Source of the DNA: Acidovorax sp. | Lineage (GTDB): Bacteria; Pseudomonadota; Gammaproteobacteria; Burkholderiales; Burkholderiaceae_C | Direction: 5' to 3' | NCBI GenBank assembly: GCA_031277855.1 | Contig: JAITLO010000032.1 | Span: 62,001 to 126,000 of the forward strand | DNA: 64,000 bases | In this document: in pieces, positions 1 to 64,000 of the stretch | Numbering within the stretch: the stretch's first letter is position 1 | Layout: the number at the start of each line of letters is the position of its first letter | Made by a program: the position numbers and the translations under genes | Notes under the pieces: model-generated | The model's input: only the letters and a program-made list of their open reading frames with translations | What the model was told of the DNA's origin: nothing | The model's database searches: none

Positions 1-683
1 GCCGCACGCACCATATCGCCGGAAGCACCGGCAAACATTGGAATGATCTCAACGCGGGGAAGTGCTGCGCACTCCAGCGCAATGTGCTGACGCCGTGTGC
101 TTTTGCGTGAGAACACCACGCGGTCTTCATCCACAACGCCAAGAAAACCGAAGTCACCGGACTTGAACGACTCAACATCGCTGGTATGCGACTTGGTTGC
201 TTCACGCGCGCTGTTGATCTGGTTGTTCATCACGATCATCGCTCCCATGCCTAGGCTGCGTGGATCGATGCAGACCCGCACAGCATGGAGCAGATTGCGC
301 GGGCCATCGAAGTCCGGTGACGACGCATTGCGTTGCGCGCCCGTCAATACAACCGGCTTGGATGCGCGAACGGTGAGATCGAGAAACCAGGCCGTTTCCT
401 CCAGCGTGTCGGTGCCATGCGAGATCACCACGCCGCACACATCATCGCGCGCCAAGGCGGCCTCGACGCTTTGCTGCAGCGTGATCCAACGCTCGGGGCA
501 CATATAGTCCGAGGGTACATTCGAGAGATTGAGAACATCGAGTTGAGCGACCTCCGCCATCGCAGGAATCGAGGCTGCAAGATCTTCACCCGACAGCGCG
601 GGCACCACGGCGCCGGTCACCTGATCAATCTTCATGGCGATGGTGCCGCCCGTAGATATCAGTTGGCAAATTGGCATAGGCAT
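1..683 (-). CDS. L-asparaginase, type II family (partial, 3' end outside window)
   Basis: Hydrolyses L-asparagine (possibly glutamine) to the acid and ammonia. I translated the minus strand from an ATG at 683. It opens with STGGTIAM, which carries the first catalytic Thr of asparaginases, followed by ISHGTDTLEETAWFLDLT, the second signature with the Thr-Asp pair, and TGAQR. About 227 residues are present and the C-terminus lies beyond position 1. No obvious signal peptide precedes the TGGTIA block, so a cytoplasmic enzyme is more likely than a periplasmic one. The start lies 7 bases after the livF stop, so it is the last visible gene of the amino acid/amide transport operon. It would release ammonia from an imported substrate. 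An alternative in-frame ATG lies at 677. Confidence 0.85.
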   Translation of the reverse strand, partial: MPMPICQLISTGGTIAMKIDQVTGAVVPALSGEDLAASIPAMAEVAQLDVLNLSNVPSDYMCPERWITLQQSVEAALARDDVCGVVISHGTDTLEETAWFLDLTVRASKPVVLTGAQRNASSPDFDGPRNLLHAVRVCIDPRSLGMGAMIVMNNQINSAREATKSHTSDVESFKSGDFGFLGVVDEDRVVFSRKSTRRQHIALECAALPRVEIIPMFAGASGDMVRA

Positions 684-690
684 GGTCTTT

Positions 691-1398
691 TCACACCCTC
701 AGATGGTCAAACACGGCATCCATGGCGCCACTCGATTTGGCATTGCCCTCGTCAACGATTTCGCCTTGTTTGAGAATCGTGAATCGGTCTGCCACTTGCA
801 GCGCAAAAGGCACGTTCTGCTCAACGATGAGCATGCTCGTTCCATGCTTTTCGCGCTCGTAGCTCAGGGCATTGGCGAGGCGATCGATCACCGAAGGCTG
901 CAGACCTTCGGTGATTTCGTCGAGCACGATGATGGCCGGACGCATCATCAGTGACCGCGCGAGCAGCAGCATTTTCTGTTCACCGCCAGACAGTGTTCCG
1001 GCCAGCTGCTTCAGGCGCGAGGCAAAGACCGGGAACAGGCTTTCGATTTCGGGAAAGCGCTCCTCGAACAATGCCTCGCTGGCCAGACCCAGGCGCAGGT
1101 TGTCGTGAATCGGCAGATCGGCAAACAGGGCATGCTCCTGCGCTGCATAGGCCACGCCTTTGCCAGCAATGCGGTGGGGCGGCATGCGCGTGATGTCCTC
1201 GCCTTGCAGTTGCACACGGCCGGTTTTCTTGGGCAGAAAGCCGGTGATGGTCTTGAGCAGCGTGCTCTTGCCCATGCCGTTCTTGCCGAGCAAAGCCACA
1301 GCTTCGCCGCGCCGGATGGTGAGCGAGAGATCGCGCAGCACCATCGAGCTCTTGTAGCCGCAGGAAACGCTATCCAGACTCAGCATGGTGTCGCTCAT
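691..1398 (-). CDS. livF: ABC transporter ATP-binding protein, LivF type
   Basis: Cytoplasmic ATPase subunit of a branched-chain amino acid/amide type importer. The 235 residues show Walker A GKNGMGKST, signature LSGGEQKM, Walker B IIVLDEITEGL and the LIVEQN segment typical of LivF proteins, where the canonical H-loop His is not evident. Length matches the family (about 230-240). The start overlaps the upstream livM-livG stop by four bases (ATGA type), implying translational coupling. With the fused LivM-LivG protein it would form the heterodimeric ATPase. The substrate cannot be told from this subunit. The surrounding hydrolase and asparaginase suggest amides or amino acids rather than strictly Leu/Ile/Val. 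Confidence 0.9.
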   Translation of the reverse strand: MSDTMLSLDSVSCGYKSSMVLRDLSLTIRRGEAVALLGKNGMGKSTLLKTITGFLPKKTGRVQLQGEDITRMPPHRIAGKGVAYAAQEHALFADLPIHDNLRLGLASEALFEERFPEIESLFPVFASRLKQLAGTLSGGEQKMLLLARSLMMRPAIIVLDEITEGLQPSVIDRLANALSYEREKHGTSMLIVEQNVPFALQVADRFTILKQGEIVDEGNAKSSGAMDAVFDHLRV

Positions 1399-3206
1399 TG
1401 CGCCTCCGATGGTGTGTGGGCGCTGCCCGAGTAGATGGTCTTGACCAGCGGTGAATTCACCACCTCGCTGAAGCTGCCCTCCATGACGATCGCCCCCTGG
1501 TGCAGGACGGCGATGCGCGTGGCGATCTGCTCGACGAAATCCAGATCATGCTCAACCAGCAGGCAGCACAGCTGGTATTTGTGCGCCAACGAGGAGAGCA
1601 CTTCGCCGATTTGGGTGCGCTCGGTTTTGGTGAGACCCGCCGTGGGCTCGTCCAGCAGCACGATGCGGGGCTCGAGTGCGAGCACCATGGCCAGCTCCAA
1701 GGCTTGCTGTTCACCGTGCGAGAGATCGCGTGCCACGGTATCGAGTTTTGCACCCAGCGCTGTCATCTCCACCACATGCAAGGCGTATGCGGGCAGTCGC
1801 AGTGTGTGATCGCGTTTGAACAACGATGGCCGCTCCAGCTGCGTGCCTGCAATGCGCAAACTTTGTGCGACCGTCAGCGTCTCGAAGATGTTCGCGTTCT
1901 GGAATTTTCTACCCAGACCGTAGTGCACGCAGGTCTCAGGAGGGGAGCGTTTGATGTCGTTGCCGCACAACTCGACGGTGCCCGAGGTGCGGGCCTCACC
2001 ATCACTCATACAGCGCATCATGGTGGTCTTGCCTGCGCCGTTGGGGCCGATCAAACCAACGAGTTCTCCTGCCTTGGCTTGCAGATTAATGCCCTTGAGC
2101 ACCTGCAATGAACCAAAGCGCTTGGTGACCTCTTTCATTCGGATCGCGAAGGTGTCTGGCGTTGCTGTGGCTGCTGTGGTCGGTCGCTCTTGCAGCTTCG
2201 GTTTGATGGCCGCAGACAGCGCAAGACCAAGTGGCTTGAGTGCCAGAGGAATCAGGCCCTGCGGGAACAGGATGATCACGACAATAAAGGTCGCCCCCAG
2301 AATCAGCTGCCAGGCAAACGGCATGCTGGCGCTGAGATAAGCCGTTGCCACGTTGATCAGCACAGCACCAGCGAGTGGGCCCCAGAGTGTTCCGCGTCCG
2401 CCAAGCGCCACCCAGATGATGAGCTCTGTACCAAGCGCAAAGCCGGTGAGCTCCGGAGCCACCACGCCGCTGAATGCGCCATAGCCGAAGCCCGCGATGG
2501 AGGCCCAAACAGCCATGGTGATCAGCAGGAAGATCTTCACCAACGAGGTGTTAATGCCCAGATAGGTGCAGCGCGATTCGTTATCGCGAATGGCGCAGAG
2601 CACCTGACCCGCGTCGCTGCGCACAAAGATCCAGCCCAGCGCACCCGCCAGCACCAGCAGACCGCCCGAGATCCAGTACCAGGCTTCGATCGACAGGTCG
2701 AAAGTCTCATAACCCGTGAGACCCGAGCTGGAACCGGTCCAGGTGCCGCCGGAAAGCAGCACTTGTGTAAGCACGATGGGCAAGACCAGCGAGATGAGCG
2801 TGGCAAAGAAAGGCGATGCTCCGCGATAGAACGACAGCCAGCCCACAAGCGCCGCCACCAGTGCGCCAGCAACGATGGCAGCCACGATCGCCATGAAAAT
2901 CGTGGCTGTGCTGAACCCCCAATGCGTGAACACCAGCCCTGCACTGTAAGCACCGATGCCGAAAAAGGCCGCCTGACCGAAGGTGAGAAAGCCCGCGTAG
3001 CCCCACAAAATGTCGACGGTGATGGCGGCAATGGCAAAGAAAAAAGCCTTGATGAGGATGTTCTGCAAATAGGTGTCGAACACCCACGGGCCGCCCACGA
3101 CGATGAACAGGCCAATGGCTATCAGAATGAGGACGGCGCTGGATGATGCACCGCGTCGCAGTGGCGCTGCGCCAGAGGGCGCTGTTGCAGTCAGAGAGTC
3201 AGCCAT
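1395..3206 (-). CDS. ABC transporter permease/ATP-binding fusion, LivM-LivG
   Basis: A 603-residue fusion. The first part (about residues 1-330) is a hydrophobic LivM-type permease with many membrane segments and the LivM-like stretch GYAGFLTFGQAAFFG. The second part is a LivG-type ATPase with Walker A GPNGAGKTT, signature LSHGEQQ and Walker B RIVLLDEPTAGLT. The start is set at the ATG at 3206 (MADSLTA), preceded by AAAGG. The frame stays open to 3323 but that extension lies inside livH and has no family resemblance. It overlaps livH by 8 bases. In E. coli these are two genes; fused forms occur in Burkholderiales and guarantee 1:1 stoichiometry. Confidence 0.9.
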   Translation of the reverse strand: MADSLTATAPSGAAPLRRGASSSAVLILIAIGLFIVVGGPWVFDTYLQNILIKAFFFAIAAITVDILWGYAGFLTFGQAAFFGIGAYSAGLVFTHWGFSTATIFMAIVAAIVAGALVAALVGWLSFYRGASPFFATLISLVLPIVLTQVLLSGGTWTGSSSGLTGYETFDLSIEAWYWISGGLLVLAGALGWIFVRSDAGQVLCAIRDNESRCTYLGINTSLVKIFLLITMAVWASIAGFGYGAFSGVVAPELTGFALGTELIIWVALGGRGTLWGPLAGAVLINVATAYLSASMPFAWQLILGATFIVVIILFPQGLIPLALKPLGLALSAAIKPKLQERPTTAATATPDTFAIRMKEVTKRFGSLQVLKGINLQAKAGELVGLIGPNGAGKTTMMRCMSDGEARTSGTVELCGNDIKRSPPETCVHYGLGRKFQNANIFETLTVAQSLRIAGTQLERPSLFKRDHTLRLPAYALHVVEMTALGAKLDTVARDLSHGEQQALELAMVLALEPRIVLLDEPTAGLTKTERTQIGEVLSSLAHKYQLCCLLVEHDLDFVEQIATRIAVLHQGAIVMEGSFSEVVNSPLVKTIYSGSAHTPSEAQ

Positions 3207-4032
3207 GTGCAAAGCCTTTCGGACGGATGCGCAATGTGATGGCGGCCAGCACGGCAATCGTGAGCCCGCCGAGAACAGGGTTGGCGTAGGTGCTGACCAG
3301 AACCTGGGCAGAGCCGAAGACAAGGCAGGTGAGCAGCAGACTCCACATCGAATGCCCCGAAACCATGACCAGCATGAAGGCGCTGACCAGCCAGGGCAGG
3401 CCCATATTGGGGTCGACGCTCGACAGCGGCGTGATCATGGCCCCGGCCAGCGTGCCAAGCCCCGCGCCAAGACTGAAGGTGACGAATCGCACGAATCCGG
3501 AGTGAATGCCAAGGCTACTGGCCAGATCCTCGTTCATGATGACGGCACGTGTATTCACGCCAAAGCGGGTCTTGTTCAGCAGCATTGCCAGCAGGGCGCA
3601 GAGCACGATGGCTACCGGGATCAGCAGCAAACGGTAGGCCGAATAGTCCACGCCGAACAACAACCAGGTGCCCGACAGCGGCGCGTCGGCAAATTGCACC
3701 TCGCGACCAAAAGCCATGACTACCAGCTGGGCAATCACAATGCCGAGGCCCCAGGTCGCGAGGATGGCATCCAGTGGACGTTTGTAGAGCGGTCGCACGA
3801 TCAGGTATTCCACCAGCATGCCAGCAGCCACACCCACGACAAACGCGAGCGGCCATCCCAGCCATGGAGTGATCTGCAACTTGGTCACCACAAAGCTTGC
3901 GTAGCCACCCAAGGTCAGCAGCGCACCATGAGCGAAGTTGACGATCTTCATGACCCCGAACACCATCATCAGCCCGACGGTGACAATGAACAGCATGCTT
4001 GCCGTGGTCAACAAATCAAGAATCAGCGCCAT
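3199..4032 (-). CDS. livH: ABC transporter permease, LivH type
   Basis: Integral inner-membrane permease of the same importer, 277 residues with about eight hydrophobic segments. It has the LivH-like N-terminus LMMVFGVMKIVNFAHGALLTLGGY and the loop NEDLASSLGIHSGFV. It is followed with an 8-base overlap by the LivM-LivG fusion. A 31-base perfect hairpin separates it from the upstream binding-protein gene. It pairs with the LivM half to form the translocation pore. Confidence 0.9.
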   Translation of the reverse strand: MALILDLLTTASMLFIVTVGLMMVFGVMKIVNFAHGALLTLGGYASFVVTKLQITPWLGWPLAFVVGVAAGMLVEYLIVRPLYKRPLDAILATWGLGIVIAQLVVMAFGREVQFADAPLSGTWLLFGVDYSAYRLLLIPVAIVLCALLAMLLNKTRFGVNTRAVIMNEDLASSLGIHSGFVRFVTFSLGAGLGTLAGAMITPLSSVDPNMGLPWLVSAFMLVMVSGHSMWSLLLTCLVFGSAQVLVSTYANPVLGGLTIAVLAAITLRIRPKGFAHG

Positions 4033-4049
4033 GGACGCTCCTTTTCATT

Positions 4050-4080
4050 GACGCGTGCATGCACATTGCATGCACGCGTC
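4050..4080 (-). repeat. Perfect intercistronic hairpin between binding-protein gene and livH
   Basis: A 14-base arm (GACGCGTGCATGCA) is followed after 3 bases by its exact complement, with no T-run after it on the minus strand. It is therefore a stem-loop in the message rather than a terminator. Its place directly after the binding-protein stop fits the known pattern of 3' stem-loops that protect the highly expressed binding-protein mRNA and lower expression of downstream permease genes. Confidence 0.75.
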
Positions 4081-4094
4081 CAGGTCACAGGGGT

Positions 4095-5258
4095 TTACTT
4101 GATATTGGGGCACTGTGCGCCGGGGTCTACATTGGTGAAAGTCTCCAGAATCTTGACCGAGCCATCGGTCTGAATCTGTCCGAGGCGCATGGACAGCGGC
4201 GTATGGCGACTCTTGTTCATCTGCACCACGCCGCGCGGGCCGTTGAAAGAAACCTCGCCCAACGCCTTGACCACCTTGGCTGAGTCCACGGAGCCCGCTT
4301 TTTCGACCGCAGCCTTGTAGAGATAGAAGGCTTCGTACTGCGGCTCGGAAAGTTCGTTCGGTGTTTTGAGATCGCCGCCGAATTTTTTCTTCATGGCTTC
4401 GAGAAACTTCTTGTTTTCCGGCGTGGCGATGCTGGTGAGATAGGAGGCGGAGAGAAACATGCCCCCAGCCACATCGCTCATGGTTTTGGCCGTGCCTTCG
4501 TCAATGGACAGGTTCCCGTAAGGCAGCGAGAGGCCAGCACCCTTGATCTGCTTGGCGAGCGACACATTGGGTGCACCGCCTGCTGTCGCGCTGATCAAGG
4601 CATCTGGTTTGGTCGAGCGGATTTTCGAGACCACCGAAGTCCAGTCGCTGCCATCGATGGGCAGGTAGTCTTCGCCCACCACCTTGCCGCCCTTTTGTTC
4701 GATGTACTTCTTGGTGAAGTCCAGCATGCCGCGGCCAAAGGCGTAGTCATTGCCAACGAGGTAGAAGGTCTTGGCGTTGTGGGCCTTGGAGAAGTAATCC
4801 ACCATAGGTGCAACTTGCTGCTCGGGCACCCAGCCATTCACATACATCCAGCTGTTGCACGAGCGCCCTTCGTAAAACGACGAGTAGATGAAAGGCACGC
4901 GGCCCTTGTTGATCACCGGAAGCGCCGCATTGCGCGCCGCGCTGGTTTCCATGGAGATGATGGCGTTGACCTTCTTCTGGAAAATCAACGTGTCGTAGGC
5001 TTTTTGTGCACCCACAGCCCCGGAGGCATCGTCAACGATTTCAAGCTCTACCTTGCGGCCCAGGATGCCGCCGGCAGCGTTGATTTCCTCGACCGCCAGT
5101 TGCGAGGACTGCACCACGGCCGGAGCCACGACGCTATTGGCACCGGACAAACCGACCGCAACGCCGATGCGGATGGAATCGGCGGCTTGGGCCAGTTGCG
5201 TACCCAGAATGGCTGCGGCAACCGCGCCAATGCGAAAAAGGGATGTGAAGCTTTTCAT
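4095..5258 (-). CDS. ABC transporter substrate-binding protein, LivJ/AmiC-like (type I periplasmic fold)
   Basis: Periplasmic receptor of the importer, 387 residues. The chosen ATG at 5258 has AAAGGAG just upstream and opens a signal peptide (MKSFTSLFRIGAVAAAILG, cleavage after AQA). A longer reading frame to 5300 would spoil it. The mature protein begins DSIRIGVAVGLSG, characteristic of leucine/amide receptor family 6, with further family blocks such as ASGAVGAQKAYDTLI and FYLVGNDYAFGRGM. The ligand is not identifiable by eye. The neighbouring carbon-nitrogen hydrolase and asparaginase suggest a nitrogenous amide, nitrile-derived or amino acid ligand. Confidence 0.88.
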   Translation of the reverse strand: MKSFTSLFRIGAVAAAILGTQLAQAADSIRIGVAVGLSGANSVVAPAVVQSSQLAVEEINAAGGILGRKVELEIVDDASGAVGAQKAYDTLIFQKKVNAIISMETSAARNAALPVINKGRVPFIYSSFYEGRSCNSWMYVNGWVPEQQVAPMVDYFSKAHNAKTFYLVGNDYAFGRGMLDFTKKYIEQKGGKVVGEDYLPIDGSDWTSVVSKIRSTKPDALISATAGGAPNVSLAKQIKGAGLSLPYGNLSIDEGTAKTMSDVAGGMFLSASYLTSIATPENKKFLEAMKKKFGGDLKTPNELSEPQYEAFYLYKAAVEKAGSVDSAKVVKALGEVSFNGPRGVVQMNKSRHTPLSMRLGQIQTDGSVKILETFTNVDPGAQCPNIK

Positions 5259-5306
5259 TGGTTTCTCCTTTGATATTTCGTGGCGAAAAAAGTGAGTCAA
5301 CGGAAA

Positions 5307-6194
5307 TCAGTGACGGGGAAGAGGCCATCCCGTGCCCAGCATCGGGTCGTAGAGGTCGTCACGGCGATCTCTGAGCACATGGTTGAAGGCGTTGAGCTGG
5401 CGTGCCTGGCGCGTGGCCTTCAGGTTGATTTGGGCGTAGAGGATTTCTTCCTGCGTGTTCGATGCAGGGCCTGCCAGCGGCCAGCCTTGCGGGCCCACGA
5501 TGAGGCTTTGACCAATGAATGGCTGATCGCGCTCCACGCCGACGCGGTTGGCACAGACGATGTTCAAGCCATTGCTGTGCGCGTTGGCCATCGCCAGCAT
5601 GGTTGCCATGGCCTGCATGCTGTCCGGCTGCCCTGCCATAGGCACCCAATTCGTCGGCATGGCAACAATGTCAGCCCCCAACGTCGCTAGCAGGCGGTAG
5701 GTTTCGGGGAACCAGCCGTCATAGCAAACGACCATTCCGATGCGGCCAATCTCGGTGTGAAAGATGGGCAGCCCGACATCGCCTGCTTCGAAATACAGGT
5801 GCTCGTCTCCCCACAGATGCAGCTTGCGATAGGAGCCGATAAACCCTTCTGGCCCCACCAGCACCGCGCAGTTGTACAAGCGGTTTTCCACACGTTCGGC
5901 GATTCCGGCAACCACGTACACATTGCAGCGACGGGCGACTGCGGCCCAGGCCTGTGTTGATTCGCCATCAGGAATAGGCTCGGCCAGCTCGAACGCTTCG
6001 CTTCTGCTTTGAAAGACATAGCCGGTGTTAGCCAGTTCGGGCAAGACAATAAGTTTTGCACCCTGAGCGGCAGCCTGCTCGAGCAGCTCGACAGAGCGGG
6101 CAATGTTCCCTTTTTTGTCACCGATACGAGGGGCCATTTGCACACTCGCCAGAGTGACTGATGGAAATGCGGAAGAGCCAGGCAATACAGACAT
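5307..6194 (-). CDS. Carbon-nitrogen hydrolase (nitrilase/amidase superfamily)
   Basis: Hydrolyses a C-N bond in a small amide, nitrile or carbamoyl compound. The Glu-Lys-Cys triad of the superfamily is visible: Glu in LIVLPELANTGY, Lys in SYRKLHLWGDE and Cys in VVCYDGWFPE. The protein is 295 residues from the ATG at 6194, which has GGAG six bases upstream. The frame is open to 6254, but that stretch contains the terminator hairpin. It is the first gene of the operon, 48 bases before the binding-protein start. The E of the CYD...PE motif is also seen in N-carbamoyl/omega-amidase-like members, but I cannot assign the substrate. Confidence 0.85.
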   Translation of the reverse strand: MSVLPGSSAFPSVTLASVQMAPRIGDKKGNIARSVELLEQAAAQGAKLIVLPELANTGYVFQSRSEAFELAEPIPDGESTQAWAAVARRCNVYVVAGIAERVENRLYNCAVLVGPEGFIGSYRKLHLWGDEHLYFEAGDVGLPIFHTEIGRIGMVVCYDGWFPETYRLLATLGADIVAMPTNWVPMAGQPDSMQAMATMLAMANAHSNGLNIVCANRVGVERDQPFIGQSLIVGPQGWPLAGPASNTQEEILYAQINLKATRQARQLNAFNHVLRDRRDDLYDPMLGTGWPLPRH

Positions 6195-6203
6195 GCGATC
6201 TCC

Positions 6204-6251
6204 AAAAACAAAAAGCCCCTGACTACGCCAAACGCGCATATCAGGGGCTTT
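6204..6251 (-). terminator. Intrinsic terminator in the 5' leader (attenuator) of the hydrolase-transporter operon
   Basis: On the minus strand AAAGCCCCTGA and TCAGGGGCTTT form an 11-bp stem around an 18-base loop. It is followed by TTTTTGTTTTT and then at once GGAGATCGC-ATG of the hydrolase gene. No promoter fits between the T-run and the ribosome-binding site, so transcription must read through this hairpin. It therefore acts as an attenuator rather than as the end of an upstream unit. Confidence 0.8.
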
Positions 6252-6500
6252 CATAGCCGGTATGTAACAGCAATATTGCTGTGGCTAGAAGAACATGAGT
6301 TCCTGCAGCTGGACGGATTCTGTCTGATTTACGAGCGCCCCATTTCAGGTAATTACCCTTGGGAACGACAAGCGCACGCCGACATCTTTTCAGCATCCGT
6401 GACGCGGCACTGGGCAATGCCCTTCGGCAAGAGTGCATTCTTCAGGATGCACTGCTTCGCGCAGGGAGGAGAGCCACTCCTTCGCAGCAACACCCCACAA
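6252..6500 (-). promoter_or_regulatory. Structured leader upstream of the attenuator; possible riboswitch or leader-peptide region
   Basis: About 250 bases with no convincing gene precede the attenuator. On the minus strand the palindrome CAGCAATATTGCTG (6268-6281) is nested between TAGCC and GGCTA, and GTGCAT...ATGCAC forms another hairpin near 6430-6455. An open frame of 65 codons from 6438 ends with a TGA inside the left arm of the terminator stem, as in leader-peptide attenuators. It lacks a good ribosome-binding site and a telling codon run. I could not match known riboswitch cores (guanidine, glycine, glutamine). The ligand or mechanism is unknown. Confidence 0.4.
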
Positions 6501-6502
6501 AC

Positions 6503-6533
6503 AAAAAGCGCAGACCCCGTCTGCGCTTTTTTT
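6503..6533 (-). terminator. thiC terminator
   Basis: The stem AAAGCGCAGAC/GTCTGCGCTTT with a four-base loop has T-runs on both strands, 60 bases after the thiC stop. It can also insulate the next minus-strand operon. Confidence 0.85.
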
Positions 6534-6592
6534 GATAGCTGCCAGCGCCCGCTACACAAGCGCTACAGCCTTTATTCACTCCAAGCCGACCC

Positions 6593-8836
<2,244 letters not shown>

Positions 8837-8845
8837 TCAGGGTCC

Positions 8846-8947
8846 CGCTCTTCTTCCGCCGGCATGAACCGGATCAAGTTCGTCGGGTTCGTTCGCAGCC
8901 ATTTTTCAATGGCTGCTCACATCTCAGCGCTTTCGCACACCCCGGAG
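8846..8947 (-). promoter_or_regulatory. TPP riboswitch (THI element)
   Basis: Read on the minus strand it shows the canonical THI boxes: CGGGGTGTGCG..GCGCTGAGATG, then ACCCGACGAACTTGATCCGG and TTCATGCCGGCGGAAGAAGAGC. The variable stem between them is GCAGCCATT/AATGGCTGC. Thiamine pyrophosphate binding is expected to favour the downstream terminator and shut off thiC. A TATACT-like -10 box lies just upstream (8956-8961, minus). Confidence 0.95.
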
Positions 8948-9072
8948 CAGGGGGCAGTATAGGACAAGAGGGAGATCGGCATGCTCACATGCCGTGGGTG
9001 ATGGTGGGTTTATATGTGGTCGATGCCGGAGTCCTTGCATCGCGTAACGTTCGGCTGACACAAAGTATCAAA

Positions 9073-9108
9073 CAAAAAAGCGCTCATACCCAGCAGGCAC
9101 AAGCGCTT
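9073..9108 (-). terminator. Terminator of the acyl-CoA synthetase gene
   Basis: On the minus strand AAGCGCT...AGCGCTT is followed by TTTTTTGTTT, about 30 bases beyond the stop codon of the synthetase. Confidence 0.7.
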
Positions 9109-9138
9109 CTCGCTCTGAAACTCAGAGCATCAATTCCA

Positions 9139-10785
9139 TCACACCGCAATCGCCGACGCAGACCCCGCCTGCTTGCGCAGCTCGAACTTCTGGATCTTGC
9201 CGGTGCTGGTCTTAGGCAGCTCGCCAAAGATGATGATGCGTGGCACCTTGTAGCCGGCCAGGTGTTGCTTGCAGTGGGCAATGATGTCTGCCTCGGTCAC
9301 TACCGCGCCGGCCTTGATCTCGAGGAAGGCGCAGGGCGTTTCGCCCCACTTCTCGTCGGGCTTGGCCACCACGGCGGCGGCCAGCACGGCGGGGTGGCGG
9401 TACAGCACGTCTTCCACCTCGATGGAAGAGATGTTCTCGCCGCCGGAGATGATGATGTCCTTGCTGCGGTCCTTGATCTTGATGTAGCCGTCGGGGTATT
9501 GCACGGCCAGGTCGCCGCTGTGGAACCAGCCGCCGCGGAAGGCTTCATCGGTGGCCTGCGGGTTCTTCAGATAGCCCTTCATGGTGATGTTGCCGCGGAA
9601 CATGATTTCGCCCATGGTCTCGCCATCCTGGGGCACGGGCTGCATGGTTTCGGGGTCCATCACCTGGGCAGAGCGCTGCAGGTGGTAGCGCACGCCCTGA
9701 CGGGCGTTGAGGCGGGCGCGCTCGCCGATGTCCAAATCATCCCATGCTGCATGTTTGGCGCAGACAGTGGCCGGGCCATAGGTTTCGGTCAGGCCGTAGA
9801 CATGGGTCAGATCAAAGCCCATGGCCTCCATGCCTTCGATCATCGAGGCCGGGGGCGCGGCGCCGGCCACCATGGCCTTGATGCCGGCGGGCACGCCTTC
9901 TTTCATGGCCGCAGGTGCGTTGACCAGTAGCGACTGCACAATCGGTGCGCCGCAGTAGTGGGTCACGCCGTGGTCACGCATGGCATCAAAAATCGCCTGG
10001 GGCTCGACACGGCGCAGGCAGACATTCACGCCGGCGCGTGCGGCCACGGTCCAGGGGAAGCACCAGCCATTGCAGTGGAACATGGGCAGCGTCCACAGAT
10101 AGACCGCGTGCTTGGGCATATCCCATTCCAGCACATTGCTGATGGCGTTGATCTGGGCGCCACGGTGGTGGTAGACCACGCCCTTGGGGTTGCCGGTGGT
10201 GCCGCTGGTGTAGTTCAGCGCAATCGCGTCCCACTCGTTCTCGGGCAGCTCCCAGGCAAAGTCGGCATCGCCACGGGCCACAAAATCTTCATACGTGACC
10301 TCGCCCAGTTGCACGGCGGGCTCGCCATACAGCGCGTCTTCCACGCGGATGATGGTCAGCGGCGTGGTGGACTTGCGCAGCGGCAGGGCCTTGGCAATCA
10401 GGCCGGCGAATTCGGGGTCCACGATCAGCGCCTTGGCCTCGCCGTGGTCCAGCATAAAGGCCAGGGTTTCGGCGTCCAGCCGGGTGTTGAGGGTGTTGAG
10501 CACAGCCCCTGCCATGGGCACACCGAAGTGGGCCTCCACCATGGGCGGGGTGTTGGGCAGGATCACGGCCACGGTGTCGTTCTTGCCAATGCCGATTTGC
10601 TGCAGGCTGCTGGCCAGCTGGCGGCAGCGCGCATAGGTCTGGCTCCAGCTCTGGCGCAGCGCGCCATGCACGATGGCCAGGCGATCGGGGTAGACCGTGG
10701 CCGTGCGTTCGATGAAGTTCAGCGGGCTCAGGGCGGCAAAGTTGGCCGTGTTGCGATCCAGGTATTGGTTGTAGGGGCTGCTCAT
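9139..10785 (-). CDS. AMP-forming acyl-CoA synthetase (medium/long-chain or methylmercaptopropionate type)
   Basis: Activates a carboxylic acid to its acyl-CoA via an acyl-adenylate. The protein has 548 residues from the ATG at 10785 (MSSPYNQYL). The frame extends through a TTG at 10806 with no added support. Motifs: P-loop-like YTSGTTGNPKGV, adenylate motif HVYGLTETYGP, hinge GYIKIKDRSKDII and C-terminal PKTSTGKIQKFELR with the catalytic Lys. The subfamily (VYPDRLAIVHG near the N-terminus) includes AlkK-like medium-chain ligases and DmdB-like enzymes, so the acid is uncertain. It is a single gene with its own terminator, divergent from the peroxidase gene. Confidence 0.9.
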   Translation of the reverse strand: MSSPYNQYLDRNTANFAALSPLNFIERTATVYPDRLAIVHGALRQSWSQTYARCRQLASSLQQIGIGKNDTVAVILPNTPPMVEAHFGVPMAGAVLNTLNTRLDAETLAFMLDHGEAKALIVDPEFAGLIAKALPLRKSTTPLTIIRVEDALYGEPAVQLGEVTYEDFVARGDADFAWELPENEWDAIALNYTSGTTGNPKGVVYHHRGAQINAISNVLEWDMPKHAVYLWTLPMFHCNGWCFPWTVAARAGVNVCLRRVEPQAIFDAMRDHGVTHYCGAPIVQSLLVNAPAAMKEGVPAGIKAMVAGAAPPASMIEGMEAMGFDLTHVYGLTETYGPATVCAKHAAWDDLDIGERARLNARQGVRYHLQRSAQVMDPETMQPVPQDGETMGEIMFRGNITMKGYLKNPQATDEAFRGGWFHSGDLAVQYPDGYIKIKDRSKDIIISGGENISSIEVEDVLYRHPAVLAAAVVAKPDEKWGETPCAFLEIKAGAVVTEADIIAHCKQHLAGYKVPRIIIFGELPKTSTGKIQKFELRKQAGSASAIAV

Positions 10786-10993
10786 AAAAAGTGTCTCTCG
10801 AGTCAAGTTTTGTATTCATTTTGCTGCAACTGCACAACACAGGCTTACAGCCCCTGACAACCCTCACCTATTGCGCCGTAGTAGCTTCCATGCTCAGCAC
10901 CTACACGGACTTTGGATGCCACGCCTTTGATGCCGCGCAATACCGTGACCCCGGCTCTCAGGTGCAATAGAGACACCATCTGGACTGAGTCCA

Positions 10994-11018
10994 ATTCGGG
11001 CAGCAGCGCTGCCGGAAT
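10994..11018. promoter_or_regulatory. Near-perfect inverted repeat in the acyl-CoA synthetase/peroxidase intergenic region
   Basis: The 350-base gap between the divergent genes contains ATTCGGGCAGC-AGC-GCTGCCGGAAT, an 11-base arm with one mismatch. It lies about 120 bases upstream of the peroxidase start. It may be an operator or a message hairpin. Nothing else was recognised in this gap. Confidence 0.35.
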
Positions 11019-11136
11019 CGGCCAGCGCCAATGCCCCAAGGCTTGCAGTCCCCACTGCCGGCACAGCGGGTGGTGGTGGGTGCGGGGCCCAGGCTTCGCA
11101 CCAGGATTTCTCTACACAAGCGTCTGGAGCCACACA

Positions 11137-12156
11137 ATGAAAAACACCCTCCGTCCCCTCGTTGCCGCCGTCATGCTCGTTGCCGGTCTGGCCACGGCGC
11201 CCAGCTGGGCCATGAAGCCCGACAACGAACCCATTGCCCCTATCGCTCCTGCCGTGGTCAAGAACCCCGCTATGGTGGAGCTGGGCAAGAAGCTGTGGTT
11301 TGATCCACGTCTGTCCAAGTCGGGTTTCATCTCCTGCAACAGCTGCCACAACCTGTCCATGGGCGGCAGCGACAACATCAAGACCTCCATCGGCCACAAC
11401 TGGCAAGAAGGCCCGATCAACTCGCCCACGGTGCTGAACTCCAGCATGAACGTGGCCCAGTTCTGGGACGGCCGTGCCGGTACGCTGAAGGAGCAGGCCG
11501 GCGGCCCTATCGCCAACCCCGGCGAAATGGCCTTCACCCACGAGCTGGCCGTGGACATGCTGAACTCCATCCCCGGCTACAAGACCGAGTTCAAGCAGGT
11601 GTTCAAAAAGGAGAAGATCGACATCGACCAGGTGACCGATGCCATCGCCGCCTTTGAAGAAACCCTGGTCACGCCCAACTCGCGCTTTGACAAATGGCTC
11701 AAGGGTGACCAAAAGGCGCTGAGCAAGGATGAGCTCGAAGGCTACAAGCTGTTCCGCGACAGCGGCTGCGTGGCCTGCCACAACGGCGCGGCCGTGGGCG
11801 GCAACTCCTTCCAGCGCATGGGTCTGGTCGAGCCCTACAAGACCAGCAACCCCGCCGAAGGCCGCTCTGCCGTGACCGGCAACGACGCCGAGCGCTTCAA
11901 CTTCAAGGTGCCGACCCTGCGCAACGTGGAGCTGACCTACCCCTACTTCCACGACGGCGCTGCCGACACCCTGAGCCAGGCTGTGGACACCATGGGCCGC
12001 ATCCAGCTGGGCAAGAACTTCAACAAGGAAGAAAACGCCAAGATCGTGGCCTTCCTGAAGACCTTGACCGGCGACCAACCCCAGATGCAGCTGCCCATCT
12101 TGCCGCCCTCCAGCGACAGCACCCCGCGCCCCACCCCCTTCGACAAGAAGAAGTAA
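11137..12156 (+). CDS. Di-haem cytochrome c peroxidase
   Basis: Periplasmic enzyme reducing hydrogen peroxide to water with electrons from a c-type cytochrome. It has 339 residues. The ATG at 11137 has GGAG upstream and opens a signal peptide (MKNTLRPLVAAVMLVAGLAT, cleavage near SWA). Two haem-binding motifs are visible: CNSCH at residues 67-71 and CVACH at 211-215, the spacing of CcpA/MauG-family peroxidases. Downstream are PTLRNVELTYPYFHDG and a C-terminal FLKTLTG block. The next gene is a Fur-family regulator that may respond to peroxide, but nothing in the sequence proves that it controls this gene. Confidence 0.93.
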   Translation: MKNTLRPLVAAVMLVAGLATAPSWAMKPDNEPIAPIAPAVVKNPAMVELGKKLWFDPRLSKSGFISCNSCHNLSMGGSDNIKTSIGHNWQEGPINSPTVLNSSMNVAQFWDGRAGTLKEQAGGPIANPGEMAFTHELAVDMLNSIPGYKTEFKQVFKKEKIDIDQVTDAIAAFEETLVTPNSRFDKWLKGDQKALSKDELEGYKLFRDSGCVACHNGAAVGGNSFQRMGLVEPYKTSNPAEGRSAVTGNDAERFNFKVPTLRNVELTYPYFHDGAADTLSQAVDTMGRIQLGKNFNKEENAKIVAFLKTLTGDQPQMQLPILPPSSDSTPRPTPFDKKK

Positions 12157-12236
12157 GCCCAGGCGCACCCACGGGTGCGCCCTGTGCATCTGCCCACCTG
12201 CCGGCCCCTGGACTGGCAGGCCGGGGCTTCCCCCTC

Positions 12237-12270
12237 ACGCGCACCGGGCTTTGCCGGGTGCGCGTTTTTT
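12237..12270 (+). terminator. Terminator after cytochrome c peroxidase
   Basis: ACGCGCACC...GGTGCGCGT followed by TTTTTT. A second hairpin without a T-run (GGCGCACC/GGTGCGCC, 12165-12183) lies closer to the stop. Confidence 0.8.
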
Positions 12271-12319
12271 GATGACAATGGCAGTCTTTGCCAATCGCTT
12301 CTTCGCTTTTTGCCTCACC

Positions 12320-12820
12320 ATGTCTGCACGCACTCCTGCCTCCTCCCGCGCCACGCCAGCCCAGCGCAGCTGCGCCGTGCCGCAGCTGGCCGCGCCGCAG
12401 GCAGGTGATGCAGCGCTGGCACAGCGCCTGCAGCAGGCGGGGCTGCAGCCCACGCGCCAGCGCCTGGCCATTGCCCGGGTGCTGCTGAGCCAGCCCACCC
12501 ATATGCATGCCGACCAGGTGCTGCAGGCCGCGCGCCTGCACTACCCGGCGCTGTCGCGGGCCACCGTCTACAGCACCCTGCCCCTGCTGGTGCAGCACGG
12601 CCTGTTGCGTGCCCTGCCCCTGGGGCTGGAGCACCAGGTCTATGACTCGCGCACCGATGCCCACCCCCATCTGCTGGTGGAAGACACGGGTGAGGTGATG
12701 GACCTGCCCCCCGATTGCATTCGCTGGGATGCACTGCCCGCCATCGCATCCGGGCTGGAGATCGCCGGCGTTGACCTGGTGGTGCGCGTGCGCCAGACGG
12801 GCGTCAGCGCGGCTGCCTAA
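12320..12820 (+). CDS. Fur-family transcriptional regulator (PerR/Irr-like)
   Basis: DNA-binding metalloregulator of 166 residues from the ATG at 12320. The longer frame starting inside the terminator is rejected. The winged helix carries LQPTRQRLAIARVLL and the recognition helix RATVYSTLPLLVQHGLL. The dimer domain has DAHPHLLVEDTGEVMDL. The C-terminal CxxC structural zinc pairs of classical Fur are absent, which points to the Irr/PerR-like branch. The approximately 50-residue N-terminal extension is Ala/Pro-rich and probably disordered. It follows the peroxidase gene but is separated from it by a terminator. A hairpin GGCAGG/CCTGCC ends the gene at 12835-12852. Confidence 0.85.
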   Translation: MSARTPASSRATPAQRSCAVPQLAAPQAGDAALAQRLQQAGLQPTRQRLAIARVLLSQPTHMHADQVLQAARLHYPALSRATVYSTLPLLVQHGLLRALPLGLEHQVYDSRTDAHPHLLVEDTGEVMDLPPDCIRWDALPAIASGLEIAGVDLVVRVRQTGVSAAA

Positions 12821-13132
12821 GCTTCTACAGCACAGGCAGGCTAAAGCCTGCCGCCCCCCGTTTTACCTCTGCCACCCCAGGCCTTCGGGCACATGGGGCG
12901 CTGCTGCATGCAGCGTTGACACCAGCCGCTGCACCGGCGCAAACAGGCCCGCCGGCAGTGCAACACGGACAATAGCGTCCGCGCAATTCCCCGATTACCC
13001 CCATGCAGCGCCCCGTTTTTTCGGCTTAAACACAGGGCAGAAAAACGCTTTCACCCCGGACAGATTCACATAAAAAACAAACACTTAGCCAAAAAAGTCA
13101 GCAGCTAACACCATTCACCACAAGCTGCAAAC

Positions 13133-13154
13133 TTACGTCTTATATAAGACATAA
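13133..13154. promoter_or_regulatory. 22-bp palindrome, probable operator
   Basis: TTA-c-GTCTTATATAAGAC-a-TAA is symmetric with a perfect 14-bp core (13137-13150). It lies in an AT-rich gap, 35 bases upstream of a TACAAT -10 box. Its form fits a dimeric GntR/TetR-type binding site. The regulator is unknown. Confidence 0.55.
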
Positions 13155-13200
13155 ATTACAGCTATACGTAGTTTTATCATTTCCTTTCTACAATGCCGAC

Positions 13201-13330
13201 ACGCGCTGCACAGCATCTATCCCAAGCCCAGCTTGGCGCTGTACTTTGCACTGTGTGTTTAAAGAGGAACGCCCCGGCATGTACCAGGGCGGAGGAGACC
13301 GGCCCGCATCCACCGATGCGGGCCTTTTTT
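13201..13330 (+). ncRNA. Candidate small RNA (promoter to terminator, no gene)
   Basis: The gap 12821-13344 holds no protein gene. It has a -10 box TACAAT (13189-13194), the hairpins CCAAGC-CCA-GCTTGG and CGCCC...GGGCG, and a strong intrinsic terminator GGCCCGCATC-CACC-GATGCGGGCC followed by TTTTTT at 13301-13330. The flanking genes (fur family before, NTF2-like on the other strand after) cannot use this terminator in a simple way. An independent transcript of about 130 nt is therefore the simplest reading. The -35 box is weak. Confidence 0.45.
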
Positions 13331-13344
13331 ATGCCTACGTCAGG

Positions 13345-13743
13345 CTACGCCAGTGCTGTTTCATGCAGATAGTTCCAGCGCACCGCGCTCTCTGCACATG
13401 TCAGCAACACCACCGAGCGGCGGGATGTGGCCACCCCGTTCAGCCTGTGTGTTTCCTGGTAGCGCATGGCAATGTGGACCCCGGCCTGCCATACCACCTC
13501 CATCTCGGCCACTTCCATGACCAGCCCGGGCCGCCCACCGGCACCCCGCCGGAACATCTGCTCCACCTGGCTGCGGCTGGCGATCTGGCCCGCCGTGGTG
13601 ACCATGCTGAAATCCTCGGCAAACAGTGGCATCAGCTGCTGCAAGGCGGCCTCGGCTGCGGCCGCATCGCCGGTGAAGATGGTCTGGATCAGTTCGTGGA
13701 CCTGCTCAATATTGCGCTTTGCAGCGGCTACGGTGTCATTCAT
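13345..13743 (-). CDS. SnoaL/NTF2-like small protein
   Basis: A cytoplasmic protein of 132 residues. The ATG at 13743 overlaps the end of the MFS gene by 8 bases, so the two are co-translated. The sequence begins NDTVAAAKRNIEQVHELIQTIF and continues MPLFAEDFSMVTTAGQIASRSQVEQMF, the helix-then-sheet pattern of SnoaL/DUF4440-type NTF2-like folds with an F..D..M/V pocket. Members range from isomerases to ligand-binding accessory proteins; no catalytic assignment is possible here. Context suggests an accessory role in the export or detoxification handled by the MFS pump and LysR regulator. Confidence 0.75.
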   Translation of the reverse strand: MNDTVAAAKRNIEQVHELIQTIFTGDAAAAEAALQQLMPLFAEDFSMVTTAGQIASRSQVEQMFRRGAGGRPGLVMEVAEMEVVWQAGVHIAMRYQETHRLNGVATSRRSVVLLTCAESAVRWNYLHETALA

Positions 13744-15103
13744 AAAGGCCTTTCCTGGTGCGCAAGCTGCGCAGTTGCAAAATGGGGAGCAGCCCCGCCA
13801 TCGCCGCCACGGCGAATGTGAGCTGGTAGGCGCGGACCATGTCCACGCGGTACAGAAAAAGATTGAAGACCAGCAGCAGCAAGGCCGCGCCCACGCTGAA
13901 GGCCATCTGGCGGTTGATGTTCCACAGCACACTGGCCTTGTGCGTGTCTTCGCCATCAAAGCCCAGCAACGCCGTGGTCTGGGCCGTGTTGGAGCCCATG
14001 CCGCCGCCCAGGCCCATCAGCCCATAGGCCATGACCAGCAGGCCCATATCGCGGGCACTGTCCACCCACACCAGGCAGGCAATGCCCAGGCTGTGCAGCA
14101 GCATGCCCAGCAGAAACAAGGCCGGCGCGCCCACACGGTTGTAGGCCCGGCCACATGCCAGCATGGCCAGCAAGGCCCCGCAGGCATAGACCAGCATGAA
14201 CATGCCCGTGGTCTCGGCACGCAGCTGCAGGCTGCCCTGCAGATAAAAGATGCTCAGCAGATTGACGCCGGTAAAAACCCCGGGCACGGCGTAATAGACC
14301 GCCATGGAAACCTGGAGCCCCGGGTTTTGCAGCAGCCGCAAATCCACGATGGCATTGGCCGCTCTGCGGTAGTGCCGCCCATAGAGCGCGGCGCAGACAC
14401 TGCCCGCCACCAGGCTCAGCAACGCCACAGCGCCCGCTTGGCCCGCGCCATACAGCGACATGCCCACCAACGCGCAGGCCAGGGCCGCGCTGATCAACAA
14501 CAGCCCCAAGATGTCCGGACGTGGCGCCGCCGACTGCTCGGCCTTGGCTGGCGCATCGCGCACCCAGTGCCAGGCCAGCGCCGCCGCCAGCAGCGACAGC
14601 GGAATGGTAGCCAAGAACACCCAGCGCCATGTGCTGTGATCCACAATCCAGCCACCCAGCATGGGTGACAGCGCCGGCGCCAGCAAGGCCACCGCCATGA
14701 CCAGGGTGGAAATACGTGCGCGCTCCTGGCCCTGGAAAAGATTGAACGCCATGGCCTGCCCCACGGGAATGAGCAAACCGCCGGCCACACCCTGGGCAAA
14801 GCGCCAGCCCAGCAAGGCCCCAAAGCTGCTGGCCTCTGCACATGCCCAGGCAAACAGGGCAAAGGCCAGCATGGAGGCGGTGAGCACCCGCCGCACGCCC
14901 CAGCGGCTGGCCAGCCAGGTGCTCAGCGGTATCACCAGGGTCAGCCCCAAAATAGAGGCATTGCCCACCCAGGCGCTGTGGGCGCTGGCAGTCTGGAATT
15001 CCGCCGCCATACGCGGCAGCGCCACCACGGGCATGAAGATATTGACGCAGTCAATAAAAAAGCCGAGCAAGAAAACCGTGGCTATGCGGTAGCGGTATGT
15101 CAT
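13736..15103 (-). CDS. MFS transporter (multidrug/DHA-like)
   Basis: Inner-membrane proton-coupled exporter of 455 residues with about 12-14 hydrophobic segments. The ATG at 15103 has AAGGA upstream. N-terminal MFS features are FFIDCVNIFMPVVALPRM, loop 2-3 motif LASRWGVRRVL and RFAQGVAGGLLIPVGQAM. The frame is open to 15490 but this would run through the divergent LysR gene. It is divergent from a LysR regulator 90 bases away, the usual arrangement for a regulated pump. The substrate is unknown. Confidence 0.88.
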   Translation of the reverse strand: MTYRYRIATVFLLGFFIDCVNIFMPVVALPRMAAEFQTASAHSAWVGNASILGLTLVIPLSTWLASRWGVRRVLTASMLAFALFAWACAEASSFGALLGWRFAQGVAGGLLIPVGQAMAFNLFQGQERARISTLVMAVALLAPALSPMLGGWIVDHSTWRWVFLATIPLSLLAAALAWHWVRDAPAKAEQSAAPRPDILGLLLISAALACALVGMSLYGAGQAGAVALLSLVAGSVCAALYGRHYRRAANAIVDLRLLQNPGLQVSMAVYYAVPGVFTGVNLLSIFYLQGSLQLRAETTGMFMLVYACGALLAMLACGRAYNRVGAPALFLLGMLLHSLGIACLVWVDSARDMGLLVMAYGLMGLGGGMGSNTAQTTALLGFDGEDTHKASVLWNINRQMAFSVGAALLLLVFNLFLYRVDMVRAYQLTFAVAAMAGLLPILQLRSLRTRKGLYE

Positions 15104-15193
15104 CGTCCATCCTTGTGAGCCACGGATGGTGCCGCCGGCCATGGCCGCAGTCGATGCAGCTATGCTTGCCTCTATGTTTAATGGAATTGAACC

Positions 15194-16102
15194 ATGGCCG
15201 GCCCAGCGCTTCACACACAGCTGAGCCGGATACAGACCTTTTTGGCGGTGGTGGACTACGGCTCCTACACCAAGGCTGCAGACTATCTGTGCATCAGCCG
15301 GGCCATGGCCAGCCTGCATGTCAAGGCACTGGAAGAGGCGCTGTCGGTCACGCTGCTGCTGCGCAATCCCCGCAGCATCTCGCTGACCGAGTCCGGGCAG
15401 GCGCTCTACGATGCGTTCAAGCACATCGTTGGCGATATCGACCACGCCTTCGAAAGCGTGATGCAGCGGCGCAACCGGATCACGGGCCATCTGCGCATCA
15501 GCACCACCAGCGAATACGGCGAGAAATACCTGCTCCCGCTGATCCCCCGGTTTCTGAAGCGTTACCCCGACATCACCATAGGCTATGACACCAACTCATC
15601 CCTCAGCGATCTGGTGGCCGAAAAGCTCGACCTGGTGGTGCGCCTGGGCAGCCTGAGCGACTCGAATTTCAAAAGCCGCAAACTGGCCGACTACCACATT
15701 GCCCTGGTGGCAGCCCCGGCGTTCTTGGAGCGCCACCCCATACGCCAGCCCGCAGACCTGGCCAACGCCCCCTGGATTGCCAACACCAACCTCAGCAGCC
15801 CCAGCCACTGGAGTCTGCTGGGGCCGCAGGGCCAGCGTGTCGAGGTCAGCGGGCCCGTGGCCCACCAATCCAATGCATCGTCTGCCATCCGCAGCCTGGC
15901 CTTGGCCGGCCTGGGCGTGGCCGTGTTGCCGGTCTGGCTGATCGAGTCCGACCTGTCCAGCGGGGCGCTGCAGCGGCTGCTGCCCGAGCACAGCCTGGCG
16001 CAGCAACCCATCCATGTGGTGTTTCCCAGCAGCCGCCATCTGCCGCGCAAGACACGCGCCTTTGTCGATTTTCTCTGTGAGCAGCTGGGGCCTGGCCGCT
16101 GA
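15194..16102 (+). CDS. LysR-family transcriptional regulator (divergent to MFS pump)
   Basis: 302 residues: an N-terminal winged helix (FLAVVDYGSYTKAADYLCISRAMASLHVKALEEAL, residues about 15-50) and a periplasmic-binding-like effector domain. The start is the ATG at 15194. Divergent transcription from the MFS/NTF2-like pair suggests it autoregulates and activates that pair from the shared 90-base promoter region. Confidence 0.9.
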   Translation: MAGPALHTQLSRIQTFLAVVDYGSYTKAADYLCISRAMASLHVKALEEALSVTLLLRNPRSISLTESGQALYDAFKHIVGDIDHAFESVMQRRNRITGHLRISTTSEYGEKYLLPLIPRFLKRYPDITIGYDTNSSLSDLVAEKLDLVVRLGSLSDSNFKSRKLADYHIALVAAPAFLERHPIRQPADLANAPWIANTNLSSPSHWSLLGPQGQRVEVSGPVAHQSNASSAIRSLALAGLGVAVLPVWLIESDLSSGALQRLLPEHSLAQQPIHVVFPSSRHLPRKTRAFVDFLCEQLGPGR

Positions 16103-16103
16103 A

Positions 16104-16129
16104 AGCGCTGCAGGTCGCGCTCTTTTTTT
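16104..16129 (+). terminator. LysR gene terminator
   Basis: AGCGC...GCGCT followed by CTTTTTTT directly after the stop codon. Confidence 0.6.
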
Positions 16130-16269
16130 AAGAGCACCCACCGTAGATCCACGCTCACAGTTCAGCATAAACAAGGCAGAGAACCAGCAAACACCGGCAG
16201 ACACAGCTACGTTTTTTGCAATGCACGGCCGCCTGCAGCGGGTAGCCGCCATGGCGCACAATACGGCCG

Positions 16270-18375
16270 GTGTCCATCCCCCAGTCTTTTCTCCAGGAGC
16301 TGCTTGCCCGCGTCGATGTGGTCGACGTGGTGGGCCGCTATGTGCCGCTCAAAAAAGGCGGCGCCAACTTCATGGGCCTGTGCCCTTTCCATGGGGAAAA
16401 GTCGCCCTCCTTCAGCGTCAGCCCGTCCAAGCAGTTCTATCACTGCTTTGGCTGCGGCAAGAACGGCAATGCCATCAGCTTTTTGATGGAGCATGCCGGC
16501 ATGGGCTTTGTCGAGGCCGTGCAAGACCTGGCCCAGCAGGTGGGCATGCAGGTGCCGCAAGACGACATCAGCCCGGCCGAGCGCGAGCGCCAGGCCGCGC
16601 AAAAGCGCCAGCAGGCCTCGCTCACCGACGTGCTGGAGCGGGCCGGCGACGCCTACCGCAAGCAGCTCAAAGAGGGCGCCCATGCGGTGGAGTACCTGAA
16701 AAAGCGCGGCGTCTCCGGCGCCATCTGCAGCCGCTACGGCCTGGGCTATGCGCCTGCGGGCTGGCGCCATCTGGCCAGCGTGTTTCCGCAGTACGACGAC
16801 CCGCAGCTGCAGGAGGCCGGCCTCATCATCGTCAACGAGGACGATGACAAGCGCTACGACCGCTTTCGCGACCGCATCATGTTCCCGATTCGCAATGTCA
16901 AGGGCGAATGCATAGGCTTTGGCGGCCGTGTGCTGGGGGACGAAAAACCCAAATACCTGAACTCGCCCGAGACCCCGCTGTTCCACAAGGGACGCGAGCT
17001 CTACGGCCTGTTCGAGGCCCGCAACGCCCTGCGCGAAAAAGGCTATGCCCTGGTCACCGAGGGCTATATGGACGTGGTGGCCCTGGCACAGCTGGGCTTT
17101 CCGAATGCCGTGGCCACGCTGGGCACGGCCTGCACACCCGAGCATGTGCACAAGCTGTTCCGCTTCACCGATGCGGTGGTGTTCAGCTTTGACGGCGACG
17201 CCGCAGGCCGCCGCGCCGCGCGCAAGGCACTGGAAGGCGCCCTGCCCTATGCCAGCGACACGCGCAGCGTGAAGTTTTTGTTTCTACCGGCCGAGCACGA
17301 CCCCGACAGCTTTATCCGTGAGCACGGCCCCGACGCCTTTGCCCGCCATGTGGGCGACGCCCTGCCGCTGTCGCGCTTTTTGCTCGACGCCGTCAGCGAA
17401 GGCTGCGACCTGGGCCAGGCCGAGGGCCGGGCCCGCATGGCCAGCCAGGCCCGGCCGCTGTGGAATCTGCTGCCCGAAGGCGCACTCAAGCTGCAGCTGC
17501 TGGCCGAGATTGCCGGCAAGGCCCAGCTCGCCAGCAGCAGCCTGCAAGAGCTGTGGGAGCAAACCGCTGCCCAGGAGGCCCGCTGGCAGCGCGGCAGCCA
17601 GGCTTCTGCTCCTGCGGGTGCAGCCCACACCGCCCCCACCAGCGCCCCGCCCCCCGGCGAATGGGCGCCACCCGATGCCGGCTGGGACCAGGGCGGCTAC
17701 AGCAGCCACGGCCCCCATGAGGGCTGGGGCGATGCCATGCCCTCGCAAGTGGCGGAGCCCGGTGGGGGCTACCACGGCGGTTACAGCCAGGGCCAAGGCG
17801 GCGGCAACGGCCAGCGCGGCAACCGTGGCTGGCGTGAGGGCGGCAACGGCTTTGGCAACCGCCCTCGCAAACCCTGGAGCAAGGACCGCAAGGACGGTGA
17901 CTGGAGTGATGCGCCGCGCCAGCCGCGGCTGATCCACCAGCCCCTGGGGCTGGATCGGGTTGCACTCTTGTTGTTGACCCATATGGAGTTCATGGAAGAG
18001 CTGGCCAATGAAGATCTGGACGCCCTGGTCAGCCAGCCCGCGCCCCATGGGCCCTTGCTTGCCTGGGTGGAGAGCCAGTACCAGGAACATGGCGCCCAGT
18101 CCTGGGCCGTGCTGCAAAGCAGGCTGGGTGACACGGCCGAAGCCAGACTGGCGCGCCAGCTGATGGAGAGCCCCCACGGCCAACCCGAGGGCGAGCTGCC
18201 CGAGCTGCGCAACGAGCTGCGCAGCGCCATCAACCCCATACTGGTCAAACGCCTGAAAGAGCTGGAAGCCCAGGCACTGACCGAGGTCGCCACCGACCCC
18301 CTGGCCGTGCAGCGCTACCGCGCGCTGCAGGAGCGACGCAAACAACTGTCAGCGCCGCCCCCCCCTCCGGCATAA
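16270..18375 (+). CDS. dnaG: DNA primase DnaG
   Basis: Synthesises RNA primers for replication and contacts DnaB helicase through its C-terminus. It has 701 residues with a GTG start at 16270. The CHC2 zinc site is C38..H41..C59..C62 (CPFH...CFGC). The TOPRIM core shows VTEGYMD and SFDGDAAGRRA. Between the catalytic core and the helicase-binding domain is an unusual linker of roughly 100 residues (about 450-545) rich in Gly, Pro, Ser and Asn with RG-type repeats, which makes the protein about 120 residues longer than E. coli DnaG (581). In many beta- and gammaproteobacteria rpoD follows directly; here it is 16.7 kb away. Confidence 0.97.
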   Translation: MSIPQSFLQELLARVDVVDVVGRYVPLKKGGANFMGLCPFHGEKSPSFSVSPSKQFYHCFGCGKNGNAISFLMEHAGMGFVEAVQDLAQQVGMQVPQDDISPAERERQAAQKRQQASLTDVLERAGDAYRKQLKEGAHAVEYLKKRGVSGAICSRYGLGYAPAGWRHLASVFPQYDDPQLQEAGLIIVNEDDDKRYDRFRDRIMFPIRNVKGECIGFGGRVLGDEKPKYLNSPETPLFHKGRELYGLFEARNALREKGYALVTEGYMDVVALAQLGFPNAVATLGTACTPEHVHKLFRFTDAVVFSFDGDAAGRRAARKALEGALPYASDTRSVKFLFLPAEHDPDSFIREHGPDAFARHVGDALPLSRFLLDAVSEGCDLGQAEGRARMASQARPLWNLLPEGALKLQLLAEIAGKAQLASSSLQELWEQTAAQEARWQRGSQASAPAGAAHTAPTSAPPPGEWAPPDAGWDQGGYSSHGPHEGWGDAMPSQVAEPGGGYHGGYSQGQGGGNGQRGNRGWREGGNGFGNRPRKPWSKDRKDGDWSDAPRQPRLIHQPLGLDRVALLLLTHMEFMEELANEDLDALVSQPAPHGPLLAWVESQYQEHGAQSWAVLQSRLGDTAEARLARQLMESPHGQPEGELPELRNELRSAINPILVKRLKELEAQALTEVATDPLAVQRYRALQERRKQLSAPPPPPA

Positions 18376-18474
18376 GCGCAAGCCCTCACTCTCTTCCAGA
18401 GCCACCCAGGTATTTGCCATTCCGAAGACAGGGCGCTACAGCGCCCGGTTCTACGACGCAAATGCTTGCTGTGC

Positions 18475-18538
18475 TTGCTTTTTTCGCGCTGTCACGCCCT
18501 TAAGATTTACCCGTTCATCCTGTCTCTGAGACGGGATG
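18475..18538 (+). promoter_or_regulatory. Promoter and operator of the WGR/MoxR/VWA/SWIM operon
   Basis: TTGCTT and TAAGAT (18501-18506) form a possible promoter. Directly downstream, CATCC-t-GTCTC-T-GAGAC-g-GGATG (18516-18538) is an interrupted palindrome overlapping or just after the expected transcription start, as expected for a repressor site. The first gene starts 25 bases later. No regulator gene is linked. Confidence 0.5.
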
Positions 18539-18562
18539 TGTGGCATCTGAAAGGAAGAAGGC

Positions 18563-21500
18563 ATGCGCCGTTTTGAACTGGTCGAAGGAACGGCCAGCAA
18601 GTTCTGGGAAATCGAGCAAAACGACAGCGATCTCAACATCGCCTGGGGCCGCATAGGCACCGCAGGCCAAAGCCAGACCAAGTCTTTTGCCGATGCGGCC
18701 AAGGCCTTGGCGGCGCTGAACAAGCTGGTCAAGGAAAAAACCGCCAAGGGCTATAGCGAAACAGGGAGCGCGGCTTCCGGCGCTGCTGCACCCGCCACCA
18801 CGCCCGCAGCAAGCCCTGCTCCAGCAGCCAAAGCCGCAGCCCCCAAGCCAGCCAAGGCCGCAGCCAGCAAAACCGCAGCAGCCGCACCTGCAGCAGCCGT
18901 GGCGCCTGCTGCAGCAACGGCCCCCACAGAGAGCCTAGACGCGCAGTGCGAGCGCGTGTTCGAAGCCGTGCGCGCCCAGATTGCCGACGGCAGCTTCAAG
19001 CTGGGCCATGATCTGTCGGCCGCCCAGCTCAAGCGCCTGCATGGCGTGAGCGATCTGGGCGCCAGCATGGCCTTCGACCAGCTCAAGTCCACGGGCATGC
19101 TCTACGGTTGGGGCAGCACGGCCAAGGTACAGGACAAGGCCCAGGCCATTGCCAAAGAACTGGGCGAGGAAAGAGCACAGCACCTGGCCGAAATGGCCAG
19201 CCAGCCCCAAGCAACGACCACCGCCGTGGCCGACGCCGGCACACCGCCCTGGGCCCAGGGCGAGCTGCTGCGCCTGCCTGCCGGCCTGCGCAATCTCGCC
19301 TATGCCACGCGCCGCCACCCGCAAAAGCCCCCACTGCCCAGCGCGGCTGCGGCCTGGCATCTGGTGCGCCCCATGGCCAAGGACAACGGCCGTGTCGATC
19401 TGGCCGGCTGTGAGCCTCTGCTGCGCCCCGCGCTGGAGCGCCAGCTCTCGCGCCTGACCCTGGCCGAGCCTGCGGCCGACATCGAAGCCGACACCCTGCT
19501 GCTGGCCCGCGCCATGGGCACGCGCCGCTACCACGGCGATGCCGAAATCGGCAGCCACCTCATCAACTACCTGGTGGCCCAGTACGGCCTGCCCGGTGCC
19601 ATGGACATTTACCTGGCGTCCCAGCAAATCCAGGTCAGCAGCAGCTATGACAGCAAGACCAAGGGCCATGTCAGCACGCTCAGCTACACCGTCACCAGCC
19701 CGGTCTCTGACAGCTGGTATGGCCCCCTGGGTCAGACCGAGGAGCAGATGCGCAAGCACCTGTCGGCCGCCCCCGAGGAAGAGTGGCAGGTCTGCGCCGA
19801 GAAGATTGCCGCCGCCCTGCCCACGCTGCACCCCAGCCGCAAGACCGCCGTGGTTCTGCTGGTGCCGGAATGCAGCGACATGAGCCATGCACTGGCCTTT
19901 GAGCTCACGGCCGAAAAAGACACCCCCGAAAACGCGCACTGGCTGCTGCTCACGGTCACCGACCCTGCCGCCATCGCGGCCCTGGTCAAGGTCAAGCAAA
20001 GCTATTCCAGCGGCCTGTGGGACAACCAGCGCATGGTGGCCACCTTGCTGCTGGAACGTGGACTGGATGCCATTGCGCTGCTGGAACGCGGCGCGGCCCA
20101 GGATGAGGCCGGCGATGCCCTGGCCGCCATGGGCACGCCCGAGGCCGTGACCGCACTGGCCCGCGTGGCCAGCGGCTCCAAGGGTGCGCTGGCGCGCCTA
20201 GCTCTGGCAGTGGACCGCTGGCCATTGGCGGCCATGGTGGCCCTGGCCAAGCTGATTGCCTCGGGCGGCAAGGACGCCGGCTTCCTGACCCCCAGCCTCA
20301 CGCGGCTGCTGCGCGCCCACAGCGGGCAGGTCGATGCGCTGCGCCCCTGGCTGGACAGCGCGGCCCAGGCCAGCATAGACCGCCAGTTGGCCCTGCTGGC
20401 CGGCCCCGCTGAAGTGGCCACCATGAGCGAGCTGCCCCAGGTGCTGGCCGCGCCGCCCTGGCAAGCCAAGGTGCAAAAAAAGGCTGCCACCGCCCTGGCG
20501 CTTGCGCCTTTGACGCTGGAGCCCGTGGAGCAATGGGCCGACGGCGCGCGCGAGCAGGCGCTGCAGCTCAACCAATGGGAGCAAAAGCGCTTTGACAGCG
20601 CCAGCAAGAACGTACTGGAGCTGGTGGACCGGCTGGGCTTTGACGACAACAAAAAACAGTTCAAGCACCTGCTGGAAAACGCCGCCGCAGCCATACGCCA
20701 GCGCGACACAGAGGCCTTGATCGCGGCCTGGCGCGCCATGGTGGAGCAGCGCAAAAAAGAGCGCTACTACTGGTTTTACTTCTACGCCGAATACATCAGC
20801 CTGCTGCCCGAGGAGATGGCCGCCCCGTTCTGGAATGCCGTGGCCGGCGAAGCCACGGACACGCGCGGCGTGGACTTCATGGCCGCCAAGCTGGGCCTGG
20901 CCGGGCTGCCCGGCCTGCTGGCCATGGCGCGCAGCAAGCCCAGCGAGAACCTGGAGCTGGCGCTGAACTTTGGCGCCGTGGAGCTGGCTGCCCCTGCGGC
21001 CCGGGCCTTTGCCAAGCTCAAATCGCTGCGCGACGCGGGCCGCCAATGGCTGCTCCGCTACCCCGAGTACGCGGCCTGCGCCCTGCTGGCTCCGGCCCTG
21101 GGCAAGCCCGGCGAGGCCCGCGACTGCGCAGGCTCGGCCCTGCGCCTGCTGCAGGCCAACGGCCATGCGGCCTTGCTGCAAGAGGTGGCGACGCGCTATG
21201 GCCGCGAAGACGTGGTGAGCGCCCTGCAAGCCGTGCTGGATGAGAACCCGCTGGACCGTTTTCCCACCAAGCGCGCCAAGTTGCCCGAGTGGTGGCAGCC
21301 ACGCGGCTGGCGCCGCCCCGTACTGCAAAACGATAAGGCCCTGCCCGACGAGGCCCTGGACGCCCTGGGCCAGATGCTGGGCTTTCCCACCAACGAAGAG
21401 GTGTATGCCGGCATTGCCGACGTACAGGCTGCCTGCACGCGCGAATCGCTGGCCGACTTTGGCTGGGACGCTTTCAGCGCCTGGCTGGAGGCCGGTGCCC

Positions 21501-22750
21501 CCAGCAAGGAAGGCTGGGCGCTGACGGCCCTGGGCCTGCTGGGCACGGACGAGACCGCGCGTAAGCTCACCCCCTTTATCCGCACCTGGCCCGGCGAATC
21601 GGCCCATGCCCGCGCCGTCACCGGCCTGGATGTGCTGGCCGGCATTGGCACCGATGTGGCGCTGATGTTGCTCAATGGCATTGCACAGAAGATCAAGTTC
21701 AAGGGCCTGCAGGACAAGGCCCGCGAAAAAATCCAGGCCATTGCCGAAGCCCGGGGCCTCTCTACCGAGGAGCTGGAAGACCGCCTCGCCCCCGACCTGG
21801 GCCTGGACGCCCAGGGCACCTTGAAGCTCGACTTTGGCCCACGCGCCTTTGTGGTGGGCTTTGACGAAACGCTCAAGCCCTATGTGCGCGAGCTGGACGC
21901 CGACGGCCGCCCCGGTGCACGCCTGCCCGATCTGCCCAAGCCCAAGAAGAGCGATGACGCCACCCTGTCCAAGGAGGCGACCGAGCGCTTCAAGCTGCTG
22001 AAAAAAGATGTGCGCACCATTGCCAGCCAGCAGCTGCTGCGCCTGGAAGTGGCCATGTGCGCGCGCCGCCGCTGGACGCCTGAACTGTTCCGCACGTTCC
22101 TAGTCGAGCATCCGCTGGTGCGCCACATCGTGCAGCGCCTGATCTGGGGCGTGTACGCGCTGCCGGGCCAGAGCAGCTATGGTGGCCAGCTGCAGGCCTG
22201 CTTCCGCGTGGCCGAGGATGGCAGCTTCACCACGGCCGAGGACGATGACTTCGAACTGCCCGAGGGCGAGAACATCCGCATCGGCGTGCCCCATGCACTG
22301 GAGCTGTCGGCGGCTGATGCCGCCGCCTTTGGCCAGGTGTTTGCTGACTACGAGCTGCTCCAGCCCTTTGCCCAGATTGGCCGCGACACCTATACGCTGA
22401 GCGAAGACGAAGCCAAGGCCCTCAAGCTCGAGCGCTGGAAGGGCGCCAAAGTGCCCACGGGCCGCGTGCTGGGCCTGGTCAACAAGGGCTGGCGCCGTGG
22501 CCAGGCCCAGGACGGCGGCGGCATCTGGTACTTCACCAAGCCCCTGGGCCAGCACAAGGTCATCGAGCTGTATCTGGACCCGGGCATCATCGTCGGCATG
22601 GTGGACGAATACCCCGAGCAGGAGCTGGGCGACGTCCATGTGGGCAAGCCCGCCTCCTGGGGCGAGATCGACAAGCCCGAGGCCTTCACCCTGCTCGATG
22701 CGATCTCGGCCAGCGAGTTGATCCGTGACCTCGAGGCGCTAAAAGGATGA
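18563..22750 (+). CDS. WGR domain/DUF4132 protein (MolR/YehI-like)
   Basis: A 1395-residue protein. Residues 1-65 form a WGR domain (WEIEQND..LNIAWGRIGTAGQ), a fold that binds nucleic acid ends in PARP proteins. It is followed by an Ala/Pro/Lys-rich linker (about 70-130). A long helical-repeat region leads to a C-terminal part that I recognise as DUF4132 (from about LPEWWQPRGWRRPVL). The arrangement matches E. coli YehI and MolR, whose function is unsettled. The ATG at 18563 has AAGGAAG upstream. It is the first gene of a five-gene unit with AAA+, DUF5682, VWA and SWIM proteins in the same order as the yeh genes. Likely a target-recognition or scaffold component; this is inference. Confidence 0.85.
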   Translation: MRRFELVEGTASKFWEIEQNDSDLNIAWGRIGTAGQSQTKSFADAAKALAALNKLVKEKTAKGYSETGSAASGAAAPATTPAASPAPAAKAAAPKPAKAAASKTAAAAPAAAVAPAAATAPTESLDAQCERVFEAVRAQIADGSFKLGHDLSAAQLKRLHGVSDLGASMAFDQLKSTGMLYGWGSTAKVQDKAQAIAKELGEERAQHLAEMASQPQATTTAVADAGTPPWAQGELLRLPAGLRNLAYATRRHPQKPPLPSAAAAWHLVRPMAKDNGRVDLAGCEPLLRPALERQLSRLTLAEPAADIEADTLLLARAMGTRRYHGDAEIGSHLINYLVAQYGLPGAMDIYLASQQIQVSSSYDSKTKGHVSTLSYTVTSPVSDSWYGPLGQTEEQMRKHLSAAPEEEWQVCAEKIAAALPTLHPSRKTAVVLLVPECSDMSHALAFELTAEKDTPENAHWLLLTVTDPAAIAALVKVKQSYSSGLWDNQRMVATLLLERGLDAIALLERGAAQDEAGDALAAMGTPEAVTALARVASGSKGALARLALAVDRWPLAAMVALAKLIASGGKDAGFLTPSLTRLLRAHSGQVDALRPWLDSAAQASIDRQLALLAGPAEVATMSELPQVLAAPPWQAKVQKKAATALALAPLTLEPVEQWADGAREQALQLNQWEQKRFDSASKNVLELVDRLGFDDNKKQFKHLLENAAAAIRQRDTEALIAAWRAMVEQRKKERYYWFYFYAEYISLLPEEMAAPFWNAVAGEATDTRGVDFMAAKLGLAGLPGLLAMARSKPSENLELALNFGAVELAAPAARAFAKLKSLRDAGRQWLLRYPEYAACALLAPALGKPGEARDCAGSALRLLQANGHAALLQEVATRYGREDVVSALQAVLDENPLDRFPTKRAKLPEWWQPRGWRRPVLQNDKALPDEALDALGQMLGFPTNEEVYAGIADVQAACTRESLADFGWDAFSAWLEAGAPSKEGWALTALGLLGTDETARKLTPFIRTWPGESAHARAVTGLDVLAGIGTDVALMLLNGIAQKIKFKGLQDKAREKIQAIAEARGLSTEELEDRLAPDLGLDAQGTLKLDFGPRAFVVGFDETLKPYVRELDADGRPGARLPDLPKPKKSDDATLSKEATERFKLLKKDVRTIASQQLLRLEVAMCARRRWTPELFRTFLVEHPLVRHIVQRLIWGVYALPGQSSYGGQLQACFRVAEDGSFTTAEDDDFELPEGENIRIGVPHALELSAADAAAFGQVFADYELLQPFAQIGRDTYTLSEDEAKALKLERWKGAKVPTGRVLGLVNKGWRRGQAQDGGGIWYFTKPLGQHKVIELYLDPGIIVGMVDEYPEQELGDVHVGKPASWGEIDKPEAFTLLDAISASELIRDLEALKG

Positions 22751-22930
22751 CCCCCTGTGCGGCTGCGCCGCTTCCCCCTGAAAGGGGGACGACAGCCTCG
22801 CTGCGGGGCGGCCCTTGCTCGCTGTCCCTGAGCTGGACCGCCCCGGTTTTGTGCGCTGCGCCCGACTTTGCTCCCTCGCCCCTTTGGGGAGAGGGTGGGG
22901 GTGAGGGGCGGCCCGCCATCGTGCAGGGCA
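22751..22930. repeat. Composite intergenic repeat inside the yeh-like operon
   Basis: The 225-base gap before the MoxR gene holds two unrelated repeat-like elements. The first is GCGGCTGCGCCGC...CCCCCTGAAAGGGGG...CCTCGCTGCGGGGCGGCCC, of the kind scattered through Comamonadaceae genomes. The second, at about 22873-22910, is CCCTCGCCCC-TTTGGGGA-GAGGG..GGGGTGAGGG, a REP-like hairpin. Both can form stems in the transcript. No coding signal was seen. Confidence 0.6.
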
Positions 22931-22975
22931 CAGCTTCGCCCCAGCCTTGCCCCATCACCCCAACGAGAAATTTGT

Positions 22976-24097
22976 ATGGCGACTTCACGTAAATCGACAT
23001 CCAGCGCGGCCCAGCCCACGCTGCAGCGCCCACCGGCGGAAATCCAATATGCGGCCCAACTGGCACAGCTCCAGGCCCAGGATGCGGACCAGCCGCGCCC
23101 GCCGGGCTGGCGGCTCAGCCTCAAGGCCGCTCGCAGCTTTATTTTGGGCGATGCGACTCTGGGCATTGCGCCCAAGATCGTGGCCCCCGTGGCCAGCATT
23201 GAGCGCATGCTGGTGACCCTGGCCACGGGCCGGGGCTTGATGCTGGTGGGCGAGCCGGGCACGGCCAAGTCCATGCTGTCCGAGCTGCTGGCCGCAGCCG
23301 TCTGCGGCAGCTCCACGCTGACCATCCAGGGCGGCGCCTCCATCACCGAAGACCAGATCAAATACGGCTGGAACTACGCCCTGCTGATCAACGAGGGCCC
23401 CAGCCCTCGCGCCCTGGTGCCAGCCCCGCTCTACCAGGGCATGCAGGCCGGGCAAATCGTGCGCTTTGAAGAAATCACACGTGCCCCGCTGGAGGTGCAG
23501 GACTGCCTGCTGGGCATGCTGTCCGACCGCGTGATGGCAGTGCCCGAGCTGGCCGGCGAGCACGGCATGCTCTATGCCCGCGAGGGTTTCAACATCATTG
23601 CCACGGCCAACACGCGCGACCGCGGGGTCAACGAAATGAGCGCCGCACTCAAGCGCCGCTTCGACTTCGAGACCGTGTTCCCCATTCTCAACTTCGACAG
23701 CGAGCTGGCCCTGGTGCAAGAGGCCAGCGCCCGCCTGCTGGCCCAAAGCGGCATTCCGCAAACGCTGCCCGCGCCCGTGCTGGAGCTGCTGGTCACCACC
23801 TTCCGCGATCTGCGCGGCGCCGGTGACAGTGGGGGCGGCGGCGCCATGGACAAGCTCAGCGCCGTGATGTCCACAGCCGAGGCCGTGAACGTGGCCCATG
23901 CCGTGGGCGTGCGCGCCTGGTTTCTGGAGCAGCGCGAGGGCTCGCCCCAGGACCTGGTGGACTGCATTGCCGGCACCGTGGTCAAGGACAATGCCGATGA
24001 CCGCGCCAAGCTGCGCCGCTACTTTGAGCAAAAGGCGGCCAAGCGCCAGGGGCTGCATTGGAAGGCTTACTACGAAGCAAGACATAGGCTTCCATGA
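22976..24097 (+). CDS. MoxR-family AAA+ ATPase (YehL-like)
   Basis: AAA+ chaperone-like ATPase of 373 residues from the ATG at 22976. Walker A GEPGTAKS lies at about residues 92-99 and Walker B-like VRFEEI at about 162-167. The sensor region has NIIATANTRDRGVNEMSAALKRRFDFE with Arg finger candidates. MoxR ATPases typically act on a VWA partner and remodel metal-dependent complexes; that partner is two genes downstream. The stop overlaps the next ATG (ATGA). Upstream it is separated from the WGR gene by the repeat-bearing gap. Confidence 0.92.
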   Translation: MATSRKSTSSAAQPTLQRPPAEIQYAAQLAQLQAQDADQPRPPGWRLSLKAARSFILGDATLGIAPKIVAPVASIERMLVTLATGRGLMLVGEPGTAKSMLSELLAAAVCGSSTLTIQGGASITEDQIKYGWNYALLINEGPSPRALVPAPLYQGMQAGQIVRFEEITRAPLEVQDCLLGMLSDRVMAVPELAGEHGMLYAREGFNIIATANTRDRGVNEMSAALKRRFDFETVFPILNFDSELALVQEASARLLAQSGIPQTLPAPVLELLVTTFRDLRGAGDSGGGGAMDKLSAVMSTAEAVNVAHAVGVRAWFLEQREGSPQDLVDCIAGTVVKDNADDRAKLRRYFEQKAAKRQGLHWKAYYEARHRLP

Positions 24098-26511
24098 GCG
24101 CTCCAGAAATCATTGGTGTGCGCCACCACAGCCCGGCCTGTGCGCGCCTGGTGGCACAGCGCATACGCGCGCTGCGCCCGGCCTTTGTGCTGATCGAGGG
24201 CCCGGCAGACTTCAACGCGCGCCTGGATGAACTGGCCCTGCCCCACCAGTTGCCAGTGGCCATCTACAGCTATCTGTCCACAGGTGAAGTCCACCACGGC
24301 TCCTGGTCGCCCTTTGCCGAGCATTCGCCCGAATGGCAGGCCCTGGTCGTGGGCCGCGAGACGGGGGCGCAGCTGCGCTTTATCGACCTGCCGGCCTGGC
24401 ACAAGGCCCTGGGCCAGCTGGAAAACCGCTATGCCGATGTGGCCGACGCCGAGCACGAGCGCCAGGCAGAGGCTTACGAACAGGCGCTGGAGCAGCAGCT
24501 GTCGGTGCAAGGGCGCGATGCGCTGTGGGACCATTTGTTCGAAGACACGCTCGAAAACGACGATGAGGATGAGGAGCTGGCACAGCGCCTGTCCACCTAC
24601 TTCGCCCACCTGCGCCCGGCGCACACGCCCGGCTCACTGGGCAACCAGCAGCGCGAGCAAATGATGGCCCGCTGGATCGCCTGGGCCATGGCCCAGAGCG
24701 CCGGAGCTGTGCTGGTGGTGTGCGGGGGCTACCACGCCCCGGCGCTGGGGCGGCTGTGGACCGAGGTGTCCGCAGAACTTCCGGAAACGCCGCTGCCTGA
24801 TTCCACTACGGAATCAGGAGCTATCAGCGCTGACGGGTCAAGCGATGCACCGCGTTTTGGCTCATTTCTCGTACCCTATACCTTCAAGCGCCTGGATGCG
24901 TTTGCCGGCTATGCCGCGGGCATGCCCTCGCCCACCTGGTACCAGTGGCTGTGGGAGCATGGCAGCGAGGGCGCGGCCCGGCGCGCGCTGCAGGCCGTGC
25001 TGGGCCGCATGCGTGACAAAAAACTGCCGGCCTCCACCGCCGACCTGATGGCCGTGCACGGCAAGGCCCTGGGGCTGGCGCGGCTGCGTGGCCATGCCCA
25101 GCCGCTGCGCTGCGATTGGTTGGACGCCCTGGCCGGTGCCCTGGTCAAGAACGCGCTGGATGCCCCCCTGCCCTGGTCTTACCGTGGCCCGCTGCGCCCG
25201 GGCACAGACCCCGTGCTGGTGTTGGCCATGGATGTGCTGGCAGGCGATGCCACGGGCCGCCTGGCCCCCGGCACACCCCAGCCGCCGCTGGTGACCGCCG
25301 TGGCCGCCGAGCTGGAGGCCCTGGGCATACCCCAGCGCGGCACGCTCCAGCTGGATTTGCTCTCCGAGGCCGACCGCGCCAAAAGCCGCTTGCTGCACCG
25401 GCTGCAGATACTGGAGCTGCCCGGCATTCGCCGCAGCCAGGGCCCTGAGCTGGCGCTGTCTGCCGAACGCGGCGAGCAGTGGGAACTCCGGCCCGTGCTG
25501 GAGCAGCAGGCCGCACTGATTGAGGCCGGTGCCTGGGGCGCCACGCTGCAGGATGCGGCCCGCGCCAAGCTGGAAGACCAGCTGCGCCGCGCCCAGGGCC
25601 GCATAGAGCCGCTGGCCCAGGGCCTGAACCGCGCGGCCTGGGCCGGGCTTGCCGCATTGAGCGACCGGCTGCTGCACGAGCTGCAGATCGCCGTGGCCAA
25701 CGAGGGCCGCTTTGAGGCCCTGGCCCCGGCCCTGGGACTTTTGCATGTGCTGCTGCACCACGGCCAGGTGCTGGGCATGGCCGGCGCCCCCGTGCTGCGC
25801 GTGGTGGTGCAGGCCGGCTTTGACCGCGCGCTGTGGCTGCTGGAGCCCGCCGCCGTCATCCCACCGGCCGAAATGGAGGCGCACCTGCAAGGCAACAAGG
25901 CGCTGCTGCAGATTGTCAGCGACAAGCTGGCCGCACAGCCCGGCGATGGCCAGGCCCTGGACATTGAGCCGCTGCGCGCCCTGGGCCTGTGGCAGCGCAA
26001 GGCCGCAGACCCCGCTGCCGCGCCCTTAAGCCGTGGCGCGGCCCTGGGCGCGGCCTTCAGTCTTTCAGGACGGGTGAGCGATTCGCAGCCTGGGGCCCAG
26101 AGCGCCGATCTGGAGCAGGCCATGGCCCTGCTACAACAGTTGCCGCCAGCCACGCTGGGCGATGCCCTGGCCGGCCTGCTGGCACTGGCACGCGAGGCCC
26201 TGGCCAGCGAGCCCGGCTTTGCCGCCGGCCTGGACGGCCTGGTGCGCGCACTGGACGGCGCGGACTTTGCCCTGGCCCTGCCCGCGCTGCGTGCGGCCTT
26301 TGCCTGGCTGCCGCCACGCGAGCGCGCCGCCCTGGCCGAGCAGGTCTTGCAGCTGCACCAGGCCACGCATCTGTCCCAGCGCGTGCTGACCGGCCCCTTG
26401 CAGACCACGCTCTCCCCCGAGGAAACCGTCCAGGCCACGGCCTGGGAAGCGCAGGCCGCACAGCGACTGGCGATGTGGGGAATAGACACAGGAATCGAAC
26501 ATGGCCTTTGA
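24094..26511 (+). CDS. DUF5682 family protein (YehM-like)
   Basis: An 805-residue cytoplasmic protein beginning MSAPEIIGVRHHSPACARLV. This N-terminal block with the IGVRHHSP motif and EGPADFN is characteristic of the DUF5682/YehM family that sits between MoxR and VWA genes. The rest is Ala/Leu-rich helix. An insertion-like stretch (about residues 225-250, low complexity) precedes FGSFLVPYTFKRLDAFAGYAAG. It overlaps the upstream gene by 4 bases and the downstream VWA gene by 11, so translation is coupled. The biochemical function is unknown. Confidence 0.8.
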   Translation: MSAPEIIGVRHHSPACARLVAQRIRALRPAFVLIEGPADFNARLDELALPHQLPVAIYSYLSTGEVHHGSWSPFAEHSPEWQALVVGRETGAQLRFIDLPAWHKALGQLENRYADVADAEHERQAEAYEQALEQQLSVQGRDALWDHLFEDTLENDDEDEELAQRLSTYFAHLRPAHTPGSLGNQQREQMMARWIAWAMAQSAGAVLVVCGGYHAPALGRLWTEVSAELPETPLPDSTTESGAISADGSSDAPRFGSFLVPYTFKRLDAFAGYAAGMPSPTWYQWLWEHGSEGAARRALQAVLGRMRDKKLPASTADLMAVHGKALGLARLRGHAQPLRCDWLDALAGALVKNALDAPLPWSYRGPLRPGTDPVLVLAMDVLAGDATGRLAPGTPQPPLVTAVAAELEALGIPQRGTLQLDLLSEADRAKSRLLHRLQILELPGIRRSQGPELALSAERGEQWELRPVLEQQAALIEAGAWGATLQDAARAKLEDQLRRAQGRIEPLAQGLNRAAWAGLAALSDRLLHELQIAVANEGRFEALAPALGLLHVLLHHGQVLGMAGAPVLRVVVQAGFDRALWLLEPAAVIPPAEMEAHLQGNKALLQIVSDKLAAQPGDGQALDIEPLRALGLWQRKAADPAAAPLSRGAALGAAFSLSGRVSDSQPGAQSADLEQAMALLQQLPPATLGDALAGLLALAREALASEPGFAAGLDGLVRALDGADFALALPALRAAFAWLPPRERAALAEQVLQLHQATHLSQRVLTGPLQTTLSPEETVQATAWEAQAAQRLAMWGIDTGIEHGL

Positions 26512-27625
26512 CATTACCGAGCCCCTGCAGCGCTGGCGCTTGCTGCTGGGCGAATCCGCCGAAGCGGCCTGCGGCAGCCTGGGTGAAGAAGCCCAGGCGG
26601 CGGATGCGGCCCTGGACTGGCTCTACGGCCGCGACCCCGAGCGTGCCCAGCGCGGCGAACGCGCGGCAGGACTGGGGCCTTCGGCCCTGTCCACACCCGA
26701 CTGGATCAACACCATCCACCAGTTGTTCCCCCAAGAGGTGATAGAACGGCTGGAGCGCGACGCCGTGGAGCGCTTCGGCATTGACGAGGTGGTGACCAAC
26801 CTCGAGGTGCTGGAACGCATAGAGCCCTCCGAATCGCTGCTGCGCGCAGTGCTGCACACCAAGCATTTGATGAACCCCGAGGTACTGGCCGCGGCGCGCA
26901 AGCTGGTGGCCGAGGTGGTGCGCCGCATCATGGAAAAAATGGCCACCGAGGTGCGCCAGGCCTTTGGCGGCACGCGCGACCGGCGCCGGCGCTCGCGCAT
27001 CAAGATTGCGCGCAACTTCGACTTCAAGCACACGATTGCGGCCAATCTGCACCGCTGGGACCCGAAAAGCCAGCGCCTGTATTTGCAGACCCCGCTGTTT
27101 AACAGCCGCACGCGCCGCCATATCGAGCCCTGGGACATCATCTTGCTCATCGACCAGAGCGGCTCCATGGTGGACTCGGTCATCCACAGCGCCGTGATGG
27201 CGGCCTGTCTGTGGCAGCTGCCGGGCATGCGCACGCGCCTGGTGGCCTTTGACACCGAGGTGGTGGACCTCACCGCCGATGTGGGCGACCCGGTGGAGCT
27301 GCTGATGAAGGTGCAGCTGGGCGGCGGCACCTATATCGCCAAGGCCGTGGGCTATGCCCAGTCGCTGATCAGCAACCCGGCCAAAAGCATGGTGGTGCTG
27401 GTCAGCGACTTTTATGAAGGCGGCAGCGAAAGCGAGCTGGTGCGCCGCGTGCGTGCGCTGACCGAGGCCGGCACCAAGGTGCTGGGCCTGGCCGCGCTGG
27501 ACGCCGAGGCCAAGCCCGCCTACGACCGGGACATGGCTGCGCGCCTGGTGAACGTGGGCGCCCAGGTGGGCGCCATGACGCCGGGCCAGTTGGCCGGTTG
27601 GCTGGCAGAAAAGGTGCAGGCATGA
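26501..27625 (+). CDS. VWA domain protein (YehP/CoxE-like)
   Basis: A 374-residue protein. A helical N-terminal half leads into a basic patch (TRDRRRRSRIKIARNFDFK) and a von Willebrand A domain with an intact MIDAS, DQSGS at residues 218-222. The T and D of the later MIDAS loops are probably in GGGTYIAKA and VLVSDFYEGG. VWA partners of MoxR ATPases bind divalent metal and present substrates. It overlaps both neighbours. In the E. coli yeh cluster the equivalent is YehP. Confidence 0.9.
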   Translation: MAFDITEPLQRWRLLLGESAEAACGSLGEEAQAADAALDWLYGRDPERAQRGERAAGLGPSALSTPDWINTIHQLFPQEVIERLERDAVERFGIDEVVTNLEVLERIEPSESLLRAVLHTKHLMNPEVLAAARKLVAEVVRRIMEKMATEVRQAFGGTRDRRRRSRIKIARNFDFKHTIAANLHRWDPKSQRLYLQTPLFNSRTRRHIEPWDIILLIDQSGSMVDSVIHSAVMAACLWQLPGMRTRLVAFDTEVVDLTADVGDPVELLMKVQLGGGTYIAKAVGYAQSLISNPAKSMVVLVSDFYEGGSESELVRRVRALTEAGTKVLGLAALDAEAKPAYDRDMAARLVNVGAQVGAMTPGQLAGWLAEKVQA

Positions 27626-29757
27626 GTCGCCACGATCTGCTGGAACTCACGCCCCAGGCCCTGACGGCCCTGGCCAATGCCGGCTTTGTGAAGCGTGCGC
27701 AAAAAGATGTGGCCGCCGGCCTGCTGCCGCGCATAGAGGAAAGCGGCGACGGCGAGGTGGCCGCGCATTTTGACGACGGCGTCAGCACCCGCTTGCCCGC
27801 CGGCCGCACGCTGCGCGATGCCAGCTGCTCCTGCCCGGCCAGCGGCATGTGCCGGCACCGTGTGATGCTGGTGCTGGCCTACCAGGCGCAGACACAAGTA
27901 CAGGCACCGGGACAAGACAGCGCTCCGGCGCCGGTCGCTGACAGCCAAGCTCCGGTCCAGGCCCCTGCCGAGGTCTGGACCCCGGCCGAGTTCGACGCCG
28001 CTGCCTTGGCCCAGGTGTTCTCGCCCTCGGTCCAGGCCCAGGCGGGTGAGCTGGCGGCCCAGCGCCCGGTGATTGCCCTGCTGCCTGGTGTGGGCGAGCA
28101 ACAGGCACCCAGTGCCCGCTTGCCCATGTGCAGCGTGCGTTTTTTCTCGCGCAGCTCCCTGGCCCATGCGCGTTGCGACTGCAAGCAGGGCAGCGGCTGC
28201 GCCCATGTGTTGCTGGCCGTATGGGCCTACCAGCAGGCCGGCCCCATGGCCGGCGATGCGCCCGAACGCATGGTGGAGCTCCAGCCGCGCACGGATGCTG
28301 CCCAGCCCACCCAAGCCCCCCGCAAGCTGCTGGACAGCGCGGCCGCACGCAGTGCGCAGCAAGCGCTGGAACAACTGCTTGCTGCCCTGTGGCTGGATGG
28401 TGCCAGCCAGCCCTTGCTGGCCCTGGCCACACGTTTTGAAGCCTTGCGCGCCCAGGTGCAAGCCCTGGGCTGGGCCTGGGTGGACGATGGGCTGGGCGAG
28501 CTGTGGCAGCTGCTGCAGGCCCACCAGGCACGCAGCAGCCGCTTTGATGCCCACCGCCTGCTGGCCGTGGCGACCGAACTCTGGGCCCGGCTGCGCGCTG
28601 CCGCCCATGCCGAGGGCTGCGCGCCCGATTCCGCACCGCCACTGCTCTCCAGCCAGATCCTGGGTCTGGGTGTGAAGGGCGAGCTGGCGCTGGACCATTT
28701 GCGCCTGGTGTCCCTGGGCGCGGCACTGTGGCGCAGCGAGACCGCCGAAGGCGCCAGCCTGCTGTTTGCCGACCCCGACACCCAAACCGTCACCGTGCTG
28801 GAGCGCGAGTGGCCGCTGGTGGATACGCAAAACCCAGGCCCTACGCCCACGGCCCTGCTGCAGCGCCGCGTGGCCGGTTTTCCGCTGCGCCAGCTGGCCA
28901 GCGGCCAGGTCATCACCAAAACCGCCGTGCGCCGCGCCAATGGCTTGATCGACATTGCTTCAAGCACGCGCCAGACCGGGGTGATGCCGCTGTCGCCCCG
29001 CTCCTGGGACGATCTGACCGCCCCGCTCAAACACCACAGCCTGGCCACACTGCGCCAGGCGCTGGAGAGCGCTCTACCCGACTTTGCCACCCCGCGCCAG
29101 GCCGCCACCGGCGCGGCCGCTGGCACCGGCGGTGCCCTGCATGTGCTGGCCAGCGCGCAGCTGCGGCTGCTGGAGCAGGCCTGGGATGCGGGCGCCCAGG
29201 TCTTGCATGCCAAGCTGGCAACAGCGGAGGAAAGCGGAGCAGATGCAGAGGAGCGTGATGTGCTGCACCTGGCCCTGCCCCACCATGCCGCCGCGCCTGC
29301 GGCCGTGGACACCCTGGCCCGCGCCCTGGCCGGCGAATGGGGGCCGCTGCGTGCCGTAGCCGGCAGCGTGCGCCTGCAGGCGGGTCAGTTGGTGATGCAG
29401 CCCCTGGCCTTGCTCACGGCCGAACGCGGCCTGGCCCTGCAGGCCGAGCCTGGTGCCAGCACACAGCAGCTGACACTGGCCCAGGGCCGCCCCGAACGCG
29501 GCGCGCTGCAGGCGCTGACCGATGCCTGCCTGGACCTGCTGGCCATCTGGCTGCGCCAAGGGCTGCGCCACCAGTCCGCCCCAGCCCTGGCACGCGCGGC
29601 CGAGCAGGCCACACGCCTGGACCAGGCCGGACTGCCACACAGCGCGGCCTTGATGCGGCAGGCGCTGGCACAGCTCAGAAGCAGCGAACACCCGGCCCTG
29701 CTGGCCAGTCTGGGAGCTTTGAGTCTGTTGCTGCAGCAGCCGCAATCCATGCAATAA
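27622..29757 (+). CDS. SWIM zinc-finger protein with two SWIM motifs (YehQ-like)
   Basis: A 711-residue protein starting at the ATG overlapping the VWA stop. Two SWIM-type zinc motifs of identical spacing (CxC-x5-CxH) are visible: C69,C71,C77,H79 and C185,C187,C193,H195. They are separated by a Gln/Pro/Ala-rich linker. SWIM fingers bind DNA or protein. The remaining approximately 500 residues are helical and Ala/Leu-rich with no recognised enzyme motif. It is the last gene of the operon; the IS5-like remnant begins 21 bases after the stop. Confidence 0.85.
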   Translation: MSRHDLLELTPQALTALANAGFVKRAQKDVAAGLLPRIEESGDGEVAAHFDDGVSTRLPAGRTLRDASCSCPASGMCRHRVMLVLAYQAQTQVQAPGQDSAPAPVADSQAPVQAPAEVWTPAEFDAAALAQVFSPSVQAQAGELAAQRPVIALLPGVGEQQAPSARLPMCSVRFFSRSSLAHARCDCKQGSGCAHVLLAVWAYQQAGPMAGDAPERMVELQPRTDAAQPTQAPRKLLDSAAARSAQQALEQLLAALWLDGASQPLLALATRFEALRAQVQALGWAWVDDGLGELWQLLQAHQARSSRFDAHRLLAVATELWARLRAAAHAEGCAPDSAPPLLSSQILGLGVKGELALDHLRLVSLGAALWRSETAEGASLLFADPDTQTVTVLEREWPLVDTQNPGPTPTALLQRRVAGFPLRQLASGQVITKTAVRRANGLIDIASSTRQTGVMPLSPRSWDDLTAPLKHHSLATLRQALESALPDFATPRQAATGAAAGTGGALHVLASAQLRLLEQAWDAGAQVLHAKLATAEESGADAEERDVLHLALPHHAAAPAAVDTLARALAGEWGPLRAVAGSVRLQAGQLVMQPLALLTAERGLALQAEPGASTQQLTLAQGRPERGALQALTDACLDLLAIWLRQGLRHQSAPALARAAEQATRLDQAGLPHSAALMRQALAQLRSSEHPALLASLGALSLLLQQPQSMQ

Positions 29758-29778
29758 GCACGGCCGCCACCGTGTGGC

Positions 29779-30460
29779 CTAGGGCCTGTTCACGTTAATC
29801 GTTGAGTGCATGCGGGAACACTGAAAATCGTGCACCTGCATGTACATCACTCGCGCTCAGTTCAAACGTATTCGTCACCTGCTGCCCAAGCCACGCGGCA
29901 GTAAATTGATTAGCCACTACAGGTTCCTCAACGCATTGGCTTATATGGCCAGCAATGGCTGCAAGTACTTAGTCAGTGGGCAATTCAGGCATTGAGCCTT
30001 GAATCCACCATCGTCAAAGTTCACCCCGATGGCTGTGGTGCTCAGAAAAAAACGGCCCCCAAGCCATAGGCAGAAGTCGGGGAGGCTGGAGTTGCAAGAT
30101 CCATACGATCGCAGCCAGCCGCAAAGATGCGCTTGTTTGGAGTCTGACGCCCGGGCAAGCAGGTGACTGTCCAGAGGGTTGCAGCCTCATTGATGCAGTT
30201 GGGGCTCAGGACAGCGCGGTGTATCTGCTGATGGATAGCGCCTATGGCAGCGATGAGTTGCGTTCAATGGCAGAGGCAAGAAATCTCATACCAATTGTTC
30301 CGCCCACCCGCAACGCAAGAATCCTTGGTTACTGGATAAGCAACGGTATCGCCAACGCAATGAAGTCGAACGGTTGTTTCGACGAATCAAAGCGTATCGA
30401 CGTGTAGTCCCCTCGATTTCTTGATCTGTGAGCAGCTTCGCTCACGTGAACAGGCCCTAG
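29779..30460 (+). mobile_element. Degenerate IS5-family (IS427-like) element
   Basis: A 17-bp exact inverted repeat, CTAGGGCCTGTTCACGT (29779-29795) and ACGTGAACAGGCCCTAG (30444-30460), marks both ends, with TA adjacent as target duplication. Inside, a DDE transposase is recognisable in pieces: MYITRAQFKRIRHLLPKP from 29839, STIVKVHPDGCGAQKK further on, and YGSDELRSMAEARNLIP to RNEVERLFRRIKAYRRV ending near 30407. Stops and frameshifts break it and the C-terminal end is missing. The element is about 680 bp, shorter than a complete copy, so it is dead. Confidence 0.88.
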
Positions 30461-30578
30461 ACGCATAGCTTTGGCAAGGAAAAAATATTGTTCGCCAAGA
30501 CTGAAATCGCATGAAAAACCTTGGTATAAAGGAAGTAAGTGATCGCTCTTTAATCTAGGCACTCATGAGGGAGTCACA

Positions 30579-31097
30579 GTGACAGCATCGACAATCACGC
30601 CTTGGGCCTGGAGCTTTACTTGCCAACCCAACGATGTGTATGTGAACAACCACCACCGCTGTTTGCATGGTCGCGAGGGTTTTACTGACCATACAAGGCG
30701 TTTCATTCGCTACTTGTATTGGTTTACTCAGCCTCTTGCTGTTCCGAGCCATTTTGTAGAAGAAGCGGCCAAGGGCACAGCCGCGCTGGCCGAGAGATTG
30801 TCTAGCGAGTCTTTTGGGGTGCAGCAACACTGTGGAGTGGAAGCGCCCGAGCTATCCAAAAGCCATCAAGACGAATTGGCACAAGCCATTAAGCAGTTGG
30901 TCACACCCACCGATAGCAATGTTTGGGTGGGTGCGGGCGACAGACCCCTGCGCGTTCAAGAAGCCATGCTTTCAGCCGCATGGCGGGCTTTGAATGAACC
31001 CGATATTCCATGCGATCAGTTGGAGGGGCTTTTGCGTGCAACGGTGCCAAGGCTCAATAGTGAGATGTGTGAAGTGAGTGAGACCGCGCTGAACTGA
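30579..31097 (+). CDS. Hypothetical protein, islet gene
   Basis: 172 residues with a GTG start preceded by GAGGGAG at good spacing. The sequence has no signal peptide or membrane segment. It contains Trp/His-rich N-terminal stretches (ITPWAWSFTCQPND, VNNHHRCLHGREGF) and a helical C-terminal half. I do not recognise a family. It lies between the IS5 remnant and the CvaA-like pseudogene, in DNA of lower G+C than the flanking operon. It could be part of the microcin locus or an unrelated passenger. Confidence 0.6.
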   Translation: MTASTITPWAWSFTCQPNDVYVNNHHRCLHGREGFTDHTRRFIRYLYWFTQPLAVPSHFVEEAAKGTAALAERLSSESFGVQQHCGVEAPELSKSHQDELAQAIKQLVTPTDSNVWVGAGDRPLRVQEAMLSAAWRALNEPDIPCDQLEGLLRATVPRLNSEMCEVSETALN

Positions 31098-31128
31098 TGC
31101 ACTCATAGAAACTGTCACAAAGACTGTC

Positions 31129-31510
31129 ATGACAACACCCAGCGCAAATACCAATGCCTCAAACGATGCAAGCAATGCGGAGGAGCCCAAAAGGCAGCTG
31201 TTTCGCCCAGAGGTTTACAGCAAGTTTGGCGCGCGCAGTGAAGGCGCAGTGGCGCATTTGCAACTGCCCAGCCAAAGTAACCAAGGTCAGCACCTCGGCA
31301 CTGTTGCGCCAAGAAATACCTGTGGCACTCGCGGGCACGGAAGACTATTACCGCGTGTGGGTGTTGCTCGATAAATCTTATGTGCATGCTTATGGCGAAA
31401 AAATCAAAGTCCAAAGCGGCATGAAGGTGGATGCGGATATGTTGCTGGAACAGCGGCGTATTTACGAGTGGCTTATTGAACCTGTTTTGAGTTTCTCCAA
31501 ATCCATATAA
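31129..31510 (+). pseudogene. CvaA/HlyD-type membrane fusion protein remnant
   Basis: Two overlapping frames each hold part of a bacteriocin-exporter membrane fusion protein. Frame 1 from the ATG at 31129 gives the usual N-terminus (AEEPKRQLFRPE) joined directly to YSKFGARSEGAV, which belongs far downstream in intact proteins. Frame 2 continues STSALLRQEIP, YYRVWVLLDKSYVHAYG, GMKVDADMLLEQRRIYEWLIEP, the C-terminal end of the CvaA family. A large internal deletion (coiled-coil and transmembrane region) plus a frameshift make it non-functional. The partner ABC exporter with peptidase C39 domain is absent from the window. Confidence 0.8.
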
Positions 31511-31675
31511 CCGGATGCTTTGCGTCGCTTATAACCTGACCTGTGCTCACACATAAATTTTTTCACGCAAACGGAACCACTTCTCATATCGAAAGGAATG
31601 CATTTATGAAAAAATAAATACATCACCATAGAAAAACGTCAAATCAATCTAATCAATTAAAGAAAAATAAAACAA

Positions 31676-31965
31676 ATGCAAGAATTAATTTTAGGTCAAA
31701 TCTCCCTTGTTTCTGGGGGGAGGTAACAGCCCAGGATGTTGCAACAGCAGCAACAACAATAGTTGCAGGAATAGCAGCTATAGAGGCTGCGACTGCAAAT
31801 CCTACCGGCATCGGTGCCGTTGTGTTAGGCGCAGTTGCTATCGGGCTGGGTGTAGTGGCAGATGTGCCAAGTCTCTTACAAGCAATCGCAGACACAATAA
31901 ACGCCGTATCTAGCTCTAGCGCGTGTGCATGCGGTTGCGTCTGTGTCTGTGGATGCGGTGGTTAA
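31676..31965 (+). pseudogene. Class II microcin (colicin V-like) precursor, frameshifted at the double-glycine site
   Basis: From the ATG at 31676 the leader MQELILGQISLVSGG has the length (15) and pattern of colicin V-type double-glycine leaders, then meets AGG-TAA. In the -1 frame the core follows at once: EVTAQDVATAATTIVAG..., with hydrophobic Gly/Ala/Val segments and a tail SSSSACACGCVCVCGCGG, ending at 31963-31965. The break lies in a run of six G that encodes Gly-Gly; seven G would restore a 97-residue precursor. It may be a dead gene, a sequencing error, a phase-variable tract or a frameshift site. Context (CvaA remnant before, two-TM protein after) supports the microcin reading. Confidence 0.75.
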
Positions 31966-31980
31966 ATTTAAATAAACCCA

Positions 31981-32058
31981 CGACTTACGCAAATTCGGTT
32001 AAGACAAGTGCTTCGCCGTAGGACACAAGCCATGCTCCATCCTGGTTTGCGCAAGTCC
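31981..32058. repeat. MITE-like element with inverted ends
   Basis: CGACTTACGCAAA at the left and TTTGCGCAAGTCC at the right are imperfect inverted repeats bounding about 78 bases without a reading frame, just after the microcin stop. The ends resemble those of IS5-group elements, so this is probably a non-autonomous derivative or an internal deletion product. Confidence 0.5.
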
Positions 32059-32120
32059 TATAAACCATTTTTCCCGGCAGATCAGAAATATTTTCATTGC
32101 CACTTAAACTTTGGAAAAAA

Positions 32121-32303
32121 ATGAACATGAGATCATTGCCATTTAGTTTTTATTTGTTTGTTGTTGGAGCAATTAGCAATGGAATTTTTGCATTTCGAGC
32201 TGAAACTTTTGTTATTTCATGTGGATTGGGTATTTCATCCGTTTTCTTACTTATCGCAGCATTTAGAGTTTTTTGGAGGGTAAAACGCAATACGAATATT
32301 TGA
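32121..32303 (+). CDS. Small two-helix membrane protein, candidate microcin immunity protein
   Basis: 60 residues from the ATG at 32121 (ATG at 32127 also possible; both have only a weak GGA upstream). Two hydrophobic helices, LPFSFYLFVVGAISNGIFAF and VISCGLGISSVFLLIAAF, with a basic C-terminus (RVKRNTNI). Immunity proteins of class II microcins are commonly 50-80 residues with two or three membrane helices and lie next to the precursor gene. The assignment rests on size, topology and position only. Confidence 0.5.
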   Translation: MNMRSLPFSFYLFVVGAISNGIFAFRAETFVISCGLGISSVFLLIAAFRVFWRVKRNTNI

Positions 32304-32440
32304 ATATCGGGAAGATGTTTAAAAAACAGGCTTATAACCAGTCGGGACTTAAAAAAGCCAAGTACGACACTTTGATGAGTGTCTTGAAAATCAGAACGGC
32401 TTTGGGTCAGAATTACATTAATCTGTTTTGATGGAGGCCT

Positions 32441-33214
32441 ATGTTGCGTATATTCATTCCATTAACGCTTTTACTTTCGACCATAGCATGCCATGCGCAG
32501 CAGCGCGAAAACCCTGATGCAACTATATTAAGTCGCGCCAAGTTAGTCAGCCAAACCGACCGAGTTGAGGTGTATCGTGATGATGTCGATGTGGAAGATG
32601 GGCTTGCCGCAAGCATCGACCAACTGTACGTGGCTGTTGAAGCGCAAGTGGGACAAAAATTTGATACTGCCGCATTAGGTAAAAAAATCAAGATTGTCAT
32701 CTCTAACAACGTGCGGGTCTCTCACGTCTGGCGGGGCTACCAGCACATGAGTGATCCGCAAGCTGTGATTTTTTTGAACACGCGTGCATACAACGGGTTC
32801 AGAGCTAAAACCAATGCAACGCTGGTTCACGAAATGACGCATCTTTTTACTTGGCGGTATAACAGTCACAGTCTACGCGAAGGCATTGCCGACTATGTGG
32901 CCAGAGCCGTAATGCCTAACACGGCAGTTGGGCCAAACGAGGCCAATGCCGTGCCGAATGGGGTGGGCTGGGCTTTCAAGTATTTAGGCTCCAATCACCT
33001 GGCGCCACCTGAACTAACAACAGACCCAGAATTTCGTAAGAATTACTATTTTTCGAGTTACGTGCTGGTAAAGGCACTTATCGAAAGAACTTCGATGGCT
33101 GATTTTTTGAAATTCTATGAAGGTGTCTATTCGGATACGATTTTTGAATCGACCTTCAAGGTCAAACGGCTGGATTTAATCTGTGAATTAAAACTTGCGA
33201 CGGATTGCAAATGA
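32441..33214 (+). CDS. Secreted gluzincin-type metalloprotease
   Basis: 257 residues. The ATG at 32441 has a perfect GGAGG at seven bases. The N-terminal signal (MLRIFIPLTLLLSTIACHA) directs export. Zinc ligands H130 and H134 with catalytic E131 appear in LVHEMTHLF, and E147 in SLREGIADYV is the third ligand, the gluzincin (HExxH plus E) pattern also seen in peptidase MA-like proteins. The stop overlaps the next ATG, so it forms a pair with the TraB-like gene. Substrate unknown. AT-rich codon use marks it as part of the acquired islet. Confidence 0.8.
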   Translation: MLRIFIPLTLLLSTIACHAQQRENPDATILSRAKLVSQTDRVEVYRDDVDVEDGLAASIDQLYVAVEAQVGQKFDTAALGKKIKIVISNNVRVSHVWRGYQHMSDPQAVIFLNTRAYNGFRAKTNATLVHEMTHLFTWRYNSHSLREGIADYVARAVMPNTAVGPNEANAVPNGVGWAFKYLGSNHLAPPELTTDPEFRKNYYFSSYVLVKALIERTSMADFLKFYEGVYSDTIFESTFKVKRLDLICELKLATDCK

Positions 33215-34179
33215 TCAAATTTCTAAACTCTTTCTCCCGTTTTTTGCGCAAATTTATTGCCTACATATTCATTCTCGCACCCATGTTGGTGTGTGCACAG
33301 ACTCAACAGACTCAAAGCACTGATAACAGCTGCCCACCTCCTGCTATGCCGCGTGAACAACAGAGGGCGTATATTGCGAATACACCTGCTTTAAATGCAG
33401 GTTTTTTATGGCACATTGAAAAAGACGGGCGGACTTCGTGGCTTTATGGCACCATGCATATCAATCATATTGATTATGTAAAACCAGGCTCACAGATCAT
33501 GAGTGGACTGCGTAACAGTGACGTTTTAGCGGTAGAAACTAATCCATTAGAAATCAAGAACGCAAATGTTTCGTTGACTGTGCCAGATTTTAAACTTACA
33601 CATGTGCAACTTGAACGCCTCAAAAATGCATATTCAACTGAATGTCTAGCTTTCAACCCAGATAAGATGCCCCCCTCCCGCGTGTTTATTCCGTTAAAGA
33701 ATTCACAGGCACAGAGAGAGGGTTTGTTTTTTGTCTACAGCCATGACTTAATACTCGCGGGAATAGCAAAAAAGATAGGCAAACCAATCATCGAGCTTGA
33801 AAATTTGCAGCAAAAGCTATCGGTTTCTAAGCCCACATCCCAATCTGAATTTGACATAGATTTTGACAAAACCATGAGGCAGATTGAAACGGGGGAAATG
33901 CGTGCTGGTATACTGAGATTGAGTATGGCTTGGCGAAAAAATGACTGGCAAATCATGGTGAAGTTGGAGCAAGACTTAACGGACTCTCAGCCTGATTTTG
34001 CTCATCGACTGCTTGACCAGCGTAATGAATTGATGGCACAGAAAATTGATGCCCTTCATATAGAAGGGAAGAAAGTGTTTGTCGCTGTCGGTGCTTTGCA
34101 CATGGCTGGTAAAAATAGTCTTATCAACCTGCTACAAAACAAGGGCTATATTGTTACTTTTGTGCCAATGCGAAACTGA
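33211..34179 (+). CDS. TraB/GumN family (TIKI-like) protein
   Basis: 322 residues from the ATG at 33211 (the frame also has a TTG at 33205). An N-terminal signal segment (FIAYIFILAPMLVCA) indicates export. The family signature is intact: two GxxH motifs (LYGTMHI and VGALHMAG), a conserved Glu (VLAVETNP) and Arg (LLDQRNELMAQKI). TraB/TIKI proteins are proposed metal-dependent peptidases; the enterococcal namesake shuts off a peptide pheromone. Translational coupling with a metalloprotease and proximity to a microcin gene suggest a role in peptide processing or self-protection. This is inference. Confidence 0.85.
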   Translation: MIKFLNSFSRFLRKFIAYIFILAPMLVCAQTQQTQSTDNSCPPPAMPREQQRAYIANTPALNAGFLWHIEKDGRTSWLYGTMHINHIDYVKPGSQIMSGLRNSDVLAVETNPLEIKNANVSLTVPDFKLTHVQLERLKNAYSTECLAFNPDKMPPSRVFIPLKNSQAQREGLFFVYSHDLILAGIAKKIGKPIIELENLQQKLSVSKPTSQSEFDIDFDKTMRQIETGEMRAGILRLSMAWRKNDWQIMVKLEQDLTDSQPDFAHRLLDQRNELMAQKIDALHIEGKKVFVAVGALHMAGKNSLINLLQNKGYIVTFVPMRN

Positions 34180-34287
34180 TCCACACTGTTGCAACGTGTG
34201 CAGTCCCATCGGTGTTTGTGATGTAACGAGCGGTCTGATCTTGCCCCCGGGAAATGTAGTTCTTAGCTTTGTTGGAAATCACGTCAA

Positions 34288-34560
34288 TGGAGCAAGAAAT
34301 GGTAGATAAGCAAGTGCGTGCGCAGTACACGCGAGCGTTCAAGCAGGAGGCCGTACAGCAGGTGCGTAGCGGTCCCAGCTTGGGCAACTGGGTACGTTGA
34401 GGGGCAAGGTCGCTTGGGCGGTTTTGCTGGTGATGACAAGGAGCCCAAGGTCACAGCAGAGCAAATGGAGATCAGCAGGCGGCATTCAACGCTGGGCCAC
34501 CTCAGCCCCATGCAGTATGAGCAGCGCTGGTACGAGGCACAGCGTAAAAAGGCCGCGTAG
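34288..34560 (+). mobile_element. IS3-family remnant with OrfA-OrfB deletion
   Basis: From the ATG at 34288 the N-terminus of an IS3-type OrfA is readable (VRAQYTRAFKQEAVQQVRSG), then a frameshifted GRLGGFAGDDKEPKVTAEQM from the end of OrfA. This is joined directly to the last residues of OrfB, RRHSTLGHLSPMQYEQRWYE. Nearly all of OrfB, including the DDE core, is deleted. It bounds the AT-rich islet on the right. Confidence 0.85.
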
Positions 34561-34809
34561 ACCGTGGGCTGAGAGCTGCACAAAACAGAGGCAAGATCAG
34601 GCTGCTTGCAGCCAGGCACGACGGAGCCAGTCGTGCTGCCGGCATCGGACGCTTTTTTCTGAGCCTGACAGCGGCTTTCAGCCGCTTTTCTGCCTGCACT
34701 GCAGCATTTTTTCGGATGAATTCAGTAAAAAACGTAGCACCAAAAGCCCATGGGGATTGGCCCAGCATCTTTTTTCACAAAAAATAGCGGCAAGCCCTTG
34801 ATTTTTCCC

Positions 34810-34838
34810 GCCGAATGTATAATTAGAAGATATTCGGC
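34810..34838 (+). promoter_or_regulatory. rpoD promoter with palindrome spanning the -10 box
   Basis: A perfect -10 TATAAT lies at 34818-34823, inside the inverted repeat GCCGAAT...ATTCGGC (34810-34816 and 34832-34838). The -35 is weak. Transcription from here would give rpoD a leader of about 255 bases. No gene is visible between 34561 and 35086. Confidence 0.5.
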
Positions 34839-35086
34839 AAGAGCGACAGCAACACCTCCGGACCCGGCCCCCGTGACAGACATCACGTGGATTGCAGCAA
34901 GTGCATGGCCAATTTCCCCGCAAGGATTGCACACCAAATGTTCGCCCCCCCATCTTGCCACCGGGAGCCCGTCCGCTCCCCACATGCGGCTGCTTGAGCT
35001 GCTGCATGTGTTGAATGCGCCGGGTATTGAGGCGCTTGCTTTCCATCTTTGTTTTCTGTGTGTTCGCTTTTCCGTGAGGTGTGTGC

Positions 35087-37546
<2,460 letters not shown>

Positions 37547-37598
37547 GCGCTATCTCAGCGCCATCGCTGCCGCCCTGCTGACGCGGGGCATAGCAAAC

Positions 37599-37632
37599 AA
37601 AGCCTGCCAGCTCTCGCTGCGCAGGCTTTTTT
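37599..37632 (+). terminator. rpoD terminator
   Basis: AAAGCCTGC...GCAGGCTTT followed by further T, about 50 bases after the rpoD stop. Confidence 0.85.
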
Positions 37633-37690
37633 ACGTCACAACACAGCTTGGTTTTCAAGTCTGCAGGAGCGGGCATCCGCAGTGCCGCGA

Positions 37691-37815
37691 GGGCCAAAGA
37701 CACAAGCCCAACGGCCAGACAGCGCTTCAGACGCGACGCGTGCCCGAAGAACAGTACTTGGGTACGGCAAGGGCGCGCAACAAAGTATGAAGCGCTGTAT
37801 GGCCGCCTCCAAACG
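37691..37815 (-). repeat. Dispersed palindromic repeat, copy 1
   Basis: Read on the minus strand, GGCGGCCATACAGCGCTTCA..TTTGTTGC..CCCTTGCCGTA..TACTGT..GCGTCGCG..AGCGCTGTCTGGCCGTTGGG closely matches 59615-59730 over about 110 bases. The ends CGGCCATACAGCGCTTCA and TGAAGCGCTGTCTGGCCG are inverted copies with one mismatch, so the whole element can fold into one long hairpin. Non-coding. Confidence 0.85.
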
Positions 37816-37842
37816 AATAGCGCTCCAAGCCTTACAGACAAC

Positions 37843-37871
37843 AAAAAAGCCACGAAATTCGCGGCTTTTTA
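37843..37871 (-). terminator. Terminator of the Bug-family gene
   Basis: On the minus strand AAAAAGCCGCG/CGTGGCTTTTTT is a short stem followed by T's, 17 bases after the stop. Confidence 0.8.
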
Positions 37872-37888
37872 TTGGAAGCAGTTATGCC

Positions 37889-38857
37889 TTATTCCAGCGT
37901 CAGCTTTTGCTTGGCAACCACTTGCTTGTAGACCGCGAACTCATCCTTGCACTCCTTGGCAAACTGCTCGGGCGTATTACCCACAATCACCGAGCCCGTG
38001 TCCTCGATGCGCTTGCGGATGGCGGGCTCCTGCAGCACCTTGCGCACGGCAGCGTTGAGCTTGTCCACCACTTCCTTGGGCATGCCCTTGGGGCCGATGA
38101 TGCCGTAGAAGGCCATACGGTTCACAGGCTCCAGGCCCACTTCCTTGAAGGTGGGCACATCGGGCAGCACGGCCAGACGCTCGGGCGCGGCCACGACAAT
38201 GGCGGTGAGGCGTTTGTCCTTGATAAAGGGCAGAGCCGAGGGCAGGTTGTCCAGAATCATGGGGATCTGGTTGGCCACGGCGTCGTTCAGGGCCGGGCCC
38301 GCACCACGGTAGGGCACGTGGGTCATCTCGATGCCCGTCAGGCTCTTGTACAGCTCCATCAACATGTGCTGGATGCCGCCCGTTCCCGAGGAACCATAGG
38401 AGTACTTGCCCGGGTTCTTCTTGAGCTCAGCTTCAAAGGCCTTGTAATTGGCCGCGCCGGCAAACTTGGGGTTCACCGCGATCACATTGGGCGTGGCGGC
38501 AATATTGATCACCGGCGTGAAGGCCGTCAGCGGGTCATAGGGGTTCTTGGGGTTGATGGCCGGGTTGGTGGCCATGGTGGAGACGGTGGCAATGCCCAGG
38601 TTGTAGCCGTCTGCCTTTTGGCGCGAGGTTTCCAGCGCACCGATGACGCCGCCGCCACCGCCACGGTTTTCCACGATCACGGGCTGGCCCAGCTCCTTGC
38701 CCAGCGGATCGGCGATCACGCGGGCAATGATGTCGGTCGTGCCGCCGGCCGCAAAAGGCACCAGCAGCCTGATCGGCTTGTTCGGGAACGATGCGTCTGC
38801 CATTGCTGCAGTGCTGGCCAATGCCAACACCACGCCCATCCAACTACGACGATCCAT
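37889..38857 (-). CDS. Bug/TctC-family tripartite tricarboxylate transporter substrate-binding protein
   Basis: Periplasmic solute receptor of 322 residues. The ATG at 38857 has AAGGAG upstream and opens a signal peptide (MGVVLALASTAAMA). Family blocks are FPNKPIRLLVPFAAGGTTDIIAR, the VENRGGGGGVIG loop and THVPYRGAGPALNDAVANQI, which line the carboxylate-binding cleft. No TctA/TctB membrane genes are nearby, as is usual for the greatly expanded Bug family of Bordetella and Comamonas relatives. The ligand is unknown. Confidence 0.93.
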   Translation of the reverse strand: MDRRSWMGVVLALASTAAMADASFPNKPIRLLVPFAAGGTTDIIARVIADPLGKELGQPVIVENRGGGGGVIGALETSRQKADGYNLGIATVSTMATNPAINPKNPYDPLTAFTPVINIAATPNVIAVNPKFAGAANYKAFEAELKKNPGKYSYGSSGTGGIQHMLMELYKSLTGIEMTHVPYRGAGPALNDAVANQIPMILDNLPSALPFIKDKRLTAIVVAAPERLAVLPDVPTFKEVGLEPVNRMAFYGIIGPKGMPKEVVDKLNAAVRKVLQEPAIRKRIEDTGSVIVGNTPEQFAKECKDEFAVYKQVVAKQKLTLE

Positions 38858-39094
38858 GGGAGTACTCCTTGCCTATGTATCCAAAAGGAAAGCAGGATGC
38901 TAAACGCAGGCCTTTGTAGGCGAGGGCGTTTTGCAACGGCTGATTTATAGGTGTTTACCCGTGACTTCACACACAAAGCCCTGGCACAAGACAGACGAGT
39001 TGCGCTGACAAAAAAGCCTGCGCAGCCGCTGCCTTGTCACTTTTGCGCCTGAAGTGGGCCACCCTGCTCTGCCGTGGGCGTATGCTTGGCGCCC

Positions 39095-40000
39095 GTGAAT
39101 TACGCCCAGCTTCTTTTCCCCGACTTTTCCCTGATCTTGCTGGGCTATTTGCTGTGCCGGTTCAGCCCGCTCAACCGCCCCGTCTGGCAAGGCGTCGAGG
39201 CACTGGTGTATTACCTGCTGTTCCCGGTGCTGCTGTTTCACTCCATCGTCAAAAGCCCGCTGGACTGGACCACCACCTCCAACCTGATTGCCGCCGGCGT
39301 ACTCTCCGGCGTGGTGGGCATTGCCCTGGCCTACAGCCTGCCCTGGTGGCCAGGCCTGAAAAACCATGTGGACCGGCGCGACCATGCCAGCGCGGCCCAG
39401 GTGGCGTTTCGCTTCAATTCCTTTATCGGCCTGGCTCTGGCCGAACGCCTGGCCGGCGCCCAGGGGCTGCTGCTGATGTCGGTGCTGATCGGCTTTTGCG
39501 TGCCCATGTTCAATATTGCCGCCGTCTGGCCCATGGCCCGTGCCGGGCAGCACAGCTTTTGGCAGCAGTTGGTGCGCAACCCCCTGATCGTGGCCACGGT
39601 CTGTGGCCTGGTGGCCAATTTGCTGGGCTTTCGCATGCCAACCTGGCTGGAGCCACCTGCCAACCGCCTGGGCGCAGCCTCGATTGCACTGGGCCTGATG
39701 TCGGCCGGCGCCGGTCTGCAACTGGGTTTGCTGACCCACGCCAAGCGCCTGTCCGTGGCCGTGCTGGCCATTCGCCATGGCGTGCAGCCGCTGCTGGCCC
39801 TGGCCGCCATCCACATTCTGGGCCTGCAGGGTGACCAGGCCTTGATCCTGCTGCTGTTCGCCGCCCTGCCCACGGCCAGCACCTGCTATGTGCTGGCAGC
39901 GCGCATGGGCTACAACGGCCCTTATGTGGCCGGATTGGTAACGCTGTCCACCATGCTGGGCGTGGCCAGCCTTCCGTTTGCGCTGTCGCTGGCGCCCTGA
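39095..40000 (+). CDS. AEC (auxin efflux carrier) family transporter
   Basis: Inner-membrane transporter of 301 residues from a GTG at 39095 (MNYAQLLFPDFSLILLGYLL); another GTG at 39074 is possible. About ten hydrophobic segments, a conserved VAFRFNSFIGLALAERL between the halves, and LPTASTCYVLAARMG near the C-terminus are typical of AEC/malate-permease-like proteins. The substrate is unknown. It is a single gene. Confidence 0.85.
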   Translation: MNYAQLLFPDFSLILLGYLLCRFSPLNRPVWQGVEALVYYLLFPVLLFHSIVKSPLDWTTTSNLIAAGVLSGVVGIALAYSLPWWPGLKNHVDRRDHASAAQVAFRFNSFIGLALAERLAGAQGLLLMSVLIGFCVPMFNIAAVWPMARAGQHSFWQQLVRNPLIVATVCGLVANLLGFRMPTWLEPPANRLGAASIALGLMSAGAGLQLGLLTHAKRLSVAVLAIRHGVQPLLALAAIHILGLQGDQALILLLFAALPTASTCYVLAARMGYNGPYVAGLVTLSTMLGVASLPFALSLAP

Positions 40001-40121
40001 GCCCACTTCTGAATCAGGAGCTGCCTACGCAGGCAGCCTGCGGACTTCAACGCCAAACAAATCGAATAGTGGCGGCCCTGCTGCGCTGACAGCTCTCTTT
40101 TTTGAGAGCACAGACTGCGGC

Positions 40122-41213
40122 TTATGGCCGGCCCGCACCCTGCGCCAGCGCCCATTGCACATGTTCGCGCACCAGCTCGCTGGGGTGGCTGGCCTGGGCC
40201 TGCAAGACCGCATGCACGGCATCACGCTCGGCACCCTCGGGCAGATTGCGCAGCGCATTGCCCAGGGCCACGGCAATATTGCGCAGCCAGCGTTCATGGC
40301 CTATGCGGCGTATGGGGCTGCCCTCGGTACGGCGCAAAAAGCCGGCCTCATCCCAGGAAAAAAGCTGTACCAGCGTGCTGCCTGCCAGGCCGTCGCGGGC
40401 ATCAAAGTCGGGCAGGCGGCTGGGCTGGGCAAACTTGTTCCAGGGGCAGGCCAGCTGGCAGTCGTCACAGCCATAGATGCGATTGGCCAGCAGCGGGCGC
40501 AACTCCAGCGGAATGGGGCCGGCATGTTCGATGGTCAGATAGGAAATGCAGCGGCGTGCATCCACCCGGTTCGGCGCCACGATGGCACCCGTGGGGCAGG
40601 CTTGCATGCAGGCGCTGCAGCTGCCGCAGTGGCCGCTGACGGGCTCGGTAGGTGCCAGCGCCATGTCGACCAGGATCTCGCCCAGAAAGAACATGGAGCC
40701 GGCTTCCCGGTTGAGCACCAGGGTGTGCTTGCCGCGCCAGCCCTGGCCACTGCGCTGGGCCAGCTCGGCCTCCAGAACGGGAGCAGAGTCGGTAAACACA
40801 CGGTGGCCAAAGGGTCCAATTTCCTGGGCGATGCGGTCGGCCAGCTTTTGCAACCGCGCGCGCAATACCTTGTGGTAGTCCCGCCCCCGGGCGTAGACAG
40901 AGACAATGCCTTCCCCTGGCCGCTGCAAACGCGCAAATTCCACGGCCTGCCAGCCGGAAGGCGTGGCCTGGGGCAGATAATCCATGCGCGCGGTGATGAC
41001 GCTGAGCGTGCCCGGAACCAGCTCGGCCGGCCGGGCGCGTTTGAGGCCGTGGCCCTCCATGTAGTGCATCTCGCCATGGCAGCCGGCCGCAAGCCATTGC
41101 AGCAGCCCGGGCTCTGCCGAGGACAAATCCACACCGGCCACGCCAATTTGGGAGAATCCCAACTCGCTGGCCCAGTCCTGTATTTGAGGAACGAGTTGAC
41201 TGCTGCACACCAT
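40122..41213 (-). CDS. queG: Epoxyqueuosine reductase QueG
   Basis: Cobalamin-dependent, two-[4Fe-4S] enzyme that performs the last step of queuosine synthesis in tRNA. 363 residues from the ATG at 41213. The cluster motifs are CGSCSACMQACP and CDDCQLACPWN with a nearby CISYLTIE; the N-terminal half binds cobalamin. A longer frame to 41480 runs through tsaE and is rejected. Divergent from tsaE with 18 bases of overlap between the two 5' ends. Its cofactor links it to the cobalamin uptake cluster at the right end of the window. Confidence 0.95.
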   Translation of the reverse strand: MVCSSQLVPQIQDWASELGFSQIGVAGVDLSSAEPGLLQWLAAGCHGEMHYMEGHGLKRARPAELVPGTLSVITARMDYLPQATPSGWQAVEFARLQRPGEGIVSVYARGRDYHKVLRARLQKLADRIAQEIGPFGHRVFTDSAPVLEAELAQRSGQGWRGKHTLVLNREAGSMFFLGEILVDMALAPTEPVSGHCGSCSACMQACPTGAIVAPNRVDARRCISYLTIEHAGPIPLELRPLLANRIYGCDDCQLACPWNKFAQPSRLPDFDARDGLAGSTLVQLFSWDEAGFLRRTEGSPIRRIGHERWLRNIAVALGNALRNLPEGAERDAVHAVLQAQASHPSELVREHVQWALAQGAGRP

Positions 41214-41711
41214 ATCCCCCCGATTGTAGAAACCCCTGCCCCGCTTGCCGAGCAATCGCTCACCTGGCACAGCGAGGCAGACACTGCCGCTTTTGCCCAG
41301 GCTCTGGCGCAACTGCCCGTGCTGCGCAATGCCTATGTCACCTTGCATGGCGACCTGGGCGCCGGCAAGACCACGCTGGTGCGCCATTTGCTGCGCAGCC
41401 TGGGTGTGACGGGCCGCATCAAAAGCCCCACCTATGCCGTGGTCGAGCCACACGAGGCCGCGGGCCTGTCCATCTGGCACTTTGACTTCTACCGCTTCGA
41501 CGATCCGCGCGAATGGGAAGATGCGGGTTTTCGCGACATTTTCGCCAGCCAGGGGCTGAAACTGGCAGAATGGCCGGAAAAGGCCGCAGCGCTGACCCCA
41601 TCTGCGGACCTAGCTATCCATATAGAAGCAATAGATGACACGCAGCGCCGCGTGAGCTTGCGCGCCCACACGCAAGCCGGCGCGCACATGCTGCAACACT
41701 GGTCCGCATGA
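41196..41711 (+). CDS. tsaE: tRNA threonylcarbamoyladenosine synthesis ATPase TsaE
   Basis: Small ATPase that works with TsaB/TsaD in forming t6A in tRNA. Walker A GDLGAGKTT, followed by SPTYAVVEPHE and HFDFYRFDDPREW, are family hallmarks. The frame has no ATG before these motifs. The best start is the TTG at 41196, with GAGGA six bases upstream, giving 171 residues and overlapping queG by 18 bases on the opposite strand. The stop overlaps the amiC ATG. Confidence 0.92.
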   Translation: MTAAHHIPPIVETPAPLAEQSLTWHSEADTAAFAQALAQLPVLRNAYVTLHGDLGAGKTTLVRHLLRSLGVTGRIKSPTYAVVEPHEAAGLSIWHFDFYRFDDPREWEDAGFRDIFASQGLKLAEWPEKAAALTPSADLAIHIEAIDDTQRRVSLRAHTQAGAHMLQHWSA

Positions 41712-43195
41712 GCGACGAAAACCTCCACGCCTCACCCGCCCCCTTGAGCCGCCGCCACCTGTTGCAGGCAGGCTCGCTGGTGCTTTTGCTCGGCACGCAA
41801 CAGATCGCACGCGGCGCCTCCATCGTGGCGGTGCGGGTCTGGCCTGCACCCGAATATTCCCGCGTCACGCTGGAGTCCGACACGCCCCTGGTGGCCAAGC
41901 AGTTTTTTGTCGCCTCGCCTCCGCGGCTGGCGGTGGACATCGAGGGCATCGACCTGAACCCCGCCCTGCGCGAGCTGGTGGCCAAGGTCCAGCCGGATGA
42001 CCCCAACATCAAGGCCATACGCGTAGGCCAAAACTCCCCCAATGTGGTGCGCCTGGTCATAGACCTGAAGCAAAACGCCGTGCCCCAGGTGTTCACGCTG
42101 CAGCCCGTGGCAGCCTACCAGCACCGACTGGTGTTTGACCTCTACCCGGCCGACCCGGTGGACCCGATGGAGGCCTTGATCAGCGAACGCCTGCGCGATG
42201 CCGGCCCCCAGTCCGCCCAGGCGCAGGCACACCAGCCTGCCATGGGCAGTGGCGTGCCGCCTGCAGCAGACCCCCTGGGTGACCTGATTGCCCAGCAAGG
42301 CAACAAGCCGGCCACCAAGCCCGCAGTCCCTGCCAATACGCCAAGTACGCCCCCCACACCGCCGCAGCCACCCACGGTCATCGCCGCGGCCCCGCCGCCT
42401 GCAGCACCGCCGCCCGAGCCTGCGCCCACCAAGCGCCCGGTAGGCCCCAGCGTGGCCACGGCCCAGCGTACGGACCGCATCATCATCGTGGCCCTGGACC
42501 CCGGGCATGGCGGCGAAGACCCCGGCGCCATAGGCCCTGGTGGCACGCGCGAAAAAGACGTGGTGCTGCGCATCGCCCATTTGCTGCGCGACCGCATCAA
42601 TGCCAGCACCATAGGCGGCAGCCCCATGCGCGCCTTTTTGACGCGCGATGCCGACTTCTTCGTGCCCCTGGGCACCCGCGTGGAAAAGGCCCGCCGCGTG
42701 CAGGCTGACCTGTTCATCAGCATCCATGCCGACGCCTTCACCACGCCCGCAGCCAAGGGCGCCAGTGTGTTTGCCCTGAGCCAGAAAGGCGCCTCCAGCA
42801 CGGCGGCCCGTTGGTTGGCCAACAAGGAAAACCAGGCCGACCTGGTGGGCGGCATCAACGTCAAAAGCCAGGACCGTCATGTGCAGCAAATGATGCTGGA
42901 CATGAGCACTACCGCCCAGATCAACGACAGCCTGAAGCTGGGCACCCATTTGCTGGGCCAGATTGGCGACATGGCCAAGCTGCACAAGCCCCGTGTGGAG
43001 CAAGCCGGTTTTGCCGTGCTCAAGGCGCCCGACATTCCCAGCGTGCTGGTGGAAACTGCCTTCATCAGCAACCCCGAGGAAGAGGCCAAGCTGCGCAGCG
43101 CGGCCTACCAGGTACAGCTGGCCGACGCGCTGATGCGTGGCATCAAGCTGTACTTCGCCAAAAACCCGCCGCTGGCACGTAGCCGCTCGGTGTAA
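41708..43195 (+). CDS. amiC: N-acetylmuramoyl-L-alanine amidase (AmiC type)
   Basis: Zinc amidase that splits septal peptidoglycan during cell separation. 495 residues: a Tat-type signal (SRRHLLQAGS, hydrophobic core LVLLLG), an AMIN targeting domain (about 40-150), a long Pro/Ala-rich linker (about 170-250) and an Amidase_3 domain. Zinc and catalytic residues are in DPGHGGEDPGAIG, SIHADAF and VETAFISNPEEE. It is coupled to tsaE by an ATGA overlap, as tsaE-amiB in E. coli. The proline-rich linker is longer than in many homologues. Confidence 0.95.
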   Translation: MSDENLHASPAPLSRRHLLQAGSLVLLLGTQQIARGASIVAVRVWPAPEYSRVTLESDTPLVAKQFFVASPPRLAVDIEGIDLNPALRELVAKVQPDDPNIKAIRVGQNSPNVVRLVIDLKQNAVPQVFTLQPVAAYQHRLVFDLYPADPVDPMEALISERLRDAGPQSAQAQAHQPAMGSGVPPAADPLGDLIAQQGNKPATKPAVPANTPSTPPTPPQPPTVIAAAPPPAAPPPEPAPTKRPVGPSVATAQRTDRIIIVALDPGHGGEDPGAIGPGGTREKDVVLRIAHLLRDRINASTIGGSPMRAFLTRDADFFVPLGTRVEKARRVQADLFISIHADAFTTPAAKGASVFALSQKGASSTAARWLANKENQADLVGGINVKSQDRHVQQMMLDMSTTAQINDSLKLGTHLLGQIGDMAKLHKPRVEQAGFAVLKAPDIPSVLVETAFISNPEEEAKLRSAAYQVQLADALMRGIKLYFAKNPPLARSRSV

Positions 43196-43557
43196 GCATC
43201 CACCAAAGCCCGCCAGAGGCTCTGCCTCCCGGACTTTGATCGCTTTGCACCGGCAGGTCCGCACCTGCCTCTGTCATCTCTCCGCAGCCGACTCCTACAG
43301 ATTCACGGGAATCGGTCGGATGGCGCTGCAGGCATGCACTACCGCCACTCCCTGCCTGTGCGACAGCAGGTACTTTCCGCCGTGCTATTGCTCCTTTAGC
43401 TTGGAGCCCATGCTGCGCAAAGCCTTGAACCATTGCGGCAGGCACGACTCCCTCGGCTTTTGCAGCACCACACCGCAGGAAGGCACTCCAATCCCACAAG
43501 CCATGCCCTGGCATTGATGCAGGGAGTTATGTCCTGCTCTTTGCAGTCACCCTGGTG
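43196..43557. other. Intergenic region without recognised feature
   Basis: About 360 bases between amiC and pgaC. No gene, clear terminator or known riboswitch was recognised; a short complementary pair GCAGGT/ACCTGC near 43253-43270 is the only structure I saw. This may contain the pgaCD promoter. Confidence 0.4.
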
Positions 43558-44835
43558 ATGGATGAGCAGCACATGCTGGACTTTGTTTTTCTTTACCCCT
43601 TGTTCATGTCTACCCTATGGATGGCCGGAGGCTTGTACTTTTATATCCGCCTAGAACGGCAGTGGAAATGGGGAGAGCAGTCTTCAGCACGTGAAGTTCC
43701 TGGGCTGCCAAACCGCCCCCTTGTCACCATCATCATTACGTGCTTCAACCATGAGAAACACATTGAAGCGGCCCTGCTGGCAGCCTTGCAGCAACGCCAT
43801 GACCATATCGAAGTGCTGGCAGTGAACGACGGCTCGACCGACGCAAGTGCCAAGATTCTGGACCGCATGACAGCCCTACGCCCCCGGCTGCGAGTGCTTC
43901 ATCTGTCTGAACACCAGGGCAAGGCTATGGCGCTGCGCATGGGTTCCTTGGCCGCCAACAGCGAATATCTGGTCTGCATCAACGGAGATGCCATCCTCGA
44001 CCCCGATGCCGTGGCCCTCCTGGTACGCCCCATGCTGGACACCCCCCGTGTGGGAGCCGTATCCGGCAATCCACGCGTGCGCACCCGCTCCACCTTGGTA
44101 GGCCGAATACAGGTAGGAGAGTTCTCCTCCATCTCCAGCCTGATCAAGCGCACCCAGCGTATCTATGGCCAGGTGTTCACCGTCTCGGGCACGGTGGCTG
44201 CTTTTCGCCGCAAGGCCCTGGACCGCGTGGGCTATTGGAGTCTGGACATGCTGGCTGAAAACATTGATATCAGCTGGAAACTGCAGCGCGATCACTGGTC
44301 GATTTTTTATGAACCCCGCGCTCTCGCATGGATTCTGGTGCCCGAAACCTTGCATGGCTTGTGGAAGCAGCGACTGCACCAAGCACAGGGCGGAGCCGAG
44401 GCTTTGTTGAAGCACATCGGCAGCTTGTTTCACTGGCGCAGCCGCCGCATGTGGCCGCTACTGGCCGAATTTGCGCTCTCCACCCTGTGGGCTTACGCCT
44501 TTGCCCTGTCCATCCTGCTGTATCTGCTGGGCCTGTTTGTGCAACTGCCCCACCACCTCCGGGTGGAGGCCTTGCTTCCACCCGCCCTCACAGGCCTGGT
44601 GTTGGCCGCGACCTGTTTGTTGCAATTCGCCGTCAGCATGGCCATCGACCGGCGCTATGAAAAAGGGCTGACGCGCACCTTGTTCTGGGTGGTGTGGTAT
44701 CCCATGGTGTTTTGGATGATCAGCCTTTTCACCAGCCTGGTCAGCTTTCCCCGCGTCATGCTGCGCAGTCAGCGCCAGCGGGCCCGCTGGGTCAGCCCGG
44801 ACCGCGGCATCAAGCAACTGGACGGCACACCATGA
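43558..44835 (+). CDS. pgaC: PgaC-like family 2 glycosyltransferase with degenerate catalytic motifs
   Basis: Homologue of poly-beta-1,6-GlcNAc synthase, 425 residues from the ATG at 43558 (GTG at 43555 possible), with N-terminal and C-terminal membrane helices. Much of it reads like E. coli PgaC (VNDGSTD, RTRSTLVGRIQVGE, KRTQRIYGQVFTVSG, PETLHGLWKQRL, ARWVSPDRGI). The catalytic signatures are altered: INGDA instead of IDGDA, AENIDISW instead of TEDIDISW, and QRLHQAQGG instead of QRLRWAQGG. Loss of the Asp base and of the Arg-Trp pair predicts weak or no polymerase activity. It is followed by pgaD; pgaA and pgaB are not in the window. Confidence 0.85.
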   Translation: MDEQHMLDFVFLYPLFMSTLWMAGGLYFYIRLERQWKWGEQSSAREVPGLPNRPLVTIIITCFNHEKHIEAALLAALQQRHDHIEVLAVNDGSTDASAKILDRMTALRPRLRVLHLSEHQGKAMALRMGSLAANSEYLVCINGDAILDPDAVALLVRPMLDTPRVGAVSGNPRVRTRSTLVGRIQVGEFSSISSLIKRTQRIYGQVFTVSGTVAAFRRKALDRVGYWSLDMLAENIDISWKLQRDHWSIFYEPRALAWILVPETLHGLWKQRLHQAQGGAEALLKHIGSLFHWRSRRMWPLLAEFALSTLWAYAFALSILLYLLGLFVQLPHHLRVEALLPPALTGLVLAATCLLQFAVSMAIDRRYEKGLTRTLFWVVWYPMVFWMISLFTSLVSFPRVMLRSQRQRARWVSPDRGIKQLDGTP

Positions 44836-45371
44836 ACCCCTACATGCCCTCTTCGGACACTCCCCTCTCGCGGGAGGTCAGTACAGCCACCATGGTGATC
44901 CGCACCCAGCGCTCCAGGCTACGCTATGCCCTGGATGTGGTGCTGACGCTGCTGGCCTGGCTGGCCTTTGCCTATCTGTTCGCACAAGGCATATGGGCGG
45001 TAGGTACCAACCGTGTGGAGGGGCTGGAGATGCCGTTTCTGTCGCGTGCCCAGCTCTCTATGAACACCTTGAGTATTTACGCCCTGGCCATGCTGCTGCA
45101 AGGCCTGCTGCTGGTGCTGTGGGCGCTCTACAACTGGGGGCGTTTTCGCGGCAAGCAAAGGCGCAATACCGACACCGCCGTCTCCGATGAAAGCCTGACC
45201 CGCAGCTATGGCATTGATGCATCCACATTGCAGCGCCTGCGCACCCAACCTATTTCAGTGATCTACCATACCGCTGATGGCTCTATTGCGGCCGTGGAGC
45301 CGCTGTGGTCCACCGCGGGTAAATCCTCTGAGCAAGCACACTCCGCACGTCAGCCTCCAGCCCTGGTCTGA
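44832..45371 (+). CDS. pgaD: PgaD-like membrane protein
   Basis: 179 residues starting at the ATG that overlaps the pgaC stop. Two membrane helices (ALDVVLTLLAWLAFAYLFAQG and SIYALAMLLQGLLLVLWALYNW) followed by a soluble tail, the topology of PgaD, which together with PgaC binds c-di-GMP and stabilises the synthase. The FRGKQRR basic segment after the second helix is PgaD-like. The tail (about 70 residues) is longer than I recall for E. coli PgaD. Confidence 0.8.
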   Translation: MNPYMPSSDTPLSREVSTATMVIRTQRSRLRYALDVVLTLLAWLAFAYLFAQGIWAVGTNRVEGLEMPFLSRAQLSMNTLSIYALAMLLQGLLLVLWALYNWGRFRGKQRRNTDTAVSDESLTRSYGIDASTLQRLRTQPISVIYHTADGSIAAVEPLWSTAGKSSEQAHSARQPPALV

Positions 45372-45384
45372 GCCGTGCGCATAC

Positions 45385-45419
45385 AAAAAAGCCACTGCAT
45401 GCGCTGCAGTGGCTTTTTC
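45385..45419. terminator. Bidirectional terminator between pgaD and dedA
   Basis: AAAAAGCCACTGCA-TGCGC-TGCAGTGGCTTTTT has T-runs on both strands and serves the converging genes. Confidence 0.9.
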
Positions 45420-45504
45420 TCTTCGTAGCTCCCGACTTGCAGGCTACGGCCTTGATGTCAGCAGCACGCGATGTGCTTTACATCTACACAGAGCCTACCC
45501 ACTT

Positions 45505-46158
45505 TCAAGTCGCCTGCTTGGCCTGGTTGCGCCCCGCACGCCAGGCACCAAAGATGGCGATCAGACCCGGCACCAGAATCAGCCCCCAGATGATTTTCTC
45601 CAGGTTGTTGCGCACCCACTCCAGGTTGCCGAAGAAATAGCCGGCCGTGGCAATGCCCAGCACCCACAGCACGGCTCCCACCACATTGAACATGGTGAAG
45701 CGGCTGCGCTCCATGTGGGCGACACCGGCCACAAAGGGGGCAAAAGTGCGAATAAAGGGCATAAAGCGCGCCAGGATGATGGTTACCCCACCATAGCGCT
45801 CGTAAAAGCTATGGGCCTGGTCAAAGGCCTTGCGGTTGAACCAGCGCGAATCCTCCCACTGGAACACCTTGGGCCCCAGATGGCGCCCAATGCTGTAGTT
45901 GCACTGGTCCCCCAAGATGGCCGCCAGCATCAACACCACCACGGCCAGAGGGAAGGACATAAAGCCCGCACCACACAGTGCACCGACGATGAACATCAGC
46001 GAGTCCCCGGGCAGAAACGGCATCACTACCACGCCGGTTTCTACAAACACAATCAAAAACAGCAGTGCGTACACCCAAGGCCCATAAGCCACCACAAAGG
46101 CTTCCAGGTGCTTGTCCACATGCAGGATGAAATCGATCAGAAACTGGACAATTTCCAC
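45505..46158 (-). CDS. DedA-family membrane protein
   Basis: Inner-membrane protein of the DedA/SNARE-associated family (lipid carrier recycling, membrane homeostasis), 217 residues from a GTG at 46158 (MEIVQFLIDFILHVDKHLE). The frame continues upstream without family similarity. The motifs ETGVVVMPFLPGDSLMF, GDQCNYSIGRHLGPKVF and ILARFMPFIRTFAPFVAG contain the conserved Arg/Gly/Pro set of the family. Confidence 0.9.
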   Translation of the reverse strand: MEIVQFLIDFILHVDKHLEAFVVAYGPWVYALLFLIVFVETGVVVMPFLPGDSLMFIVGALCGAGFMSFPLAVVVLMLAAILGDQCNYSIGRHLGPKVFQWEDSRWFNRKAFDQAHSFYERYGGVTIILARFMPFIRTFAPFVAGVAHMERSRFTMFNVVGAVLWVLGIATAGYFFGNLEWVRNNLEKIIWGLILVPGLIAIFGAWRAGRNQAKQAT

Positions 46159-46438
46159 AATGCGCTCGCTCTCAAAAGAAGGCAGAAGCCCGTCCTGGGC
46201 TCCTAAACTGGGGCGTACTGTAGCGCGTCCACCATGCCCATACGGCACAGAAAGCGGCATGAAAAGCTCGCAACCCTCACAAAAAAATACAACTGCATCA
46301 GTACACAGCGTCAACGGTTGAGATTGGTTACATCTATTCACTCCGCATACGGTATTTCTTTGCAGCCAAGCCCTGCACTCCAGGCATATTCGGTGCACAC
46401 CAACACAGACGTTGGCATTTTTGCCTCAAGGAGGACTG

Positions 46439-46663
46439 ATGATGAAGAAAACCATAGCTATATCCGCATTGGCACTGGCGGCCCTGGGCCTGACAGGCTG
46501 CGCCTCGCACCCGACCAACCGCCAGATCGGCACAGGCGTTGGCGCTGTGGCAGGTGGTGTGGTGGGCAGTGCGCTGTTTGGCACCACATTGGGTACCGTG
46601 GGTGGGGCTGCTGCAGGCGCGCTGATCGGCAATGAAATGGGTGGCAACAGCCGCCGCCGTTAA
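46439..46663 (+). CDS. Small glycine-zipper lipoprotein
   Basis: 74 residues; the ATG at 46439 follows a strong AAGGAGGA. The signal MMKKTIAISALALAALG ends in the lipobox LTGC, so the mature protein is a lipoprotein. The remainder is a Gly/Ala zipper (GTGVGAVAGGVVGSALFG, GTVGGAAAGALIGNEMGG) like OsmB/SlyB-type proteins that insert in the outer membrane. Function unknown; possibly envelope stress. Confidence 0.85.
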   Translation: MMKKTIAISALALAALGLTGCASHPTNRQIGTGVGAVAGGVVGSALFGTTLGTVGGAAAGALIGNEMGGNSRRR

Positions 46664-46810
46664 ACCCGCTGCACCCACGAACTGCGGCCCTGCACACGCG
46701 AAGGCGGTGCAGGGCCGTATGTTTGATGCTGCGGCACTTTCATGTCGGCAAAGCACAGGATTACACCGGCCACGCGCCCCGGTTCCTGCTGCTGCATAAA
46801 ATCACTGGCA

Positions 46811-48826
46811 ATGACCTCTGCCGACCACAGCCCGGAACGCCGGCGCATCCAAGAACTTCCCGACGAACTCATCAGCCAGATCGCTGCTGGCGAGGTGGTC
46901 GAGCGGCCCGCCTCTGTCGTGCGCGAGCTGGTGGACAACGCCCTGGATGCCGGTGCCAGCCAGATCACCTTGCGCCTGCTGGCCGGCGGCGTGCGTCTGA
47001 TCGCCGTGGAGGACGACGGCATAGGCATCCCCCGCGAAGAGCTGCCCGTGGCCCTGCGCCGCCATGCCACCAGCAAGATCCGTGATCTGCACGACCTGGA
47101 AACCGTCTCCACCATGGGCTTTCGGGGCGAAGCCCTGGCCGCCATCGCCTCGGTCTCCGAAGCCGCCATTCTTTCTCGCCCCGCTGGCCAGGAGAATGCC
47201 TTCTTGCTCGACGCCCGCAGCGGCGAGCTGCGCCCCGCAGCCCGCGGCCAGGGCACGACGCTGGAAGTCAAAGAACTGTTCTTCAGCACCCCTGCGCGCC
47301 GCAAGTTTCTGAAAAGCGATGCCACCGAGCTGGCCCACTGCATTGAATCCGTGCGCCGCCATGCCTTGGCCCGCCCGGACGTGGGCTTTGCCATCTGGCA
47401 TGAGGGCAAGCTGGTCGAGCAATGGCGCGCCGTGCCCGCAGGTACGCCCATGGAGCAGGCACTCGCCCTGCGCCTGGCCGATGTGCTGGGCCAGGAATTT
47501 GTCGACAACACTCTGCCCGTGCAACGCACCAGCAGCAACGGCATCACCGTGATCGGCCGCGCCGGCCTGCCGGATGCTGCCCGCTCGCGCCCGGACCAGC
47601 AGTACTGCTATGTCAACGGCCGTTTTGTGCGCGACAAGGTGCTAACCCATGCGGCCAAAAGCGCTTATGAAGACGTGCTGCACGGCCACAAGCAGCCGCT
47701 GTACGCCCTCTATATCGACATCGATCCCGCGCGCGTGGACGTCAACGTCCACCCCACCAAGATCGAGGTGCGCTTTCGCGACAGCCGCGAGGTGCACCAG
47801 GCCGTGCGATATGCCATCGAAGACGCGCTGGCCGCTCCACGTGCCGCGTTGCTGGCCGCCCAAGCGGCCCAAGACGCTGCCGGCAACGATGCGCCCTCCA
47901 CAGGCGGCAACACCGTGGCGCCCGCCGACATGGCTGCCGCCACCGCACCTGCTGCAGCCTGGCAACCCCAAATGCCAACGCGCGCACCCCAGATTCAATA
48001 CCCCATGCCGCTGCCTGAGCGCGCCGGCCATGTGGTCAACGATATGACGGCGCTGTGGGCACCCATGCGTGAAGGCTCTGCGCAGCCACCTCAGCCCAAT
48101 AGCCCTGCACCACAGGTACACAGCGCCACAGTTACTGCAGACACCAGCACCACAGACCAAGGTCTGGCAGCCGCCCCATGGAATGCCACGCAGCCAGAGT
48201 CAGCGCCCAGCCCAGATACTGCTGCACCCGATGCAGCGGCCTGGCCGCTGGGCCGGGCCGTGGCCCAGATCCACGGCGTCTACATCCTGGCCGAAAACGC
48301 CCAGGGCATGGTGATTGTGGACATGCATGCCGCCCACGAGCGCATCGTTTACGAGCGCCTCAAATCCCAGTTGGGCAATGACCAGCCCATTGCCAGCCAG
48401 CCCCTGCTCATACCCGCCACCTTTGCCGCCACGCCCCAGGAAGTGGCCACGGCCGAGGCCCATGCAGAAACTCTGCGCGAGCTGGGCCTGGAAGTGGCCC
48501 CGTTCTCGCCCAAGACCCTGGCCGTGCGCGCCGTGCCCTCCACCCTGGCCCAGGGCGATGCGGTGGAGCTGGCGCGCAGCGTGCTGGCCGAGCTGGAACA
48601 GCAAGACGCCAGCGGCGTGGTGCAACGCGCGCGCAACGAGATCCTGGCCACCATGGCCTGCCACGGTGCCGTGCGCGCCAACCGCAAGCTGACGCTGGAC
48701 GAAATGAACGCCCTGCTGCGCCAAATGGAGACCACAGAGCGTTCCGACCAATGCAACCACGGCCGCCCCACCTGGCGCCAGCTGAATATGAAAGAGCTGG
48801 ACGCGCTGTTTCTGCGCGGCCGCTGA
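46811..48826 (+). CDS. mutL: DNA mismatch repair protein MutL (with endonuclease motif)
   Basis: Couples MutS to downstream repair. 671 residues from the ATG at 46811 (the frame opens earlier at 46742). The GHKL ATPase motifs are ELVDNALDAGA, VEDDGIGI and TMGFRGEAL. A Pro/Ala/Gln-rich linker of about 150 residues follows. The C-terminal domain has DMHAAHERIVYE, the DQHA(X)2E(X)4E-type metal endonuclease motif that E. coli MutL lacks, plus ACHGAVRA and CNHGRPTW, which complete the metal site. This therefore predicts a nicking MutL without need for MutH. Confidence 0.95.
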   Translation: MTSADHSPERRRIQELPDELISQIAAGEVVERPASVVRELVDNALDAGASQITLRLLAGGVRLIAVEDDGIGIPREELPVALRRHATSKIRDLHDLETVSTMGFRGEALAAIASVSEAAILSRPAGQENAFLLDARSGELRPAARGQGTTLEVKELFFSTPARRKFLKSDATELAHCIESVRRHALARPDVGFAIWHEGKLVEQWRAVPAGTPMEQALALRLADVLGQEFVDNTLPVQRTSSNGITVIGRAGLPDAARSRPDQQYCYVNGRFVRDKVLTHAAKSAYEDVLHGHKQPLYALYIDIDPARVDVNVHPTKIEVRFRDSREVHQAVRYAIEDALAAPRAALLAAQAAQDAAGNDAPSTGGNTVAPADMAAATAPAAAWQPQMPTRAPQIQYPMPLPERAGHVVNDMTALWAPMREGSAQPPQPNSPAPQVHSATVTADTSTTDQGLAAAPWNATQPESAPSPDTAAPDAAAWPLGRAVAQIHGVYILAENAQGMVIVDMHAAHERIVYERLKSQLGNDQPIASQPLLIPATFAATPQEVATAEAHAETLRELGLEVAPFSPKTLAVRAVPSTLAQGDAVELARSVLAELEQQDASGVVQRARNEILATMACHGAVRANRKLTLDEMNALLRQMETTERSDQCNHGRPTWRQLNMKELDALFLRGR

Positions 48827-48852
48827 GCCCCCTGTTTTCTGTTGTGCCTTCC

Positions 48853-49695
48853 ATGGATTCTTCCTCCCGCAGCCTGCCCGTGACGCCGTTTTTTGCCCGC
48901 GTACGCCAGGCCCTGCCCGACTTCTCCCCCACCGAGCGCAAGCTGGCCCAGATGGTGCTGGACCAGCCGCTCAACCCCGCCGGCTACAGCGCCAGCGAGC
49001 TGGCCCAGCTCACCGGGGTATCGAATGCCACCGTCACCCGCTTTGTGCGCCGCCTGGGCTTTGAAAGCTATGACGAGGCCCGCCGCCAAGCCCGACTCGA
49101 CAGCACCCCCAGCGGCGTGCCACTGTCCGTACATGTGGCCGAGCATGCCCCCACACCCATGCAGCTATGGCAGCAGGTGCAGGAAAACGTGGCCGCCACC
49201 GTGACCCAGATTCCCGCCACGGTGATGGATGCCATGGCCGCAGCCCTTAACCAGGCACCTCAGGTGTTCTGCATGGGCCTGCAGCAAAACCACAGCCTGG
49301 CCACCCATTTGCGCTGGCAGCTGCGCCACGGCCTGGGCAAGCGTGCCTATCTGGTGCCCGACCTGGGCGAAACCGTGGAAGACGTGTTGCCCCGGCTGGA
49401 CACCCACGACCTGGTGGTGCTGTTTGCCCTGCACAGCACCGACCCACTGCTGGCCGAAGTGGCCCAGGCCGCGCGTGCAGCAGGCGCCAAGGTGCTGTGC
49501 ATGACCGACCTGGGCAGCAGTGCCCCGGCTTCAGACTGGCTGCTGCGCTGCCACACCAGCGCCTACAGCCGCAACGAGGCCAGCGCCCAACGCCATGTGC
49601 CCCCGGTGTTTGACACCACCGCCGCCTCGGCCCTGATCTACAGCCTCACCGCCCACGCGGTGCAATGGCGGGCCACGCCCTTCGAGCTGGTATAG
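48853..49695 (+). CDS. RpiR/MurR-family transcriptional regulator
   Basis: 280 residues from the ATG at 48853: an N-terminal HTH_6 domain (SASELAQLTGVSNATVTRFVRRLGFESYDEARR) and a SIS sugar-phosphate-binding domain (about 120-270). RpiR-type regulators respond to phosphosugars and control central carbon or amino sugar genes. It lies upstream of gdhA with a terminator between them. Whether gdhA is its target is not shown by the sequence. Confidence 0.9.
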   Translation: MDSSSRSLPVTPFFARVRQALPDFSPTERKLAQMVLDQPLNPAGYSASELAQLTGVSNATVTRFVRRLGFESYDEARRQARLDSTPSGVPLSVHVAEHAPTPMQLWQQVQENVAATVTQIPATVMDAMAAALNQAPQVFCMGLQQNHSLATHLRWQLRHGLGKRAYLVPDLGETVEDVLPRLDTHDLVVLFALHSTDPLLAEVAQAARAAGAKVLCMTDLGSSAPASDWLLRCHTSAYSRNEASAQRHVPPVFDTTAASALIYSLTAHAVQWRATPFELV

Positions 49696-49744
49696 CGCAG
49701 AGACATCCCCCGGCAGGCTCGCAGACGGCGGCCCTGCCCCAAGC

Positions 49745-49800
49745 AAGGCGCACAGGAGTGCATCCACCACGGATGCATCCCTGTGCGCCTTGTGGTTTTT
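49745..49800 (+). terminator. RpiR gene terminator
   Basis: Long stem AAGGCGCACAG..TGCATCC / GGATGCA..CTGTGCGCCTT followed by TGTGGTTTTT. Confidence 0.85.
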
Positions 49801-49835
49801 GGAATGCGCCAAAACGGTGCAAACAGGCTTGCATC

Positions 49836-49919
49836 GCACCAAACCGCGGAATCCATGCACCAAACTTATAGAAGTTATGCACCACACATCGCATAAATGC
49901 ATACATTTTTGGCATAATG
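49836..49919 (+). promoter_or_regulatory. gdhA promoter region with three phased direct repeats
   Basis: GCACCAAAC occurs at 49836-49844 and 49857-49865, and the variant GCACCACAC at 49879-49887: periods of 21 and 22 bases, two helical turns. A -10-like CATAAT lies at 49914-49919. The hexamer GCACCA is also the half-site of NtrC-type operators, but the arrangement here is direct, not inverted. Confidence 0.55.
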
Positions 49920-49967
49920 TTGACATCGCATCTCCGCGATGGTCCTTTTGTCTGCTGAAAGTTTCCG

Positions 49968-51314
49968 ATGAAGTACGCCTCCCTCGACCAGTTCCTGCAA
50001 GAAGTTGCGGCCCGCAACCCTGGCCAGCCCGAGTTCCTGCAAGCCGTCACCGAAGTCATGGAGTCCCTGTGGCCCTTCATCGAACACAACCCCAAGTACG
50101 CCGACAACGCCCTACTGGAGCGCCTGGTCGAGCCTGAGCGCATCATCCAGTTCCGCATCAGCTGGACCGATGACAAAGGCCAGGTGCAGGTCAACCGGGG
50201 CTTCCGCATCCAGCACAGCATGGCAATTGGTCCCTACAAGGGCGGTCTGCGTTTCCACCCCTCGGTCAACCAGTCGGTGCTGAAGTTCCTGGCCTTTGAG
50301 CAGACCTTCAAGAACGCGCTGACCACGCTGCCCATGGGTGGTGGCAAGGGTGGCTCGGACTTCGACCCCAAGGGCAAGAGCCCGGCCGAAGTCATGCGTT
50401 TTTGCCAGGCCTTTGTGCAGGAACTGTTCCGCCATGTGGGCCCGGACACCGATGTGCCGGCCGGCGACATCGGCGTGGGTGGTCGTGAAGTGGGCTTCAT
50501 GGCCGGCATGTACAAAAAGCTGTCCAACAACGCCGCCTGCGTTTTCACCGGAAAGGGCCTGAGCTTTGGCGGCTCGCTGATCCGCCCCGAAGCCACGGGC
50601 TACGGCACTGTCTACTTCGCCGACGAAATGCTCAAGACCCGCGGCCAGTCGTTCCAGGGCATGACCGTGTCCGTCTCCGGCTCCGGCAACGTGGCCCAGT
50701 ACGCAGTGGAAAAGGCCATGGCCCTGGGCGCCAAGGTCGTGACCGTGTCCGACTCCTCCGGCACCGTGTACGACAAGAACGGTTTCTCGCCCGAGAAACT
50801 GGCCATCCTGATGGATATCAAGAACAACCAGTACGGCCGCGTCAGCGACTACGCTGCCCAAGTGCAAGGCGTGGAATTCCTGGCCGGTCAGCGCCCCTGG
50901 TCCATCAAGGTGGACGTGGCCCTGCCCTGCGCCACCCAGAACGAGTTGGACCTGGAAGATGCCAAGACCTTGATCGCCAACGGCGTGATCTGTGTGGCCG
51001 AAGGCGCCAACATGCCTTCCACCATTGAAGCCGCCAAGGCCTTCGAAGCCGCCGGCGTGCTCTACGCCCCCGGCAAGGCATCGAATGCCGGTGGTGTGGC
51101 CACCTCGGGCCTGGAAATGTCGCAAAACGCCGCCCGCCTGGGCTGGCCCGCCGAAGAGGTGGACGCCCGTTTGCTGCAAATCATGCAAGGCATCCACGCC
51201 GCCTGCGTGAAATACGGCAAGCGTGCCGATGGCTCCATCAGCTATATCGACGGCGCCAACATCGCCGGCTTTGTGAAGGTGGCCGATGCCATGCAAGCCC
51301 AAGGCGTGATCTGA
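49968..51314 (+). CDS. gdhA: NADP-specific glutamate dehydrogenase GdhA
   Basis: Aminates 2-oxoglutarate to glutamate; cytoplasmic hexamer. 448 residues, the length of E. coli GdhA. Motifs: substrate site RIQHSMAIGPYKGGLRFHPSV, catalytic Lys in LPMGGGKGGSDFDPKG, dinucleotide-binding VSGSGNVAQYA and PSTIEAAKAF. The ATG at 49968 is chosen although only a weak GAAAG-type site lies upstream. Single gene with its own terminator and a repeat-bearing promoter. Confidence 0.97.
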   Translation: MKYASLDQFLQEVAARNPGQPEFLQAVTEVMESLWPFIEHNPKYADNALLERLVEPERIIQFRISWTDDKGQVQVNRGFRIQHSMAIGPYKGGLRFHPSVNQSVLKFLAFEQTFKNALTTLPMGGGKGGSDFDPKGKSPAEVMRFCQAFVQELFRHVGPDTDVPAGDIGVGGREVGFMAGMYKKLSNNAACVFTGKGLSFGGSLIRPEATGYGTVYFADEMLKTRGQSFQGMTVSVSGSGNVAQYAVEKAMALGAKVVTVSDSSGTVYDKNGFSPEKLAILMDIKNNQYGRVSDYAAQVQGVEFLAGQRPWSIKVDVALPCATQNELDLEDAKTLIANGVICVAEGANMPSTIEAAKAFEAAGVLYAPGKASNAGGVATSGLEMSQNAARLGWPAEEVDARLLQIMQGIHAACVKYGKRADGSISYIDGANIAGFVKVADAMQAQGVI

Positions 51315-51346
51315 CCATCTGATCGCCTGCGCAAGCATCCATATGC

Positions 51347-51374
51347 AAACAGGGGCCTTGGGCCCCTGTTTTTA
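51347..51374 (+). terminator. gdhA terminator
   Basis: AAACAGGGGCC-TTG-GGCCCCTGTTT followed by further T. Confidence 0.9.
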
Positions 51375-51404
51375 TTTCACCGTATCCACACCGACAGGCA
51401 GATC

Positions 51405-51848
51405 TCAATCGTCCTCGCCGGGCACCCAAAGTGATCTGGCAGAAAGCCCTTGCTGCTCTTGTTCACGCCACAGCTGCGCCATGCGCCACGCCAGCCAGCC
51501 GCAGAGCAGCCAGCTGAACAGGCCGATGAACCAGCCTGTCACAAACGCCAGCACAAACCACAGCAGCAGCACGGTCAGCGGACCTGCCCGCCGAAGCAAG
51601 ACCCAGCAGATGGGACTCAAGGCCAAGGCAACGAGGGGCGTGTAAACAAACACCGCCATATAGCCGCTGCTGCCTTCAAACCCTGAGCCGAAAAAGTCCG
51701 GTTGAAAGTAGAAGATGAAGACGGCGGAGAGTGCAGCGAGAAACACACCCAGCGCCAAGGCCAGAGCGCCACGTGACAGGGAAGAAATTGGTGGTGAAGT
51801 GGAAGAAGACATGGCGGGTGCGCCATGGTCCGAAGCTGACAGGGTCAT
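51405..51848 (-). CDS. Hypothetical membrane protein
   Basis: 147 residues (an alternative ATG at 51812 gives 135) with four hydrophobic segments, e.g. GALALALGVFLAALSAVFIF and LTVLLLWFVLAFVTGWFIGLF, and a hydrophilic C-terminus rich in Glu/Gln. No known family recognised. It lies convergent to gdhA. Confidence 0.65.
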   Translation of the reverse strand: MTLSASDHGAPAMSSSTSPPISSLSRGALALALGVFLAALSAVFIFYFQPDFFGSGFEGSSGYMAVFVYTPLVALALSPICWVLLRRAGPLTVLLLWFVLAFVTGWFIGLFSWLLCGWLAWRMAQLWREQEQQGLSARSLWVPGEDD

Positions 51849-51959
51849 GCGGCGGGATGGCGATCAGTAAGCGAATCCGTGAACGAATACAGGCAGTGCA
51901 TCCTATCAGCGCACGACGCGGATGCAGCAAACGCCTCCCGCGCCGTGGCAAGGCTTGGA

Positions 51960-52700
51960 TCACCGCGCCGACCACACCGACAGCAGCATGGCCGCCCCCG
52001 ACAAGGTCAACAGCCCCAACACCAGTTGCCGAAAACGTGCCTCGCTGATGCCTATGTACAGCCGCGTTCCCAGCCAGGTAGGCAGCAGCATGGCGGGAGC
52101 CACCACGGCAAACAGCGGCAGCATGTCACGCGTCACCATGCCTGTGCCCAGGTACACGCCCATGGTCACCAGCAGCATGGAAAGGTTGAAGTTCTGTATC
52201 ACCGCCCGCTGCACGTCCTTGGGATAGCCACGCAGCGTGCACCACAGCGTGGGCACCACTCCGGTAAACCCGCCCAGGCCCCCCATCACACCGCCGGCCA
52301 GGCCAGAGGCCGCATCTGCCCAACGCCCCCCCACGTTCAAGGCTGGCCAACGTGGCGCCAGCAGCATCAAGGGGCACCACAGCACCAGAAAACCGCCCAA
52401 CAAGGCCTTGAACCACCACATATCCAGCTGCGGCAGCAGCCACACCCCCAGCGGAATGCCTGCCAAGCCACCCAGCACAAAGGGCAGCAACTGCGCCCAC
52501 ACAAAGCTCCGGCGCACGGTAAACGCCGCCAGCAACTGGCCCAGCAGCGCACCAAACACCGTCAACACAGCAGCCAGCTGCGGCGGCAGCACCCAGGCCC
52601 AGAAAGACATGGCCACCATGCCAAAGGCAAAACCCGACAGACCCTGCACAAAGCCCGCCACCCCGGCGCCCAGCGCCACCACCAGCCATACCGACTCCAT
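51960..52700 (-). CDS. TauE/SafE-family sulfite or organosulfonate exporter
   Basis: Inner-membrane protein of 246 residues with about seven hydrophobic segments. Family features: GAGVAGFVQGLSGFAFGMVA at the N-terminus and GLAGGVMGGLGGFTGVVPTL in the second half. Divergent from a LysR regulator 134 bases away, which probably controls it. Confidence 0.87.
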   Translation of the reverse strand: MESVWLVVALGAGVAGFVQGLSGFAFGMVAMSFWAWVLPPQLAAVLTVFGALLGQLLAAFTVRRSFVWAQLLPFVLGGLAGIPLGVWLLPQLDMWWFKALLGGFLVLWCPLMLLAPRWPALNVGGRWADAASGLAGGVMGGLGGFTGVVPTLWCTLRGYPKDVQRAVIQNFNLSMLLVTMGVYLGTGMVTRDMLPLFAVVAPAMLLPTWLGTRLYIGISEARFRQLVLGLLTLSGAAMLLSVWSAR

Positions 52701-52834
52701 AAAACCCTCTTTTTTCTATTCCTGCATCGCCCCACAGCACGGGGAGATGGCATGGATTCTGGCCACAAGCCATAAGTAGAAAATCGTTATTTCTTATTGA
52801 TTGATATGCTTTCACTTATGAAAGAAAAATTGCT

Positions 52835-53803
52835 GTGACACCCTCTACAGACCTGGGCCTGGCCCGCCGCCTGGCCCAGCGCCTGAAGATGAAGCATTTG
52901 CTGCTGCTGGTGGCCATAGCCCAGCAGCGCTCGCTGACCCGTGTGGCCGAGCAAATGGCCACCAGCCAGCCCGCCGTCACCCAGGCCCTGGCCGAGCTGG
53001 AGGCCTTGTTCGGCGCACCGCTGTTCACCCGCTCCTCACGCGGCATGGCACCTACGCCCCTGGGTGAGTTGGTATTGGCCCGTGCCCAGACCCTGCTGGC
53101 CGATCTGGACCATTGGGCCTTGGACATTGCCGCCGTAGCCCAGGAGCGCGCCGCCCATTTGCAGGTGGGGGTGATTCCCTTTCTGCCCGGCCGCATGCTG
53201 GCCCAGGCCATAGACCACACACGCCTGCAAGGCCGCCGCATCACCGTGACACTGCACGAGGCCACCAGCGACCAGTTGCTGGCCCGGCTGCGCGCCCATG
53301 AGCTGGACTGTGTGATTGGCCGCAGCTCCGCCATTTTGGACATGGCGGGCCTGCGCCATACCGTGCTGTACGCGCAGACTCCCAAGCTGGTGACCCACCG
53401 CCGCCTGGCCACGCGCCTGGCCCGCCGCCCGCTGGCCTGGGCCGAATTGGCCGAGCTGGACTGGGTGCTAGGGCCACGCAACACTCCCATGCGCGAGCAG
53501 ATCACCGACTTCTTTCTGCGCGCCGGTGTGGAGCCGCCCCCGCCCTATGTGGAAAGCCTGTCAGCCAAGGTGATTGGCGAGCTGGTGGCCGCTAATGAAC
53601 GTGCTGTCTCCATCGTGCCGGCCGATATTGCCCAGGAGCTGGTGCGCATTGCCGGTGTGGCCATCGCCCCGCATGCCTTCGACTGGCAACTGCCTCCGAT
53701 CACGCTGTTCCAGCGCAAGGCCGGTGCACAGTACGCAGAGCTGCAGCGCTTTGTGCAAGCCCTACAGCAGGTCTGCGCCAGCCTGTTCCCCCCCGACCCT
53801 TGA
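52835..53803 (+). CDS. LysR-family transcriptional regulator
   Basis: 322 residues from a GTG at 52835 (an ATG at 52818 leads to a stop). HTH: LVAIAQQRSLTRVAEQMATSQPAVTQALAELEAL. Effector domain begins LQVGVIPFLPGRML. Similar to PcaQ/GbpR-type regulators. The AT-rich gap with TTATTGATTGATATG upstream is the likely shared control region with tauE. Confidence 0.9.
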   Translation: MTPSTDLGLARRLAQRLKMKHLLLLVAIAQQRSLTRVAEQMATSQPAVTQALAELEALFGAPLFTRSSRGMAPTPLGELVLARAQTLLADLDHWALDIAAVAQERAAHLQVGVIPFLPGRMLAQAIDHTRLQGRRITVTLHEATSDQLLARLRAHELDCVIGRSSAILDMAGLRHTVLYAQTPKLVTHRRLATRLARRPLAWAELAELDWVLGPRNTPMREQITDFFLRAGVEPPPPYVESLSAKVIGELVAANERAVSIVPADIAQELVRIAGVAIAPHAFDWQLPPITLFQRKAGAQYAELQRFVQALQQVCASLFPPDP

Positions 53804-53969
53804 GCCCGCTCTGCTTTGCCGCCACGCCCTGCATCTGCACGGGGCTTGGCCTAGCATGACGCCCCTTGCCGCCGCAGCCCTGGCTGTGCGCGGCCTCGCG
53901 TGCCGGCATGGCAGCCTTGCGCAGCCATGGTTTCCGGTACTGTCTCTGACCGCTTTTTTGGCTTCTTCC

Positions 53970-54962
53970 GTGACCCTGCGCTCTTTCTCCATGCCGGCCA
54001 CAGCCTGCCTGGCCGCCCTGTCTTTTTCCGCCCTGGCCCATGATGGAGGCCTGCAGATTTATGGCCGCATCAACACCTCGGTGGAGCGCAGCACCGAAAA
54101 CCACAGCAGCACCAGCGGTGTGCGCAACAACGAATCGTTTTTCGGCTTTCGCGGCAGCGAAGACCTGGGCGGCGGGCTCAAGGCCGGCTTCATCCTGGAA
54201 AGTGGCTTCGAGTCCGACACCGGCGCCAACACCGAAAGCAGCTTTTTCAACCGCAAGAGCGAGGTCTATCTGGCCGGTGAATTCGGCATGCTGCGCATGG
54301 GCCGCATCATCAGCGAGGCCTATTACGCCACGGCAGACATCGTCAACGCGCACAACTTCGACACCGGCACCTCGGCCGACGCGCTCTATGCCTTTGTCTC
54401 CAACGGCGCCAACCACCTCTCCTACCGCGCGCCCACCTGGAACAATCTCACGGTTGAAGTCGGCACCAGCCTGCATGAAAAAACCGCCGAGCCCGCCAAG
54501 AACGCCTGGGACCTGGCCGCCAACTACGAGCGTGGCGACTGGTCATTCGGCCTGGGCTATGGCGACTGGGGCCCTGCCCGCCAGGCCACGCTGCGCGCCA
54601 CCTATGTGCTGAACGACAGCTGGACCTTCTCGGCCTACCACCAGTACAGCCGGGGCTGGGACCATGCCAACTACGCGGTCGATGCCAGCCAGGGCGGCCG
54701 CCACACCACGCGCCTGGCCAGCATCTACACCCAGGGCGCCAACGAGTACCACGTCAACGTGGGCTATGCCGGCAAAGCCGGCGGCCAAGCCGATACCCAG
54801 GCCCTGCAATGGACCCTGGCCTACAACCACAACTTCAGCAAACTGACCAAGGTGTATGCGCTGTTCACCCGCATCCACAACCGCGACCAGGCCAGCTATG
54901 GCACGGGTGTGCAAGGCGGCGATCTGCGCTCATTTGGCGTGGGCATTCGCCAGTATTTTTGA
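53970..54962 (+). CDS. Gram-negative porin (Omp32-like)
   Basis: Outer-membrane trimeric beta-barrel for small solutes. Start uncertain: a GTG at 53970 gives a compact signal peptide ending SFSALA and 330 residues. An ATG at 53856 in the same frame would add 38 residues ahead of it. Typical porin features are LQIYGRINTSVER at the mature N-terminus, FFGFRGSEDLGGGLKAGFILE and a C-terminal Phe in FGVGIRQYF, the barrel assembly signal. No strong ribosome-binding site is visible before either start. The unit ends in a strong terminator. Confidence 0.85.
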   Translation: MTLRSFSMPATACLAALSFSALAHDGGLQIYGRINTSVERSTENHSSTSGVRNNESFFGFRGSEDLGGGLKAGFILESGFESDTGANTESSFFNRKSEVYLAGEFGMLRMGRIISEAYYATADIVNAHNFDTGTSADALYAFVSNGANHLSYRAPTWNNLTVEVGTSLHEKTAEPAKNAWDLAANYERGDWSFGLGYGDWGPARQATLRATYVLNDSWTFSAYHQYSRGWDHANYAVDASQGGRHTTRLASIYTQGANEYHVNVGYAGKAGGQADTQALQWTLAYNHNFSKLTKVYALFTRIHNRDQASYGTGVQGGDLRSFGVGIRQYF

Positions 54963-54990
54963 GAACGTGGTCAAAGCCCTGCCATTGCAC

Positions 54991-55020
54991 AAAAACAAGG
55001 AGCCCCTGGCTCCTTGTTTT
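54991..55020 (+). terminator. Porin gene terminator
   Basis: AAAACAAGGAGCC-CCT-GGCTCCTTGTTTT. Confidence 0.9.
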
Positions 55021-55154
55021 GAATTTGCTTCTTATTCAATAGCTTCAAGCGCCCTCTGCACGCGCATCAAAGGCCTTTTTCACCTGATTTTTGGCTTCCA
55101 ATTTCCGGCGCAGGACTACAGCGTGCTTTCCGTTTTTTCGTAACATCTACGGGC

Positions 55155-55550
55155 ATGAAACGAATCCCACGCCTGCTGCGGGCAAGCATGCTTGCAGCGC
55201 TGCTCCCTCTGACGGCCCAGGCTGCGCCCCCCAGCGCTGCGAGCCATCAGGAAATCGAGCATTTGATTGTCCACCTCCGCAACTCGGGCTGTGAATTCCA
55301 GCGCAATGGCAGCTGGTTCGACAGCAAGCAGGCGGCCGACCATTTGCGCAAGAAATACGACTATCTGCTGCGCAAAGACCTGGTAGCCACAACGGAGGAC
55401 TTCATCACCCGCGCCGGCACCGAAAGCAGCATGAGCAACAAGCCCTATCAGGTGCGCTGCGCCGACCAGCTGGCCCAACCCAGCGCAGTCTGGCTACAGA
55501 CCGAGCTCAAACGCTACCGCTCCAGCACCAGTACCAGCACTAGCAAATAA
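55155..55550 (+). CDS. DUF5329-family periplasmic protein
   Basis: 131 residues with a signal peptide (MKRIPRLLRASMLAALLPL, cleavage after AQA). The mature part carries EIEHLIVHLRNSGCEFQRNGSW, then HLRKKYDYLLRKDLVATTEDFI and YQVRCADQL, the conserved Cys pair of the family. The C-terminal tail is a Ser/Thr run. Function unknown. Confidence 0.8.
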   Translation: MKRIPRLLRASMLAALLPLTAQAAPPSAASHQEIEHLIVHLRNSGCEFQRNGSWFDSKQAADHLRKKYDYLLRKDLVATTEDFITRAGTESSMSNKPYQVRCADQLAQPSAVWLQTELKRYRSSTSTSTSK

Positions 55551-55556
55551 AACCGC

Positions 55557-56429
55557 TTATGCAGTGCAACGCCGCACTGCCGCATCGCACCAGCGCTGCG
55601 CCACCGCAGGCGACGTGGTGCACACCGCTTCATGCGTGACCGTGGTGACGGCTCGTTCGAGCAGCTGGATATCGGCCTCGTGCTGGCGCGCCACATGCGG
55701 GTCTTCAAAAAAGATGGCACGCTGGCAACGGCGCTCCAGCACCAGGTCGGCAATCTGGGCATCGCCACCCAAGGGGCCGCTGTGGTAGCGGTCCACCCAT
55801 GGCTGGTCTGCAGGCCAGCCCTTGCTCCATGCCAGCTCGTTGAGTCTTTGCCCCGTGGTGCCCGTACCCACGCGGCGGGCAAAGCGCGACAGCAATGCAA
55901 AGTTGCGCGCTGCAAAATCCAGCATGGCCGGCTTCATGGCATCGTGGGCAATCAAGGCCACGGTCTGGCGCTCCAGATCGTGAAAACGGTCGGCGCTGCG
56001 GTCCGGCGCCAGACCGGCATGGATGCGCTCCATCTCCACCCAGTCGCGGGTACTGGCCACGGTGGACAAAAAAGGCTTGCCATGGATCACGCACTGGCGC
56101 TTGAGGGCCAGTGCTTCGGGAAAGATGGAGGAAGGGTCCACCGGATCGGTCAGGTAAATCGCGCCATCCAGCACCCGCCCCTCACCCGGCATGCCGACCA
56201 CCTCGGCCACCAGCTTCATCAGGCCGCCATCGCGGCCATAGGGATAGCGCACCAAGCCTTTATAGCCCTGCAACATGGCGGCAGCGGCAATGGCGTCATA
56301 GGTACGGCCCACGGTGTGAAAGCCCAGCTTCAACTCTCGAATGCCCGGCTCACAAGCTCGCAACAGAGCAAACAAAGCCCCATCTTCGTTCTGGTGGTGC
56401 AGTCGGTTGGCGGCAAGTCCCAAAAGCAT
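55557..56429 (-). CDS. mgsA: Methylglyoxal synthase with an extra N-terminal MGS-like domain
   Basis: Converts dihydroxyacetone phosphate to methylglyoxal and phosphate. The C-terminal half (about residues 130-290) aligns by eye with E. coli MgsA: LIAHDAMKP (His19), GTGTTGQ phosphate loop, SGPLGGDAQIADLV (Asp71), FFEDP (Asp91), RQHEADIQLL (His98, Asp101). The N-terminal half repeats the same plan, HTVGRTYDAI, RYPYGRDGGLMKLVAEV, GAIYLTDPVDP and GKPFLSTVASTRDWVE, but the His/Asp pair is replaced. The usual enzyme is about 150 residues; this one has 290. A weakly spaced AGAGGA precedes the ATG. Confidence 0.85.
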   Translation of the reverse strand: MLLGLAANRLHHQNEDGALFALLRACEPGIRELKLGFHTVGRTYDAIAAAAMLQGYKGLVRYPYGRDGGLMKLVAEVVGMPGEGRVLDGAIYLTDPVDPSSIFPEALALKRQCVIHGKPFLSTVASTRDWVEMERIHAGLAPDRSADRFHDLERQTVALIAHDAMKPAMLDFAARNFALLSRFARRVGTGTTGQRLNELAWSKGWPADQPWVDRYHSGPLGGDAQIADLVLERRCQRAIFFEDPHVARQHEADIQLLERAVTTVTHEAVCTTSPAVAQRWCDAAVRRCTA

Positions 56430-56810
56430 GGCGGCGCATTCCTCTCAAAAGGCTGAAGCCGCCAAGCATAGACGCAAAACACGACATGACCGAAACAAGG
56501 TGCAGAGCGGCCGAGAGTGTGACAGGCAGGACGACTGGACCCCATGGGCTATTCGGCACAGAGAGGCGCTCGTTAGCGTGGCTACCATGCACCACCCGCC
56601 ACAGGCCGGGCTCTCACAAGCTATGCGCGACTTGCAGCTGTTGCTTCTCCACGCTTTGACCTCGGGCCAGCGCGCTGCAAGGGGAAAGCCCGCTGCGGTA
56701 TCCTCGGCCCAGTTTTTCCTGCCTGCGAATCCCCTCCACGGTCCGGTTTGTCCGGGCCTTTTGCGTTATGGGTACAGCAGGCCTTTGTCCCCAGCCGCCT
56801 TGCCCACGCC

Positions 56811-57803
56811 ATGACCGCCTCGCCCCCCCTGCCCTGCATCGCCATCGCCGGCCCCACCGCATCCGGCAAAACCGCTGCGGCCCTGGCACTGGCCGCCGTG
56901 CTGCAGCAGCGCGGCCTGGCAGCCGAAATCATCAGCGTGGACTCGGCCCTGGTCTACCGTGGCATGGACATTGGCACGGCCAAGCCCACGCCCGCCGAGC
57001 TGGCCGCCGTGCCCCACCACCTGATCGACATTCTCGAGCCCACGCAAAGCTATTCGGCCGCCGAGTTTGTGCGCGACACCGAACGCCTGGTGGCCGAGAT
57101 CCGCGCGCGCGGCGCCGTGCCCTTGCTGGTGGGCGGCACCATGCTCTACTTCAAGGCCTTGTTTGAGGGGCTGGACGATATGCCAGCAGCCGACCCCGCC
57201 GTGCGCGCCGCGCTCGATGCCCAGGCTGCAGAAATAGGCTGGCCCGCCATGCATGCCGAACTGGCCAAGGTCGACCCCGAGGCTGCTGCCCGCCTGGCAC
57301 CCGGCGACAGCCAGCGCATTCAGCGCGCGCTGGAGGTGTGGCGCGTGTCCGGCCGGCCGCTGTCCAGCTTTCACACCGCCAAAAATACCTCGGCCCCGCG
57401 CTTTGATGCCAGCTTGTTTTCGCTGGAGCCCACCGACCGCGCCTGGCTGCATGAGCGCATTGCCCAGCGCTTTGACCTCATGCTGGAACAAGGCCTGGTG
57501 GAGGAAGTGCGTACCCTGCGCGAGCGCCCGGAGCTGCACCTGGACCTGCCCAGCATGCGCTGCGTGGGCTACCGCCAGGTCTGGGAAGAGCTGGACTGGC
57601 AGGACAAGCGCGACAAGCCAGAGCTCAATCTGCACCTGGTGCGCGAAAAAGGCATTGCCGCCACACGCCAGCTGGCCAAGCGCCAGATCACCTGGCTGCG
57701 CGGCATGCCCCAGCGCCAGACCATTGACTGCCAGGCCCCAGACGCCATCGCCCAGCTGGTGATGGCCGCATGGGGCGTGGTGCAGGCCCGGCTGCCGGGC
57801 TGA
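56811..57803 (+). CDS. miaA: tRNA dimethylallyltransferase MiaA
   Basis: Transfers the dimethylallyl group to A37 of tRNAs reading UNN codons. 330 residues from the ATG at 56811; the frame opens earlier at 56748. P-loop AGPTASGKT, then [30 protein letters not shown] and [13 protein letters not shown] are diagnostic. In E. coli miaA directly follows mutL; here they are 8 kb apart. Confidence 0.96.
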
Positions 57804-57910
57804 CACCGCACGCTATCCCTTGGATAGCTATTGCTGCAGATACCGCCTGCATTTCACAGAGGAATCCATCAAAAACCATTGCCGTCTTGGTGAAGGCAGC
57901 TATGGTTTTT

Positions 57911-59564
57911 TCACGCCATTGCGGACCCGGCTACCGCCTGGACTGCCTGCCCCTCCACCGCATCGGCCACGCTCCAGGCCGCATAGGCCTGCGGCGGCAG
58001 ACCTGCCAGATCGGCACGCTGCAACAGCGCACGCACGCCATCCTTGCAGCGTGCCAGCCGCAGCACCACGCCCCAGGCTTGCATCTGCACGGCAAAACTG
58101 GCCAGGGCCTCCAGGCTGCTGCCATCCAGGTCAGACGACTCCTCCAGGCTCAGCACCAGGGTCTGCACACCGGCGCTGCGCCCTGCTTGCACCCGGCTGC
58201 CTATGGCGGCCAGCACGGGCTCGACATTGCCAAAGAACAGCGGTGCTTCGGGCCTGGCAATCAGCAGACCGGCCTGGGTCTGGGCCTCGGGGTGCAGCGC
58301 GGCATCGACAAAATCATGGCTCTGGGGCAGCCGCCCCAGCCAGCTCACACGCGGCTGGGCAAAGCGCTTGAGCAGCATGGCAATGCTGACCGCAATCGCC
58401 ACCAGCAGGCCATCGAGCACGCCAAACAGCAGCACGGCTGCCAAGGCCGCCAACACCACCAGGCGGTCGCGCTTCCAGGCGAAATAGGGCTTGAGCGCGG
58501 CTGGGCTCAGGCTGTGGCCCACGGCATGCATGACCACAGCGGCCAGCAGCGGCTCGGGAATGCGCTCCATCCAGGCCAGCAGTTGCCAGACCAGCAAGCC
58601 TATGGTGGCGCAGGCAATCAGGCCCGCAGCCTTGCTGCGCGCGCCTGCCACCTCGTTGGCGGAGCTGGCCGAGTACCCTGCCCCCACGGGCAGGCCCTGA
58701 AATAGCGCCGACAAGGTGTTGGCCGCGCCCAGCGCCAGCAGATCGCGGTTGGGCGATACCGCATCGCCATGGCGCAAGGCCAGGCTGCTGATGGAGCTGT
58801 ATGACTCGGCATACAAAATCAAGGCCAGGGCCATGGCCAGCTGGCCCACGCGCAGCCACTCCACCATGGCCAGCGTCGGCAGCTCGGGGCGTATGCTGCC
58901 CAGCGCCATGGAGCCCACACTGGCAATGCCCCAGGTCTGCCCATAGCCCAGGCTTTGGAAGGCAATGCCAGCCGCAATCACCAGCAAAGCGCCGGGCACG
59001 GCCTTGAAGCGCCCCAGCAGGCGCAGCGCCAGCAAGCCCGCCAGCAGCATGACAAGACCTGGCATATGCCAGGCCCGCCATTGGCTGAACAGCTCCCAGC
59101 CGTAACGCAGAAAATCGCTGTGCGCCGGCTGCACGCCCACGGCCACGGGCAGCTGCTTGAGCACAATGGTCAGCGCCAGCCCCAGCGCAAAACCGCGCAG
59201 CACGGGCTTGGCAATGAACTGCGACACCGCGCCCAGTTTGGCCAGAGCGGCCAGGAAAAAAAATCACCCCTGCCATCAACACCATGGCCAGGCCCATGGC
59301 GTGCTGCTGCGCCCCGCTCACATGCAGGATCGAAGCCGTGGCCGCCGCCAGCACCGCCGCCGACGAAGAGGTCGACGAGACAATGGCAAAGCGGCTGCTG
59401 CCCAGCAAGCCATAGGCCAGCAGGCCGGCAAACAAGGCCACGACACCGGCCTGGGGCGGCACACCGGCAATGCCGGCATAGGCCACGGCTTCGGGCAGCA
59501 GCAGGCCGGCGATGGACAGGCCTGCCACCCAGTCCGCCCCCCGAGGCAGTGATGGCATTCGCAT
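57911..59564 (-). pseudogene. SulP-family anion transporter with STAS domain, single frameshift
   Basis: Two frames cover one protein. The first, from the ATG at 59564 (GGAG upstream), reads to AMGLAMVLMAGVIFF and then runs on out of frame. The second reads from LAALAKLGAVSQFIAKPVLRG to the C-terminal STAS domain. The break is in a run of eight A (59256-59263, T8 on the coding strand); seven would restore a protein of about 550 residues with SulP motifs. Either a true inactivation or a homopolymer sequencing error. Substrate would be sulfate, bicarbonate or a dicarboxylate. Confidence 0.88.
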
Positions 59565-59610
59565 TGTTTTCTCCATGGTGTATGAAGCCTTACGGCTTCA
59601 GCTCGCAGCC

Positions 59611-59730
59611 CGTTTTAAGGCGGCCATACAGCGCTTCATGCTTTGTTGCTGGCCCTTGCCGTATCTCGATACTGTCTACGGGCCAGCGTCGCGCCTGCAG
59701 CGCTGTCTGGCCGTTGGGCTTGTGCATTCG
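59611..59730 (+). repeat. Dispersed palindromic repeat, copy 2
   Basis: Matches the reverse complement of 37691-37815 over about 110 bases (shared blocks GGCGGCCATACAGCGCTTCA, CCCTTGCCGTA, CAGCGCTGTCTGGCCGTTGG). Intergenic between the divergent sulP and the ParB-like gene. Confidence 0.85.
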
Positions 59731-59780
59731 CGCCCGCTATGCTGCACAGGCCCGCTCCAGCGGGCAGATCTGCGCTTGTA

Positions 59781-60413
59781 TCAAGGGAGCTGTTGAACCC
59801 CAGCCCATCCTGGCAAGAAGCGCGCTTGCGGGCCGCGCGCCAGAGCCACGGCTGCCACCACGGCCGATTCGGGCAGGCCTTGGCCGCCCTGGCTGCTCAA
59901 GCTTTTTTTGTCGAAATGCGGGCGGAAGAAATCGGCCCACAAAAACTCCACAAACGGGGCAGCGTCCTTGGCATAGCCGCCGGCCTTGCGCACCTCGCCG
60001 GCCAGGCTACGGTAGGGGTCGTCCTTGAGTTGCTCCAGGCGTTTGGGAATGGCATCGAACTCCTGGCGCTGGCCTTTTTCGTCATAGGGGTGAGCCCATT
60101 GATGGAACTCCATCAGCCGCCAGAACATGTCCGGCTCCACTGCGCTGTAATCGGCCAGTTGCATGACCCAGACCTGGTCCACGCTTTCTTGCGTCAGCGC
60201 CTGGCCCAGGTGATGGTGGTCCACAATGAAAAAACGCCCACGCGGCCCGCGCACTGCCGGAAACCAGTGGCTGCGCAGCAGCTTGTCCCGGGCCTTGGAT
60301 TTGAGCTGTGCCCACTGGGCCCGTTTGACGGCGACCTCTGCAGCCCCCACCGTCATTTGCGTGGGCCGCAAATCGGCCAGTGCCACCTGTTCCATATGTT
60401 GTTGAGCGGGCAT
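59781..60413 (-). CDS. ParB/Srx N-terminal-domain protein
   Basis: 210 residues from the ATG at 60413, with AGGAG upstream; the open frame to 60596 adds nothing family-like. The core MEQVALADLRPTQMTVGAAEV and FFIVDHHHLGQAL (with the His-rich pocket) are typical of ParBc_2-type proteins, which have ParB/sulfiredoxin folds but are not chromosome partition proteins. Function unknown. Transcribed in the same direction as the cobalamin genes 125 bases upstream. Confidence 0.75.
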   Translation of the reverse strand: MPAQQHMEQVALADLRPTQMTVGAAEVAVKRAQWAQLKSKARDKLLRSHWFPAVRGPRGRFFIVDHHHLGQALTQESVDQVWVMQLADYSAVEPDMFWRLMEFHQWAHPYDEKGQRQEFDAIPKRLEQLKDDPYRSLAGEVRKAGGYAKDAAPFVEFLWADFFRPHFDKKSLSSQGGQGLPESAVVAAVALARGPQARFLPGWAGVQQLP

Positions 60414-60537
60414 TGCAACTCCTGTGACAAGCAATGCCCCATTGTCTGCCAAGCCCTGGTTGCGGCCTGTCGGCCATCGCCGGCTATGCCATGGCCCTGT
60501 GCTGCCCGGCCTCTTTAAGAACGTGTTCAAAGAATGT

Positions 60538-61077
60538 TCAGCCCGGCTTGCGCACCGAATAGCTTTTGCTCTCGAAAGCCACTTCCACCACGCCACGGCG
60601 CTGGTTCACCGCCAGCGTCATGGCAAAAAACAGATTGCACAGCAGATTGCAGGCGCGCGGCAGCACGGCGGGTACCTCGCGGCCTTCTTGCTCCACACGC
60701 ACCATGCAGCGAATGGCTTTTTTGGCGGTAGAACGGCATTGGTGCAGCTGTGGCACGGGCGCGCTGCCGCGTGGCAGCACAAAGGCATGCAGGCGCTCGC
60801 CGGCTTGTGCGCGGTAGTAGCCCAGCCGGTCTTTCAACCAATCCAGATCGCTTTCCTCCACCGCCAGCTTGCCGCGAATCGAACCATTGATATGAAAGGC
60901 CAGTGGTTGCAGCCGGTCCAGATCGGCCTGCAGGTCGGCGTATTCAGGCGGTGTGGCATCCAGTGCGCTGCCGATCAGGGCACAGAGCTCGTCGGTGCTG
61001 ACCTCAAAATCGCACAGGTAGGAAGTCTCGCAAATAAAGGGATAGCACACCTCGTCGAGGATACGGCTGGGTTTCAT
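60538..61077 (-). CDS. Cob(I)alamin adenosyltransferase-like protein (PduO type)
   Basis: 179 residues; the ATG overlaps the btuF stop (ATGA). The C-terminal half HAFVLPRGSAPVPQLHQCRSTAKKAIR with NLLCNLFFAMTL matches the helix pair of PduO-type ATP:cob(I)alamin adenosyltransferases (ILPGG..LH..R). The N-terminal half is diverged. It would make adenosylcobalamin from imported cobalamin. The cluster context with btuB and btuF strengthens the call. Confidence 0.7.
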   Translation of the reverse strand: MKPSRILDEVCYPFICETSYLCDFEVSTDELCALIGSALDATPPEYADLQADLDRLQPLAFHINGSIRGKLAVEESDLDWLKDRLGYYRAQAGERLHAFVLPRGSAPVPQLHQCRSTAKKAIRCMVRVEQEGREVPAVLPRACNLLCNLFFAMTLAVNQRRGVVEVAFESKSYSVRKPG

Positions 61078-61991
61078 TCGATGTCTTTCCCCATCATGGG
61101 CATGGCAGTCCTGGCCTGGGGCGCCTGCAGGCAGCGTGCCAGCACGGCCGTGGCCACATCCAGGCGAGGCCCGGACCGGGTCACGGCACGGCTTTCGGCT
61201 GCACTCAGATGGCAGACCTGGCCAGTGCGCACAGCGCGCAGCTTGGCCCAGCCCGGGCGTCGCGCCAGCTCTCTGGCCGTGGCGCCATGGGTCTGGATGA
61301 TCAGGTCCGGATCTGCCTTGAGCACAAATTCCGGCGCCATGCGGGGAAACGGTCTGTCGCTGACGGGCACGATGTTCTGTGCCCCCAGCAGCTCCAGCAA
61401 CTGCCCCATGAAGGAGCCCGGCGCTGCGGCAAACAAAGCCGCATCCACCTCCAGGTACACACGCGGCGCTGGCCGCCCTTGCCGCTCCTGCAGACTGCGC
61501 TGCACCACTTGTGCCATGCGCTGCTGCAGCAACTCCCACAGCGCTTCGCCCCGCTGCTGCTGCAACACCTCATCCACCTTCAGCAGCATGGCCCTGACCT
61601 CGGGCAAGGTCGTGGCATCGGCCACCACCACGCGCAGGCCTGCGGCCTCCAGCCGCCGCTGTACCGGGGGCACCTGTCCCATGAACACCACATCAGGGCG
61701 CAGCTGGACGATGCGCTCTATATCCGGACTCCATGTACGCCCCAGTTGAGGCAGATGGCGCACGGCCGGTGGGTCTTCGGAAAACACGTCCACCCCCACC
61801 AGGCGCCCGCAGGCACCCAGGGCGCACACGGCCTCGGTCAACGAGGGCAGCAAGGAGACGATGCGCTGTGGTGGTGAAAGCGGTGTAGAAGCAGGGAGTG
61901 GATCGGCCATGGCCAATCCGGCCAGCCCACACAGGCCGGCCGCAGCGAAGTGGCGCAGGCGCTGCAGGCTGCGTGCTAGTGAGGTGTCCAC
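61074..61991 (-). CDS. btuF: Periplasmic cobalamin-binding protein BtuF
   Basis: 305 residues from a GTG at 61991 overlapping the btuB stop by 16 bases. Signal-like hydrophobic segment (FAAAGLCGLAGLAMA), then RIVSLLPSLTEAVCALGACGRLVGVD, the helical-backbone metal/cobalamin receptor fold (TroA family), and later FPRMAPEFVLKADPDLII. It delivers cobalamin to a BtuCD importer not present here. Confidence 0.88.
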   Translation of the reverse strand: MDTSLARSLQRLRHFAAAGLCGLAGLAMADPLPASTPLSPPQRIVSLLPSLTEAVCALGACGRLVGVDVFSEDPPAVRHLPQLGRTWSPDIERIVQLRPDVVFMGQVPPVQRRLEAAGLRVVVADATTLPEVRAMLLKVDEVLQQQRGEALWELLQQRMAQVVQRSLQERQGRPAPRVYLEVDAALFAAAPGSFMGQLLELLGAQNIVPVSDRPFPRMAPEFVLKADPDLIIQTHGATARELARRPGWAKLRAVRTGQVCHLSAAESRAVTRSGPRLDVATAVLARCLQAPQARTAMPMMGKDIE

Positions 61992-63844
61992 TTGAGGCTA
62001 ACGAAGAAGGTACGTCCCGCGCTGGCATAGCCCTTGCTAGGCGCATAGTCCTTGTCTGCCACATTGTTCAGCCGTGCCAGCAAACGCCAGTCCCGGCCCA
62101 ATGCACGTTCGGCATACAGGTTCAGCAGACCGTAACCAGGCAGCTGCTGCGTGTTGTCGACATCGGCCTGACGCTGGCTGTACAGCTGTGCTTCGCTGCC
62201 CAGGGTCCAACCAGCCAACTGCGTATCGGCATAGAGCTTGAGCATGCGCTTGGAACGGTATGGCAGCAACTTGTCGTTCTCCAGATTTTTGGGCTGCATG
62301 AAGTCCAGCGAGCCGCCCATATTCCAACCCGCCACCTGGGTCGATCCGGACAGGGTCAGGCCCGTCAGTTCCACCTTTTCCCAGTTGCGATAGCAATAGC
62401 AAGGCGTGGCACTGGTCCAGTCATAGGTGATCTGGTCCCGGATCTTGTTGCGGTAGACCACGGCCGACAACTTGTTCTGGCCTTGTTCGAAATGCAGTCC
62501 GGTTTCGATGTTCCGGCTGCTTTCTGGACGCAGATCAGGCGAAGACTGACCGGTGAAGCGCTCATACAGCGTGGGCGTCCGGAAGGCAGTTCCTGCCGAA
62601 GCCACCCAACGCAGGCTGTCGTTGATCTGCAGTCCATAGCCCACGCCCCCGGTGGTCTTGCTCTTTTGGTCACGCACATCATCGTGGCGCATATGGGCAT
62701 TGAAACTGTGTGCTCCCGTTTGCCAACCCCAACCCAAGGCGATGGCATTTTGCACGCGCTTGCTGTCGGTATTTTTGGTAAAGGCATAGTCCGTTTTGAG
62801 GCGGTCTTCCGTGCGTTCATAGTCCACGTTAAAGCGGTGCTCGCCCAGCGTCCAGATGTTCTGCCACAGCAGGCCCGCGCTGCGGCCTTCTGCTGACTCG
62901 GGACTGAGCGTGTGGCGATCCGTGTCCATATCGGTGTGCGAGAGCTGCACCACACTGCGATAGCTGCCTGTCCATTGCGCTGCCCACTTCACGCTGGCCG
63001 TGGTGGTCTTCACGATGTCGAAATCATCAAACGGCGCGGGACTTTGATCGTATTGGGCCTTGAGACGGTTGTAGCGCAGGCTACCGTCCAGGGTGTGGAT
63101 GCCGGTCTTATAGCCCAGGTTCAGCCCTAGCGAACTATTGGAGTAGCCATCTTTATCAGGGTTAGGAGACCATTGATTGCCCGGGTACACATCCCAGCCA
63201 TCGCTGCGCTCATCCGCCAGATTCAGTGCATAAGTCAGGCCATTCACCCCGCCAGAAATACCGGCCGCCGCCTTGCTGGTCTTGTGCGTGCCGTAACCGA
63301 CTTCTACATAAGGCTGGGGTGCACCTTCCTTGCCCTTACGGGTGAAAATTTGAATCACGCCCCCCATGGCTTCCGAGCCGTAAATCGCCGCAGCGGGGCC
63401 GCGCAGCACTTCAATGCGCTCAATCTGCGCCAGCGGCAAAGTTGCCCACACAGCGCCGCCCTGCATTTCCTGCGTGCCAAATCGCACACCATCCACAAAC
63501 ACCACGGCATGCTGGTTGCTCATGCCGCGCAGATACACGCTGGTGGCTTGCCCTGGCCCACCATTGCGGGTGATTTGTACGCCTGGAACCCGTGCCAGCA
63601 CATCAGCCACACCGACAGCGCCAGAGCGTTCAATCTCTGTGCTGTCGATTACGGTCATATCGGCCGTCACGCTTTCCAATGATTGGGGCATGCGTGCCGC
63701 CGTCACCACCGTGGTGGACATGGAAGCGCTCTGCGCCGCAGCAGCGGCACTGCACAGCGCCATGACGGCGCCGGCAGCGGCGGCCAAAGGAAAGCGCACA
63801 GTGGCGCGCAGGCCTTCCGTGGGGGATTGCTTGGAGTTTTGCAT
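61976..63844 (-). CDS. btuB: TonB-dependent cobalamin receptor BtuB
   Basis: Outer-membrane TonB-dependent receptor of 622 residues from the ATG at 63844 (the frame is open to a GTG at 63895; no good ribosome-binding site precedes either). Signal peptide region LAAAAGAVMALCSAAAAAQ, TonB box TTVVTAARMPQS, plug domain (VADVLARVPGVQITRNGG, VYLRGMSNQHAVVFVDGVR, IEVLRGPAAAIYGSEAMGGVIQI) and a barrel ending GRTFFVSLKW. Preceded by a cobalamin riboswitch and followed by btuF, which fixes the substrate as cobalamin with fair confidence. Confidence 0.93.
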   Translation of the reverse strand: MQNSKQSPTEGLRATVRFPLAAAAGAVMALCSAAAAAQSASMSTTVVTAARMPQSLESVTADMTVIDSTEIERSGAVGVADVLARVPGVQITRNGGPGQATSVYLRGMSNQHAVVFVDGVRFGTQEMQGGAVWATLPLAQIERIEVLRGPAAAIYGSEAMGGVIQIFTRKGKEGAPQPYVEVGYGTHKTSKAAAGISGGVNGLTYALNLADERSDGWDVYPGNQWSPNPDKDGYSNSSLGLNLGYKTGIHTLDGSLRYNRLKAQYDQSPAPFDDFDIVKTTTASVKWAAQWTGSYRSVVQLSHTDMDTDRHTLSPESAEGRSAGLLWQNIWTLGEHRFNVDYERTEDRLKTDYAFTKNTDSKRVQNAIALGWGWQTGAHSFNAHMRHDDVRDQKSKTTGGVGYGLQINDSLRWVASAGTAFRTPTLYERFTGQSSPDLRPESSRNIETGLHFEQGQNKLSAVVYRNKIRDQITYDWTSATPCYCYRNWEKVELTGLTLSGSTQVAGWNMGGSLDFMQPKNLENDKLLPYRSKRMLKLYADTQLAGWTLGSEAQLYSQRQADVDNTQQLPGYGLLNLYAERALGRDWRLLARLNNVADKDYAPSKGYASAGRTFFVSLKWTPH

Positions 63845-63927
63845 CAATGAACCAAAGGTTGGCACCGGCGTCCCCGCCCGTGCAGCTTGCACCACCAGCC
63901 GCCTGCGTCGCAGGCACTGGACCTTTT

Positions 63928-64000
63928 GGCCGGTATCCAGACTGGCGCACCCGCTGCCTCGACCTTCCCAGAGTGCAAAGACTCCAGTGGTTGCGAAAAG
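63928..64000 (-). promoter_or_regulatory. Cobalamin riboswitch (partial, 5' end outside window)
   Basis: On the minus strand AACCACTGG..CTGGGAAGG..GGGTGCGCCAGTCTGGATACCGGCC matches the 3' part of the B12 element (the CCACTG box, GGGAAGG, and the AGTCxGGATACC end). It lies 84 bases upstream of btuB and is expected to repress it when cobalamin is plentiful. The first half is beyond position 64000. Confidence 0.88.

What the first reader, a model, noticed from the sequence alone, without database searches (positions are those of the whole stretch)
31676..31965. Class II microcin-like precursor interrupted in a G6 run at its Gly-Gly cleavage site
The leader MQELILGQISLVSGG has exactly the length and pattern of colicin V-type leaders (MRTLTLNELDSVSGG from memory). 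The reading frame then stops three bases after the six G that encode Gly-Gly, while the -1 frame continues immediately with a hydrophobic Gly/Ala core of about 80 residues. One more G restores the precursor. A homopolymer at this exact point could be an inactivating indel, a sequencing error, a phase-variable switch, or a frameshift/slippage site. Class II microcins are known mainly from Enterobacteriaceae, so a copy in a Comamonas-like bacterium is unexpected.
Basis: partly seen in the sequence, partly recalled or inferred. Interest (0 to 1): 0.85.

Follow-up and report, generated by a model that had tools for sequence, protein, structure and literature searches.

The report
Broken microcin-like gene in decayed island
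A bacterium carries what look like the worn-out remains of a gene cluster for a small antibacterial peptide: the peptide gene is split between two reading frames and its export machinery is broken or missing, so it is most likely a molecular fossil rather than a switch.

Summary
A 15-residue double-glycine leader ends at a six-G run and stops one codon later. The -1 frame continues as an 80-residue Ala/Val/Gly-rich core ending in six alternating cysteines. The leader pattern occurs once in the window and in 0 of 60 shuffles.

The context points to a relic. Upstream lies the C-terminal piece of a CvaA-type membrane fusion protein; an N-terminal piece is only probable. Relatives of that piece lie near a C39 exporter in 25 of 29 short loci and 35 of 40 larger regions. 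The window's own genome (95.5% complete draft) shows no C39 peptidase. The locus lies in a 5.1-kb low-GC island with IS remnants; G035, the closest of four genus genomes compared, has 45 bp there.

The core has no convincing relative among 53 genus, 399 family or 399 order genomes, own genome included, so its original frame cannot be checked by comparison. Such loci are not foreign here: at least two species of the genus hold intact-looking ones. Phase variation or programmed frameshifting is unlikely, though the RNA after the G run is unusually structured.

The parts
31676..31726 (+). Leader frame: 15-residue double-glycine leader, one Arg codon, stop
   Evidence: Translation; pattern once in window, 0 of 60 shuffles
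31715..31720 (+). Six-G run at the two Gly codons where the frames part
   Evidence: Sequence, run list
31723..31965 (+). Core frame: 80 residues, Ala/Val/Gly rich, tail SSSSACACGCVCVCGCGG (six alternating Cys), stop at 31963-31965
   Evidence: Translation; composition; no Pfam match, only weak sub-threshold NCBIfam matches
31722..31802 (+). Predicted stable RNA structure directly after the G run
   Evidence: z -3.5, -3.9 and -4.5; 4 of 186 control coding windows reach -3.3
31277..31510 (+). C-terminal fragment of a CvaA/HlyD-type membrane fusion protein (remnant)
   Evidence: TIGR01843 E 2.5e-9 on ORF 31154-31510; 73 bits to a profile of 35 relatives, profile positions 334-416 of 418
31129..31275 (+). 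Probable N-terminal fragment of the same fusion protein in another frame, LFRPE motif at 31198; about 300 codons would be missing between the pieces
   Evidence: For: [LIM]FRPE is in the first 110 residues of 18 of 40 relatives and once in the window's six frames. Against: 0 tblastn hits in 40 regions and no score above shuffles in the profile search
30579..31097 (+). Possible C-terminal remnant of a TauD-like 2-oxoglutarate dioxygenase plus unmatched tail
   Evidence: PF02668 E 0.0012, 19.3 bits, below the cut-off of 27
32121..32303 (+). Open 60-residue ORF with hydrophobic stretches that could form two membrane helices; candidate immunity gene
   Evidence: Hydropathy; no relative in the 52 other genus genomes
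31970..32076 (+). Dispersed repeat between core and candidate immunity gene
   Evidence: 91-94% copies listed at three other places in the same genome, weaker copies in other genus genomes
29779..30460 (+). IS remnant with 17-nt perfect terminal inverted repeats, transposase not intact
   Evidence: Inverted repeat; 95-96% to a G035 copy that holds an extra stretch; weak DDE_Tnp_1, E 0.058, on a 62-aa ORF
34235..34602 (+). IS3-family remnants at the right side of the island
   Evidence: Plasmid matches annotated IS3 family transposase; genus copies
29737..34817 (.). Low-GC island, absent from G035, which has 45 bp between the same flanks
   Evidence: Alignment; GC 0.38-0.55 over most of it against about 0.70 on the left and 0.58-0.63 on the right

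Best explanation
The locus is the decayed remnant of a class II microcin-type (double-glycine leader) bacteriocin cluster, probably acquired horizontally. When intact it would have worked as such clusters do: the leader targets the precursor to a C39-peptidase ABC exporter, which cuts after Gly-Gly and passes the core through the membrane fusion protein and an outer-membrane channel, while a small membrane protein protects the producer. Here the precursor is split between two frames at its cleavage site, only a piece (probably two) of the fusion protein is left, no C39 exporter is found in the genome as held, and IS remnants lie at both sides of the island. Shown: the split frames, the fusion-protein C-terminal remnant, no C39 match in the held genome, the island. 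Inferred: that the split is a real mutation, that the core was a bacteriocin, that the 60-residue ORF is its immunity gene, the horizontal origin and the order of loss.
For: Leader and core frames meet at the Gly-Gly codons. Fusion-protein remnant upstream; its relatives lie near a C39 exporter in 25 of 29 short loci and 35 of 40 larger regions, and one plasmid relative is annotated colicin V secretion protein CvaA. The best plasmid match (Janthinobacterium lividum) has an exporter and a double-glycine Gly/Ala-rich ORF nearby. No Peptidase_C39 in G000, while the same search rings in 8 of 14 control genomes and 29 of 53 genus genomes. Island absent from G035. The order secretion gene - precursor - small downstream ORF resembles the Moraxella mcbABCI locus, whose 74-aa downstream ORF is the immunity factor (PMC2761928, abstract and passages).
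Against: The core has no convincing relative, so neither its original frame nor its function can be checked by comparison. Its similarity to the Janthinobacterium core is not significant (104 of 1000 shuffles as good; 69 of 1000 without the Cys tail). The N-terminal fusion-protein piece rests on one motif and failed both similarity searches. The TauD match is below its cut-off. The genome is a 49-contig draft at 95.5%, so an exporter could be in the missing part. The core frame has no stop inside, so if broken it broke recently.
Confidence: 0.8

Rival explanations
1. Sequencing or assembly error at the G run: the precursor gene is really in one frame, and only the exporter genes are decayed.
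For: The break is at a homopolymer; the core frame is otherwise open. The assembly is a draft in 49 contigs.
Against: Eleven other G/C runs of six or seven lie in frame inside long ORFs of the window, though those ORFs were chosen for being open. The fusion-protein remnant cannot be a homopolymer error.
Confidence: 0.15
2. Programmed -1 frameshifting or slippage at the G run makes the full precursor from two frames, helped by the RNA structure behind it.
For: The core frame is the -1 frame; the 81 nt behind the run have the lowest z of 335 island windows (-4.5; -3.5, -3.9), and two precursors of the genus show no such structure at this place (z -0.5 and +0.6).
Against: That start was added by hand; on the regular grid its neighbour (-3.59) ties with an unrelated place at 30667, and 4 of 186 ordinary coding windows reach -3.3. 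In phase the codons are TCT GGG GGG AGG TAA, not the X XXY YYZ heptamer of two-site slippage (recalled rule). With no C39 exporter found the product could not be matured. No relative with this arrangement was found.
Confidence: 0.04
3. Phase-variable switch at the G run.
For: Homopolymer at a frame-deciding place.
Against: Six G is short and common (20 G/C runs of six or more in 64 kb); the rest of the cluster looks broken.
Confidence: 0.03
4. Chance: leader and core are unrelated frames that happen to touch.
For: No convincing relative of the core; 115 of 5000 shuffles keep the core frame open.
Against: Leader pattern 0 of 60 shuffles, a fusion-protein remnant of the right type ending 165 nt upstream, hydrophobic core beginning at the cleavage site.
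Confidence: 0.05

Closest known systems
Class II microcins (microcin V/colicin V type; PMC10233263, passages seen)
   Same: 15-residue leader ending in Gly-Gly, hydrophobic core of bacteriocin size, CvaA-type fusion protein piece beside it, small hydrophobic ORF next door
   Different: Precursor split between frames, fusion protein in pieces, exporter not found, core without relatives, alternating-Cys tail
Moraxella catarrhalis mcbABCI bacteriocin locus (PMC2761928, abstract and passages seen)
   Same: Secretion genes, then double-glycine precursor, then short immunity ORF
   Different: There the locus is active; here the exporter is not found and precursor and fusion protein are broken
Colicin V-like clusters of two species of the same genus (G049, G051; loci L129, L076)
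   Same: 15-residue leader, Gly/Ala-rich core, CvaA-type fusion protein (45-46% to the fragment)
   Different: C39 exporter beside them; in L129 also an outer-membrane efflux protein and a JmjC-domain gene; cores without a Cys tail
Janthinobacterium lividum plasmid locus NZ_CP139977.1 (L137)
   Same: Best plasmid match to the fusion-protein fragment (45%), double-glycine Gly/Ala-rich ORF of 82 residues
   Different: 17-residue leader, exporter present, no significant core similarity

Membership tests
Class II microcin precursor | N-terminal leader of 15-18 residues ending GG or GA | tested here: met
   15 residues ending SGG; definition from PMC10233263 passages
Class II microcin precursor | Leader and core in one open reading frame | tested here: not met
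   Leader frame stops after one more codon; core is in the -1 frame
Class II microcin precursor | Sequence relation to verified class II microcins | tested here: inconclusive
   No Pfam hit, no NCBIfam hit near its cut-off, best PDB match E 0.52; the ten verified microcins were not compared one by one
Class II microcin cluster | C39-peptidase ABC exporter (PCAT) | tested here: not met
   No PF03412 match in the held genome, 95.5% complete
Class II microcin cluster | Intact membrane fusion protein of CvaA type | tested here: not met
   Right family, but only a C-terminal piece and a probable N-terminal piece remain
Class II microcin cluster | Adjacent immunity protein of 51-216 residues, usually membrane-bound | tested here: inconclusive
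   60-residue hydrophobic ORF 155 nt downstream; no relatives in the genus genomes; function untestable here
Class IIb (siderophore) microcin | Gly/Ser-rich C-terminal siderophore motif | tested here: not met
   Tail is Cys/Gly-rich with four Ser before it; judged by eye
Class II microcin | Antibacterial activity | not testable with these tools
   Needs bench work
Programmed -1 frameshift site | In-phase slippery heptamer X XXY YYZ | tested here: not met
   TCT GGG GGG AGG in phase; rule recalled
Programmed -1 frameshift site | Stimulating RNA structure just downstream | tested here: inconclusive
   z -3.5 to -4.5, but 4 of 186 coding windows reach -3.3

The most novel reading that the evidence does not exclude
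The core belongs to a so far undescribed kind of microcin in which a strictly alternating Cys tail (C-x-C-x-C-x-C-x-C-x-C-G-G) takes the place of the siderophore tail of class IIb microcins, for example by binding a metal or a cofactor and so gaining uptake by the target cell; what is seen here is its first, broken, representative.
Probability: 0.08. Interest if true: 0.6.

Novelty: new member of a known kind. Interest (0 to 1): 0.3.

Why it matters
It suggests that class II microcin-type loci reach into this betaproteobacterial genus and can be lost there, perhaps leaving an open immunity gene behind. Surveys that require intact ORFs and exporters would miss such relics. The core, if ever found intact, would be a new sequence family with an unusual cysteine tail.

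Tried and rejected
Searches for the core: own genome, 53 genus genomes, 399 family genomes, 399 order genomes, each set including the own genome; genome contigs and viral-contig scans, plasmids, PDB. In the genus, 37 of 53 genomes had some match at E up to 1, the best besides the window itself 0.011. In the family, 10 genomes besides the own had a match at E up to 0.01, the best 8.8e-4: six lie in open frames of 221-761 residues, two in open frames of 112 and 125, and two in frames of 64 and 135 with a stop inside. I judged all ten compositional (the core is Ala/Val/Gly rich) and did not follow them up one by one.

Fusion-protein N-terminal piece: 0 tblastn hits in 40 regions and no score above shuffles in a profile search; kept only as probable on the LFRPE motif.

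Immunity reading of the downstream ORF: no relatives in the other 52 genus genomes, so only position, size and hydropathy support it.

TauD-like piece: no relative in genome contigs; in 399 family genomes only the own and a weak hit inside an 828-residue frame. HExxH protein 32441-33214: only the own genome among 185 family genomes. Promoter and terminator scans found 4 and 4 sites against 4.1 and 3.7 expected.

Recoding and phase variation: considered and put low, see rivals. Paper searches: 'class II microcin' with 'Burkholderiales' gave 0 papers; a broad search with Comamonas and related terms listed 20 of 3,922 papers, none of which held the words class II microcin; a search on programmed frameshift and bacteriocin precursors listed 10 of 88, none with the words programmed frameshift. 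Searches were further paper searches. All this covers the held open-access library only.

Full report
What is there. The leader frame starting at 31676 reads MQELILGQISLVSGGR and stops. The six G at 31715-31720 are its two Gly codons. The -1 frame continues without a stop for 80 residues to 31965, rich in Ala, Val and Gly and ending SSSSACACGCVCVCGCGG. The leader pattern occurs once in six frames of the window and in 0 of 60 shuffles; the core frame stays open in 115 of 5000 shuffles. The pattern was written after seeing the leader.

What surrounds it. The ORF at 31154-31510 carries the C-terminal end of a HlyD/CvaA-type membrane fusion protein (TIGR01843, E 2.5e-9). A profile of 35 relatives (of 40; five without a recognised N-terminal motif were dropped) gives it 73 bits over positions 334-416 of 418. 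The preceding frame begins with a stretch containing LFRPE. The motif [LIM]FRPE is in the N-terminal 110 residues of 18 of 40 relatives and occurs once in the window's six frames. But this piece had no tblastn hit in the 40 regions and did not rise above shuffles in the profile search, so it is only probable. If it is the N-terminus, about 300 codons are missing between the two pieces. Farther upstream lies a possible piece of a TauD-like dioxygenase (PF02668, E 0.0012, below cut-off). Downstream come a dispersed repeat (31970-32076), a 60-residue hydrophobic ORF (32121-32303), an HExxH-containing protein (BSP, E 8e-5, just below cut-off) and a TraB/GumN-family protein (E 1.8e-43). IS remnants lie on both sides.

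Island. In G035 the gene at 27598-29757 and rpoD are almost adjacent. Window 29000-29736 and 34818-35700 align to L131 8020-8756 and 8802-9700, so 5,081 bp in the window stand against 45 bp there. Aligned parts of the flanking proteins are 88-99% identical to G035, the closest of four genus genomes compared. The island has lower GC than its flanks.

Exporter. Peptidase_C39 has no match in the window's genome (95.5% complete, 49 contigs), while the same search rings in 8 of 14 controls. In the genus, 29 of 53 genomes have some match; three (G027, G049, G051) have full-length frames above 100 bits. Others range from C39-only frames of 272-306 residues through two long frames at 72 and 53 bits (G037, G032) to long frames near the cut-off, which I take for degenerate C39 domains; that split is my reading of the table. 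Only the three strongest were looked at for precursors.

Relatives of the setting. 140 of 399 family genomes (own included) have a relative of the fusion-protein fragment. Of 29 short loci of the best other matches, 25 hold a C39 motif; of 40 larger regions, chosen from the best matches plus one genus genome, 35 do. Several carry short double-glycine ORFs. Two species of the same genus, G051 (L076) and G049 (L129), have 15-residue leaders followed by Gly/Ala-rich cores; in L129 the row is JmjC-domain protein, hydrophobic protein, precursor, fusion protein, C39 exporter, outer-membrane efflux protein. In G027 (L128) no double-glycine ORF passed my filter. On plasmids, 192 records hold a relative of the fragment; among those listed one is annotated as colicin V secretion protein CvaA (37% over 69% of the query). 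The best is a Janthinobacterium lividum plasmid with exporter and an 82-residue double-glycine ORF.

Relatives of the core. None convincing in 53 genus, 399 family or 399 order genomes, nor in plasmids, viral or genome contigs; the weak matches are told under Tried and rejected. The core does not match the Janthinobacterium core (no BLASTP alignment; 104 of 1000 shuffles as good, 69 of 1000 without the Cys tail) or the two genus cores (193 and 235 of 1000). The alternating-Cys tail was seen in no other double-glycine ORF among 134 held loci; besides copies of the window itself, one such run lies inside an unrelated frame of L015. Lack of core similarity is usual for class II microcins (PMC10233263, passages), but it means that the original frame cannot be checked.

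Mechanism. In class II microcins the C39 domain cuts after the double glycine while the core passes through exporter, fusion protein and TolC (PMC10233263, passages). In Moraxella two secretion genes are followed by the precursor and a short immunity ORF (PMC2761928, abstract and passages). The window keeps a similar order, with exporter not found, fusion protein in pieces and precursor split. The most economical reading is a relic. Whether the split in the precursor came first cannot be told.

Recoding. The 81 nt after the G run fold better than shuffles (z -3.49 with 1 of 200 shuffles as low; -3.86 with 0 of 200; -4.51 with 100 shuffles). This is the lowest of 335 island windows, but that start was added by hand to the 15-nt grid; its grid neighbours give -3.59 and -3.31, and 30667 also gives -3.59. 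In 186 coding control windows four reach -3.3. Two precursors of the genus show no such structure there. The in-phase codons do not form the usual heptamer, and no exporter was found, so I put recoding at 4%.

Literature. The class II microcin survey seen here covers Enterobacterales, Vibrionaceae and Pasteurellaceae (PMC9746304: abstract, results part 1 of 3, section 9, pipeline section). Candidates also come from Erwinia, Pantoea and Xanthomonas (PMC13174018, passages), and microcin V-like genes from Xylella (PMC10233263, passages). A search for class II microcin with Burkholderiales returned none in the held library. PMC11494933 was seen as abstract and outline only.

Noticed in passing
L129 4215-5366 and the L076 ORF at 9918-11072: A JmjC_2-domain protein (PF08007, E 7.4e-27 in L129) lies in front of the microcin-like cluster; the L076 ORF has the same length and relative place but was not scanned. 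The window's remnant cluster also has a possible 2-oxoglutarate dioxygenase piece in front.
   Followed up: partly
L022, L032/L061, L046, L057, L060, L067, L077, L079, L083: Short double-glycine ORFs with C-terminal motifs, often repeated, such as GPKGGW, APKGTW or APKSTW, near fusion proteins and mostly C39 exporters in the family.
   Followed up: no
window 32441-33214 and 33205-34179: HExxH-containing protein and TraB/GumN-family protein in abutting genes inside the island; the first is found only in the own genome among 185 family genomes.
   Followed up: partly
window 31970-32076: Repeat of about 100 bp dispersed in this genome (three more places listed at 91-94%) and in other genus genomes.
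   Followed up: partly
window 31606-31617: A start codon with a Shine-Dalgarno-like sequence (GAAAGGA) opens a three-codon frame (MKK, stop) 70 nt before the leader start; meaning unknown.
   Followed up: no
window 8834-8954: TPP riboswitch on the minus strand, just over the Rfam threshold.
   Followed up: no
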